The translations under genes were made by a program, and so were the position numbers. A stretch of 46,494 bases of DNA from Ruminococcus sp. (lineage in GTDB: Bacteria; Bacillota; Clostridia; Oscillospirales; Ruminococcaceae): NCBI GenBank assembly GCA_017471405.1, contig JAFUTK010000001.1, positions 1-46,494 on the forward strand, written 5' to 3'. This document shows positions 1-46,494 of the stretch, one piece after another. The notes beneath the pieces are model-generated. The model did not search any database. It was not told the origin of the DNA and saw only the letters and a list, made by a program, of their open reading frames with translations. How positions within the stretch are numbered: position 1 is the stretch's first letter; each line of letters begins with the position of its first letter.

Positions 1-1
1 A

Positions 2-2080
2 TACACTCCAGAGCGCATTATGGAGGAGTATGGCGTTTCGCCCCGGCAGATGATTGAGGTCAAGGCGCTGATGGGAGATGCTTCTGATAATATCTCCGGC
101 GTTAAGGGAATTGGCGAAAAGACCGCGCTTTCGCTTATTCAGGAGTGCGGCTCTGTTGATGAGCTGTACAAAAATCTGGACAATATAAAGCTGACCCCCT
201 CCAACCGCACCAAACTGGAGCAGGGTCATCAGGACGCAATTGACAGCCGCTTTCTGGCTGAGATATGCCTGACAGCACCCATTGATGCCTCCACCGAAAG
301 CTGTAAGCTGGGAGAGCCGGACAATGATGGCGTAAAGTCGCTGCTGGCGGAGCTGGAAATGCTCAAGCTGATGGAGCGCTTGAAGCTTGGTAGGACGTCT
401 GAGGAGCCCGCACAGGCTGAAAAGAAGCTGGACATTTCCAGCTTGGAGAAGTACGACAGTGCTGAGCTGACGGCTGAGGTTATCGGGGCGAACTCAGGTG
501 CTGAGAGCTTTTTCATCTACACCGGAGAGGGCATTTCTGTCATCTATGGACAGACGGTTTACACCTCCGACAACAATGATATTATACTTTCGTATTTTAA
601 TACATCTGGCGTTAAGAAATGCTTTGAGGCGAAGGCTGCACACAAGGCGGCAATGCTGGCGGGAGGTCATCTTAACGGGCTTATATTTGCTTGCGATTTG
701 GCGGGCTATCTGCTCAATTCCCAGACCAGCGAATATACCGTCGAGAGCCTTGCGCTGACCTACAAGGTAACCTATCGCTCAGATATGGGTGAGCACGCCG
801 ATGTCGCCACACTTCCGGCGCTTTGCAGCTGTCTGTCCTCACAGCTTGAGGCTACCGAAATGCTCTCACTTTACAACGAGATAGAGCTGCCGCTGTGCGA
901 GGTGCTGGCCTCGATGGAGGTCTGGGGCGTCAGGGCGGATGCTCAGGGCATTAAGGACTTCGGTAAGGGCCTGGAGGGGGACATCAAAGCCCTCCACGAC
1001 CAGATCTGTACCTATGCCGGAAAGGAGTTTAATATTCTTTCACCCAAGCAGCTGGGAGTTATCCTCTTTGAGGAGCTGGGGCTCAAGGGCGGCAAGAAAA
1101 CCAAGACCGGCTACTCCACCAACGCCGAGGTGCTGGAGGCTCTCGCGGACAAGCACCCCATCGTCCCGCTGATACTGGAATACCGCACCCTCACCAAGCT
1201 GCAATCCACATATGTTGAGGGGCTGCTCAAAGAGATAAGGGAGGACGGCAGGGTTCACAGCGTCTTCAAGCAGACCGAGACCCGCACCGGGCGCATTTCC
1301 TCCGCCGAGCCTAATATGCAGAATATCCCAGTCCGCAAGGAGCTGGGAAGAAATATGAGAAAGTTTTTTATTGCCGAGGATGGCTACACTCTTGTGGACG
1401 CCGACTACAGCCAGATAGAGCTTCGGGTTCTCGCGTCTGTCTGCGGGGATGAAAATATGCAGGCCGCCTTCAAGGATGGCAGGGATATCCACCTCTCCAC
1501 TGCGGCGCAGGTGTTTGACCTGCCGGAGGACTTTGTTACCCCGGAGATGCGTTCCGCCGCAAAAGCCGTCAACTTCGGTATTATCTACGGCATAGGGGCC
1601 TTCTCACTTTCAAAGGATATCGGAGTTTCGGTGGCGGAGGCTAAACAGTATATCAGCAACTACCTGAGCAACTTTCCGAAAGTGTCCGAATTTATGGACA
1701 GAACGGTAGAGGACGGCATTAAAAATGGCTATGTTACCACTATATTCGGACGCCGCAGAAATATCCCGGAGCTTCACGCCTCAAATAAAGTAATGCAGGC
1801 CTTCGGCAAGCGTGCCGCGATGAATGCACCCATTCAGGGTGCCGCTGCTGACATCATCAAAAAGGCGATGGTGGCGGTCTATAAGAGATTACAGTCCGAA
1901 AAATTGGACGCAAGGCTTATCCTTCAGGTGCACGATGAGCTCATCATCGAGTGCAGGGAGGAGCTGGCTGAAAGGGTAAGCGCACTGCTAAAGGAGGAAA
2001 TGGAGAACGCTGTTTCGCTGGCAGTTCCAATGACCGCAGACGTCCACTCCGGCAGGAGCTGGTATATCGCAAAGGGATAA
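2..2080 (+). CDS. polA: DNA polymerase I, 5'-truncated by the window edge
   Basis: Repair polymerase that also processes Okazaki-fragment primers. The reading frame is open to the first base of the window, so the true start lies upstream; the first ATG at 20 is internal. What is visible is the end of the 5' nuclease domain (helix-hairpin-helix with DNISGVKGIGEKTA), then a region in the place of the 3'-5' exonuclease, then the complete polymerase domain. Motif A (DADYSQIELR) is near 1395, motif B (RSAAKAVNFGIIYG) near 1550 and motif C (QVHDELIIE) near 1925. The exonuclease-like region shows FFIYTGEGISV where a DxE motif would be expected, so proofreading is probably lost, as in other Firmicutes PolA proteins. 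The membrane protein at 2099 follows 18 bp after the stop and is probably in the same operon. Confidence 0.97.
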   Translation, partial: YTPERIMEEYGVSPRQMIEVKALMGDASDNISGVKGIGEKTALSLIQECGSVDELYKNLDNIKLTPSNRTKLEQGHQDAIDSRFLAEICLTAPIDASTESCKLGEPDNDGVKSLLAELEMLKLMERLKLGRTSEEPAQAEKKLDISSLEKYDSAELTAEVIGANSGAESFFIYTGEGISVIYGQTVYTSDNNDIILSYFNTSGVKKCFEAKAAHKAAMLAGGHLNGLIFACDLAGYLLNSQTSEYTVESLALTYKVTYRSDMGEHADVATLPALCSCLSSQLEATEMLSLYNEIELPLCEVLASMEVWGVRADAQGIKDFGKGLEGDIKALHDQICTYAGKEFNILSPKQLGVILFEELGLKGGKKTKTGYSTNAEVLEALADKHPIVPLILEYRTLTKLQSTYVEGLLKEIREDGRVHSVFKQTETRTGRISSAEPNMQNIPVRKELGRNMRKFFIAEDGYTLVDADYSQIELRVLASVCGDENMQAAFKDGRDIHLSTAAQVFDLPEDFVTPEMRSAAKAVNFGIIYGIGAFSLSKDIGVSVAEAKQYISNYLSNFPKVSEFMDRTVEDGIKNGYVTTIFGRRRNIPELHASNKVMQAFGKRAAMNAPIQGAAADIIKKAMVAVYKRLQSEKLDARLILQVHDELIIECREELAERVSALLKEEMENAVSLAVPMTADVHSGRSWYIAKG

Positions 2081-2098
2081 CACCGAAGGGAGCGACCT

Positions 2099-3112
2099 AT
2101 GGCAAAGGCAAACAGAACCGAGGAAAACCGCAAGCTGCGCCGGATAGTCATAAACGATTATCTGGGAATACTGCTGCATTGGCTGCTGGATTTGTTCATT
2201 CTCGAGTATATCATTTTTATGAGGCCCGCATCCGAGGGGCTTTACTACGCTATGATGTCCGTTTGGGCGGTGAAGCTTATGCTGCCGGCAATAAGCTTTG
2301 GGCTGACGGTAAACATCATCGGCACAGCCGCCTGCGCGGCGGAAATAGTGATGAGCATCATCGGCGTGCACAGCATATTTATATATGTACTGCTGGGAGT
2401 GTCTCTGCTGCTGCACCTTATCAGGTTCGGCAGGCTCGAGGACATCAAGGAGCTCAAAAAGCGCAAGGGCTATCCCAAGTTCCTCTCTGACGACACCTCC
2501 TCCGGGAAGAAGCTCTCGGATAAGCAGCAGCGCAAGCTGGAACGCAAGCGCTCCGCCGAGGAGGACAGCGGGCGCATAGCAAAGGCTGTCAAGCGGGTAT
2601 ATGATAAGAAGCGTTATGCCCTTTGGGCAGTGGGAGCGGCGGCTCTCATAGCCGTTCAGGTGTTGGTGGTGCCGGTGACAGGCTGGGACAGGAGGTTATC
2701 CTCCTACGAGCTTAAAACTCTCGACAACGTCGTCAGCGGGGATTATGTCACCGGAACGATAGACCGCATCTACGCCAGATTTTACCGCAACGGCGACCCC
2801 TCCACCGACCCGGTCTACTTTGTGAATATCTCCGGAAACTGCATTGCCATAGTGGTGCCCACAGAGCTTGAGGACCGCTTCGTGCAGATGCGCCGCTATT
2901 ACTCCAAGGCAAATGAGGACGCTCCCGAGGGTGCAAAGATTCTCTCGCCGGGAGAGGACATACATTTCACCGGCATATTATTTGACCGCAACACCAAGGA
3001 GAGAGAGCATTTTTCCCTTGACTTCAAGACTCTCCAGCAGGAGGCAGGCGACCTGTGGAGCAGCCTCAACAAGATACAGGCATACTGGATCGAGATAACC
3101 GACGTTGACTAA
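2099..3112 (+). CDS. multi-spanning membrane protein, unknown function
   Basis: 337 residues, not recognised as a named family. Residues about 20-45, 50-75, 78-95 and 98-112 are hydrophobic and probably form a four-helix N-terminal bundle. A very basic Lys/Arg/Ser stretch follows (about 115-175), then one more helix (about 178-197) and a C-terminal domain of about 140 residues that should lie outside the cell. That last domain has beta-rich segments (GDYVTGTIDRIYARFY, VYFVNISGNCIAIVVP) and may be an OB-like or small beta-barrel fold; this is a guess. GGGAG precedes the ATG. The gene lies 18 bp after polA and 12 bp before an ABC ATPase, so it could be that ATPase's membrane partner, although it has no FtsX signature. 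Confidence 0.85.
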   Translation: MAKANRTEENRKLRRIVINDYLGILLHWLLDLFILEYIIFMRPASEGLYYAMMSVWAVKLMLPAISFGLTVNIIGTAACAAEIVMSIIGVHSIFIYVLLGVSLLLHLIRFGRLEDIKELKKRKGYPKFLSDDTSSGKKLSDKQQRKLERKRSAEEDSGRIAKAVKRVYDKKRYALWAVGAAALIAVQVLVVPVTGWDRRLSSYELKTLDNVVSGDYVTGTIDRIYARFYRNGDPSTDPVYFVNISGNCIAIVVPTELEDRFVQMRRYYSKANEDAPEGAKILSPGEDIHFTGILFDRNTKEREHFSLDFKTLQQEAGDLWSSLNKIQAYWIEITDVD

Positions 3113-3124
3113 GGAGGTGCGGCA

Positions 3125-3826
3125 ATGCCTTTCGTGCAGTTTCGCAACGTACATAAGAGATACGTTATGGGAGAGGTCACAATTAGCGCCAGCAACGGCG
3201 TTGACTTCGAGATAGAAAAGGGGGAGTTCGTGGTGATAGTCGGGGCCTCCGGCGCCGGCAAGACCACTATCCTCAATATGCTGGGAGGCATGGACACCTG
3301 CGACGAGGGCGAGATGATCGTGGACGGTCAGGACATCGCCGCATACACCAAAAAGCAGCTGACCGCCTACCGCAGATATGACATCGGCTTTGTGTTCCAG
3401 TTCTACAATCTGGTGGGGAACCTCACCGCCAAGGAGAATGTTGAGCTGGCAGCACAGATAACCAAGGACGCTGCCGACCCGGTAAAGGTGCTGGAAAGCG
3501 TGGGACTGGGTGACAGGATAAACAACTTTCCCTCGCAGCTCTCCGGCGGCGAGCAGCAGAGGGTATCCATCGCAAGAGCGTTGGCGAAGAACCCGAAGCT
3601 GCTGCTCTGTGACGAGCCTACGGGAGCGCTGGACTACAACACAGGCAAGACGATTTTAAAGCTCCTTCAGGACACCTGCCGGCAGAACGGAATGACGGTG
3701 GTAGTCATCACTCACAACTCCGCCATAGCGCCTATGGCGGACAGGGTCATCACAGTGAAGAATAGCAGGGTAGAGAGTGTTCGCCTCAACGAGCATCCGG
3801 CGGACGTTTCGACGATTGAGTGGTAA
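3125..3826 (+). CDS. ABC transporter ATP-binding protein, LolD/MacB type
   Basis: ATPase subunit of a MacB/LolD/FtsE-class transporter, a group that usually drives FtsX-like permeases. Walker A is GASGAGKTT (about residues 40-48), the signature is LSGGEQQR, Walker B is [12 protein letters not shown] and the switch His is in VVITHN. The family-typical [18 protein letters not shown] segment is present. At 233 residues it is full length. AAGGAGG sits 8 bp before the ATG. No FtsX permease is adjacent: the neighbours are an uncharacterised membrane protein and a K+ channel. The gene overlaps the longest possible frame of the channel gene, so translation of the two may be coupled. Confidence 0.93.
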
Positions 3827-3849
3827 CAAGCCAGTTAGACGGTGAGAAA

Positions 3850-4812
3850 ATGAAAAAACGTATATTTGATATCATACAGATAGGCTATAAGGGCGACCTG
3901 CCCAGCCGGGTATTCGATATTTTCATCTCGGTGGTCATCATTCTCAATATCACCGCAATGACCCTAGAGACCTTCGAGACCCTTTCCCCCGCCAGACCCT
4001 TTTTCGAGATAATCGAGCTGGTGACGGTGGCAGTGTTCTGCGTGGAATATATCCTGAGGCTTTGGACTGCCGACCTGCTTTATCCCGACAGCGGAAGGGT
4101 GGGCTCGCGGTTTCGGTTCCTGTTCTCCTATGACGGCATCATCGACCTGCTGACTATCCTGCCCTTCTACTTCCTCTCGGGCTTTATCGTGTTCAGGATG
4201 CTGCGGGTGGTGAGGATATTCAGGCTCTTCAAAATCAACGCTCAGTATGACTCCTTCAACGTCATCACCGCCGTATTAAAGGACAAGCGCAACCAGATAA
4301 TCTCCTCGGTGTTCATCATACTGATACTGATGCTGGCATCCTCCATAGGAATGTACTCCGCCGAGCACAACGCCCAGCCGGAGGCCTTCGAGAACGCATT
4401 TTCCGGAATCTGGTGGAGCATCTCCACCCTGATGACCGTAGGCTACGGCGATATCTACCCCATAACGGTGGTTGGCAAGATAATGGCGATATTCACCGCA
4501 TTTTTGGGAGTAGGAGTAGTGGCTATCCCCACCGGTATCATCAGCGCCGGCTTTGTTGAGCAGTACAAGCGCAACGAACATTCCGACAGCGAGTACAAGG
4601 ACATCGCTCACATCGGAGAGGTGCTTGCCGATGAGCAGAGCGGCTTCATCGGGCAGAGCGTGGGAGAGATAAGCCGCAGCTATGGCTTGCGGGTTTTCGT
4701 CATCATCAGGGGCGAGCTCACGATTATCGCCGCCGAGGGCGTTACCGTCAATGAGGGAGATATCCTTGTGGTGGAATCGGAGAGGCTGAAAAAGAAAAAA
4801 AGCCGGAGATAA
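3850..4812 (+). CDS. voltage-gated-type potassium channel with TrkA-C-like tail
   Basis: 320-residue ion channel of the six-helix Kv type. The S4-like helix carries spaced arginines (FRMLRVVRIFRLFK), the pore helix and filter read TLMTVGYGDIYP, and a soluble C-terminal domain of about 80 residues resembles TrkA_C/RCK_C (IGQSVGEISRSYGL to EGDILVVE), which commonly binds a small regulatory ligand. K+ selectivity follows from TVGYGD. I chose the ATG at 3850 because MKKRIFDII is preceded by GGTGAG; the longer frame from 3820 would overlap the ABC gene and add ten unremarkable residues. It is the last gene of the polA cluster and ends in a terminator. Confidence 0.92.
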   Translation: MKKRIFDIIQIGYKGDLPSRVFDIFISVVIILNITAMTLETFETLSPARPFFEIIELVTVAVFCVEYILRLWTADLLYPDSGRVGSRFRFLFSYDGIIDLLTILPFYFLSGFIVFRMLRVVRIFRLFKINAQYDSFNVITAVLKDKRNQIISSVFIILILMLASSIGMYSAEHNAQPEAFENAFSGIWWSISTLMTVGYGDIYPITVVGKIMAIFTAFLGVGVVAIPTGIISAGFVEQYKRNEHSDSEYKDIAHIGEVLADEQSGFIGQSVGEISRSYGLRVFVIIRGELTIIAAEGVTVNEGDILVVESERLKKKKSRR

Positions 4813-4824
4813 GCTCCGGCATAC

Positions 4825-4864
4825 AACAGGTGCTTCTCTGCATTGGCAGGGAAGCACCTGTTTT
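4825..4864 (+). terminator. rho-independent terminator after the K+ channel gene
   Basis: Twelve-base arms AACAGGTGCTTC and GAAGCACCTGTT pair exactly around a 14-base loop and run into TTTT. A smaller hairpin (GCCGGAG/GCTCCGGC, 4802-4820) overlaps the channel stop codon. It separates the + strand polA cluster from the convergent azlCD genes; only the + direction has a T run. Confidence 0.8.
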
Positions 4865-4871
4865 GTATTTT

Positions 4872-5177
4872 TCAGATAAATAGCATTGTCAGAAACGCCG
4901 CCGAGCTTGCCGCCAGCGCTACCACTATCAGCGACTGCCCGAAGAATGCCAGCAGGAACGCCACCGCCAGCCCAATGGATGCCGAGAGCACATCTCCGGT
5001 GGCATAGAACACCGCCGGGATAGTCATAGCTCCCAGCACTGCGTAGGGGACGTAGTAGAGAAAGCTCTGCAAAAAGCGGGACTTTATCTTTCTGCGGAAT
5101 ACCATCATCGGCAGCATTCTCACCAGATAGGTGACCACAGCCATAACGATGATGTAAATGAGTATTTTTACTGTCAT
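4872..5177 (-). CDS. azlD: branched-chain amino acid exporter small subunit AzlD
   Basis: 101-residue membrane protein with about four hydrophobic helices, matching AzlD in size and in the conserved VTYLVRMLPMMVFRRKIKS start. With AzlC it forms an exporter of branched-chain amino acids or analogues (family knowledge from BrnFE and AzlCD). Its ATG overlaps the azlC stop by 4 bp (ATGA), the usual arrangement for translational coupling. It is the last gene on this transcript; no minus-strand terminator with a clear T run was seen between it and the channel gene. Confidence 0.93.
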   Translation of the reverse strand: MTVKILIYIIVMAVVTYLVRMLPMMVFRRKIKSRFLQSFLYYVPYAVLGAMTIPAVFYATGDVLSASIGLAVAFLLAFFGQSLIVVALAASSAAFLTMLFI

Positions 5178-5896
5178 TCGTCACTGCCCCCTTCCTGCTT
5201 TACCGGGAAGAATACAGCACCAATGACTGCCGCCAGCACTGTGCAGATGATTATGGAGAAGCCCTCGGATATCCCGCTGAATATAGGGATATACCTTATA
5301 CAGCAGCTTGCCGCCACCGCGACAATGACTACTATCAGCACGCCCACAGCCTTTCTCGCCGCGGGGACGAATATGGCAACGAACATTCCGTAGATGGCTA
5401 TTCCCAGCGCCAGCTTGAGCTTTTCGGGGAGTATCTCTCCGGCGGCGGCTCCCAGGAGCGTTCCCAGAGCCCAGCCTACCCAAGGCAGGGATATGAGACC
5501 TGCCATATACTGCTTGGAGACCTCCTTGCTTCGTCCGGACGCTACGGCAAATATCTCATCGGTGATGCCGAAGGAAATCGCCAGCCGGGAGAGCCAGGTG
5601 AATTTCCCGTCCAGCTTTTGTGAAAGGGAAAGGCTCATCAGCGAATAGCGCAGATTGATGACCAGCTGCGCCACAGCCATCTCTATCAACCCTCCGCCGG
5701 AGGCGATGACGGTAAGCCCTGCTACCTGTCCCGCAGAGGTGAGGTTAGTCATTGAAATAAGTACGGCTGCGAATACCGACAGCCCGTTTGAGACAGCCAT
5801 TATTCCGAAGCCGAAGGATACCGAAAGATATCCCAGCGCTATGGGAATGCTGTCCTTGAAGCCGCCGAAAAACTCGCGGCGGGAGCTTTGTGACAC
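5174..5896 (-). CDS. azlC: branched-chain amino acid exporter large subunit AzlC
   Basis: 240-residue polytopic protein of the AzlC/BrnF family. The N-terminal FFGGFKDSIPIALGYLSVSFGFG and the FGITDEIFAVA segment are diagnostic. About six to seven hydrophobic helices are visible. The start is GTG: AAGGAGAG lies 6 bp upstream at the right distance, and the overlapping ATG is out of frame. The gene has its own promoter and a perfect inverted repeat near the transcription start, so control by a dedicated repressor or Lrp-like regulator is likely, but no regulator gene is adjacent. Confidence 0.94.
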   Translation of the reverse strand: MSQSSRREFFGGFKDSIPIALGYLSVSFGFGIMAVSNGLSVFAAVLISMTNLTSAGQVAGLTVIASGGGLIEMAVAQLVINLRYSLMSLSLSQKLDGKFTWLSRLAISFGITDEIFAVASGRSKEVSKQYMAGLISLPWVGWALGTLLGAAAGEILPEKLKLALGIAIYGMFVAIFVPAARKAVGVLIVVIVAVAASCCIRYIPIFSGISEGFSIIICTVLAAVIGAVFFPVKQEGGSDE

Positions 5897-5913
5897 ATTT
5901 ATCTCTCCTTCGA

Positions 5914-5942
5914 TGCGTGCATATTGATACTCACTGCACGCA
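5914..5942. promoter_or_regulatory. inverted repeat in the azlC leader, candidate operator
   Basis: TGCGTGCA and TGCACGCA are exact inverted copies separated by 13 bp, placed between the predicted start of transcription and the ribosome site of azlC. The position fits a repressor site; an RNA hairpin is the alternative. A second, direct similarity (GCATATTGATAC and GCATACTAATAC) overlaps it. Confidence 0.5.
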
Positions 5943-5951
5943 TACTAATAC

Positions 5952-5980
5952 AGTATAGCACACCGGTATTAACAAATCAA
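5952..5980 (-). promoter_or_regulatory. sigma-A promoter of azlCD
   Basis: On the minus strand TTGATT (5980-5975), a 17-bp spacer and TATACT (5957-5952). Transcription would start near 5945, just before the inverted repeat at 5914-5942. Confidence 0.75.
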
Positions 5981-6051
5981 GAACTAATTATGCTTTTCGA
6001 CTGAAAATACCGAGCTTTGACAAGAAAGGAGCAGATGTAACCGATTTTTCA

Positions 6052-6080
6052 TTGACAGAGCACAAATGATGTAGTATAAT
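6052..6080 (+). promoter_or_regulatory. consensus sigma-A promoter of the SH3 protein gene
   Basis: TTGACA (6052-6057), 17 bp, TATAAT (6075-6080); both hexamers match consensus. The leader is about 55 nt. Confidence 0.88.
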
Positions 6081-6141
6081 ATATATGTATGTCGGAATAT
6101 TTTACTGTTATAGATACTATTATTCCCGAAAGGAGAACAAA

Positions 6142-6690
6142 ATGAGCAAGAAACCGCAAGAGCGTGCCGCAGAAATGCCGGACAAAGAAGGCGCTGCCAG
6201 AAAGGACTGGCTGACCTTTATCAAGGGTATGGTAGCCCTGATGCTAACAGCATTGCTGGTCATCATCGTTACTATGCTGTTTGCGAAGAGCCTGTTCGTT
6301 TCCAATGCCTCCGATGAGAAGATAACCGGAAGGCTGACGGCTCCGCCCAATGTCACCACTATAATGATGACCACCACCTCAGCTACCACCACTAAGGCTA
6401 CTACCACCCGGGACGCCAATTACGACCCCTATGAGGAGAAAAAGCAGAACCAGCAGGAGGAGCTGCTTGCAAGCGGTGCGACCCATATGAAGGTCAAGAG
6501 TGCTGTTTATCTGCGCAGCGCACCCAACTCCACCTCTGAATCCAAGATTTACACTACTATCCCTGCGGCCGCAGAGGTAACAGCATTTTCCATAACCAAC
6601 TACAACTGGATATATGTTGAGTACAACGGCATCAAGGGCTACGCCTACGGCGACTTCTTCGAGGGAGACAGGCCCACCGCGGTCAGCTGA
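6142..6690 (+). CDS. membrane-anchored bacterial SH3-domain protein
   Basis: 182 residues. The start at 6142 (MSKKPQER) follows AAAGGAGA by 7 bp; an in-frame ATG at 6085 lies only 5 bp after the -10 box and has no ribosome site. A basic/acidic cytoplasmic segment is followed by one transmembrane helix (about 27-50), a Thr-rich linker of the type common on exported Ruminococcus proteins, and a C-terminal SH3_3-like domain (about 115-178: VYLRSAPNSTSESKIYTTIP through KGYAYGDFF). Such domains generally bind peptidoglycan or other wall components. It is a single-gene transcript, and its partner is unknown. Confidence 0.88.
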   Translation: MSKKPQERAAEMPDKEGAARKDWLTFIKGMVALMLTALLVIIVTMLFAKSLFVSNASDEKITGRLTAPPNVTTIMMTTTSATTTKATTTRDANYDPYEEKKQNQQEELLASGATHMKVKSAVYLRSAPNSTSESKIYTTIPAAAEVTAFSITNYNWIYVEYNGIKGYAYGDFFEGDRPTAVS

Positions 6691-6718
6691 TAATTTGATA
6701 TGAATCGCCATCGAGGCG

Positions 6719-6774
6719 AGCGCGGCGGGAAAGGATTGCTGTTTGTTATCATCTCGTGTGTGCCGCCGCTAAAT
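6719..6774. repeat. 56-bp intergenic element, copy 1
   Basis: Starts AGCGCGGCGGG and ends GCCGCCGCTAAA, so the ends can pair. The same ends at the same spacing occur at 46254-46309, while the interior differs. Confidence 0.45.
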
Positions 6775-6811
6775 GAATAATGAATAACGAATAGTGAATA
6801 ATGAATAATAA
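6772..6811. repeat. degenerate GAATAAT tandem repeat
   Basis: Five or so imperfect copies of a 7-9 base AT-rich unit (GAATAATGAATAACGAATAG and onward). It is low-complexity sequence with no coding sense. Confidence 0.6.
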
Positions 6812-6836
6812 AGGTATCGGCTTCGCCGATGGATTT

Positions 6837-6866
6837 AAGCGCCCCTTTGGGGCGCTTTTCTTTTTG
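6837..6866 (+). terminator. terminator after the SH3 protein gene
   Basis: AAGCGCCCC and GGGGCGCTT pair around TTT and are followed by TTCTTTTT. A smaller ATCGGC/GCCGAT hairpin lies just upstream. Confidence 0.85.
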
Positions 6867-6937
6867 TACGTAAGCGCAGATAATATCCGCGCTAGCGGAT
6901 CCCTCATTATTCAATATAATTTGAGCAGGCGCGCAAA

Positions 6938-6973
6938 AAGGCACCCCCGACGGATACCCGACAAAGGTGCCTT
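6938..6973 (-). terminator. terminator after the surface carbohydrate-binding protein gene
   Basis: On the minus strand AAGGCACC and GGTGCCTT pair around a 20-base loop and run into TTTTTG. Confidence 0.75.
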
Positions 6974-7019
6974 AAAAAATCAAATGTATAGTACGCACAT
7001 TCACGCGTCTGCGTTTCCG

Positions 7020-8306
7020 TTATTGCTTCTTATTTTTCTTGCTCAGAGCGATGCCTACGGAAGCAGCTGCAAGGAGTGCAGCTGCGGCAGCGGTGTTCTC
7101 TGCGGCACCGGTCTTTGAGGGAGTCGAGTCGTCAGCGTTTGCCAGCTTGACATTGTCAAGAGCCAGCCAGGTCTCTGCCGGAACGTCGCCTACGAAAGAG
7201 ATCTCATAATCGCCCTCTTCGGTAACGGTGAACACATCGGTAGTGCAGGGGGTCCACTTTTCCCAGCCCTCGCCCTTAGGGAGGGTGTAGGTGGTGAGGT
7301 TGCCGACCTTCAGCTGTACCTTTGTGTCAACGCCTTCGTTGGCGTCCAGATTAAAGGTTACTTTGTATTTACCGGGAACGAGGTGAACGGTCTGCTTAAC
7401 GGAAAGCGGAACAGCAGCCTTTGTCCAGATGTTCAGGTAGTTGTTGGAGGTGTTGCTTCTGGCACCCTTATCAGTGTCGTTTGCATACCAGAGGGAGAGC
7501 TTTTCATCGTCCCAGGCTACCTCCCAGCCTACGAGCTCGGTGTCGCTTACGGTCTCGAAATCGCCGTTGACGATCTGTCCGCTGACGCCCTGTGAAGCAG
7601 GCTGCTCGGAGGGTGTCTCCTGCTGCTGCCCGGACTCGGTGTTGCTGTCGGTATTAGTCTTATCATCGGTATCAGTACTGCTGCCTGTGTCGGAGCTTCC
7701 TGTATCTGAGCTTCCGGTGTCTGTGCTGCCAGTATCAGTGCTTCCGGTATCTGTATCAGAGCCGGTATCACTTGAAGAGGATTTTTCCTTGAAGATGATG
7801 CTGTCTACCATAGCGTCGCCGCCGGCAGCCATATCAATATTTATAGCAATCTCTTCGGAGGCGCCGGTGCCAGTGACATCAAAGGAGATGGACTGCCAGT
7901 CGCCCCAGCTGGTGGTAGAGCCTGCATCGGACTTCGTTGAGCCCACGCTGGCGCTTACAGTGGAGTTGTTGCCCATAAAGAGGACAGTAACGGTGTACTC
8001 GCCCGCGGGGACAGTAACGGTCTGTGTAGCAGAGGCCTTGCTGCCGCCCTCGGAATAGAAATTCAGTCCCTTTGTAGAACCGGAGGAGGGAGTTCCTGCC
8101 CACTCGTCATAGGTCTGGGTTTCTATTTTTTCATTTGCTGCCCATTCGCAGTTGATGGTCCAGCTGGTCTCGCCTGACCAGACATCATTCTCAAAGAGAT
8201 TGTTTGCAACGCTAACGTCAGCAGCGCTTGCAGAGATAGCTGTCGTAAGAGCCAGTACTGCCGTAACTGTTCCCGATACGACAGACTTGATGATCCTGCA
8301 TTTCAT
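7020..8306 (-). CDS. exported protein with two carbohydrate-binding-like modules and a sorting-like tail
   Basis: 428 residues. A Sec signal (MKCRIIKSVVSGTVTAVLALTT, cut near ASAAD) precedes a first beta-sandwich module (about 30-165, with TVPAGEYTVTVLFMG and VDSIIFKE), a Ser/Thr/Asp linker with about six DTGS-type repeats, and a second module (about 235-385, with VPGKYKVTFNLDAN and LALDNVKLA). The C-terminus reads PSKTGA, then an Ala/Leu helix and KKNKK, like a sortase signal but without LPxTG. The ATG at 8306 follows GGGAGG; the in-frame ATG at 8321 lies in that ribosome site. It has its own promoter and the same LacI-type operator as the galactanase gene, so I infer that it is a surface galactan-binding protein. 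No catalytic domain is seen. Confidence 0.85.
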   Translation of the reverse strand: MKCRIIKSVVSGTVTAVLALTTAISASAADVSVANNLFENDVWSGETSWTINCEWAANEKIETQTYDEWAGTPSSGSTKGLNFYSEGGSKASATQTVTVPAGEYTVTVLFMGNNSTVSASVGSTKSDAGSTTSWGDWQSISFDVTGTGASEEIAINIDMAAGGDAMVDSIIFKEKSSSSDTGSDTDTGSTDTGSTDTGSSDTGSSDTGSSTDTDDKTNTDSNTESGQQQETPSEQPASQGVSGQIVNGDFETVSDTELVGWEVAWDDEKLSLWYANDTDKGARSNTSNNYLNIWTKAAVPLSVKQTVHLVPGKYKVTFNLDANEGVDTKVQLKVGNLTTYTLPKGEGWEKWTPCTTDVFTVTEEGDYEISFVGDVPAETWLALDNVKLANADDSTPSKTGAAENTAAAAALLAAASVGIALSKKNKKQ

Positions 8307-8333
8307 ATTATTTCCTCCCAAAACTTTAATAAA

Positions 8334-8351
8334 TGCGCAATCGGTTGCGCA
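8334..8351. promoter_or_regulatory. LacI-type operator upstream of the surface protein gene
   Basis: TGCGCAATCGGTTGCGCA, 16 of 18 positions palindromic with a central CG as in LacI/GalR operators. It lies just downstream of the -10 box, at about +7 to +24, where a bound repressor would block transcription. A near copy lies at 20424-20441. Confidence 0.8.
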
Positions 8352-8364
8352 ACATCATAATATT

Positions 8365-8393
8365 ATTATACCAGATTTTTTGTTTTTTTACAA
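8365..8393 (-). promoter_or_regulatory. promoter of the surface binding protein gene
   Basis: Minus strand TTGTAA (8393-8388), 17 bp, TATAAT (8370-8365). It gives this gene a transcript separate from the upstream lacI gene. Confidence 0.75.
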
Positions 8394-8442
8394 TAGCCTA
8401 ATAACACAATTTGCCAGACCTTTATTTGTGCAAAACAAACAA

Positions 8443-8470
8443 CTGCGCCCCGGGAAACCCCGAAGCGCAG
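8443..8470 (-). terminator. terminator after the lacI-type gene
   Basis: On the minus strand CTGCGC and GCGCAG enclose an inner CGGGG/CCCGG pairing and are followed by TTGTTTGTTTTG. It ends the long galactan operon. Confidence 0.65.
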
Positions 8471-8488
8471 CCCATAAAGCTAATGTAT

Positions 8489-9499
8489 CTACATTGTCGA
8501 GCGCCGGATAAGTATCTCATAGCCCAGCATAACGTTCTCGTCGCTTGCCTCACCGTTCAGTATCTTCAGAAGCTGTGACGATGCGGCGGCTCCCACCTCT
8601 GCGGCGCTGAATATCAGCGAGGTTATGGGGGTGGTGTACCTGCTTAAAAATACGCTGTCGTAGAAGGAGGCGACCCTTATATCCTGCGGAACGCTCTTGC
8701 CCAGCTCGGAGAGCCTTGCCAGCAGCGACATACAGAGCATATCGTCGCCGCATACGATGCAGTCGGCCTCCTCAGTGAGTATCGACACCGCCTTGGAGAG
8801 CTTGAGCTCGCTGTCTATGCCGGTGAAAACTATCCTGTTGTTAGCGTGGGCGCCCTTGTCCAGCAGGGCAGTCATAAAGCCGGTGTAGCGGCTCTTGTTG
8901 ACGGTGTATTCCGTACTGCCCAGTATAAGCCCCAGCCGCTCCGGCGGGTTGTTCATCAGCAGGTAGGAGGTCAGATCCCGACAGCCATTGATGTGGTCGG
9001 TGTCCACGACTACGCTGTTTTCGTGAACGCTCCTGCCAATGACAACAAAAGGCATCTCGCGGCTGTCCAGCAGCTGCTCAATGCTGCCGTCAGCGGTGGG
9101 TCGGGTGACGATAACGCCGTCCACCTTCCGGTTTTCGATGACATTTGTGAGCTGTGCCAAATCGTCTCGCTCGGTGCCGATGATGAGGGCATTATAATCG
9201 CTGCTGGCACACTGCTTTGCGATACCTGTCAGGCAGGTCTGGAAGAAAGGAGCCTCCGCCTCGCTGCTGTCCATAGGCAGCACAACGCCTATATTGTAGG
9301 TTTTCTGCTCCGAGAGACTTTTCGCTATCATATTCGGGCGGTAGTTGAGCTCCTTGATACACTCAAAGACGCGCTCGCGGGTCTCTGCCCTTATCCTGCC
9401 CTTGCCGGAGATCGCCCGCGACACTGTGGACTTTGATAGTCCCAGAGCGGCGGCGATATCCTCCAGCTGAGGCTTTTTCTGATTAGCTTTTGTGTTCAT
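8489..9499 (-). CDS. LacI-family transcriptional regulator of the galactan locus
   Basis: 336 residues. The N-terminal helix-turn-helix and hinge (about 10-60) read LEDIAAALGLSKSTVSRAISGKG then YRPNMIAKSL, typical of LacI/GalR. The rest is a periplasmic-binding-protein-like effector domain (NIGVVLPMDSSEAEAPFFQ through TTPITSLIF). It is the last gene of the long operon, 16 bp after the MsmX-type ATPase gene. The three 18-bp operator-like sites in the window (8334, 20424, 20575) are the obvious targets, which would make it autoregulated through the operon promoter. The effector is probably galactose or a galacto-oligosaccharide; that is inference. Confidence 0.93.
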   Translation of the reverse strand: MNTKANQKKPQLEDIAAALGLSKSTVSRAISGKGRIRAETRERVFECIKELNYRPNMIAKSLSEQKTYNIGVVLPMDSSEAEAPFFQTCLTGIAKQCASSDYNALIIGTERDDLAQLTNVIENRKVDGVIVTRPTADGSIEQLLDSREMPFVVIGRSVHENSVVVDTDHINGCRDLTSYLLMNNPPERLGLILGSTEYTVNKSRYTGFMTALLDKGAHANNRIVFTGIDSELKLSKAVSILTEEADCIVCGDDMLCMSLLARLSELGKSVPQDIRVASFYDSVFLSRYTTPITSLIFSAAEVGAAASSQLLKILNGEASDENVMLGYEILIRRSTM

Positions 9500-9515
9500 C
9501 AGACATCATTCCGAT

Positions 9516-10727
9516 CTATTGATCATTTCTTTTCTTCTTGTTATCTGCGTCCTCACTGCCGTCATAGACCAGCTTGTTCTTCTCCTGCGGAACGGGAACT
9601 GCATCGGGCACGGCCAGATTTCTGCCGTCGGTGTTGGAGAAGAGGTTTATGGTGCGCTCTCTGATGGTGAAGGAGATGTCCTTCTTAGCCAGCAGTTGGA
9701 TCTGCTCCTCATCGGAGAGGTCTGCTATTTGCACCTTGAGGATAACGCTCTTGCCGTCAGCACAGTCGGCATGGATATGTATCTCGCTGCCCATCATTTC
9801 GGTTACTCTGATAGTAGCCTTGATGCCGTTCTCACCGGTGGGGTCGAGGATAAGGTTCTCAGGTCTTGCGCCCAGCTGTACTCTGGTGGGAACGGTCTCC
9901 AGCTTGTTCAGCTCGTCGCAGATGTACTGGGGCACCTTTACCTTGTAGCCCTCGATATCTGCGGTGTAGCTGCCGTCCTCCTCGTCAAGACGGGCTTCGA
10001 AGAAGTTCATCTGGGGAGTTCCGATAAAGCCTGCAACAAAGAGGTTCGCCGGGTGGTTGAACAGTTCCTGCGGAGTGCCGACCTGCATTACATAGCCATC
10101 CTTCATAATTACGATGCGGTCGCCCAGAGTCATAGCCTCTGTCTGGTCGTGAGTAACGTAGATAAAGGTGGTCCTTATCTTCTCACGCAGCAGGATTATC
10201 TCGGCTCTCATCTGGTTGCGGAGCTTTGCGTCCAGGTTGGAGAGCGGCTCGTCCATCAGGAACACCTTAGGCACACGCACGATGGCGCGCCCGATTGCCA
10301 CACGCTGACGCTGACCTCCGGAGAGCTGCTTGGGCTTGCGTCCCAGTAGGTCGGTAATGCCCAGTATCTCCGCAGCGTCCAGCACCTTCTGGTGTATCTC
10401 CTTGCTGGGCACCTTGCGCAGCCTCAGACCGAAGGCGATGTTCTCGTAAACGCTCATATGGGGATAGAGGGCGTAGTTCTGGAATACCATTGCGATATCC
10501 CTGTCCTTGGGTTCCATATCGTTTACCACATTTTCGCCTATGGAGATCTCGCCGCCGGTGATATCCTCCAGACCTGCTATCATACGCAGGGTGGTGGATT
10601 TGCCGCAGCCGGAAGGCCCTACCAGCACGATGAATTCCTCGTCCTTTATTTCAAGATTGAAATCGTGTACGGCAACGAAGCCGTTTTCATACTGTTTCTT
10701 TACATTCTTAAGCTTAACCTCAGCCAT
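9516..10727 (-). CDS. msmX: sugar ABC transporter ATPase, MsmX/UgpC type
   Basis: 403 residues, the ATPase of a CUT1 carbohydrate importer. Walker A is GPSGCGKST, the Q-loop is in MVFQNYALYPHMSVYENI, the signature is LSGGQRQR and Walker B is VFLMDEPLSNLD. The C-terminal regulatory (TOBE/MOP) domain follows from about 240. Proteins of this type often energise several sugar importers; here one sits with its permeases. The end of the protein is basic and charged (DGSEDADNKKKRNDQ). It starts 47 bp after the second permease gene with GGAGG before the ATG. Confidence 0.94.
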   Translation of the reverse strand: MAEVKLKNVKKQYENGFVAVHDFNLEIKDEEFIVLVGPSGCGKSTTLRMIAGLEDITGGEISIGENVVNDMEPKDRDIAMVFQNYALYPHMSVYENIAFGLRLRKVPSKEIHQKVLDAAEILGITDLLGRKPKQLSGGQRQRVAIGRAIVRVPKVFLMDEPLSNLDAKLRNQMRAEIILLREKIRTTFIYVTHDQTEAMTLGDRIVIMKDGYVMQVGTPQELFNHPANLFVAGFIGTPQMNFFEARLDEEDGSYTADIEGYKVKVPQYICDELNKLETVPTRVQLGARPENLILDPTGENGIKATIRVTEMMGSEIHIHADCADGKSVILKVQIADLSDEEQIQLLAKKDISFTIRERTINLFSNTDGRNLAVPDAVPVPQEKNKLVYDGSEDADNKKKRNDQ

Positions 10728-10774
10728 AATGTATTCCTCCGCTATGCAAATTTTATATAATTTCTATGTGTTTG

Positions 10775-11650
10775 TCAACCCTTGACGGCTCCGCCTGTAA
10801 CTCCCTCGACATAGTATCTCTGCAGCGCCATAAACAGCACGGTAACGGGAACGGATACGAACAGACCGCCCGCGCAGAATACGGTGAAGTAGTTGTTGAT
10901 GTGCTCCTTGTCAAGCCATTTGTAAAGACCCACCGCAACGTTGTAGGCCTCCTCGTGACCGAAGGAGATGAGGGATGCGTACATGAAGTCTCCCCAGGGA
11001 GCGATGAAAGCCATCATAATAGTGTATATGATGATAGGCTTAGCCATAGGCATTATTATCCTGAAGAAAACTCTGCTTCTGGAGGCGCCGTCGATGCGGG
11101 CGGCCTCGTCCAGCGACTTGGGGATAGTGTCGAAGAAGCCCTTGGCGATGTAGTAGCCCATGCCGGAGCTTGCCGCATAGATGAGGATAAGTCCGGGAAC
11201 GGCATTCTCGCTGGTCAGTCCGATGAGCTTTAAAATGAAGTAGGTAGCTATCATCGAAAGGAAGCCGGGGAACATTCCCAGTATGAGCATGAAGTTCATC
11301 AAAAGCTTTCTGCCCTTGAACCTCATTCTCGAAAGTGCGTAGGCTACGCTCAGAACGATGACCGTCTGCAGCACAGCGTTGAACAGTGCGATTATCAGGG
11401 TGTTCTTGTACCAGCTCAGAAAGTTGGTGTCATTGAACAATATCTTGAAGTTGTTGAGCGACCATTCCTTGGGGAACACATAGGTCACCATCGACTTTGA
11501 CTCTCCGCGGAAGGCCTGGAAAATCAGGTAGAAGAAGGGTATCATCCATATCAGGCAAAGCAGCGTCAGGAATACATAGATGATAATGCGGGAGACCCGC
11601 TCGCGGCGCGATTTGCTCTTGAATTTGGTCTTTTTATTTTCAGCACTCAT
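10775..11650 (-). CDS. sugar ABC transporter permease, MalG/GanQ-like
   Basis: 291 residues with six membrane helices. The cytoplasmic EAA loop reads SLDEAARIDGASRSRVFFRIIMPMAKP, the contact site for the ATPase. The C-terminal VEGVTGGAVKG is typical of MalG-type CUT1 permeases. Its ATG overlaps the stop of the first permease (ATGA), so the two subunits are translationally coupled. Substrate assignment to galacto-oligosaccharides rests on the GH53 genes in the operon. Confidence 0.94.
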   Translation of the reverse strand: MSAENKKTKFKSKSRRERVSRIIIYVFLTLLCLIWMIPFFYLIFQAFRGESKSMVTYVFPKEWSLNNFKILFNDTNFLSWYKNTLIIALFNAVLQTVIVLSVAYALSRMRFKGRKLLMNFMLILGMFPGFLSMIATYFILKLIGLTSENAVPGLILIYAASSGMGYYIAKGFFDTIPKSLDEAARIDGASRSRVFFRIIMPMAKPIIIYTIMMAFIAPWGDFMYASLISFGHEEAYNVAVGLYKWLDKEHINNYFTVFCAGGLFVSVPVTVLFMALQRYYVEGVTGGAVKG

Positions 11651-13161
11651 TGGAAATCCTCCTCATTCTTCATCGCAGGAGACAGGTTGTAAACTATCAG
11701 CGAGATGACGGCGACTACAAGGAATACCAGGATACCGATAACGGCTGCCATCTTGTAATCGTTGTTGGTCATGGTCAGGGTGTAGAGCCAGGTGATGAGC
11801 AGGTCAGTCTGACCGGCGCCGCCCTCATATGCCATAGTTTTCGGAGCTCCTGCTGTGAGCAGGTAGATAACGTTGAAGTTGTTGATGTTTGCGGTAAAGC
11901 TGGTCAGCAGGTAGGGGCCTGTGACGAAGAGCATATACGGCAGAGTGATTTTGGTGAACTGCTTGATGCCGGAGGCGCCGTCGATCTTTGCGCTCTCGTA
12001 GAGGTCGGCAGGAATGTTCATCAGAACGCCGGTGGTTATGAGCATAAGATAGGGTATGCCCACCCACAGGTTGATGACCAGCACCATTATCTTTGCCAGC
12101 GTCGGTGTTGTCATAAACCCTATCTTATCCGAAATGATGGATAGCTTTTGCAGTATCGAGTTGACGATACCCTCGTCTGCGAACATCTTTGATACCAGCA
12201 GCAGAGATACGAACTGCGGAACGGCGATGGTCATTACAAGGATAGTTCTGAATACCTTCTTGAACTTAATTCCCTTCTTGTTGATGCAGATAGCGATAAA
12301 CATTCCTAGGAAGTAGTTGGAGAAGGTAGCTACCAGCGCCCAGATCATAGTCCATATAAGTATTTCTCTGAAGGTGAAGGAGAACTTAGAGGAGCCGGAA
12401 ACATCGGTTGCCAGCATAGTCCTGAAGTTCTCGAAGCCTACCCAGCCGAAGAGCTTTTCGGGAGGCAGGTGAGAGTAGTCATAGTTGGTGAAGGCGATAA
12501 GTATCATAAAGAAGATGGGTATCACCGTAAAGATGACTATTCCCAGTAGGGGAACTGCCAGCAGGGTCTTGTAGTACTGCTCGTCACCCAGGGACTTGAC
12601 GTCCTGCTTGAAGCTCTTGGGTCTGACGCCCTCCTCGATGAGTTTCTGTGCCAGCGCGTTCTGGCGGATATTTATCACCCAGGTCCAGATAAAGCCTATG
12701 ATGATGAATATGGTGAGCACGCCGTAGAGAAGTATTTTCAGGCTGTTGTCCTTGTAGGTCAGCACCTCGAGGCCGTACTTGTTCAGCGTCTTGGTGACAG
12801 CCTCTGTGCCGAGGGTGCCCATATCCTTAAGATACCCGAAGCCGAAGCAGACCATATAGTAGATGAACACAGCCTCCATAAACAGGAAGATGATGCCCCG
12901 TCCTATCTGTCTGCGGAAGAACTGGCCGAAGCCCATAATTATGAATGAGAGCCTCGTCTTGAAGTCGCCTTCCTTGAAGATCGTGCCGATGCCCTTGAAG
13001 AACCTGCCAATGCCGCAGAAGAATTTTTTAAATCCCTGCGGGATTTTTTTGAGCAGGTTCAGAAGCCACCCCGGAATTGCCGCGAAAAATCTGCCTATGC
13101 TGTAAAGCTTTTTTTTCGCAGGGGGCAGACCGAGGTAATCTAGCTCTGTCATCTGTTTCAT
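11647..13161 (-). CDS. sugar ABC transporter permease, MalF/GanP-like, with long N-terminus
   Basis: 504 residues. The C-terminal 300 residues are a standard CUT1 permease with the EAA loop DLYESAKIDGASGIKQFTKITLPYM. The N-terminal 200 residues are extra compared with a short MalF: a basic, aromatic amphipathic stretch (about 18-70), then two or three helices (about 88-108 and 145-165). Extended forms are known in galactan and maltodextrin permeases of Firmicutes. GAAAGGATT precedes the ATG. It is separated from the binding-protein gene by 151 bp with a strong hairpin. Confidence 0.93.
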   Translation of the reverse strand: MKQMTELDYLGLPPAKKKLYSIGRFFAAIPGWLLNLLKKIPQGFKKFFCGIGRFFKGIGTIFKEGDFKTRLSFIIMGFGQFFRRQIGRGIIFLFMEAVFIYYMVCFGFGYLKDMGTLGTEAVTKTLNKYGLEVLTYKDNSLKILLYGVLTIFIIIGFIWTWVINIRQNALAQKLIEEGVRPKSFKQDVKSLGDEQYYKTLLAVPLLGIVIFTVIPIFFMILIAFTNYDYSHLPPEKLFGWVGFENFRTMLATDVSGSSKFSFTFREILIWTMIWALVATFSNYFLGMFIAICINKKGIKFKKVFRTILVMTIAVPQFVSLLLVSKMFADEGIVNSILQKLSIISDKIGFMTTPTLAKIMVLVINLWVGIPYLMLITTGVLMNIPADLYESAKIDGASGIKQFTKITLPYMLFVTGPYLLTSFTANINNFNVIYLLTAGAPKTMAYEGGAGQTDLLITWLYTLTMTNNDYKMAAVIGILVFLVVAVISLIVYNLSPAMKNEEDFQ

Positions 13162-13186
13162 AGATTTATCAATCCTTTCAAGCTTA

Positions 13187-13261
13187 TTTATGCCGTTTAA
13201 AGAACGTACACACAGGATATGCGCTCTTCAAGCGGCATAACGGCAGGCAGGTGCCTGCCGT
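13187..13261 (-). other. stem-loops between the binding-protein and permease genes
   Basis: In the 151-bp gap, ACGGCAGGCA and TGCCTGCCGT (13240-13261) form a perfect 10-bp stem, and TTTATGCCGTTTAAAGA (13187-13203) pairs imperfectly with TCTTCAAGCGGCATAA (13225-13240). No T run follows on the minus strand, so an RNA-stabilising or partial-termination structure that favours the binding-protein message is more likely than a full terminator. Confidence 0.5.
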
Positions 13262-13312
13262 CAGCGCTTAGTGTATCGGTTCGGAAATTTATTAAGGCGA
13301 TTATTTCAAAAA

Positions 13313-14647
13313 TTACTTAGCGTCCTTGATAGCAGCCTCGAGATCTGCAAGAGCAGCAGTGAGGTCAGCGTCGGAAGCGCTTGCATACTTGCCGCTGTTG
13401 ATGTCTGTACCGAAGGCTTCGGTCAGATCCCAGTAAGCGTTGGGGTACTGACCCTGTCCGGGGCAGAATGCCAGCTGCTCAGCCAGAGCGGAGAGAGCCT
13501 CATCAGCCTTTACAGCGTCGGAAGCCTGAGCGTTCTTGTTGGAGGGACCCCAGCCGTTAGCCTCGTAACGAGCCATCTGCATCTCCTCGCCGGTGATGAA
13601 GTCAGCCAGAGCGTGGCAGAAGGTAAGCTTGTCGGAGTCGGTCTGAGGCTTAACGCCTACGAGCTTGAAGCCGCCGAAGCCGCTCATCTGATAGTCGGTG
13701 CCGTCAACATTGAAGGTGGGGAGTTTAGCTGCGCCGAAGTTGTCGCCAAGGAGCTCCTTAACGGTAGCGCTGTCCCAGGTACCGGAAACGATAGCGCCTG
13801 CGGTGCCGCCATTGGGATCGAACAGAGCTGCATCAGAGCCGGTGGACTGGGCGAATCCGGAGTTCCCTGCCATAGCTACCATAGCCTTCATAGCTTTGAT
13901 ACCCTTGTCGCTGTTGTAGTCGCAAACTGCGCCGGTAACATTGCCCTCGGTATCGTACTCATAGTAGCACTGAGCACCGGTAGCGAAGAAGAATGCAACA
14001 TCGTACCAGCCGGACTGGATATCCATATAGAACTTCTTGCCAGCGTCGGAGCACTGCTTGAGGATGCCGTCCAGAGTGGAAGGATCGGTAACGACAGACT
14101 TGTCATAGTAGAGGAAGAAACCGTTGTCCGAGGTCTCGGGATAAGCATATACCTTGTTGTCCAGAGTAGCGGCGTTGATGGAGCCTACGTCGTTATTGTT
14201 GTTTACATCGTCAAGGAAGATGCCGCCGGGAGCGGAAAGTGCGCCGGCTGCAACGAGTCTTGCCAGCTGGTCCTGAGCGAAACCGAATACGTCTGCGCCG
14301 GCCTCAACGTCGGTGAGCATCTGAGTAGCAGCGTCGCCCTCACCCATAGCCGAAACGGTTACGGTGTACTGTCCTGCCCAGTCAGAGGTAGGCAGCCAAG
14401 CGTCGATCTTCTCCTGTGTCAGAGCGGAGATCTCCTCGGGAGCCCATACTGTGATGGACTTAGCATCGCCGGAGGGCTTTGCGTCGCCGCCGGACTTGCT
14501 TTCGGTGTTGCCGCCGTCAGCGGTGGAGTTGTTGGTGCTGCCGCCGTCAGCTGTGGAGCTGTCATCGGTCGAGCCGCAGCCAGTGAGTGCTATCGACGAG
14601 AGCATAGCTACCGACAGCACTGCCGAGAGAAGTTTCTTGAGTTTCAT
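13313..14647 (-). CDS. sugar-binding lipoprotein, CUT1 family
   Basis: 444 residues. The signal peptide ends in a lipobox LTGC (Cys24), followed by a Ser/Asn/Gly/Asp linker and a type-1 solute-binding domain (ITVWAPEEISALTQEKIDAW at the start, MSGFGGFKLVGVKPQTDSDKL later). It would capture galacto-oligosaccharides released by the surface galactanase and deliver them to the two permeases. GGAGGAATTATT precedes the ATG. It lies 22 bp after the cytoplasmic GH53 gene. GanS/CycB of Bacillus is the functional counterpart. Confidence 0.94.
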   Translation of the reverse strand: MKLKKLLSAVLSVAMLSSIALTGCGSTDDSSTADGGSTNNSTADGGNTESKSGGDAKPSGDAKSITVWAPEEISALTQEKIDAWLPTSDWAGQYTVTVSAMGEGDAATQMLTDVEAGADVFGFAQDQLARLVAAGALSAPGGIFLDDVNNNNDVGSINAATLDNKVYAYPETSDNGFFLYYDKSVVTDPSTLDGILKQCSDAGKKFYMDIQSGWYDVAFFFATGAQCYYEYDTEGNVTGAVCDYNSDKGIKAMKAMVAMAGNSGFAQSTGSDAALFDPNGGTAGAIVSGTWDSATVKELLGDNFGAAKLPTFNVDGTDYQMSGFGGFKLVGVKPQTDSDKLTFCHALADFITGEEMQMARYEANGWGPSNKNAQASDAVKADEALSALAEQLAFCPGQGQYPNAYWDLTEAFGTDINSGKYASASDADLTAALADLEAAIKDAK

Positions 14648-14669
14648 AATAATTCCTCCTGTTTAAAAA

Positions 14670-15794
14670 TTAATGTTTTCCGAACGTATATAGTGCGGGA
14701 TTTGCGTTCCCGCCGTAATCAAACAGGCATTCGTTTGCCCATTCATTACCGGTACCCTTGTCCTCCTCGCCTATGTCGCGGAGGGCTTCCTTCGTCGCCC
14801 AGGTGGACTCCTTTGTAGGCAGCCAGCCGGGCTCCCAGTAGTATATCGCTCTTAACCTGCCGTCCTTGACCTTTTTACATTCCTCATAGAGGTCTGACAG
14901 GAATTGCAGCTGACCCTCCTTGGTGAAGCTCCATCGGGGCTTTGAGCCGTCCTCCAGAGTGAAGTCCTCACCTATCATCAGCTTTCTTGCCTCGGGGTCG
15001 TGGTGGACGGTGGTGAAGGGATATGCTGTCTCGACTATCATAATGTCCTTGTTGTAGCGGGATATCATATCGTCGAAGTTTGCTCTCATCTGACTGAGCG
15101 TTCCATGCCACAGCGGGTAGTAGGAGGCTCCGATGATGTCGCAGTCCATCCCGCGGCCTGTAGCCGCGTCGAACCATTCCCGCCAGAGGGCGTTCTTTCC
15201 GCTCTGCTCCAGATGTATGATTATCTTAGCGTCTGAGACCTCCCGGACTGCCTGTGTCCCGGCGGCTATTAGCCGCCCGAGACGCTCAAAGCTTTCATCA
15301 AAGGCCTCCTTCGAGCTTCTGTCCAGCTTTGCTATGTCCCAAAGCATACCGTTTGTGATCTCGTTGCCCACCTGAACATATTCCGGTGCCGCACCATGAC
15401 TGATAAAATATTTCAGCGTGTCAGCGGTGAAGTCGTGCAGGGCAGTGCACATCTCATCAAGGCTCATGCCCCTCCACGCCTTCGGTATGCCCTGCCTTGC
15501 AGGGTCGCACCAGAAATCGCTGTAGTGAAAGTCCAGCAGAAGGCTCATGCCCTTTTCCTTGATGCGCTTAGCCAGCCGGAGCATCTTTTCGGTGTCGCAG
15601 GTGCCGCCGCCGTAGTCGTTGCCGTCCCGGTCGTAGGGGTCGTTCCAGACCCTTAGCCTCGCGGAGGTGACGCCGCTGCTTATCAGTGCGTCGTCCAGCA
15701 GTACCTCTTTGCCGTCAACGTAGAATTTACCGCCCTGCGCTTCAACCTCCGGAAGAGTGGAGATGTCAGCACCGATGATGATATCAGTCGTCAT
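14670..15794 (-). CDS. GH53 endo-beta-1,4-galactanase, cytoplasmic form
   Basis: 374 residues covering a single GH53 (beta/alpha)8 barrel. The N-terminal IIIGADIS, RLRVWNDPYDRDGNDYGGG and [11 protein letters not shown] blocks are family hallmarks. The acid/base Glu is E145 (QVGNEITNG) and the nucleophile E255 (MIVETAYPF), both intact. No signal peptide precedes the barrel, so it should act inside the cell, unlike most GH53 enzymes, on oligosaccharides after import. Its ATG overlaps the zinc-ribbon gene by 11 bp and has only a weak ribosome site, so it is probably translated by coupling. Confidence 0.94.
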   Translation of the reverse strand: MTTDIIIGADISTLPEVEAQGGKFYVDGKEVLLDDALISSGVTSARLRVWNDPYDRDGNDYGGGTCDTEKMLRLAKRIKEKGMSLLLDFHYSDFWCDPARQGIPKAWRGMSLDEMCTALHDFTADTLKYFISHGAAPEYVQVGNEITNGMLWDIAKLDRSSKEAFDESFERLGRLIAAGTQAVREVSDAKIIIHLEQSGKNALWREWFDAATGRGMDCDIIGASYYPLWHGTLSQMRANFDDMISRYNKDIMIVETAYPFTTVHHDPEARKLMIGEDFTLEDGSKPRWSFTKEGQLQFLSDLYEECKKVKDGRLRAIYYWEPGWLPTKESTWATKEALRDIGEEDKGTGNEWANECLFDYGGNANPALYTFGKH

Positions 15795-16005
15795 AATCTT
15801 CTACCGTGATGCGCTTAAGCATATCCCTGTAGCGGAAGCGGGCCATCTCGTTCTTTTCGAGAACGTCTGCCTCGCTGCCGTGATAGCAGCACCTGATGCA
15901 GTAGTATTCCTTCAGGTCCTTGTCGTAGAACATATCAATGTCTATATCCCTCATAAAGCAGGAGGGGCATCTGAAATTCAGCTTTCCTTTTGCAGACTGA
16001 GCCAT
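15784..16005 (-). CDS. 73-residue zinc-ribbon protein of unknown function
   Basis: Small protein with CPSC at 13-16 and CIRCC at 36-40, a likely four-cysteine zinc ribbon, then an acidic/basic helical tail (EKNEMARFRYRDMLKRITVEDYDD). It overlaps the gene before it by 28 bp and the GH53 gene after it by 11 bp. GGAGATG sits at a suitable distance before its ATG, inside the end of the 610-residue gene. The tight packing in a sugar operon argues for co-translation and a linked role, but nothing in the sequence shows what it does. Confidence 0.75.
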   Translation of the reverse strand: MAQSAKGKLNFRCPSCFMRDIDIDMFYDKDLKEYYCIRCCYHGSEADVLEKNEMARFRYRDMLKRITVEDYDD

Positions 16006-17810
16006 GTGTTCAGCACATCTCCTTTCCCGAGAGATTTCTTTACGCCCAGCGTGAACATCGGTGAGAAGGCGTAGCCCTCGTGAACGTACCCTACCGCGTC
16101 CTCCTTTGCGCCAAAGCTTACCTTGGTCTCGATGGGTGGGATAACGGCGGTCAGCTCCTTGGCGGAGGCAACCTCCTCTGTTCTGTCCTTGTAGGCGTAG
16201 TTTATGGTCTTGCTGCCCTCGCTGCCCGCGGCGGTGAGAACAACCTCGGTCATATCCTCGGGGTACTCTGTGGTGCCGTAGCAGGCAGTGATGTATTCAG
16301 TGATGTCCAGCTTCTCGTTCTCGTCGGATATTTCCAGTATCTCGCGCCTGTAGTCGATGCGGGAGGAGCCCTCCTCAAAGGTGATGACTGTCTGTATCTT
16401 AGCGGAAATTCCGTCAAATACTATGTCCACCGGGTCAAGGGTTAGGATACGCTTGTTGCCCTCCTGCGAGAAGTGAGCCTTCGTCCTACAAAGGCACATA
16501 TCAGTCTCCTGACCCTTCCAGCTTATCTTGCAGCTGCGGATTGTTCCCTCACCTGCGTAGTGAGTGAAGTAGCCGGCGCGGTAGTTCATCTGAATGAGGA
16601 AGGGGTAGGAAACGTCCTGTATCCTCTTGGTGCCGATGCCGAACTTCCAGTCCAGCTTGGAAACGTAGGGGCGAAGGTCGAACAGCGCACCGCCCTGATT
16701 CATGTCTATACCCGCTCTCATATACGGGTCGCAGTACCAGAATACCTGCTTTTTGCTGCCGTAGAGGATATCCTTCCACAGTGCACATTCCGGCTGCTCG
16801 TAGTGCTTGTTCTCGCGGTAGAAGTGTGCAAACTCCTCCATAGTCATATCAAGGAGCTTGCCCTCTTTCTTAAGCTGACCGTAATATGCAAGGCCATCCT
16901 CATAGCTCTTTGCCAGCAGCTCGTAGGGGCTCTCCCATCTGCCTAGCTTGTTGAGCCAACCGGGGCCTACGAACATCATATTGTAGGCAATGCCGTCGTT
17001 GTATTTTGCAAGGTGCCTGTACTGGTCGATGAGATTGAACAGGTAGGGGTACTCGCCGTCCTTGTATATCATTCCACGCAGCACGTTCTGGGGGTGAGTG
17101 CCGAAGTTGGAGCCGTTACCGTCGTAGCAGGCCAGCAGGTCTCTCGACAGGTGAGGGATAGCAACTATGCCGCTGTCCTCCGCCTCATTGGCTGCGGGAG
17201 CGTGGGTGTTCTGCTTGGAGGGTATCCACGGAGCCCACGGGCCGCCGTCCATAAGGGTATACCAGCTGTTGTTGCAGGTGTGGTAGGCCTTGGGCCCCTC
17301 CTCCCAGCAGGTGGCTACCGCACACACTACCGAGGGGTACTTTTCCTTGATGTAGTTGGTCAGCTCCGCGTCCATATAGTAGGAGCCGGTGGAGGCTGGG
17401 TAGAAGCCGAAGCGCTCGTAGAACTTCCCGAACACATCGTCAACTATGGCTCTTTTGTCCTCACTGGAGAACATCCAGATGCAGAAATCCTTGGTCTTGT
17501 ATTTCTCCCTGAACTCCTTGCAGGGGAGACCCAGCAGCGAGAGGCCTATTTCATCGCCGTACTTCTCGTGGTGCTCCTTTGCAAGCCTTACCGCCTCGTC
17601 GGAGAAGAGCGAAGCGTAGGTCATCTCAATGGTTGTATTAAGCCCGTTTTTGTGAGCTGTCTCCTGCTGGAAAATGAAAATGTCCAGCGATTCGTCCCTT
17701 AGGTCGGAGCGGGAGATATCCTTCTTTTTTCCGTGACCCATTACCGTCTCGGCGTACTCGGGTGCCAGCTCGGGGCGGTGAATGAGGTTTAGAATGAACT
17801 TTTCTTCCAA
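15978..17810 (-). CDS. unassigned 610-residue protein, deacetylase/GH57-like barrel plus beta domain
   Basis: I do not recognise a named family. The N-terminal 330 residues look like a (beta/alpha)7 barrel of the NodB/GH57/GH38 kind: HRPELAPEYAETVMGHGKKKD, LGLPCKEFREKY, FGFYPASTGSYYMDAELTNYI and ATCWEEGPKAYHTCNNSWY are motif-like. The C-terminal 220 residues read as a beta-sandwich. There is no signal peptide, so it is cytoplasmic. It sits 17 bp after the surface galactanase gene and before the zinc-ribbon gene. The operon lacks a beta-galactosidase, so this protein could be the enzyme that finishes oligosaccharides or removes acetyl or other substituents; that is inference. It is also tryptophan- and tyrosine-rich, as carbohydrate enzymes are. 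Confidence 0.85.
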   Translation of the reverse strand: MEEKFILNLIHRPELAPEYAETVMGHGKKKDISRSDLRDESLDIFIFQQETAHKNGLNTTIEMTYASLFSDEAVRLAKEHHEKYGDEIGLSLLGLPCKEFREKYKTKDFCIWMFSSEDKRAIVDDVFGKFYERFGFYPASTGSYYMDAELTNYIKEKYPSVVCAVATCWEEGPKAYHTCNNSWYTLMDGGPWAPWIPSKQNTHAPAANEAEDSGIVAIPHLSRDLLACYDGNGSNFGTHPQNVLRGMIYKDGEYPYLFNLIDQYRHLAKYNDGIAYNMMFVGPGWLNKLGRWESPYELLAKSYEDGLAYYGQLKKEGKLLDMTMEEFAHFYRENKHYEQPECALWKDILYGSKKQVFWYCDPYMRAGIDMNQGGALFDLRPYVSKLDWKFGIGTKRIQDVSYPFLIQMNYRAGYFTHYAGEGTIRSCKISWKGQETDMCLCRTKAHFSQEGNKRILTLDPVDIVFDGISAKIQTVITFEEGSSRIDYRREILEISDENEKLDITEYITACYGTTEYPEDMTEVVLTAAGSEGSKTINYAYKDRTEEVASAKELTAVIPPIETKVSFGAKEDAVGYVHEGYAFSPMFTLGVKKSLGKGDVLNTWLSLQKES

Positions 17811-17827
17811 GCCGTTATCCTCCTTTA

Positions 17828-20395
<2,568 letters not shown>

Positions 20396-20423
20396 TTAAT
20401 GAGAAATTGCTTTCCTTACAATT

Positions 20424-20441
20424 TACGCAATCGGTTGCGCT
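20424..20441. promoter_or_regulatory. LacI-type operator of the galactan operon
   Basis: TACGCAATCGGTTGCGCT, 16 of 18 bases identical to the site at 8334, sitting at the predicted transcription start of the GH53-CBM61 operon. Confidence 0.8.
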
Positions 20442-20448
20442 TTATTAA

Positions 20449-20477
20449 AAGATACCACAAATTATTCCTTGTGTCAA
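20449..20477 (-). promoter_or_regulatory. promoter of the galactan operon
   Basis: Minus strand TTGACA (20477-20472), 17 bp, TATCTT (20454-20449). The leader is about 60 nt and carries the operator at its start. Confidence 0.8.
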
Positions 20478-20574
20478 CTGACACTTCTAACTAAATTTGT
20501 AAATTATTTTTATGCACTTTTTACAATACCTGCGTATTTGCGCACTTTTTCAAACTGCCTTTGTGAGACTCGGT

Positions 20575-20592
20575 TGCGCAAACGATTTCGCA
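20575..20592. promoter_or_regulatory. auxiliary LacI-type operator
   Basis: TGCGCAAACGATTTCGCA has the same TGCGCAA arm and central CG as the other two sites. It lies 151 bp (start to start) from the operon operator, about 14 helical turns, so looping is possible. Confidence 0.55.
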
Positions 20593-20694
20593 TAACCCTG
20601 CGCTGCCAATACGTCCTTGACATCGTAAATATTCCCCGAAAATGCGCGCTCTCCTTGCAACTGTCCAATGAATTGTACTGATAAAAATATCCTA

Positions 20695-20728
20695 TTGACT
20701 TTTACTCTCATTGGGAGTAAAGTATAAA
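20695..20728 (+). promoter_or_regulatory. possible promoter of the helicase gene with a perfect dyad
   Basis: TTGACT (20695-20700) and TATAAA (20723-20728) are 22 bp apart, too far for a normal promoter. The spacer is a perfect dyad, TTTACTC-7-GAGTAAA (20701-20721). Over-long spacers with a dyad are the pattern seen with MerR-type activators, but those usually have 19-20 bp. Confidence 0.4.
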
Positions 20729-20772
20729 TAGGTAAGATAAACGTTTGCGCAAAAATGACAGGAGGGCAGCAT

Positions 20773-22920
20773 ATGACAGAATACAAGCTGAACGAAGAGC
20801 AGCTGGAGGCCGTTACCTCAACGGAGGGATATGTCCGGGTCATAGCGGGAGCCGGCTCCGGCAAGACCCGCGCTCTGACCCACCGCTTTGCCTTCCTCGT
20901 CAATGAGATGGGAATACTGCCGGAGCATATCCTCTGCGTTACCTTCACCAACAAGGCCGCCAATGAGATGCGCCAGCGCATCCACAATCTCATCGGGGAT
21001 AACGACACCGGCTACATCAACACCTTCCATGGCTTCTGCGTTACGGTTTTACAGGAGGACAGCCACGCTGTCCAGTACCCAAAGAGCTTTCTGGTGCTGG
21101 ATAACAGCGACATTGACGCTATGCTGCGCATCATCTACGAGGAGCGTAACCTCTCTATGCGGGATATGACCTTCGGTGACGCAAGAGATATGATAGAGAA
21201 CATCAAGCTCTTCAAGCAGCCGGACTACTATCTTGATATGATAGACCTCTCCGTTGATGTGCTCAGGGAGAAATACCTTGCTGCTCAGAACACCGCCGAC
21301 ATCATCTTCTACGGCTACCTCTATCAGGAGAAGAAGTGCTTCGGGCTGGATTATAACGACCTGCTGAAATTCACCCTCTACACCTTTGAGAAGAACCATG
21401 ATATCCGCCTCAAATGGCAGCAGCGGCTGGAATACATTATGATAGACGAGTTTCAGGATATCGACAGCATACAGTACGAGCTGATGAGAGTGCTCTGCGG
21501 GTATCACCACAACCTCTTCATCGTAGGCGACCCCGACCAGACCATCTACACCTGGCGGGGAGCCAGCGTGAATTTCCTGCTGGATTTCGATAATGAATTC
21601 TCCCCCTGCCATACGGTGATGATGCTCAAAAACTACCGCTCCACCCCGCAGATACTTGCGGCAGCGAACTCGCTGATATCCCGCAACCGTCACCGCATCG
21701 AAAAGCAGCTGGAGCCCACCCTCCCGGACGCTGAGAAGCCCAGCTTCTGCTTTGCCGTCAACACTGATGAGGAGGCCAAGTGGATAATATCCGAGATAGG
21801 CAAGCTCCACGACAGCGGAGCAGAGTATCGGGATATGACTGTTCTTTACCGCGCCCACTACGTCACCCGACCCATAGAGGAGGCGCTGCTTAAAGAAAAG
21901 CTGCCCTATCACATCTACAGCGGTGTGCCGTTTTTCGGCCGTGCCGAGATAAAGGACGCCCTCTCCTACCTTAGAATGGTGGCGGCGCAGGACGACCTTT
22001 CCTTCCGGCGCATCGTCAACAATCCCAAGCGCAATATGGGCAACAGGCGTATGGCATTTCTCGAGGAGTACGCCGCCGAAAAGGGCTGCACTCTCTACGA
22101 CGCCTTAAAGCGCAATCTGGATAACGACATTTTTCGGGGGACGAAAGCCTCCGCCTTTGTCAGCCTGATAGAGTATTTCTCGGAGGGCTGCGAGAACCGC
22201 CGCCTCACCGACCTGCTCTCGGATATCCTAGACCAAAGCGGCTACGAGGCAGCCCTGCGCACTGAGGGCAGTCAGGAGCGCCTTGACAATTTAGCGGAGC
22301 TCAAGCAGTCGGTCCACGAGTATGAGACCACCTGCGGAGAGGAGGCCTCGGTGTTCCACTATCTCGCCCACGTCGCTCTGTTCACCAACAGTGATGAGAC
22401 GGAGGCATCGGATAAAATAAAGCTGATGACCGTTCACGCCGCCAAGGGCCTGGAGTTTCCGTATGTGTTTCTCTGCGGAATGAACGAGGGCATTTTCCCC
22501 TCCCGCAAGACCAAGGACATAATGGGAATGGAGGAGGAACGCCGCCTTGCCTTTGTGGCGATGACCAGAGCGGAGAAGGGGCTGTTTCTCTCCGGTGCCG
22601 AGGGAAGAAACATTGACGGCTCGCCGCGTTATCCCTCCCGCTTTGTGCTGGACATAGAGGACGGGCTGGTGGAGCACGTTTTCAAGCGCAGCGACACCCT
22701 CATAGCCAACGCCCGAGAGTACATCGAGCACTCTGAGAAATACCTGCCGGAGGACATCGAGAGCGGGCTTTTCCCAGTGGGAGCAAGGGTGCTGCACGAA
22801 TATCTCGGGGAGGGCACCGTTGAGGAGGTGGACCGGGACAAGGCGGCCTACCTTATCCGCTTCGACAAGCTCTCCACCCCCAGACGCATTTCCTTCAAGG
22901 TGAAACTGACTGGGCTTTGA
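20773..22920 (+). CDS. UvrD/Rep-family ATP-dependent DNA helicase
   Basis: 715 residues, superfamily 1A 3'-5' helicase. Motif I is GAGSGKT, Ia CVTFTNKAANEM, Ic TFHGF, II IMIDEFQDID, III VGDPDQTIYTWRGAS, IV LKNYRST, V MTVHAAKGLEF and VI AFVAMTRAEKGL. Motif II departs from the PcrA/UvrD DEYQDTN form, so I do not call it PcrA. The C-terminus ends in a short Tudor-like segment (GTVEEVDRDKAAYLIRFD), found in UvrD proteins. The ATG at 20773 is chosen for GGAGG 7 bp upstream; the ATG at 20755 has none. It is transcribed alone, and strong hairpins follow. Confidence 0.94.
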   Translation: MTEYKLNEEQLEAVTSTEGYVRVIAGAGSGKTRALTHRFAFLVNEMGILPEHILCVTFTNKAANEMRQRIHNLIGDNDTGYINTFHGFCVTVLQEDSHAVQYPKSFLVLDNSDIDAMLRIIYEERNLSMRDMTFGDARDMIENIKLFKQPDYYLDMIDLSVDVLREKYLAAQNTADIIFYGYLYQEKKCFGLDYNDLLKFTLYTFEKNHDIRLKWQQRLEYIMIDEFQDIDSIQYELMRVLCGYHHNLFIVGDPDQTIYTWRGASVNFLLDFDNEFSPCHTVMMLKNYRSTPQILAAANSLISRNRHRIEKQLEPTLPDAEKPSFCFAVNTDEEAKWIISEIGKLHDSGAEYRDMTVLYRAHYVTRPIEEALLKEKLPYHIYSGVPFFGRAEIKDALSYLRMVAAQDDLSFRRIVNNPKRNMGNRRMAFLEEYAAEKGCTLYDALKRNLDNDIFRGTKASAFVSLIEYFSEGCENRRLTDLLSDILDQSGYEAALRTEGSQERLDNLAELKQSVHEYETTCGEEASVFHYLAHVALFTNSDETEASDKIKLMTVHAAKGLEFPYVFLCGMNEGIFPSRKTKDIMGMEEERRLAFVAMTRAEKGLFLSGAEGRNIDGSPRYPSRFVLDIEDGLVEHVFKRSDTLIANAREYIEHSEKYLPEDIESGLFPVGARVLHEYLGEGTVEEVDRDKAAYLIRFDKLSTPRRISFKVKLTGL

Positions 22921-22999
22921 GCGATAAAGCTTCAGCTCGCCCCCACTGCCGGTGCGGCTCGGGCATTGCAAAAGTGACTGCTGCCAAAAGCGGGTTCAG

Positions 23000-23044
23000 G
23001 CGAAAAATGGCATCTCCCCCTTCGGGGGAGATGCCATTTTTCGC
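23000..23044 (+). terminator. long perfect hairpin after the helicase gene
   Basis: GCGAAAAATGGCATCTCCCCC pairs base for base with the inverted copy ending TTTTTCGC around a TTCG loop. The T-rich tract lies inside the stem and can serve both directions. Related hairpins occur at 41678 and 44411. Confidence 0.65.
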
Positions 23045-23143
23045 ACTTTGCGGCGCTGCGTAGCAGCGCCGCAATTACATTTTAGGGCAAGTTTTGCCGT
23101 ATGTAACAGCCCCTTTTGTCGGATACTTTTACATCTGCAAGCA

Positions 23144-23172
23144 TTGACATCTCTCCGAAAAAGCCTTATAAT
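23144..23172 (+). promoter_or_regulatory. consensus promoter of the SLC13-like permease gene
   Basis: TTGACA (23144-23149), 17 bp, TATAAT (23167-23172), a perfect match. Confidence 0.88.
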
Positions 23173-23188
23173 GTAAACGGCAAATCTG

Positions 23189-23224
23189 AGCCGGACAAGC
23201 GCCTGCTGCCTTGTCCGGCTTTTT
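23189..23224 (+). terminator. terminator in the permease leader
   Basis: AGCCGGACAAG and CTTGTCCGGCT pair over 11 bp, followed by TTTT. It begins only about 10 nt after the predicted transcription start and lies 47 bp before the start codon, so the gene is expressed only by reading through it. Confidence 0.7.
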
Positions 23225-23270
23225 CAAAGAATACATTCTCATATACCTTAAGACTGGAGTGCTTGAATAA

Positions 23271-24416
23271 ATGGGAAAGCTTAAGACCTTTCTGAAAAAA
23301 GAGCTGATGCTGACAGTCTCCGTTGCGGCGGCTGTGGCAGCGCTTTTCATAACCCCGCCCAGCACCCGCCTGCTTCGTGACATCGACTGGCGAACTCTCG
23401 GCACGCTTTTGATGATGCTCTGTGTGCTGGAGGGCTTCAAGCAGGAGAATGTTCTGCGGCCGGTGGTGTCGCTGGCGTCAAGACTCAAAAGAATGACGGG
23501 CGTTTCGATGTTTCTGATATTCGGGGTGTTCTTCACCTCGATGTTCGTCACTAACGATGTGTCGCTGATAATCTTTGTGCCGCTGACCATACTCATCTTC
23601 CGCGGTGGCGGCAAGGAGAAGTATATCCTGCCGGTGATTTCAATGGAGAACATCGCCGCCATAAGGGGCTCGCTGCTGACGCCCTTCGGCAGCCCGCAAA
23701 ATCTTTTCCTTTACGGGCAGTCGGGAACAAGTGCAGCCAACTTTATGCTGCATATGCTGCCGCTGTGCGCTATGTCGGCGGTGCTGCTAGTGGTATTCAT
23801 ACTGTTCCTTTACAGGCGCGACCTTAAGGAGACCATAGAGATAGACCCCTCGGAGACCCTTACCGAATGGGCACCGGAGGGAAGGGTAAAACGCATAGCC
23901 TACCTTTCGCTGTTCCTGCTCATCATTGTGACGATAGTGACCCGCACCTCTTACTGGTACATCGCGGCGCTGATAGTCATAGCCGTTATCGCCATAGTTG
24001 ACCGGAGGCTTTTCCTTAAGGTAGATTATGTGCTGCTGCTGACATTCCTTTGCTTCTTTATATTTTCCTCGTCCATAGCTGCCAACAAGGGCATAGCGGG
24101 GTTGCTGGAAAAGGCTGTGGCTGGTAATGAATACTGGTGGGCCATAGGCCTGAGCCAGCTTATTTCAAATGTTCCGGCATCTATTGTGCTTTACCCCTTC
24201 ACCGAAAACTTTGCCGGCCTTATCTACGGGGCTGACACCGCAGGCCTCTGCTCGCTGATAGGCTCGCTGGCGTCGGTCATCAACTACCGCATTTATGTCA
24301 GGGAATATCCCGGAAAGGGAGGCAGCTTTATCAAGACCTTTACTCTGGTGAGCTGGGCGTTCTTTGCCATAGTGGTGGTGCCGGGGTTCCTGCTCACGGG
24401 GTGGAGCTTTTTCTGA
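23271..24416 (+). CDS. SLC13/CitMHS-like anion permease (ion transporter superfamily)
   Basis: 381 residues, about ten membrane helices. Two half-repeats carry the family re-entrant loop signatures: FFTSMFVTNDVSLIIFVPL near 85-105 and SQLISNVPASIVLYPF near 297-312. SLC13, CitMHS and ArsB/NhaD proteins share this fold and move dicarboxylates, citrate, arsenite or H+/Na+. The substrate cannot be told here. There is no neighbouring ars or citrate gene. A GGAG lies about 10 bp before the ATG. Its leader terminator suggests control by attenuation. Confidence 0.88.
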   Translation: MGKLKTFLKKELMLTVSVAAAVAALFITPPSTRLLRDIDWRTLGTLLMMLCVLEGFKQENVLRPVVSLASRLKRMTGVSMFLIFGVFFTSMFVTNDVSLIIFVPLTILIFRGGGKEKYILPVISMENIAAIRGSLLTPFGSPQNLFLYGQSGTSAANFMLHMLPLCAMSAVLLVVFILFLYRRDLKETIEIDPSETLTEWAPEGRVKRIAYLSLFLLIIVTIVTRTSYWYIAALIVIAVIAIVDRRLFLKVDYVLLLTFLCFFIFSSSIAANKGIAGLLEKAVAGNEYWWAIGLSQLISNVPASIVLYPFTENFAGLIYGADTAGLCSLIGSLASVINYRIYVREYPGKGGSFIKTFTLVSWAFFAIVVVPGFLLTGWSFF

Positions 24417-24462
24417 ATATGAAAATAGGAAACTGTTTGGGCGGACACTGTCCGCCCAGACT

Positions 24463-24499
24463 GGGCGCTAACGATTTGCCGTTCAGCGCCCTTTATTTA
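24463..24499 (+). terminator. terminator after the permease gene
   Basis: GGGCGCT and AGCGCCC pair around a 15-base loop and run into TTTATTTAT. An extra hairpin GGGCGGAC/GTCCGCCC (24439-24457) precedes it. Confidence 0.7.
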
Positions 24500-24531
24500 T
24501 CAGATTTTCTCAAATAATTCCCTCCGGCTTA

Positions 24532-24561
24532 TTGACATAAAACAGCGCTTTATGTTATAAT
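24532..24561 (+). promoter_or_regulatory. promoter of the c-di-GMP operon
   Basis: TTGACA (24532-24537), 18 bp, TATAAT (24556-24561). Confidence 0.82.
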
Positions 24562-24601
24562 TTAAAAGTAAGCGTCAATTTTTAGGAAGGAGGGGAGAGC
24601 A

Positions 24602-26107
24602 TTGGCAGACAGCAGACGTCCGGGGCAGAGCATTAAGAATATCCGCCGCACACAGATAGCTATGATATTCGGCTATGCCTTTATAGTAATAGCGGCAGTG
24701 CTGACAGTCACCTATCTTTCCCTGCGCAAGACCGATACAGTCCTGAAAAATGAGGTCACAACTCTCACCTCCTCGCTGAACGTTCAGATGAAACTGAATT
24801 TGGAGAGCTATATGTCCCGTATGGAGACCATAGCTACCTTAGCCTTCGGAGATAAGCTCTCTTATACCTATGACGCCACCGACCCCAACAATGACGAGTA
24901 TGAGGCCATAAACAATGAAAAAGTCCTGAGCGAAAAGCTCTACAGCCTCTGCATAATGGAGAACTTCGTAGACTACGGCATAGTCTACCGCAATAACCGC
25001 ACCGTCGGGAAGATATCCAACGCCACCTCCTCGCTCTTCGGGGACAGGCTCTTCTACGAGCTTGAGAAGATGATCTCCAACCCCCGCTACGGCGACGGCT
25101 GGTTCACCGGCTTTGAGGATAACTTCAAGCGCATCTATTACGTCAAGCAGATACACGATAACGCCCTGCTGTTCATATCCTTCTATTCCTATGAGCTGGG
25201 AGAGGTCTTTGACAATCCCGAGACCCTTTCGGATATGAAGATAAGGCTTGTCGATAAGGACTATAACATCATCTATTCCAAAAATAGCGACGAGCGCGGT
25301 CTCCCCCTGCCGGAGGAGATAAGAAAGCGCATCGAGGGGTATTCCTCCGCATCTCTGCTGGACGATAAATACCTGGTCTCCGTAAACCGCACCGGCGATT
25401 GGTTTGTGGTCTGCTCTATCCCCACACAGATAATCTTAAACGAGAAAAACGAGATGACCCGCTTCCTGTTCTTCACCGGCATCGCCGCCGCAGTCGCCGC
25501 CGCTCTGGTGGGCTTCTATCTGAGCTACCTGTTGATAAAGCCAGTCAAGAGCTTAGTAAGCGACCTCGACGACAAGGCCAGCTCCGACCGCCTGACAGGA
25601 ATACTCAACAAGCTGGCATTTGAGGAGATGTCCTCCGCCTGCATAGAGCATACCCTCGAAACTGAGCACCGCGCCCTCATCATCTTCGATATCGACGACT
25701 TCAAGGCCGTCAACGATAACTACGGCCACGCCGCCGGCGACAGGCTCCTGCGCGCCACCGGCGAGATACTCCGCTCACTCTTTTCGGAGGACGATTATCT
25801 GGGACGCATCGGCGGAGACGAGTTCTGCGTGCTGGTAAATTCCTGCCTCTCAGACGAGAAGGCCCTCAGAGAGAGCGTCGAGGCCAAGTGCCGGGAGTTT
25901 GGCAAGCGCCTCCACAGCATTGCCTACTTCACAGAAAAGAGCGCCGACATTACCGCCAGCATAGGCATCAGCCTCTTCCCTGAGAACGGCAGGAGCTTTA
26001 GCGAGCTGTACAACGCCTGCGACAAGGCCCTCTACCGCTCAAAGAACGACGGCAAGAACAGCTTCTCGTTCTTTGACCCCGATACGGAAAGGGAGGGAGA
26101 GCAATGA
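24602..26107 (+). CDS. membrane diguanylate cyclase with extracytoplasmic sensor
   Basis: 501 residues. Transmembrane helix 20-41, an outside sensor domain of about 245 residues (Cache-like by layout), a second helix 288-312, then a GGDEF domain (325-490) with intact GGDEF at 404-408 (RIGGDEF). It makes c-di-GMP from two GTP. The inhibitory I-site RxxD is replaced by SEDD, so product feedback is probably absent. The start is a TTG: AAGGAGGGG lies 6 bp upstream and the first in-frame ATG is 20 codons later, within the first helix. The next gene overlaps by 4 bp and encodes a sugar-binding lipoprotein, which may feed the sensor. Confidence 0.93.
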   Translation: MADSRRPGQSIKNIRRTQIAMIFGYAFIVIAAVLTVTYLSLRKTDTVLKNEVTTLTSSLNVQMKLNLESYMSRMETIATLAFGDKLSYTYDATDPNNDEYEAINNEKVLSEKLYSLCIMENFVDYGIVYRNNRTVGKISNATSSLFGDRLFYELEKMISNPRYGDGWFTGFEDNFKRIYYVKQIHDNALLFISFYSYELGEVFDNPETLSDMKIRLVDKDYNIIYSKNSDERGLPLPEEIRKRIEGYSSASLLDDKYLVSVNRTGDWFVVCSIPTQIILNEKNEMTRFLFFTGIAAAVAAALVGFYLSYLLIKPVKSLVSDLDDKASSDRLTGILNKLAFEEMSSACIEHTLETEHRALIIFDIDDFKAVNDNYGHAAGDRLLRATGEILRSLFSEDDYLGRIGGDEFCVLVNSCLSDEKALRESVEAKCREFGKRLHSIAYFTEKSADITASIGISLFPENGRSFSELYNACDKALYRSKNDGKNSFSFFDPDTEREGEQ

Positions 26108-27369
26108 AAAAGCAGCTTATCGCGGCACTGACCGCAGCCTCTATGCTCTTTGTCACCTCCTGCTCCGAGCAGAGCGTAGTCCGGGAGCAGAAGTCCCAGA
26201 CCCAGATAACCCTCTCCTGGTGGGGCAACGATACAAGAAACGAATATACGCTGGAGGCCGTCCGCCGGTTTGAGGAAAAATACCCGGATATAAAGGTCAA
26301 GTGCAGCTATTCCGAATGGTCGGGCTATGAGGCGAGAAATCAGGTGCAGATGGTCTCCGGCACCGAGACCGATGTAATGCAGATAAACGTGGGCTGGCTC
26401 TCCCAGTATTCCGCCGACGGCAGCGGCTACTATGACCTAGAGCAGCTCTCTGACACCGTAGACCTTACCAACTTCTCCGATGAAATGCTGGCCTACGGCA
26501 GACGCGGAGGCGTCCTCAACGCTATTCCCATAGCTATGAACGCCGAGACGGTCTATATCAACAAGACAGTCTATGACAGGTATGGCCTCTCTGTTCCAAA
26601 GACCTGGGATGAGTTGTTTTCAGCCGCAGAGGTAATGAAGGCAGACGGCGTGTTCCCTATGGCAGGTGCCGCCAAGAGCCTCTGGCTCTACTGTGTCGCC
26701 TACGCCGAGCAGGCAGGCGGCAGGCAGTTCTTCACCGACGACAGCCGCATCGCCTTCACCGAGCAGGACTTCCTCACAATGATAGAGTTCTACAACAGGC
26801 TGGTGAACGAGAGCGTTATCCCCAAGGTGGAGGACTTCCAGAAGTTCAACATCGACAGCGGCGTTTACGCCGGCGTGGTGGCATGGGTCAGCGACGCTAT
26901 GAATTACTTCAAGGAGCCTCTTGCCCGGGGCGATGAGATAATCGCTGCCGATTACACCGTCCTCCCCGGACTGGAGAGCGGCACTGGCTGGTATGCCAAG
27001 CCCGCCACCCTCTATGCCGTCAGCAGGAATACTGAGCACCCCAGAGAGGCAGCCCTGCTGCTGGACTTTATGCTCAACAGCCCCGAGTGGGCGGAGCTGC
27101 AGGGAATAGACAAGGGAATTCCCGTCAGCCGCTCCGCAAGGGAGTATCTGGACAGCGCCGGTATGCTTTCCGGCTTGCAATATGATGCCTCCCTCGTTAT
27201 GGAGAACAACACCCTTATCAGTCAGATGAATTCAGTCATAGAGGACAGCGCCCTCTACAATTCCTTCATAGACGCCTGCGACCTTGTGCTTTTTGACAAG
27301 AGCACTGCCGAAGAGGCTGCCGCAAAGCTCTGCGAGGAATACAAGGCGGCGGGATATGTGTTTGCGTAA
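26104..27369 (+). CDS. orphan sugar-binding lipoprotein in a c-di-GMP operon
   Basis: 421 residues. The lipobox is VTSC (Cys20), followed by a type-1 carbohydrate-binding fold: ITLSWWGNDTRNEYTLEAVRRFEEKYPDIKV type start, VYINKTVYDRYGLSVPKTWDELF, and GTGWYAKPATLYAVSRNTEHPREAA near the end. No permease or ATPase gene is close; the neighbours are a diguanylate cyclase (4-bp ATGA overlap before) and an EAL-type gene (21 bp after). I infer that it hands its ligand, or its ligand-bound form, to the cyclase's outside domain. Supplying a distant transporter is the alternative. Confidence 0.92.
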   Translation: MKKQLIAALTAASMLFVTSCSEQSVVREQKSQTQITLSWWGNDTRNEYTLEAVRRFEEKYPDIKVKCSYSEWSGYEARNQVQMVSGTETDVMQINVGWLSQYSADGSGYYDLEQLSDTVDLTNFSDEMLAYGRRGGVLNAIPIAMNAETVYINKTVYDRYGLSVPKTWDELFSAAEVMKADGVFPMAGAAKSLWLYCVAYAEQAGGRQFFTDDSRIAFTEQDFLTMIEFYNRLVNESVIPKVEDFQKFNIDSGVYAGVVAWVSDAMNYFKEPLARGDEIIAADYTVLPGLESGTGWYAKPATLYAVSRNTEHPREAALLLDFMLNSPEWAELQGIDKGIPVSRSAREYLDSAGMLSGLQYDASLVMENNTLISQMNSVIEDSALYNSFIDACDLVLFDKSTAEEAAAKLCEEYKAAGYVFA

Positions 27370-27390
27370 ACTTTTTAAGGTGATAGGTCT

Positions 27391-29678
27391 ATGGATATCA
27401 GGATAGCTTTTTCAACAATTCTGACGTGTCTGGTTATGGCACTCGTGCTCTGCGCGGTCAAGGGGTATAAGTCCCGCAAGACCATCGGCAGGGCGGTGTG
27501 TCTGCTTGACGTCGCCCTGATACCTCCCATAATTGGAAATCTTATTATAATCGGCACCTCCAACGAGAGCCTTGCGATAATCGGCTATTACATCTACTTC
27601 TTAGGCATGGACCTTGTGATGTTCAGCCTTGTGCGCTTTACCGCCAAATACTGCGCTGGCCTCGGCAACGGGGAGCGCAACCCCGCTGCGGTCTATCTGG
27701 CTCTGGCAGCCGATGCCGTTCAGATGATTTTGAATATTCCCTTCGGCCACGCCTTTGAGGTGGAGCCCTACGACGTTCAGGGGCTGGATTATTACCGCCT
27801 TATCCCACACTTTGGTCAGACTATCCACCGCATGGTGGACTATGCCGTTTTCTTCGCAGTTATTCTGATATTCATTCTTGCGGCAATGAAGTCCCCGAGA
27901 ATAAACCGGGAGAGATATTCCATCATACTTATCGCTATGCTGACAGTCGGCCTCTGGCAGACCTTCTACATCTTCTCCCGAACCCCCATTGACCGCTCAA
28001 TGATAGGCTTCGGAGCCTTTGGAATTCTCATCACCTATTTTGCCATATACTACCGCCCCCTGCGGCTGCTGGACAGAATGTTATCCGGCAATCGCATCGG
28101 ATATGTCCGACGGGATATATGTGTTTGATACTTCCGGCAGGTGCATCTGGGCTAACGACCGGGGCTTTGAACTGATAGGCGTTGCCGACGGCGAGCTGGA
28201 TAAGGTGGTGGAGGGGCTGCGCATCAGGTTTGGCAGCTTCGATGACGAATCCCCCGAATGGACCGAGAGCCGGGTCATCGGCAGGGGAGACGATGCCGGA
28301 TACTTCTCGCTGGACAAGCGCTCCGTCAACGCCGACAGCAAGCATATCGCCGGCTCCTTCCTCGTCATCAGCGACAACACCGAGGAGCAGCGCCGCCTTC
28401 GTCGGGAGCTCTATAACTCCACCCACGACAGCCTCACTGGCCTCTTCACCAAGCAGCACCTCTACGACTGCATAAGGCAGGCGCTGGATAAGGACCATGA
28501 TACCCTGTATTCAGTGCTGTTCCTTGATGTGAAGAACTTCAAGATAGTCAACGATATTCAGCTCCGATTTCGGAGACCTTGCCTTAAAGCAGATAGCCGA
28601 GTGGATATCTGCCAATATGACCGGCGACTGCGTTTACGGCAGACTTGCCGGCGATACCTTCGGAGTGTTTATGCCTGCCGCTAAGTTACTTGCCGAAAGG
28701 GACAAGATAGAAAACGAGCTGGCGGTGTTCTCTGTTACCGACGGCAGCGTGTTCCACCACCTATTGATGCATCTGGGAGTGTATGAGGTCACCGAGCCGG
28801 AGATAGACGTCTCTGTGATGTTCGACCGCGCCCACCTTGCCATTTCCTCCATCACCGACGACTATAAGAACCACATCGCCTTTTACGATACCGAGCTGCG
28901 GGAGAAGGTGCTCTTCAACCAGCGCATCACCGCAGAGCTGCCTCAGGCGGTGGCGGAAATGCAGCTGCGCCCCTACCTCCAGCCCATCACTGACAACAGC
29001 GGCAGGGTAGTGGGAGCCGAGGCTCTTGCCCGCTGGATACACCCGGAGTACGGCTTTATGCCGCCCTTTATGTTCATTCCCGTCTTTGAGAGAAACGGAA
29101 TGATAGTTGAGGTTGACAGGCATATGTGGCGCTGCGCCTGCGAGATGCTCGCCGGCTGGAAGGGCAAAAGGGACGACCTGTTCATCTCCGTCAACATCTC
29201 TCCGAAGGACTTCTACTTCACCGATGTGGCTGAGGAGATAAAGTCCTTAGCGGAGGAATATGAAATAGACCCCGATAAGCTGCGCATCGAGATCACCGAA
29301 ACGGTGATGATGAACGACCCGGAGGAGAAACTCAAGCTGTTGGACGAGCTTCGCCGCTGTGGCTTTATAGTAGAGATGGACGACTTCGGCAGCGGGTACT
29401 CCTCGCTGAATATGCTGAAGGATATGCCGGTGGATGTGCTGAAGATAGATATGAAGTTCCTCTCCAGCTCCGATGAGGACATCAAGGCACAGAAGATAGT
29501 GGGCAACATCATCAGGCTCTCCGACGAGCTGGGAATTACCGCCCTTACTGAGGGCGTGGAGACGAGGCAGCAGTTTGACACCCTTTCGGATATGGGCTGC
29601 CGCCTGTTCCAGGGCTACTACTTCGCCAAGCCAATGCCGGTGGAGGATTTTGAGCAGTTTGCAGACGGACAGAGATAA
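27391..29678 (+). pseudogene. 7TM-PAS-GGDEF-EAL c-di-GMP protein, interrupted by two frameshifts
   Basis: One ancestral gene of about 760 codons is read in three frames. Frame 1 (27391 to about 28090) encodes a seven-helix membrane region like the N-terminal part of 7TM histidine kinases. Frame 2 (about 28090 to 28557) gives a PAS domain (GIYVFDTSGRCIWANDRGFE) and the start of GGDEF. Frame 3 (about 28560 to 29678) gives the rest of a degenerate GGDEF (LAGDTF) and a complete EAL phosphodiesterase domain with EALARW, SVNISPKDF, EITET, DDFGSGYSSL, KIDMKF and TEGVE. The second break fits loss of two T from a TTTT run; the first fits one extra base. Because all residues around the breaks are conserved, recent mutation or sequencing error is as likely as true decay. 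Without repair the EAL part would need its own start. Confidence 0.85.
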
Positions 29679-29727
29679 TAGCAGCCGGTAAGCCAAATTC
29701 CGAACTATCTCACGCACCGTGTGCATC

Positions 29728-29756
29728 TTGACAAGCCCCTCTGCATATGGTATAAT
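29728..29756 (+). promoter_or_regulatory. promoter of the riboswitch-CDF transcript
   Basis: TTGACA (29728-29733), 17 bp, TATAAT (29751-29756), consensus. Confidence 0.87.
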
Positions 29757-29763
29757 ATCAGCA

Positions 29764-29873
29764 ATATTTCAAGACTGAACAGGCGATGAGCAATTCATGT
29801 AGCCGGGCTTTAGGGCAGCAGAGACACATCTGCGGGACAGCAAACATAAAAGCTGTCCTGCGGGTGTTTTTTA
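29764..29873 (+). ncRNA. NiCo (czcD) riboswitch with intrinsic terminator
   Basis: The leader between the promoter and the CDF gene carries ACTGAACAGGCGATGAG, GTAGCCGGGCTTTAGGGCAG and GCGGGACAGC in that order, the conserved blocks I recall for NiCo riboswitches, which bind Co2+ and Ni2+ in a four-way junction. The last block pairs with GCTGTCCTGC (29852-29861) and is followed by a run of T (29867-29872), a terminator. Metal binding stabilises the junction and frees the RNA from terminating in known members. The position, directly before a cation diffusion facilitator, is the canonical one. Matched from memory, not by covariance search. Confidence 0.88.
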
Positions 29874-29905
29874 CTATCCGGAGCCTTAGGAAAGGAGAGA
29901 TGCGG

Positions 29906-30808
29906 GTGGAGGACAAAAGAAAAAACGACAGCACCTTTCTGGCTGCCGTTATGAGGGTGTCATATGTGAGCATTGCGGTAAATGTGGCGCTGTCGCTCTT
30001 AAAGCTGCTGGCGGGAGTTATTGCTCACTCCGGGGCGATGATATCCGATGCCGTTCACTCGGCCTCAGACGTTTTCAGCACCTTTGTGGTGATGATAGGC
30101 GTGACCCTCTCTGAGAAGAAGGCCGACAAGGAGCACCCCTACGGCCACGAGCGGCTGGAATGTGTAGCCTCTGTGCTGCTGGCGGTGGTGCTGGCGGCTA
30201 CGGGCATAGGGATAGGCTGCAGCGGGGTGAAAAAGATAATTTCCTCCGGGAAGGAGGAGTTGGCAGTTCCGGGACTTTTAGCGCTGATAGCGGCGGTGGT
30301 ATCGGTCATAGTAAAGGAGCTGATGTACCGCTATACCGCCCGGACGGCAAAGAAGATAAACTCCGGCGCGCTTATGGCGGACGCCTGGCACCACAGGTCA
30401 GATGCGCTCTCGTCGGTGGGCTCCTTTGCGGGAATACTGGGAGCGAGGCTGGGAGCGCCGGTGCTTGACCCTATCGCCAGCGTCATCATCTGCGTATTCA
30501 TCATAAAGGCGGCCTATGACATTTTCCGGGACGCAGTGGACAAAATGATAGACAAGGCGTGCCCGGACGAATACGTTTCCCGCCTGCGGGAGGTCATTTT
30601 GGGCACAGAGGGCGTTTTGGGAATAGACGAATTAAAGACCCGGCTTTTCGGCTCGCGGGTGTATGTTGAGGTAGAGATAGCGGTCGAGGCCACAAAGACG
30701 TTGATAGAGGCACACGACACTGCCGAGAGCGTTCACGACGCTATTGAGGCAGCTTTCCCGGAGGTAAAGCACTGTATGGTGCACGTTAATCCGGAGGGGG
30801 AAGAGTGA
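29906..30808 (+). CDS. cation diffusion facilitator, probable Co/Ni efflux pump
   Basis: 300 residues, CDF family with six membrane helices and a C-terminal ferredoxin-like metal-sensing domain. Transport-site residues are in SDAVHSASD (helix 2) and DAWHHRSD (helix 5); HPYGHER lies in the loop between helices 3 and 4. The GTG at 29906 is preceded by AAAGGAG at 8 bp; the ATG at 29900 would leave only 2 bp, and the longer frame to 29786 runs through the riboswitch and cannot be the real start. The NiCo riboswitch upstream points to cobalt and nickel as substrates. A long hairpin ends the transcript. Confidence 0.92.
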   Translation: MEDKRKNDSTFLAAVMRVSYVSIAVNVALSLLKLLAGVIAHSGAMISDAVHSASDVFSTFVVMIGVTLSEKKADKEHPYGHERLECVASVLLAVVLAATGIGIGCSGVKKIISSGKEELAVPGLLALIAAVVSVIVKELMYRYTARTAKKINSGALMADAWHHRSDALSSVGSFAGILGARLGAPVLDPIASVIICVFIIKAAYDIFRDAVDKMIDKACPDEYVSRLREVILGTEGVLGIDELKTRLFGSRVYVEVEIAVEATKTLIEAHDTAESVHDAIEAAFPEVKHCMVHVNPEGEE

Positions 30809-30829
30809 GCTTGATAATAGTATTATAGT

Positions 30830-30880
30830 ACAAACCGGAATTTGCCGGGGCTCGCCCCCTGCAAATTCCGGTTTGTTTTA
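30830..30880. terminator. bidirectional terminator between CDF and cyclase genes
   Basis: ACAAACCGGAATTTGC and GCAAATTCCGGTTTGT pair exactly (16 bp) around a GC-rich loop, with TTTTA after it. A relative of the left half recurs at 46351. Confidence 0.75.
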
Positions 30881-30900
30881 TCAGCAATACAAAGCTTATC

Positions 30901-32562
30901 TCAAAGCCTGCCCCTGCTCTTCATTTCCTTTTTCTTTTCGTACATTCTCCGGTCGGCAAGGCGCTCTGCTGCCTCTAGCATACCCTCCTGAGGGCGGTAA
31001 TGTGCCCAGCCGTAGGCTATCTGCAAGGGCACAGGCGGCTCATGTGCTGAGTTGTACTCCGAGATGAGCTGCTCCATAGCGGCAAGAGCACGCTCAACCT
31101 CCTCGCTGCCGCCCTTCTGAACAACAGCTATGAATTCGTCGCCGCCAACACGATAGCAGCTGCCGAGGCTCTCAAAGCTCTCACTAATGATGCGGGCGGC
31201 GGCCACGATGTGCCTGTCGCCCTCGGCGTGACCGTATTCGTCGTTGACTCTTTTGAGGAAGTTTATGTCCAGCTGCACGATGACACATTCGCTCTTGTCC
31301 TGCCGCAGATCGTCCTCCTTCTCGTGGAAGGCAGTACGGTTTGACAGAGAGGTGAGCCCGTCGGTGTAGGCCATTTTCTTCATCAGCTCCGACTGCCCCT
31401 GCTCAACGGCTATCCTCGTGCGCTCGGTCATAAGGTGCAGCCCCATCAGTATCAGGAAGGTGAGTATGCCTATCCGTGAGAAAAAGCTGGCGCTCAGAGG
31501 CAGATTTGGGAACAGCAGATAGCGCACCATGTCCGCAGCCACTCCCAGCACCGCCGCCGTCATACCTACCGTTACGGTGTGCAGATACTGCACCGGCACC
31601 GTTTTCTTCCGCGCTGCCGTTATCATCAGATAGACCGTCATAGCCAGCGCTATTGCAATGTTTATGTGGGAGAAGGTCAGCATCTGCCGCACGTCCGCTA
31701 TGCCCAGCAGCGAGAGGGTCAGAGTAAGCGTGAAGTTGAGCAATATCAGCCCCATCAGTACCGGCAGCAGCGGGGAATTCCTTTGCCTAGTAGTGCTTGC
31801 CATAAAGGAAACCGGCAGATAGGCTATGAATATCAGGCAAAGATAGTTTATCAGCTTGACCGTCTCCGGGTGCTGGGTGAACACCTGAATTATCATCGTA
31901 TCGTTTGCCGACCACAGCCCCGCCAGTATCGCAAAGGCTCCCAGCGAGAAGAAATCCACCCTCTCCCCCTGAACTGTGTGGAAAGTCGAAAAGCCGATGA
32001 TGACCATAAGCACTCCGAACAGGAAAATAATCATACACAGTGTGAAGCCCGGAAGCCCGTTGTGATACACGCTGCCGAGGAACTGTCCCGCATCCTGAAC
32101 TGAGAGACTGGTCAATACCGGAGAGGTCCCCTCGTAGATAGGGTGCAGCTCAAGCGTTACAGTCTTTGCATCGCTGGGAATGGGTATCATCTGGATATAC
32201 CGCCCGTAGGACTTGCCGAATATCCGGGCGTACTCCGGAGCGAAGCGGTAGGTCTCCTTGCCGTCAAAATAAACGGTGACGTGAGTATCGACGCACCCAA
32301 AGCAAAGGCGCTTTCTGTCCAGCTCTATGCTGCCAAGGCTCCTTGTGATGACTGCATCATCTGTTGGGAGACTGTCCGCAGAGACGTCATCACCGGAGGC
32401 GTCCGCCCATCCATAGTTAAGGTCGGTGATATCGTCGTCGTAGCTGAAATTTACAGTATTGCTGCCGTCAAATATGACAGCCGCAGCGCTGCATATAAGT
32501 ATAAGGAGAAGAGACAGTATGGCAGCCGCAGCTGCGCTGTTAATCTTAAATATGTTCTTCAT
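30901..32562 (-). CDS. membrane diguanylate cyclase, 7TM-DISM-like
   Basis: 553 residues. Helix about 12-32, an outside beta-rich domain of about 130 residues, then six to seven membrane helices, and a C-terminal GGDEF domain (about 380-540) with RVGGDEF intact. The arrangement resembles 7TMR-DISM sensors, which often detect carbohydrates, though no sequence motif proves that. The I-site position reads ESLG instead of RxxD. The ATG at 32562 (MKNIFKIN) follows GGAGG by 8 bp; the longer frame to 32697 would start upstream of the promoter's -10. It is transcribed toward the CDF gene and ends at the shared terminator. Confidence 0.92.
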   Translation of the reverse strand: MKNIFKINSAAAAAILSLLLILICSAAAVIFDGSNTVNFSYDDDITDLNYGWADASGDDVSADSLPTDDAVITRSLGSIELDRKRLCFGCVDTHVTVYFDGKETYRFAPEYARIFGKSYGRYIQMIPIPSDAKTVTLELHPIYEGTSPVLTSLSVQDAGQFLGSVYHNGLPGFTLCMIIFLFGVLMVIIGFSTFHTVQGERVDFFSLGAFAILAGLWSANDTMIIQVFTQHPETVKLINYLCLIFIAYLPVSFMASTTRQRNSPLLPVLMGLILLNFTLTLTLSLLGIADVRQMLTFSHINIAIALAMTVYLMITAARKKTVPVQYLHTVTVGMTAAVLGVAADMVRYLLFPNLPLSASFFSRIGILTFLILMGLHLMTERTRIAVEQGQSELMKKMAYTDGLTSLSNRTAFHEKEDDLRQDKSECVIVQLDINFLKRVNDEYGHAEGDRHIVAAARIISESFESLGSCYRVGGDEFIAVVQKGGSEEVERALAAMEQLISEYNSAHEPPVPLQIAYGWAHYRPQEGMLEAAERLADRRMYEKKKEMKSRGRL

Positions 32563-32625
32563 GCTGCCGCCTCCATTCCCTGATAGTTTACTGTAATTTA
32601 TTCCCATATAATTACTGTATAATCT

Positions 32626-32654
32626 ATTATAGCACAGATAAAGGAATATTTCAA
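32626..32654 (-). promoter_or_regulatory. promoter of the 553-residue cyclase gene
   Basis: Minus strand TTGAAA (32654-32649), 17 bp, TATAAT (32631-32626). Confidence 0.8.
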
Positions 32655-32690
32655 GACGCTCAAAAATAAAAGCGGGAGATGCTCCTAAGA

Positions 32691-32719
32691 TTGACAACTC
32701 CGAGCTGACGCGGTATAAT
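32691..32719 (+). promoter_or_regulatory. promoter of the two-component operon
   Basis: TTGACA (32691-32696), 17 bp, TATAAT (32714-32719), consensus and divergent from the cyclase promoter. Confidence 0.87.
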
Positions 32720-32750
32720 TTGGTCAGTACCCACAGGGAGGAGAGCAGCT

Positions 32751-33347
32751 ATGCAGAAGATACTTATAACCGAGGACGACGATACCATCAGAGCGGCACT
32801 TGCCGTTATACTTTCCGACAACGGCTTTGAGCCGGTGTTCGCATCAAGCTGCCGGGAGGCAAGGGAGCGCTTTGACGGCTGCTCGCTCTGCCTGCTGGAC
32901 CTTATGCTGCCCGACGGCAGCGGGCTGGATGTGCTTAAGGAGATACGTCAGAAAAGCAGCGTGCCGGTCATCATAATCTCTTGTATGGACGATAACGGAG
33001 ATATCTCCCGGGGCCTTGACTTAGGCGCCGACGATTACATCACCAAGCCCTTCTCGGGGCAGGTGCTGGTGTCGAGGATAAAGGCTCTGCAGCGCCGGCT
33101 CTCCGGCTTTTCGGAGGAGGCTCCCGAGGGTCTTACCGCCACCGAGCAGCGCCTCTACGATTACTTTCGTCTCAATAAGGGGCGAACCCTTACCCGCAGC
33201 CAGCTGCTGGCGCATATGTGGGATAATAAGAATGAATTCGTCTCGGATAATGCCCTGTCGGTAGCCGTCAACCGCATACGCGGCAAGCTTAGCGGCAGCG
33301 GCAGGATAGTAACAGTAAAGGGGGTAGGCTATAAATGGGAGGACTGA
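32751..33347 (+). CDS. OmpR-family response regulator
   Basis: 198 residues, a little short for the family because the linker and winged helix are compact. Receiver domain (1-115): acidic pocket TEDDD, phospho-acceptor Asp in LLDLMLPDG (about residue 51), switch and Lys in DYITKPF. The winged-helix domain is at 125-198 (TRSQLLAHMWDNKNEFVSDNALSV and VKGVGYKWED). GAGGAG precedes the ATG. The downstream kinase gene overlaps by 13 bp. Gene order and type match detox-module regulators (BceR/VanR/YxdJ-like) that control a neighbouring ABC transporter. Confidence 0.94.
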   Translation: MQKILITEDDDTIRAALAVILSDNGFEPVFASSCREARERFDGCSLCLLDLMLPDGSGLDVLKEIRQKSSVPVIIISCMDDNGDISRGLDLGADDYITKPFSGQVLVSRIKALQRRLSGFSEEAPEGLTATEQRLYDYFRLNKGRTLTRSQLLAHMWDNKNEFVSDNALSVAVNRIRGKLSGSGRIVTVKGVGYKWED

Positions 33348-34546
33348 TTAAAACGCTGGAGAACCGCACAGCCCTGCTGTTGGCTGTAGTCTCCCTCCTG
33401 CTGGCGGGAGTTTTCTTTGCCCTCTGCTGCCTTGCAGTCTCTTACTCGGACGGAGAGGCGTCCGTTGAGGCCTCCGACAGGCTTCTTGCCATAGCCGGCC
33501 GCCTTGCTCAGACCACCGACCTGACCGATGAGCAGATAGCCGAGGCCTTTACCGCCAAGGGCACCGATGAAGCTGCCCGGGGAGCCGAGGCGCTCTCCGC
33601 CTACGGCTTTGAGGCGGGCAGCGGCAGGGGAGCGGAGTACCTCTACACCCGCTCGAGGCTGCCGGCAATTGCTGCCGCAGCGGGAATAATTCTCTGCGGA
33701 GGGGCGGGGCTCATCGCCCTGCATTTTGTTTTCAGGGGAGTGAAGCAGGTGACCGGCTCCGCCGAGAAAAAGGAGCCCTGCACCTCCGACCTCTCCGACA
33801 GAGACCTGCTCCTGCTGGCAGAGGCGGTAAACGCCCTTGAGCGTGACCGTCAGAGGACACTTACCAGCCTTTCGGAGGAAAAGCGCTACCTTGCAGATTA
33901 TCTCCAAGACCTCTCCCACCAGATAAAGACCCCCTCCGCCGGGCTGATGCTCAACAACGAGATATACCGCACCCACCCTATGGAGCGGCAGGAAATGCTC
34001 TCCTATCTGGAGCGGGACAGGGTATGCATCGAGCGGATAAACCGCCTCTGCGCCGAATCCCTTAAGCTGGCAAGGCTTGAGGCCGGCGCCGTTGAATATC
34101 ATATCCAGGAGGAGAGCCTTTCCGATATCGTCACCAAAGCCTGCGCCCCGCTGTACCCTCTGGCGGAGCGAAACGGCGATGTCCTTACCTATCATATCTC
34201 GGAGGATATCACCGTTAGCTGCGATGCCCTGTGGTTCGCGGAGGCTGTTTCCAACCTCGTCAAGAACGCCTGCGAGCATACGCAGGGCGGCAGCATCACC
34301 CTCACAGCGGAGCAGACACCTATGGCGGTGAAGCTCATTATCACCGACACCGGCGAGGGCATCGCCCCGGAGGATATCCCAATGCTCTTCCGCAGGTTTT
34401 ACTCCAAGCGCTCGGATAAGGATCCCGTATCCGTTGGAATAGGAATGTCCATCTCCAAGCGCATAACCGAGGATATGCGCGGCAGGATATATATTGACAC
34501 CGAGCTCGGCATGGGAACCTCTGTCACCATAGAGCTGCTAAATTAA
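33335..34546 (+). CDS. sensor histidine kinase
   Basis: 403 residues. Two membrane helices (about 13-37 and 108-131) bracket an outside segment of about 70 residues. The H-box is DLSHQIKTP (about residue 195) and the ATP domain has N box NLVKNACEHT, DTGEGIAPEDIPMLFRRFY and GIGMSISKRI. The outside domain is too large for the intramembrane-sensing BceS type. It overlaps the regulator gene and ends 70 bp before the ABC ATPase gene. The signal is unknown; by gene order it is likely linked to the substrate of the transporter. Confidence 0.94.
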   Translation: MGGLIKTLENRTALLLAVVSLLLAGVFFALCCLAVSYSDGEASVEASDRLLAIAGRLAQTTDLTDEQIAEAFTAKGTDEAARGAEALSAYGFEAGSGRGAEYLYTRSRLPAIAAAAGIILCGGAGLIALHFVFRGVKQVTGSAEKKEPCTSDLSDRDLLLLAEAVNALERDRQRTLTSLSEEKRYLADYLQDLSHQIKTPSAGLMLNNEIYRTHPMERQEMLSYLERDRVCIERINRLCAESLKLARLEAGAVEYHIQEESLSDIVTKACAPLYPLAERNGDVLTYHISEDITVSCDALWFAEAVSNLVKNACEHTQGGSITLTAEQTPMAVKLIITDTGEGIAPEDIPMLFRRFYSKRSDKDPVSVGIGMSISKRITEDMRGRIYIDTELGMGTSVTIELLN

Positions 34547-34562
34547 TTCCGAATTTGCAAAT

Positions 34563-34579
34563 TGTAATCTTGCTGTAAT
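34563..34579. promoter_or_regulatory. TGTAAT direct repeat before the transporter genes, candidate response-regulator site
   Basis: TGTAAT occurs at 34563-34568 and 34574-34579, exactly 11 bp apart, the spacing at which OmpR-family dimers bind. A possible -10 (TTAAAC, 34590) follows. No good -35 is seen, which fits an activated promoter. Confidence 0.45.
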
Positions 34580-34616
34580 GTTGAGCCCTTAAACTGAAAG
34601 CAAAGGAGTGAGAATA

Positions 34617-35309
34617 ATGGACAAGGAGATAATCATTTCGGCAAAGGGGCTCACCAAGACCTTCGGCTCGGGAGACAGCAGGGTAACCGCCGTCAATGAC
34701 GTTTCACTGGAGGTCTACAAGGGCGAGATAGTCGCCGTCACCGGCGAGAGCGGCAGCGGCAAGAGCACTCTTCTCAACCTGCTGGGAGGGCTTGACAAGC
34801 CCGACAGCGGCACCGTCACCGTTGACGGCAGAGAGCTCACCGCCTTAAAGGACCACCAGCTTGCCGCCTACCGCCGCAGGTATTCCGGCTTTGTGTTTCA
34901 GTTTTACAATCTGATACCCGTCCTCAACGTGGAGGAAAACCTTACCCTCCCTCTCGATCTAGACGGCAGGGATACGGATAAGTCCCGGCTTGACGAGCTG
35001 CTGCAGCTGCTGGGGCTCTCGGACAGGCGATATAATCTGCCCGCGCAGCTTTCGGGCGGTCAGCAGCAGAGAGCCGCAATTGGTAGGGCAGTTATTGCCC
35101 AGCCACCCTGCATCTTCGCAGACGAGCCCACCGGCAACCTCGACACCGCCAACAGCCGCGAGATAGTCGACCTCTTCAAGCAGCTGGCGGCAAAGTATGG
35201 CACCACCGTTATACTCGTCACTCACGACGGCACCGTTGCCGCCGAGGCTGACCGCGTAATCACAATGCGGGACGGCTCTGTTGTCTCGGAGAAGGTGAGG
35301 AGCATATGA
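34617..35309 (+). CDS. ABC transporter ATP-binding protein, LolD/MacB type, regulated by the two-component system
   Basis: 230 residues. Walker A is GESGSGKST, signature LSGGQQQR, Walker B IFADEPTGNLD and switch His VTHD. It matches LolD/BceA-type ATPases, including [18 protein letters not shown]. The ATG at 34617 follows AAAGGAG by 8 bp; the GTG at 34608 overlaps that site. The stop overlaps the permease start by 4 bp, so the two form one transporter. It is 42% or so like the ATPase at 3125 by eye, the same family but not a duplicate. Confidence 0.93.
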   Translation: MDKEIIISAKGLTKTFGSGDSRVTAVNDVSLEVYKGEIVAVTGESGSGKSTLLNLLGGLDKPDSGTVTVDGRELTALKDHQLAAYRRRYSGFVFQFYNLIPVLNVEENLTLPLDLDGRDTDKSRLDELLQLLGLSDRRYNLPAQLSGGQQQRAAIGRAVIAQPPCIFADEPTGNLDTANSREIVDLFKQLAAKYGTTVILVTHDGTVAAEADRVITMRDGSVVSEKVRSI

Positions 35310-38248
35310 CAAAGCTGCTTACCATAACCCTCCGCTGGATGCGCCGGGACAAGGGCAGAACTCTGCTCTCGTTTATTTCCATTGTGGTGGCTATGTACCT
35401 GCTGACCTTTCTGGGGATATATTTCAGCTCCTTCGTTTCGCTTTCCCGTGCCAACTGTATGTATAGCGAGGGGAGCGCCCACGCGGTCATAGATATAAAA
35501 ACCGCGGAGCAGGGCGAGCAACTCACCCGCAGCAGCTCCGTTTCGGAGGGGGCGTATGCCATCACCTCCCGGGGGCTGTTCTACAAGGATTATATTAAAA
35601 AAGTCGCGGACGGGGAAATGACGAACAAGCTCCCCCGCATATATTTCAACGGCACCGCCTTAGACGAGATAAACGATACCACCTACAGCGCCTCCATAGT
35701 CTCGGGAGATGTTCCGACTCTTAGCAGCGCCGAAGAAAACGGAGTGAGCGGGCGCCTCCCCCAAAAGGATACCGAGATAGCCGTCCACCCCAGTATAGCC
35801 GACCTTTACGGACTTAAACTAGGAGGAAAGCTGACTATCCGCTATGAGATACTGTCTTGCAGCCCGGAATACACCCTGCAAATATCCTCCTTTGAGGAAA
35901 CTGTCGATGAATACGGCAGATATTCTCAGATCATTGATGAGGACAGCACCTACTGGGAGAATGCCGACGAAAACGGCGAGCCGGTATTTGTCCCGGACGA
36001 TAAGGGCCTGATGGATAAGCAGTTTTCGGATAACTATTATCCGCACACTGACGGCGGCGAGCTGGTGGAGTACTTTGATACCTACAGCATCAATAATTTC
36101 CTGCACGAGCTGATAGGCGGTGTGTACTCCTACGGAGAGTATGAGGACGGCGTGCAGCGTGAATATCAGCTGCGGGCAGATATCGGCGAGCCTGTCTATT
36201 CTATCGAAAAGACCTACGATATAGTCGGCTTCACCGACGGCTTTGAGCTTTGCTTCTCCCCGCAGGACGAGTGGGCAAGGCCTATGATGACAGGAGAGAG
36301 TGAAGAAGCCGCCTGCTATGTCCGCATAAAGGAAGGGCTGGATATCGACGCCGAGGTCAAACACCTCTGCGAGCTGGCGGGCATACCAATGGAGGAGATA
36401 CTCCCCAAGGGAACTGTAGTTGAACACGTTCAGCAGAACGATGACCTCATCTTGCTTGAGGGCAGGGATTTCTCAAAATTCAGCGAGGCTGCGCTGATGT
36501 TCGGTGCGATGATAATCATAGTGCTGGTGTTCGTGTTCTTTGCAAGGCTCATTGTCAACAATGCCTTTGAGCTTTCCGCCGCCTACCGTCTGGAGCAGTA
36601 CGGTGCGCTGAAAACTATAGGCGCCTCTAACCGTCAGGTGTTCGTGATGGTTATGACAGAGTGTCTGCTGTATATGCTCACAGCCCTGCCGGTAGCAGCT
36701 GCCCTCGCCTTCGTCACAGGCAGGCTCATAATGAACGGCATAATGGATATCAAGATATTCGATATGCGGTACGGCCCCGGCGTCAGCGATAAGTTCTTCA
36801 CACTTGAAATTATTCCCGCCATATTCATCTCAGCCATTGCTGTTGCGGTGTTTTCGGTGGTGATGTCCGCCTACGCCTGCGCCATCAGGATAAAGAAGCT
36901 TTCGCCCATTGCCGCCGCCTCGGGAAAGGGCAGGAGAGCCCGTCCCCGCCGCAGAGCGTGGATATCAAAGCGCATCTTCGGCTTTCCCATAGGCTACGCC
37001 TTCAGAAGCATGGGCAGGAACAAAATGCGTATGGCAATAACCCTCCTTGCCGCTGTGATGAGCGGCACCCTTGTGGTCTCCGTTATCTCAATGCTTTACG
37101 GCATCGAGAAAAACGCCGTATTCAAGCCGGAGGACGCCTATGACGTGGAGGTGATGGTCACCGATGTCAATTCTGTCGACAGCAATCCCAATATCTCCAA
37201 CGAGTATCAGCACCTGCTGGATACCGGGCTTTTCACACTTGTGGAGCCCGAAATTTACGCCGGAAGTACCTTCTGGAAGCCCGACGGCGGCGTTACCGAC
37301 AGCCTCCGCGCCTCTCTCACAGAGGAGTATCAGGAGCTCTATTCCCGCCGCGAGGCTTTGCTGGACGCTCTTATCTTCCAAATCTTCCCGGTGTCCCGCT
37401 CACAGTTTGAAAAGCTGCTGGACAGCGATATGAGCTATGACGAGCTGCTGTCCTCAGGCGGAGTGCTGCTTTGCGACACCGTATGGGGGGACGCAAAATC
37501 CACAGATATCAAGGCCTTCCGTGAGGGCATCACCTCCGTCGCCGTTCTCGTCGTATCTGAGGACGGATATACCGATAGGACTGTCCCCGTCGCCGGGCGG
37601 TACACCTCCTCGGACGTTCGCTTTGTTTGCAGCGTGAGGTCTGTAAAAGCCATCGTCCCCATAGAGAACGCCGGTGCGCTTTTTGATGAGCTGGATCTCG
37701 GCTTCAACACCGACCCTCCCCGCATACAGTTCGGTATGAACATCAGGGAGGAGGACATCGCCGAGGTTGCGGAGTACCTCCAGAATAACTACCATGATTA
37801 TCAGTACTGGATAAACATAGGCGAGACTATAACCGCTAAGCGCATCAATCAGGCGCTGCGCATCGCCGGGATAGCTCTGGCTGCGGTGATATTCACTGCC
37901 GCCCTTGTAAACCTCGTCTCCACCACTGCGGCTAACGCCGTCAACCGCCGCAAGGAGCTGTCTATGCTCCGCGCCTGCGGAATGTCGCTGCGACAGATAG
38001 CAGTGTCACTGCTGTTTGAGTGTGTGCTCTTTGCAGCCGTCACAGCGGCGGTAAGTAGCCTGCTGGGAAGAAAGCTGGCAGACTTCCTGTTTATGCTCCT
38101 GAGCGATTCCCTCATTCCCGCCCTGCCATGGTACGCCCCTGCCCTCATAGGCGGAGCGGTGCTGGTGCTGATGCTTGCTTCCTACCTGCTGCCCCTGCGG
38201 CTTGCCGTAAGGCAGCCCATCTCTCAGGAGATAAGAGCCAAGGAATAA
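35306..38248 (+). CDS. large FtsX/MacB-type ABC permease
   Basis: 980 residues in two similar halves. Each has an N-terminal helix, a large outside domain and three helices of the FtsX fold. First half: helix about 20-40, outside domain to about 390, helices near 395, 450 and 510. Second half: helix about 575-600 (NKMRMAITLLAAVMSGTLVV), outside domain to about 850, helices near 855, 905 and 945. This eight-helix plan differs from BceB (ten helices, about 650 residues). Such pumps export or sense peptides or lipids. The gene starts in the ATPase stop codon and is followed by a terminator. Confidence 0.92.
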   Translation: MTKLLTITLRWMRRDKGRTLLSFISIVVAMYLLTFLGIYFSSFVSLSRANCMYSEGSAHAVIDIKTAEQGEQLTRSSSVSEGAYAITSRGLFYKDYIKKVADGEMTNKLPRIYFNGTALDEINDTTYSASIVSGDVPTLSSAEENGVSGRLPQKDTEIAVHPSIADLYGLKLGGKLTIRYEILSCSPEYTLQISSFEETVDEYGRYSQIIDEDSTYWENADENGEPVFVPDDKGLMDKQFSDNYYPHTDGGELVEYFDTYSINNFLHELIGGVYSYGEYEDGVQREYQLRADIGEPVYSIEKTYDIVGFTDGFELCFSPQDEWARPMMTGESEEAACYVRIKEGLDIDAEVKHLCELAGIPMEEILPKGTVVEHVQQNDDLILLEGRDFSKFSEAALMFGAMIIIVLVFVFFARLIVNNAFELSAAYRLEQYGALKTIGASNRQVFVMVMTECLLYMLTALPVAAALAFVTGRLIMNGIMDIKIFDMRYGPGVSDKFFTLEIIPAIFISAIAVAVFSVVMSAYACAIRIKKLSPIAAASGKGRRARPRRRAWISKRIFGFPIGYAFRSMGRNKMRMAITLLAAVMSGTLVVSVISMLYGIEKNAVFKPEDAYDVEVMVTDVNSVDSNPNISNEYQHLLDTGLFTLVEPEIYAGSTFWKPDGGVTDSLRASLTEEYQELYSRREALLDALIFQIFPVSRSQFEKLLDSDMSYDELLSSGGVLLCDTVWGDAKSTDIKAFREGITSVAVLVVSEDGYTDRTVPVAGRYTSSDVRFVCSVRSVKAIVPIENAGALFDELDLGFNTDPPRIQFGMNIREEDIAEVAEYLQNNYHDYQYWINIGETITAKRINQALRIAGIALAAVIFTAALVNLVSTTAANAVNRRKELSMLRACGMSLRQIAVSLLFECVLFAAVTAAVSSLLGRKLADFLFMLLSDSLIPALPWYAPALIGGAVLVLMLASYLLPLRLAVRQPISQEIRAKE

Positions 38249-38262
38249 TAGTGATAACCCAC

Positions 38263-38302
38263 AAATCAGCGGAGCCGCATTTAGGCACTCCGCTGATTTT
38301 AT
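38263..38302 (+). terminator. terminator after the FtsX-type permease
   Basis: AAATCAGCGGAG and CTCCGCTGATTT pair over 12 bp around a 13-base loop, followed by TATT. It separates the following lipoprotein gene from the transporter operon. Confidence 0.85.
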
Positions 38303-38312
38303 TCTTCGCCTG

Positions 38313-38343
38313 TTGACACCGCCCTTGGGGCAGATGTTACTAT
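38313..38343 (+). promoter_or_regulatory. probable promoter of the lipoprotein gene
   Basis: TTGACA (38313-38318) is clear. The -10 is weak: GTTACT at 17 bp or TACTAT at 19 bp. Confidence 0.5.
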
Positions 38344-38380
38344 CCAACTAAAGAACAAATTGCTTTGAGGAGGAGAGAAT

Positions 38381-39472
38381 ATGAAAAAAGCACTGATATC
38401 CCTTTTGACTTTATTTCTGCTGACCGCCTGCGCCGAGGTGCCGGAAAACATCAGAGAGCAGAAGAAGCCCACGAGCTCTGCGGTCGCCTTTGTTCCCCGG
38501 AAGGACTACGCTTTCACGATAGACAAAAAGTTCACCGCTCCGACGGTGGAGAAGCTGGGCAAAGCCACCTTCGAGCAGGCGTACGTCCCCAAAGCGACCC
38601 TTATCGCCGCCGCTGACAATTACTACGGCAGCAGCCTCCGGGACTATGTCCGGGAGGACGTTTTCGCAGCTCCGGAGGGGATAATGTACGGAAATGATGA
38701 AAGTGCCCTTTGCGGTCTGGGTCAGAACGGCTACTTCTATTTCTCCGACCCGGAGGGCACTGCTGCGGGCGGTGATACCGAGCTGACAATGTCTCCCGGC
38801 GACGACAGCGAGGAGTACATCTACGCATATGATTTTGAGGATACTGCCCTGACACTGAACGGCAGCGAAGTATCCCTTGCAGACCTCGCCGACGATGCTC
38901 AGCAGCGGCTGAATGATGCCTCAAGGCTTATGGGGTATAGCTTAAAGTACAAGCCCTTCTATGCCCGCCTTGGCAAATATAAAGCTGAGGCCTACAGAGC
39001 GGAGCTGGTTTTCGGACTTGATAACGGCGACGGCTCCGGGGTCAGGACTGTCTTCGTCCTTGACGATTACGACGGCGGGAACAGTCCCTGGTTCAGCTTT
39101 TCCGTCGAGTATAGCGCCCCGGAAAGACCGGACAGCGTAAGAAGCTCCCGGGGTATAATTCTCCGCACAGGACTGGAGGAAACAGATGAATATATCTCCT
39201 TTGAGGAGGCTATGGATATCGTCTCGGAAAAGCTCTCCGATAACGTTAAGCTGACGCTGCATTTCGCGCAGCTTGAATATCTACCGAGGGTCACAGAGTT
39301 CGACCCCTCAGCGTGGAAAAGCACCGACAGCTTTAATTATCAGTATGGTGCAAAATACACCTCCGACCCCTACTGGGCATTCTATTTTGAAATAAAGGAC
39401 AACGCCCAGAAAGTCATATATGTTAATGCCCTGACGGGGGAGCTCAGTATGATGTTCAACAATGACAGATAG
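38381..39472 (+). CDS. lipoprotein of unknown function
   Basis: 363 residues. Signal peptide with lipobox LTAC (Cys17), then a polar, acidic chain with no motif I recognise. Beta-strand-rich segments alternate with acidic loops, and aromatic residues recur (FYFSDPEG, WFSFSVEY). The C-terminal 50 residues (YWAFYFEIKDNAQKVIYVNALTGEL) resemble a PepSY-like strand-helix-strand end, but weakly. GGAGGAGAG precedes the ATG. It follows the ABC operon behind a terminator and so has a separate promoter; it may still serve the same stress response. Confidence 0.85.
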   Translation: MKKALISLLTLFLLTACAEVPENIREQKKPTSSAVAFVPRKDYAFTIDKKFTAPTVEKLGKATFEQAYVPKATLIAAADNYYGSSLRDYVREDVFAAPEGIMYGNDESALCGLGQNGYFYFSDPEGTAAGGDTELTMSPGDDSEEYIYAYDFEDTALTLNGSEVSLADLADDAQQRLNDASRLMGYSLKYKPFYARLGKYKAEAYRAELVFGLDNGDGSGVRTVFVLDDYDGGNSPWFSFSVEYSAPERPDSVRSSRGIILRTGLEETDEYISFEEAMDIVSEKLSDNVKLTLHFAQLEYLPRVTEFDPSAWKSTDSFNYQYGAKYTSDPYWAFYFEIKDNAQKVIYVNALTGELSMMFNNDR

Positions 39473-39532
39473 CTTGATTACACCTCGATGCCTCCCGCTT
39501 TATTTTCAGACTTCCGGAAAGTACATCTGTCC

Positions 39533-39561
39533 TTGACAAAATATGTCAGAGGTGGTATTAT
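39533..39561 (+). promoter_or_regulatory. promoter of the nitroreductase gene
   Basis: TTGACA (39533-39538), 17 bp, TATTAT (39556-39561). Confidence 0.82.
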
Positions 39562-39586
39562 CATAACAACAGCCCATCTGACATAT
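39541..39586. promoter_or_regulatory. perfect 10-bp inverted repeat flanking the -10 box
   Basis: ATATGTCAGA (39541-39550) and TCTGACATAT (39577-39586) are exact inverted copies 26 bp apart, one arm in the promoter spacer, the other at the start of the transcript. It is a candidate repressor site. Confidence 0.6.
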
Positions 39587-39618
39587 CATAAGCTGTAAGA
39601 TAAACGGAGGTCGATATT

Positions 39619-40293
39619 ATGAACATCAGAGAAGCTATCAAGGCTCGCCACAGCGTCCGCCAATTCAAGGATATCCCTATCGGTGAGGCAGAGGCTGAAA
39701 AGCTAAAGGCAGTCATTGATGAGTGCAACAGTGAAAGCGGTCTTAACATTCAGCTGGTGCTGAATGACCCCGATTGCTTTGATACGTTCCTTGCACACTA
39801 TGGCAGGTTCAAAAACGCCAATAATTATATTGCTCTTGTGGGGAGCAGCTCCCTTGATGACCTTGACGAGCGTGCAGGCTATTACGGACAGAGGATAGTC
39901 CTCGAGGCGCAGATGCTGGGGCTTGGCACCTGCTGGGTGGCAGGCACCTACGGCAAGGGAAAATGCAAGGCCGACAAGCAGGCGGGGGAGAAAATAGTCT
40001 GCGTCATAGCGCTTGGCTACGGCGAGGATGAGGGCAAGTCCCACAAGTCAAAGCCCCTGGGGAAGCTGTGCGCCTTGAAGAAGGAGGATATGCCCGCGTG
40101 GTTCAAGAACGGAATGCTTGCGGCTGTGCTTGCACCGACTGCTCTTAATCAGCAGAAGTTCTTCATTGACATCGACGGCGAGGACGCTGTTATAACCCCA
40201 GGCCGGTCTCCGATGGCTAAGATAGACCTCGGTATAGTCAGATATAATTTTGAGGCAGCCTCGGGACATAGGTGTGTGCCTAAGGTGAAATGA
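39619..40293 (+). CDS. nitroreductase-family flavoprotein
   Basis: 224 residues. The FMN-binding start NIREAIKARHSVRQFKD is the family hallmark; LEAQMLGLGTCWVAG and IALGYGED also fit. The C-terminal part (APTALNQQKFFIDIDGED) is typical of the TM1586-like NAD(P)H-flavin branch. It would reduce nitro or quinone compounds or act in redox balance; the substrate is unknown. GGAGG precedes the ATG. It is a single-gene unit with a strong promoter and an inverted repeat that probably gives conditional expression. Confidence 0.92.
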   Translation: MNIREAIKARHSVRQFKDIPIGEAEAEKLKAVIDECNSESGLNIQLVLNDPDCFDTFLAHYGRFKNANNYIALVGSSSLDDLDERAGYYGQRIVLEAQMLGLGTCWVAGTYGKGKCKADKQAGEKIVCVIALGYGEDEGKSHKSKPLGKLCALKKEDMPAWFKNGMLAAVLAPTALNQQKFFIDIDGEDAVITPGRSPMAKIDLGIVRYNFEAASGHRCVPKVK

Positions 40294-40310
40294 TAATAAA
40301 TCGACTTAAC

Positions 40311-40355
40311 ACGAAAACGGTACCTCCGCGCTTTGGCGGGAGGTACCGTTTTCGT
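40311..40355 (+). terminator. 17-bp perfect hairpin after the nitroreductase gene
   Basis: ACGAAAACGGTACCTCC pairs with GGAGGTACCGTTTTCGT. The T-rich part lies in the stem. It probably ends the transcript and is close in plan to the hairpins at 23000 and 44411. Confidence 0.6.
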
Positions 40356-40389
40356 AACTGCAATTAAAGTGCAGCTGATAAGCTGCAAG

Positions 40390-40423
40390 AAAAAAACCGC
40401 CGGACAACTCCGACGGTTTTATG
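40390..40423 (-). terminator. terminator of the HU/H1-like operon
   Basis: On the minus strand AAACCGTCGG and CCGGCGGTTT pair and run into TTTTTTTC. Confidence 0.82.
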
Positions 40424-40431
40424 TTTAAGAA

Positions 40432-40854
40432 TTAGAGCTCAACCTTGCCAGCAACGCCGTTGATAACATAGTATGCAGCGTTCTCCTCGGGCTTGAGGTA
40501 AACCTCAACGGTCTTTACAGCGCCCTTGTTGTTAGCCTTGAAGTCTGCCTTAGCAGCCTCAACGATAGCGTCAACAGCAAGATCCTTGCCAGCGAACTGG
40601 AGCTGAACAACGTTCTTAGCGGGAGCAGCCTTCTTAGCCTCTGCCTTTTTGTCAGCAGCCTTCTTAACAGTCTTCTTTGCAGCAGCTGCGGTCTTCTTAG
40701 CAGCGGTAGTGGTCTTAGCAGCAGCCTTCTTAGCTGTCTTCTTAACAGTCTCGGTAGCAGCCTTTGCGTCAGCCTTAACTACCTTTGCCTCAGTCTTAAC
40801 AGCCTCTACAGCCTTCTCTGCTGTTTCCTTAACAGCCTCTTTCTTTACAGCCAT
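40432..40854 (-). CDS. histone H1-like Lys/Ala-rich protein, DUF6465 type
   Basis: 140 residues. The first 80 are almost only Lys, Ala, Thr, Glu and Val in AAKK/TVKK repeats, like eukaryotic H1 tails and bacterial Hc1-type proteins. The last 60 (VVQLQFAGKDLAVDAIVEAA to KVEL) form a folded domain that I associate with DUF6465. It may bind or bridge DNA; the acidic start (KETAEKAVEAV) suggests a helical segment. It lies 29 bp after the HU gene with a GGAGA site, and I expect the two to be co-transcribed. The tail repeats make indels and annotation errors easy. Confidence 0.85.
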   Translation of the reverse strand: MAVKKEAVKETAEKAVEAVKTEAKVVKADAKAATETVKKTAKKAAAKTTTAAKKTAAAAKKTVKKAADKKAEAKKAAPAKNVVQLQFAGKDLAVDAIVEAAKADFKANNKGAVKTVEVYLKPEENAAYYVINGVAGKVEL

Positions 40855-40883
40855 GGTAAAAATTCTCCTTCCAAATTGTTTGA

Positions 40884-41162
40884 TTACTTGTTTACAGCGT
40901 CCTTGAGAGCCTTGCCTGCCTTGAATGCAGGAACATCCTTAGCCTCAACGTGAACGGGCTTCTTGGTTGCAGGATTGATAGCATCCTTGGCAGCTCTGTG
41001 TCTAACCTCAAATGTACCAAAGCCTACGAGAGAAACCTTATCGCCATTTACAAGTGCCTCTGTGATGGAGTCTACAACAGCAGCAAGAGCCTTTTCAGCC
41101 TCTTTCTTGGTGCTGTATCCGCCCTTTGCAGCAACAGCTGCTACGAGTTCTGCCTTAGTCAT
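40884..41162 (-). CDS. HU-family DNA-binding protein
   Basis: 92 residues, full-length HU/IHF family. MTKAELVAAVAAKGGYSTKKEAEKAL opens, GDKVSLVGFGTFEVRHRAA forms the saddle and INPATKKPV is the DNA-bending arm. It is the first gene of a two-gene unit with the H1-like protein. GGAGG sits 8 bp before the ATG and the promoter is a perfect consensus, as expected for an abundant nucleoid protein. Confidence 0.97.
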   Translation of the reverse strand: MTKAELVAAVAAKGGYSTKKEAEKALAAVVDSITEALVNGDKVSLVGFGTFEVRHRAAKDAINPATKKPVHVEAKDVPAFKAGKALKDAVNK

Positions 41163-41195
41163 GGTAAATTACCTCCAATAAAATTTTCTGCTTGT

Positions 41196-41224
41196 ATTAT
41201 AGCCTATTTTACGCGCTTTGTCAA
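41196..41224 (-). promoter_or_regulatory. consensus promoter of the HU gene
   Basis: Minus strand TTGACA (41224-41219), 17 bp, TATAAT (41201-41196). Confidence 0.9.
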
Positions 41225-41494
41225 ATGCAAACCCCGATTTTTCAGCGTTTTTTCTGATATTTGTAGAAATACATAAATTTCCCGAGGGGCTCATAGAGAA
41301 TTTTTGTATTTTATTAACACAATATTTCCCTGCTTTTTGAGGAGTTTCAGGGGTACGGTTTTCCAAAAATGCATAAAAGCGCGGGTTTGCAGACCTGATA
41401 AGTATAGTTTCCGGGAGGCGAAAATAACTGTGTTCACCTTTTGTTCACGGGTTTGACAGTACTTTCCGCATTATGAAATTAACATTCATATTTT

Positions 41495-41548
41495 TTCACA
41501 CAGCTTTCATTTTCGCTTTAGGTTAAATTAAGGCAGGAGGGGTATACT
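41495..41548 (+). promoter_or_regulatory. Pho-box-like promoter (four 11-bp-spaced repeats and a -10)
   Basis: TTCACA (41495), TTCATT (41506), TTTAGG (41517) and TTAAGG (41528) are each exactly 11 bp apart. TATACT (41543-41548) starts 9 bp after the last repeat. Firmicutes PhoP promoters have four TT(A/C/T)ACA-like repeats with 5-bp gaps at this place and no -35. Two more copies (TTCACC 41433, TTCACG 41444), also 11 bp apart, lie further up. Confidence 0.6.
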
Positions 41549-41554
41549 TAAGAC

Positions 41555-41650
41555 ATAGCAAGAGAAAAATAAACAAGACTTCATAATTCTTTTCCTTCCT
41601 TAAATAAACCGACCGGCTTCGGGAGTGCCACTCGGAGCCGGTCGGTTTTT
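41555..41650 (+). ncRNA. candidate PhoP-regulated small RNA, about 96 nt
   Basis: The segment between the Pho-box-like promoter and a strong terminator has no ATG. Its only open part is AT-rich followed by TTCTTTTCCTTCCTT (41587-41601), which is complementary to Shine-Dalgarno sequences, as in C-rich seeds of Firmicutes trans-acting RNAs. The 3' end is a 12-bp hairpin with a T run. Expression and size are inferred. Confidence 0.5.
41607..41650 (+). terminator. terminator of the candidate small RNA
   Basis: AACCGACCGGCT and AGCCGGTCGGTT pair over 12 bp with an inner GAGTG/CACTC pairing, followed by TTT. Confidence 0.82.
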
Positions 41651-41677
41651 GCGCCGCCTGCGCGGCGGGGGAGGGAC

Positions 41678-41719
41678 GGAAAAGCACACCCTCCCCCTGC
41701 GGGGAGGGCGTACTTTTCC
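41678..41719. repeat. GGAAAAG/CTTTTCC palindromic hairpin
   Basis: Stem GGAAAAG-CCCTCCCC-CTGC-GGGGAGGG-CTTTTCC with short mismatches. It resembles the hairpins at 23000 and 44411 in having A-rich outer arms and a CCCCC/GGGGG core. Confidence 0.5.
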
Positions 41720-41733
41720 TGAGAATAATAATT

Positions 41734-41773
41734 ACCGGCCTCGGGAGTGTCACCCGGAGCCGGTCGGTTTTTT
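41734..41773 (+). terminator. second copy of the terminator at 41607
   Basis: ACCGGC and GCCGGT pair around CTCGGGAGTG-like sequence, and TTTTTT follows. About 35 of 40 bases match the first copy. It overlaps the stop codon of the convergent gene. Confidence 0.6.
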
Positions 41774-42302
41774 ACTGCTTTTTCTTTATCTGCTCCTCCG
41801 GGGGCTTAGTGGGGTCAACTACCTTGTTGAACTCATCGTCCCGGGAGATCTTAACTATGTTATATACCGAGGATACCATCAGGAAGAACAGCAGCATTGC
41901 TCCCACGAAGGACATTATGATAAACACCGTTCCCTTGTCCAGCAGGTCGTCCACTGCCTTGGCTGCCTCAACTGCGTCCTCGTAGCCGCGAAAGACGAAA
42001 ATGTACCTCATAGCTAGCAGGTCTGCGACAGCTGCGAATACGATGACTGCCGTTCGGGCTATGGAAACTATCTTCCCGTTGGAGCGGAAGCAGAGAATGC
42101 TCAGCACCGACGACCCCACGCACAGGAACAGATACACAATAAAAGTGTAGGTCCAGCGGCGGCAGGCGGAAAGGAACTGCTCCTCTGTCATCACAGCAGG
42201 GGAGTCCACCAATCTTATAAAGGAAATGAGGAATACCATCCCCGCAAAAAACGTAACTATCAGAACTATTCTGAAAAAAATATTGAAGCCGCGGCTTTTC
42301 AT
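41772..42302 (-). CDS. four-helix membrane protein of unknown function
   Basis: 176 residues. Helices about 8-28, 51-72, 78-99 and 123-147. The loop after helix 1 is acidic, and the C-terminus is a charged cytoplasmic tail with EEQIKKKQ. No motif is recognised. The ATG at 42302 (MKSRGF) follows GGGAGG; the in-frame ATG at 42320 lies in front of that site. It has its own promoter, divergent from the mutase gene, and ends at a terminator-like repeat. It may be a regulator of its neighbour or unrelated. Confidence 0.83.
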   Translation of the reverse strand: MKSRGFNIFFRIVLIVTFFAGMVFLISFIRLVDSPAVMTEEQFLSACRRWTYTFIVYLFLCVGSSVLSILCFRSNGKIVSIARTAVIVFAAVADLLAMRYIFVFRGYEDAVEAAKAVDDLLDKGTVFIIMSFVGAMLLFFLMVSSVYNIVKISRDDEFNKVVDPTKPPEEQIKKKQ

Positions 42303-42337
42303 ATTACGCCCTCCCGACATTGTTGTGCTGTGCCTTT

Positions 42338-42367
42338 ATTTTACCATATCCTGCACAGGTTTGTCAA
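42338..42367 (-). promoter_or_regulatory. promoter of the four-helix protein gene
   Basis: Minus strand TTGACA (42367-42362), 18 bp, TAAAAT (42343-42338). Confidence 0.7.
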
Positions 42368-42384
42368 TCCGCTCCAAATGGCTC

Positions 42385-42413
42385 TTTACATTATTTTATA
42401 AATGTGATATAAT
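42385..42413 (+). promoter_or_regulatory. promoter of the GlmM-like gene
   Basis: TTTACA (42385-42390), 17 bp, TATAAT (42408-42413). Confidence 0.8.
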
Positions 42414-42446
42414 ACCTATATATGACTTTATTTAAGGAGAGATGAT

Positions 42447-43895
42447 ATGTCCAAGCTGTTTGGGACCGACGGAGTGCGGGGAGAGGCTGTGACCGAGCTT
42501 GACTGCGAGACCGTCATGAGACTGGGCAGAGCAGTCGCCGGCATCGCTATTGCAAATAAAAACGGCGGAAGGGCAAAGGTGCTCATCGGAAAGGACACCA
42601 GAGCCTCCAGCGATGTGCTGGAAGCCGCCCTCGAGGCGGGGATATGCTCCGTCGGGGCAGATGTTTATGTGCTGGGGGTAGTCCCCACTCAGGGAGTCTC
42701 CTACCTGACCGAGCTTTACAGCGCTGACGCTGGCATAATGATAACCGCTTCACATTCCGCTCCCGAGTATAACGGGATCAAGATATTTTCAAGGACAGGC
42801 TTCAAGATCTCCCAGAAGGAAGAGGAGGAGCTTGAGCAGCTGGTGGCCGATGACGACTGGCAGAAGCTCACCGTAGGCGGCAAGCATTTGGGACGCATCT
42901 ATTACGAGGAAAAGGCGGAGTGGGACTACATTAGGCGGGTGGTACATTCGGTGGAGTGTGACCTGCGGGGACTGAAGATAGCCCTCGACTGCGCCAACGG
43001 CGCTGCGGCCAGATATGCCAAGCGTATCTTTGAGGGAATGGGCGCCTCCTGCGTGCTGATGGGCTGCTCCCCGGACGGCTATAACATCAACGTGGGCTGC
43101 GGAACCAATGACCTCAGAGCCTTGCAGGAGGCAGTCGTCCACCGGCACTGCGACGTGGGCTTCGCCTTTGACGGCGATGGCGGCAAGTGCATCGCAATTG
43201 ATGAAAAGGGCGGCGTCGTCGACGGTGACAAGCAGCTGGCGGTGTTCGCAAAATTCCTGCGGGTGCAGGGAAAGCTCAATTCAAATACGGTAGTCGCAAC
43301 GGTGATGAGCAACTACGGTCTTACTCAGTTCGGAGAGCGTGAGGGGATAAACGTAGCCGCGGCGGCGGTAGGCTCCGGCAGCGTGCTGGACAGGATGCTG
43401 CGCTTCGGGTACAATCTGGGCGGCGAGCAGAACGGCCACATCATCTTCTTTGATTTTGAGAAGATAGGCGACGGAGAGATAACCGCAGTGCGGTTCTGCG
43501 AGGTCCTAAAAAAGACAAGGCGCAGAGCCAGCGAGCTGGCATCTATAATGGAGACCTGCCCGCAGATAGCCATAAATGTTCCGATGCCCGCCTCCAAAAA
43601 GTGCATCTGGGCGGAGGACGAGCAGCTTCGGAATATGGTGACCGAGTACAAGAAAAAGCTGGGTCACGACGGGCGGATAATCGTTCGGGAGAGCGGAACG
43701 GAATCGGTGGTAAGGATAATGCTGGAGGGGAAAAAGACCGGCGTTATCACCGAGTATGCGCAGAACATTGCAGCAAGGCTCGGGGAGGTAATGAGCACCA
43801 AAACCGAGAAGGAATTAGAGACAGAGAAGATGCTGCGGGAGATAAAGCAGGAGCGTGACGAGGGGCTGAGCATACTGCCGGCACTTAAGACTTAA
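42447..43895 (+). CDS. phosphoglucosamine mutase-like protein with altered active site
   Basis: 482 residues, alpha-D-phosphohexomutase family, closest in form to GlmM (MSKLFGTDGVRGEAV start, RESGTESVVRIMLEG phosphate loop). GlmM converts GlcN-6-P to GlcN-1-P for wall synthesis. The catalytic Ser102 is kept but in TASHSAPEYNG where the family has TASHNP. The metal loop reads D242-G-D244-G-G246-K, where the family has DGDGDR, so the third Asp and the Arg are changed. The C-terminus adds about 30 helical charged residues. AAGGAGAG precedes the ATG. It may have low or changed activity, or another hexose substrate; a standard glmM would then be elsewhere. It starts a run of five + strand genes. 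Confidence 0.9.
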   Translation: MSKLFGTDGVRGEAVTELDCETVMRLGRAVAGIAIANKNGGRAKVLIGKDTRASSDVLEAALEAGICSVGADVYVLGVVPTQGVSYLTELYSADAGIMITASHSAPEYNGIKIFSRTGFKISQKEEEELEQLVADDDWQKLTVGGKHLGRIYYEEKAEWDYIRRVVHSVECDLRGLKIALDCANGAAARYAKRIFEGMGASCVLMGCSPDGYNINVGCGTNDLRALQEAVVHRHCDVGFAFDGDGGKCIAIDEKGGVVDGDKQLAVFAKFLRVQGKLNSNTVVATVMSNYGLTQFGEREGINVAAAAVGSGSVLDRMLRFGYNLGGEQNGHIIFFDFEKIGDGEITAVRFCEVLKKTRRRASELASIMETCPQIAINVPMPASKKCIWAEDEQLRNMVTEYKKKLGHDGRIIVRESGTESVVRIMLEGKKTGVITEYAQNIAARLGEVMSTKTEKELETEKMLREIKQERDEGLSILPALKT

Positions 43896-43905
43896 GGAGA
43901 AAAAT

Positions 43906-44406
43906 ATGCGCTTTGAATACTGTCCCAAATGCGGCAGGAAGGCCGCCCTGCGGGAGATAGGCGACGAGGGGCTTATGCCCTATTGCGAGGGCTGCGAAAG
44001 ACCGCTGTTTGACCTGTTCCCGGTGTGTGTGCTGTGCGCCGTTACCGACGGCGAGGGCAGCTTCGCTCTCATCAGACAAAGCTACGTCAACGCCGGAACA
44101 TTCGTCGGCGTGGCGGGATACATCAAATCCGGCGAAAGTGCCGAGGCAGCCGCCGAAAGAGAGGTCAGGGAGGAAACTGGCCTCACACCCTTTTCCGTCA
44201 AACTGCTGGGCACCTACCCCTACGCCAAAAAGGATATGCTGATGATAGGTTTCCTCGTGACCGTGAGGAGGAGCGAGTTCGCCCTCTCCGGCGAGGTAGA
44301 TCAGGCGCAGTGGTTCACCCCGGAGGAGGCTGTAAAGGCCGTCCGGGAGGGGAGCATTATCCAGCAGGTGCTGCTTGATGCGATAGACTTCCGGTCAAAC
44401 GAGTAA
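43906..44406 (+). CDS. Nudix hydrolase with N-terminal zinc ribbon
   Basis: 166 residues. CPKCG and CEGC (about 6-9 and 27-30) form a zinc ribbon as in NADH pyrophosphatase (NudC-like). The Nudix box is complete: GYIKSGESAEAAAEREVREETGL (GX5EX7REUXEEXGU). It would hydrolyse a nucleoside diphosphate-linked compound such as NADH or ADP-ribose; the NudC SQPWPFPxS array is not present, so the substrate is open. It lies 10 bp after the mutase gene with AAGGAG upstream and is probably co-transcribed. Confidence 0.93.
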   Translation: MRFEYCPKCGRKAALREIGDEGLMPYCEGCERPLFDLFPVCVLCAVTDGEGSFALIRQSYVNAGTFVGVAGYIKSGESAEAAAEREVREETGLTPFSVKLLGTYPYAKKDMLMIGFLVTVRRSEFALSGEVDQAQWFTPEEAVKAVREGSIIQQVLLDAIDFRSNE

Positions 44407-44410
44407 CTCG

Positions 44411-44459
44411 GCGGAAAAACGGTATCTCCCCCCCGCAGGGGGAGAATACCTTTTTCCGC
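44411..44459. terminator. long hairpin after the Nudix gene
   Basis: GCGGAAAAA-GGTATCTCCCCC and GGGGGAGAATACC-TTTTTCCGC pair with a one-base bulge. It may end the transcript in either direction and is a relative of the hairpins at 23000 and 41678. Confidence 0.6.
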
Positions 44460-44514
44460 ACTTCCCCGAGCCGCCAGCGGCGGCGAGGGAATATAATAGC
44501 GGGAGATAACCGAT

Positions 44515-44979
44515 TTGGAGATAATAAGCTACTACACCTCCGGCAGACAGGAGCACTGGCTCGGGGAGCTTAAAAAATGCGATTGGAGAGCGGGGGAATA
44601 CCTCTGCCGTTTGCTTGCGGAGGGGACGTTCTTCGACACTGTGGGCGAGGGCTCGGAGCTGCTGCTGCTCACCGAGGGGGACGAGCTCATTTCCTTCTGC
44701 ACTCTTGCTGAAAAGGACGAGATACAGCTCACCGACTTTACCCCCTGGATAGGCTTTGTCTATACCTTCCCGGAGCACCGGGGCAAGAGATGCGCCGGGC
44801 TGTTGTTTGACTATGCACAGCGGCTGGCGGCGGAGCAGGGCAAGGATAGGATATACCTCTCCACCGACCACATCGGGCTGTATGAGAAGTACGGGTTTGA
44901 GTACCTTGCCGATATGGAGAGCATTTACGGCGGGACGTCGAGGGTGTATGTAAGGAAAGCGGGGCAGCGGTATGGATAA
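44515..44979 (+). CDS. GNAT-family N-acetyltransferase
   Basis: 154 residues with an acetyl-CoA binding GNAT fold: WIGFVYTFPEHRGKRCAGLLFDYAQ is motif A, including the R/Q-x-x-G-x-A phosphate loop (HRGKRCAG), and YLSTDHIGLYEKYGFEYL is motif B. The acceptor is unknown. The start is a TTG at 44515 with GGGAG 9 bp upstream; no in-frame ATG lies before motif A. A TATAAT at 44492 could be a -10, but no -35 is seen. The cytidine deaminase gene overlaps its end by 8 bp. Confidence 0.88.
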   Translation: MEIISYYTSGRQEHWLGELKKCDWRAGEYLCRLLAEGTFFDTVGEGSELLLLTEGDELISFCTLAEKDEIQLTDFTPWIGFVYTFPEHRGKRCAGLLFDYAQRLAAEQGKDRIYLSTDHIGLYEKYGFEYLADMESIYGGTSRVYVRKAGQRYG

Positions 44980-45367
44980 GATTTGGGAAGAAATGCTTGA
45001 AACGGCAAAGAGCGTTCTGAATGCCCGCAGGGTGTCCGATTACGTCACCTGCGGAGAGGTGGCAGCAGCAGTGCTGTCGGGCTCCGGCAGGATATATGCG
45101 GGAGTGTGCATCGACACCTGCTCGACCTTGGGCATCTGTGCCGAGCGGAACGCTGTTTTCAATATGATAACCAACGGCGAGCAGGAGATAAAAAGGGTGA
45201 TCTGCGTTATGCCCGACGGCTCCAACGGAGCGCCCTGCGGTGCCTGCCGCGAGCTTATGGTGCAGCTTATGCCCGGAAGCTATAAGGATATCGAGATAAT
45301 GCTGGATTTCAAAACCGACCGCATCGCCACTCTTGGGGAGCTGACTCCGGAATGGTGGATAAAATAA
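44972..45367 (+). CDS. cytidine deaminase-family enzyme
   Basis: 131 residues, homotetrameric cytidine/blasticidin deaminase family. The zinc site is CAERNAV (first Cys, catalytic Glu) with PCGAC (second and third Cys). GVCIDTCSTLGICAERNA is the core. It hydrolyses cytidine-type bases to uridine in pyrimidine salvage; the blasticidin-S type cannot be excluded by sight. The ribosome site is weak, so coupling to the acetyltransferase gene is likely. Confidence 0.92.
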   Translation: MDKIWEEMLETAKSVLNARRVSDYVTCGEVAAAVLSGSGRIYAGVCIDTCSTLGICAERNAVFNMITNGEQEIKRVICVMPDGSNGAPCGACRELMVQLMPGSYKDIEIMLDFKTDRIATLGELTPEWWIK

Positions 45368-45388
45368 CACACGCAAAGGAACATTGAT

Positions 45389-46252
45389 ATGAGAATAGCC
45401 GAGAACTGGAAGGACTATAAAATAATCGACACCTCAAACGGCGATAAGCTGGAGAGCTGGGGAGGGAGACTGCTGGTGCGCCCCGACCCCCAGATAATCT
45501 GGCACACAGAGCATAAGACCGACCTGTGGGATAAGGCCGATGCCGTCTATCACCGCTCCTCAAAGGGGGGCGGCGAGTGGGAGTACCGCAGGCGCCTCCC
45601 CGAGAGCTGGGAGATAAGCTACAGAGACCTTAAATTCATCATCAGACCCACCGGCTTCAAGCACACCGGGCTCTTCCCGGAGCAGGCCGTCAACTGGGAC
45701 CTGATGAGTGATATGATAAAATCTGCTGGCAGACCCATAAAGGTGCTGAACCTCTTCGCCTACACAGGAGGCGCCACCCTCGCCTGCGCCGCCGCAGGAG
45801 CACAGGTCTCCCACGTGGACGCCTCAAAGGGAATGGTTCAGTGGGCGAGGGACAACGCCGCCGCATCAAGCCTCTCGGACAAGCCGGTGCGCTGGCTTGT
45901 GGACGACTGCGAGAAATTCGTCAAGCGGGAGATAAGGCGCGGCAGCTTCTATGACGCCGTTGTGATGGACCCTCCCAGCTACGGCAGAGGACCCGGCGGG
46001 GAGGTCTGGAAGCTGGAGGATTCAGTCTACGAGCTGGTAAAGACCTGCGCGGACGTTTTCTCGGACAAGCCGCTGTTCTTCCTGCTCAACAGCTACACCA
46101 CCGGCCTTTCGCCATCGGTTATGGCGTATATCCTGCATGAGGTCATCACCCCGAGATACGGCGGCGCCGTCACTGCTGATGAGATAGGCCTGCCGGTGGA
46201 AAAGGCCGGTATGCCTCTGCCTTGCGGCTCGACTGCCGTTTGGAAGGCGTAA
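45389..46252 (+). CDS. class I SAM-dependent methyltransferase, RlmI/RsmC-type
   Basis: 287 residues. SAM site LNLFAYTGGATLACAAAGAQVSHVDAS and catalytic-type VMDPPSYG (motif IV DPPxY) match rRNA large-subunit methyltransferases such as RlmI and RlmK, which modify cytosine or guanine. The N-terminal PUA domain of RlmI is missing; the first 90 residues (KIIDTSNGDKLESWGG to HRSSKGGGEWEYR) are the short form common in Firmicutes. AAAGGA precedes the ATG. It is 21 bp after the deaminase gene and may be in its operon. Confidence 0.9.
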   Translation: MRIAENWKDYKIIDTSNGDKLESWGGRLLVRPDPQIIWHTEHKTDLWDKADAVYHRSSKGGGEWEYRRRLPESWEISYRDLKFIIRPTGFKHTGLFPEQAVNWDLMSDMIKSAGRPIKVLNLFAYTGGATLACAAAGAQVSHVDASKGMVQWARDNAAASSLSDKPVRWLVDDCEKFVKREIRRGSFYDAVVMDPPSYGRGPGGEVWKLEDSVYELVKTCADVFSDKPLFFLLNSYTTGLSPSVMAYILHEVITPRYGGAVTADEIGLPVEKAGMPLPCGSTAVWKA

Positions 46253-46253
46253 A

Positions 46254-46309
46254 AGCGCGGCGGGGAAGATGGTCTGCAAAATTAAAATTAGCTTACGCCG
46301 CCGCTAAAA
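46254..46309. repeat. 56-bp intergenic element, copy 2
   Basis: AGCGCGGCGGG and GCCGCCGCTAAA at the same spacing as at 6719-6774. Confidence 0.45.
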
Positions 46310-46494
46310 TTATATGTCCCTTTTTACTTTTGTGTTGTTAATAAGATAAATCGGAATTTGCGGGGCACGCCCCCGCGGCGAATTCACGCTGCGCTCCCGT
46401 TGGTCGCTTGGGTGTGTACGGGAGTGTAGTCTGCGCACCGCGACCGGAGTTTGTTCGTGCTGTGACCGCAGGTGCTCGCATTCCACAAGGTGTG
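46310..46494. other. window-end intergenic sequence
   Basis: AT-rich then GC-rich. CGGAATTTGCGGGGCACGC at 46352 resembles the left half of the hairpin at 30830. No frame or RNA is supported, and the window stops here. Confidence 0.5.

Follow-up and report, generated by a model that had tools for sequence, protein, structure and literature searches.

A candidate csRNA-like small RNA gene in Ruminococcus shares its predicted promoter with a VTC-linked two-component regulon

The window, a 46,494-nucleotide stretch of the genome of a rumen Ruminococcus sp. (assembly GCA_017471405.1, contig JAFUTK010000001.1), carries the features listed in Table 1 between a gene for an HU-type DNA-binding protein and a gene of a family without a name. 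The HU promoter faces away from the intervening segment and the next gene converges on it, ending at 41772, so that the segment forms a free-standing unit. Between the terminator of this unit and the converging gene lie a GC-rich inverted repeat (41689-41708) and a second hairpin (41734-41772), which matches the terminator's 3′ portion at 92% identity; pieces of the inverted-repeat region recur elsewhere in the genome. Farther away in the window, a NiCo riboswitch aptamer (RF02683, 49.6 bits) was found at 29764-29842 (+), a response-regulator-like start (MQKILITEDDD) opens a gene from 32751 onward (+) whose promoter score of 0.4 places it outside the regulon described below, and a long ABC-permease-like gene lies downstream of that start at 35306-38248 (+). 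Identical stretches occur on separate contigs of the genome of the window (G000:C36/G000:C68 and G000:C60/G000:C84), perhaps reflecting assembly redundancy.

Table 1. Features of the free-standing segment and its flanking genes (window coordinates)
Feature	Position	Strand	Basis
HU-type DNA-binding protein gene, outside the unit	40884..41162	-	Pfam PF00216; own promoter 41196-41224 facing away, 12/12 match
Predicted half-sites TTCACA (41495), TTCATT (41506), TTTAGG (41517), TTAAGG (41528)	41495..41533	+	11-bp steps; same layout at 43 aligned genus sites
-10 element TATACT	41543..41548	+	9 bp beyond the fourth box
Predicted small RNA, about 96 nt	41555..41650	+	start on A after C 41554, the C before the start being favoured in the 43-site consensus; recurrence in relatives
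CAU, possible anti-start-codon	41582..41584	+	recurs 5′ of the seed in relatives
Pyrimidine stretch TTCTTTTCCTTCCTT, possible anti-Shine-Dalgarno seed	41587..41601	+	kept in 7 genus copies
Intrinsic terminator, 18-bp stem then T5	41606..41650	+	fold: stem 41606-41648, T at 41646-41650
Converging gene, family without a name, end of the free segment	41772..42320	-	no Pfam match

The four TTnAnn hexamers and the TATACT element stand exactly where an initial annotation, made from the sequence, had placed them, and the window holds a single arrangement of four TTnA motifs at 11-bp steps, where 100 shuffles gave an expectation of 0.00. A sigma-70-type scan of the + strand from 41160 to 41800 gave no promoter-like pair, in agreement with the proposal of a promoter without a -35 element. 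In the 43-site consensus and at the promoters of the response regulator (RR) genes described below, the two proximal boxes read TTTAAG-N5-TTTAAG and lie about 10 bp from the -10 element; the proximal pair of the window copy is TTTAGG-N5-TTAAGG.

A 101-nt stretch folded with an energy of -34.9 kcal/mol (z -4.45). The predicted terminator hairpin, previously put at 12 bp, is larger than was thought; a simple terminator scan, which allowed loops of at most 8 and asked for a T-rich tail behind the stem, missed it and gave the inverted repeat at 41689-41708 instead. The pyrimidine stretch complementary to the Shine-Dalgarno (SD) sequence is open, as had been suggested, with a mean unpaired probability of 0.76 in the window copy and of 0.40 (G004) to 0.87 across six copies. 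No sense reading frame of at least 8 aa was present in any of the six complete copies, which agrees with the view of the transcript as an RNA and not as the message of a conserved short peptide. At the Rfam gathering score the window matched only the NiCo riboswitch, with no family covering the RNA, and a loose search with the RNA segment gave nothing close to that score.

The initial annotation had missed a CAT upstream of the seed, the complement of which reads as an SD-like sequence, a short spacer and ATG. A CAT lies 9-13 nt 5′ of the seed core in five of the six complete copies and also in the 3′ piece of the split copy of G006, hence in six of the seven seed-bearing copies, the exception being G003. 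With CAU at this distance before the seed core, the RNA would be the complement of a ribosome site including its start codon. The same order could also mean that it is the minus strand that functions, by encoding a short peptide downstream of a hairpin, since the complement has an SD sequence and then ATG in 5/6 complete copies and several of the frames start with MSC or MKS. However, these frames vary from 28 aa (G001), 26 aa (G005) and 18 aa (G000) to 5 aa (G004) and none (G003) without any conserved sequence, and the conserved promoter faces the opposite way, which makes a minus-strand peptide very improbable.

We then compared this gap with the related genomes and found that the promoter boxes, the seed and the terminator recur. 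A DNA search with the segment gave matches in 13/16 genomes of the genus, mostly to the HU leader, while the promoter part was also matched elsewhere; at those places the same promoter precedes proteins in some cases and an RNA sharing the seed in others. The RNA gene was found in 8/16 genomes, and none was found in the other eight among the 61 of 86 promoter-model matches that were read; some of the latter genomes keep the regulon (G009, G011 and G014). Six copies are complete (G000, which is the window, G001, G003, G004, G005 and G013), the copy of G006 is interrupted, with one end of it at each of two contig ends next to a repeat, and that of G012 has a different seed, TTTCCTCC. The repeat at the two contig ends (G006:C10 and G006:C58; L019, L023) is also found upstream of the RR gene of G012 (L164:1-90). 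Seven copies keep the seed, in the form CTTCC(T)TC(C)TTAAA, and the terminator folds strongly in 7/7 copies scored despite differing stem sequences, while the RNA diverges fast outside the promoter and the seed. The RNA lies near the HU gene in five of the eight genomes (G000, G003, G005, G006 and G012) and, by eye, beside an acylphosphatase-like gene in G001, G004 and G013. A pattern scan across 84,980 species, each represented by one genome, returned 22 stretches. Five of them have the boxes and come from MAGs, four of Ruminococcus from rumen or reticulum and one of an uncultured Clostridia member; these apparently coincide with the copies of G005, G003, G001, G004 and G013. An exact seed search in 148 genomes of the family matched 14 of them, and among 11 of 16 loci listed only the window was clear; one other match, L028 (G055), has an sRNA-like look.

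The promoter was followed through the genus with a model, R1, built from eight promoters, which at E≤1 matched 15/16 genomes (86 matches, 61 of them read). The genes behind it are those for VTC (polyphosphate-polymerase-like), DUF4956, Cthe_2159 and GT2/GtrA proteins (representatives identified by Pfam, relatives by BLAST), together with lipoproteins that have no family or a weak beta-helix match. An orthologue of a histidine kinase (E≤1e-40) is present in 13/16 genomes, and in nine of the 16 no more than 40 bp lie between the end of its gene and the R1 match at the following VTC gene; the distance is 865 bp in G004, and G008, G010 and G015 have the kinase with no R1 match behind it. G002 and G007, which have no kinase, gave weak R1 matches only (best E 0.0165 and 5.9e-4), while G013 is an exception, having the sites and the RNA but no kinase match (genome 85% complete). 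TTTAAG repeats and a -10 element were also seen by eye upstream of the RR genes. When scored with a matrix from the 43 non-RR sites, the upstream regions of 11/11 RR genes tested (those of G012, G013 and G015 being left out) reached 19.2-30.3, against 4.2 for the best region belonging to neither the regulon nor an RR gene, among 353 regions scored in all. Taken together, the comparison shows that the predicted promoter of the RNA belongs to a regulon with the VTC-DUF4956 operon, Cthe_2159-type lipoproteins, GT2/GtrA genes and the linked RR gene. Because the RR genes carry the same boxes, as in autoregulation, the linked RR points to itself as the regulator: the four half-sites are the predicted binding sites of this OmpR-type protein, and the linked, autoregulated two-component system is the likely regulator of the RNA.

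Bacillus PhoP promoters have four half-sites 11 bp apart and no -35 element, and VTC proteins suggest polyphosphate. The initial annotation had taken the RNA to be a phosphate-starvation RNA under PhoP, a reading with which both the box layout and the VTC genes of the regulon are in keeping, as is a Na/Pi cotransporter-like gene (by eye) adjoining the RR gene in G004. The layout itself was described correctly, as four TTnAnn half-sites 11 bp apart ahead of a -10 element, but it is unspecific, as PmrA and CiaR show, and the motif is explained by the linked, autoregulated RR. PhoP control is not supported by the set of genes behind this promoter, which comprises VTC operons, surface lipoproteins and glycosyltransferases as well as the linked RR gene itself. 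No pst or other phosphate-uptake gene was among the identified genes sharing it (only pstS was sought by family), and pstS (TIGR02136) was not found in 11/16 genomes of the genus, several of them incomplete, which include seven of the eight with the RNA, the window's own genome (64% complete) among them. G001 is the sole RNA-bearing genome with a pstS-like match, and by eye there are no such boxes upstream of it. Moreover, the RR fell below every cut-off among the best 25 of 96 NCBIfam families, with RppA scoring best (222 vs 250) and PhoB at 172.6 bits against a cut-off of 296.2, and the linked kinase shows HisKA and HATPase domains only. The PhoP label for the regulator is thus not supported and a PhoP-controlled phosphate-starvation RNA is improbable, while phosphate is possible as the signal of the linked system.

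The design of the RNA resembles that of the csRNAs of Streptococcus, which are controlled by CiaRH (PMC3091779, PMC4507080, PMC8186281). In the parts of PMC3091779 and PMC4507080 drawn on here, the CiaR box is TTTAAG-N5-TTTAAG about 10 bp from the -10 element with a preferred C before the start, 53/61 csRNAs carry CAU, and compensating changes have established that comC is controlled through its initiation region. The same box and spacing are found in our 43-site consensus and RR promoters, together with the C before the start and a short RNA with a terminator, and an unpaired anti-SD stretch with an anti-start codon is found in 6/7 seed-bearing copies of the genus; this likeness is one of general design, the RNA sequences themselves lying outside the comparison. 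In contrast to the csRNAs, the two-component system here is VTC-linked, two extra distal TTCAC boxes precede many of the sites, and one copy was found per genome of the genus where streptococci have several. Judged by the recognition helix alone, which is VVWVYISYLRKKL in 10/12 RRs and differs from the VVEVYVSKVRKKL of CiaR at 4/13 positions, the regulator is not CiaR, and the RNA is for this reason not filed as a csRNA despite its csRNA-like design. The box by itself does not make a regulator CiaR, since an identical direct repeat is the box of Acinetobacter PmrA, which is bound by an OmpR/PhoB-type regulator; the parts of PMC10927774 drawn on here mention no RNA arm for PmrA. LhrC of Listeria, as described in PMC4132741, is likewise a small RNA of a Gram-positive bacterium under a two-component system (LisRK) with CU-rich motifs that cover the SD sequence, but it has several copies and repeated UCCC motifs in loops, and that paper knew of no consensus LisR box.

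We further studied the promoter beyond the genus. R1 matched nine of the 148 genomes of the family at E≤1e-4; in a second, larger set, searched at E≤1e-3, 41/396 genomes from 19/126 genera had a match. A script divided the 63 matches outside the genus into 41 that precede a reading frame, which by their N-termini are VTC-like, lipoprotein-like, two RR genes and one GT-like gene, and 22 that do not. Five of the 22 were dropped by eye, three lying before a VTC-type gene (G261:C35b, G283:C7a and G314:C186), one sitting at the edge of its contig, ahead of a start codon (G338), and one having a poor motif (G053), which left 17 candidates in eight genera. At G261:C35:65269-65415 (L287), a tandem pair of regulon promoters precedes one VTC gene. 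With seven from the genus (G006, running into contig ends, was left out), 24 non-coding candidates were obtained. A terminator-like hairpin was found in 23/24 of them vs 52/200 random windows, and a pyrimidine run of at least 8 with at least 3 C in 19/24 vs 92/600, where the control windows were drawn from coding and intergenic DNA, the candidate genomes are related and not independent, and the matches were chosen by script and by eye. The 17 candidates from other genera alone gave 16/17 and 12/17, respectively, and Rfam identified only two tRNAs in 20 loci covering most candidates. CAU followed by TTCC, CCTC or CCCC also recurs outside the genus, for example in G385, G050 and G137.

Possible targets were searched with the pattern AAGGAAGGA-N2-10-ATG in five genomes, which gave 47 matches vs 13 with the reversed pattern; four of these matches fall on the RNA locus, and the target analysis took 46 of the 47, leaving out G006:C58. 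No target was common to the genomes searched, and orthologous targets in two genomes were only htpG (G001, G005) and an ABC ATPase (G003, G005). The ABC ATPase gene was found in 7/16 genomes, with the ribosome site AAAGGAAGGAT in the five of seven loci that were parsed; it was rejected as proof of a target, as the site is also present in G009, where no RNA was found, and in G012, with its different seed. When the RNA body was paired with a generic ribosome site, which was scored for 19 of the 24 candidates, composition-preserving shuffles were clearly beaten (at most 15/300 as good) in only 4/19, and for the window copy 34/300 shuffles were as good. The weak target evidence, the weak shuffle test and the fast divergence of the RNA would also suit a real RNA, under the control of the linked system, that works in another mode, for example by binding a protein, sponging another RNA or pairing through its seed elsewhere in mRNAs. 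Against this stands the recurrence of CAU and the anti-SD stretch in the same order, within the genus and beyond it, and we regard such a mode as unlikely, though a good deal less so than the PhoP reading.

Overall, the small-RNA gene, its RR-type promoter, the SD-complementary stretch and the terminator, all kept in relatives, stand from the initial annotation, while PhoP and phosphate starvation do not. On these sequence comparisons, the locus very probably holds a genuine small-RNA gene, regulated and csRNA-like in kind, under a two-component system other than PhoP. Its product is probably a trans-acting csRNA-like RNA of about 96 nt that is switched on by the linked two-component system and blocks translation initiation, the blocking itself being inferred by analogy. 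When the linked histidine kinase is active, the OmpR-type regulator would bind the boxes in place of a -35 element and switch on the RNA together with the regulon genes. The exposed CAU and pyrimidine stretch would then pair with the start codon and SD sequence of some mRNAs and block ribosome binding, as with the streptococcal csRNAs, and an activating regulon would thereby gain a repressing arm.

A literature search, judged by titles and abstract openings, showed among the entries listed no title on a small regulatory RNA from Ruminococcus; nor was a paper found that links VTC to DUF4956, or the polyphosphate-polymerase name to two-component control. The promoter, the likely regulator and the seed are defined well enough for direct testing. 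If the proposed control is true, an uncharacterised surface module would be tied to post-transcriptional control, and the origin of csRNA-type circuits would gain a second case. More tentatively, and with somewhat less than even confidence, we suggest that in several genera of the family, bacteria of gut and rumen, an anti-translation-initiation RNA serves as the standing repressing arm of a two-component system linked to a VTC/Cthe_2159 envelope module, and that this arm arose independently of the CiaRH-csRNA system, converging on the box, the spacing, the C before the start and the CAU with the anti-SD stretch. If this convergence is true, TTTAAG-type OmpR regulators would be repeated recruiters of such RNAs.
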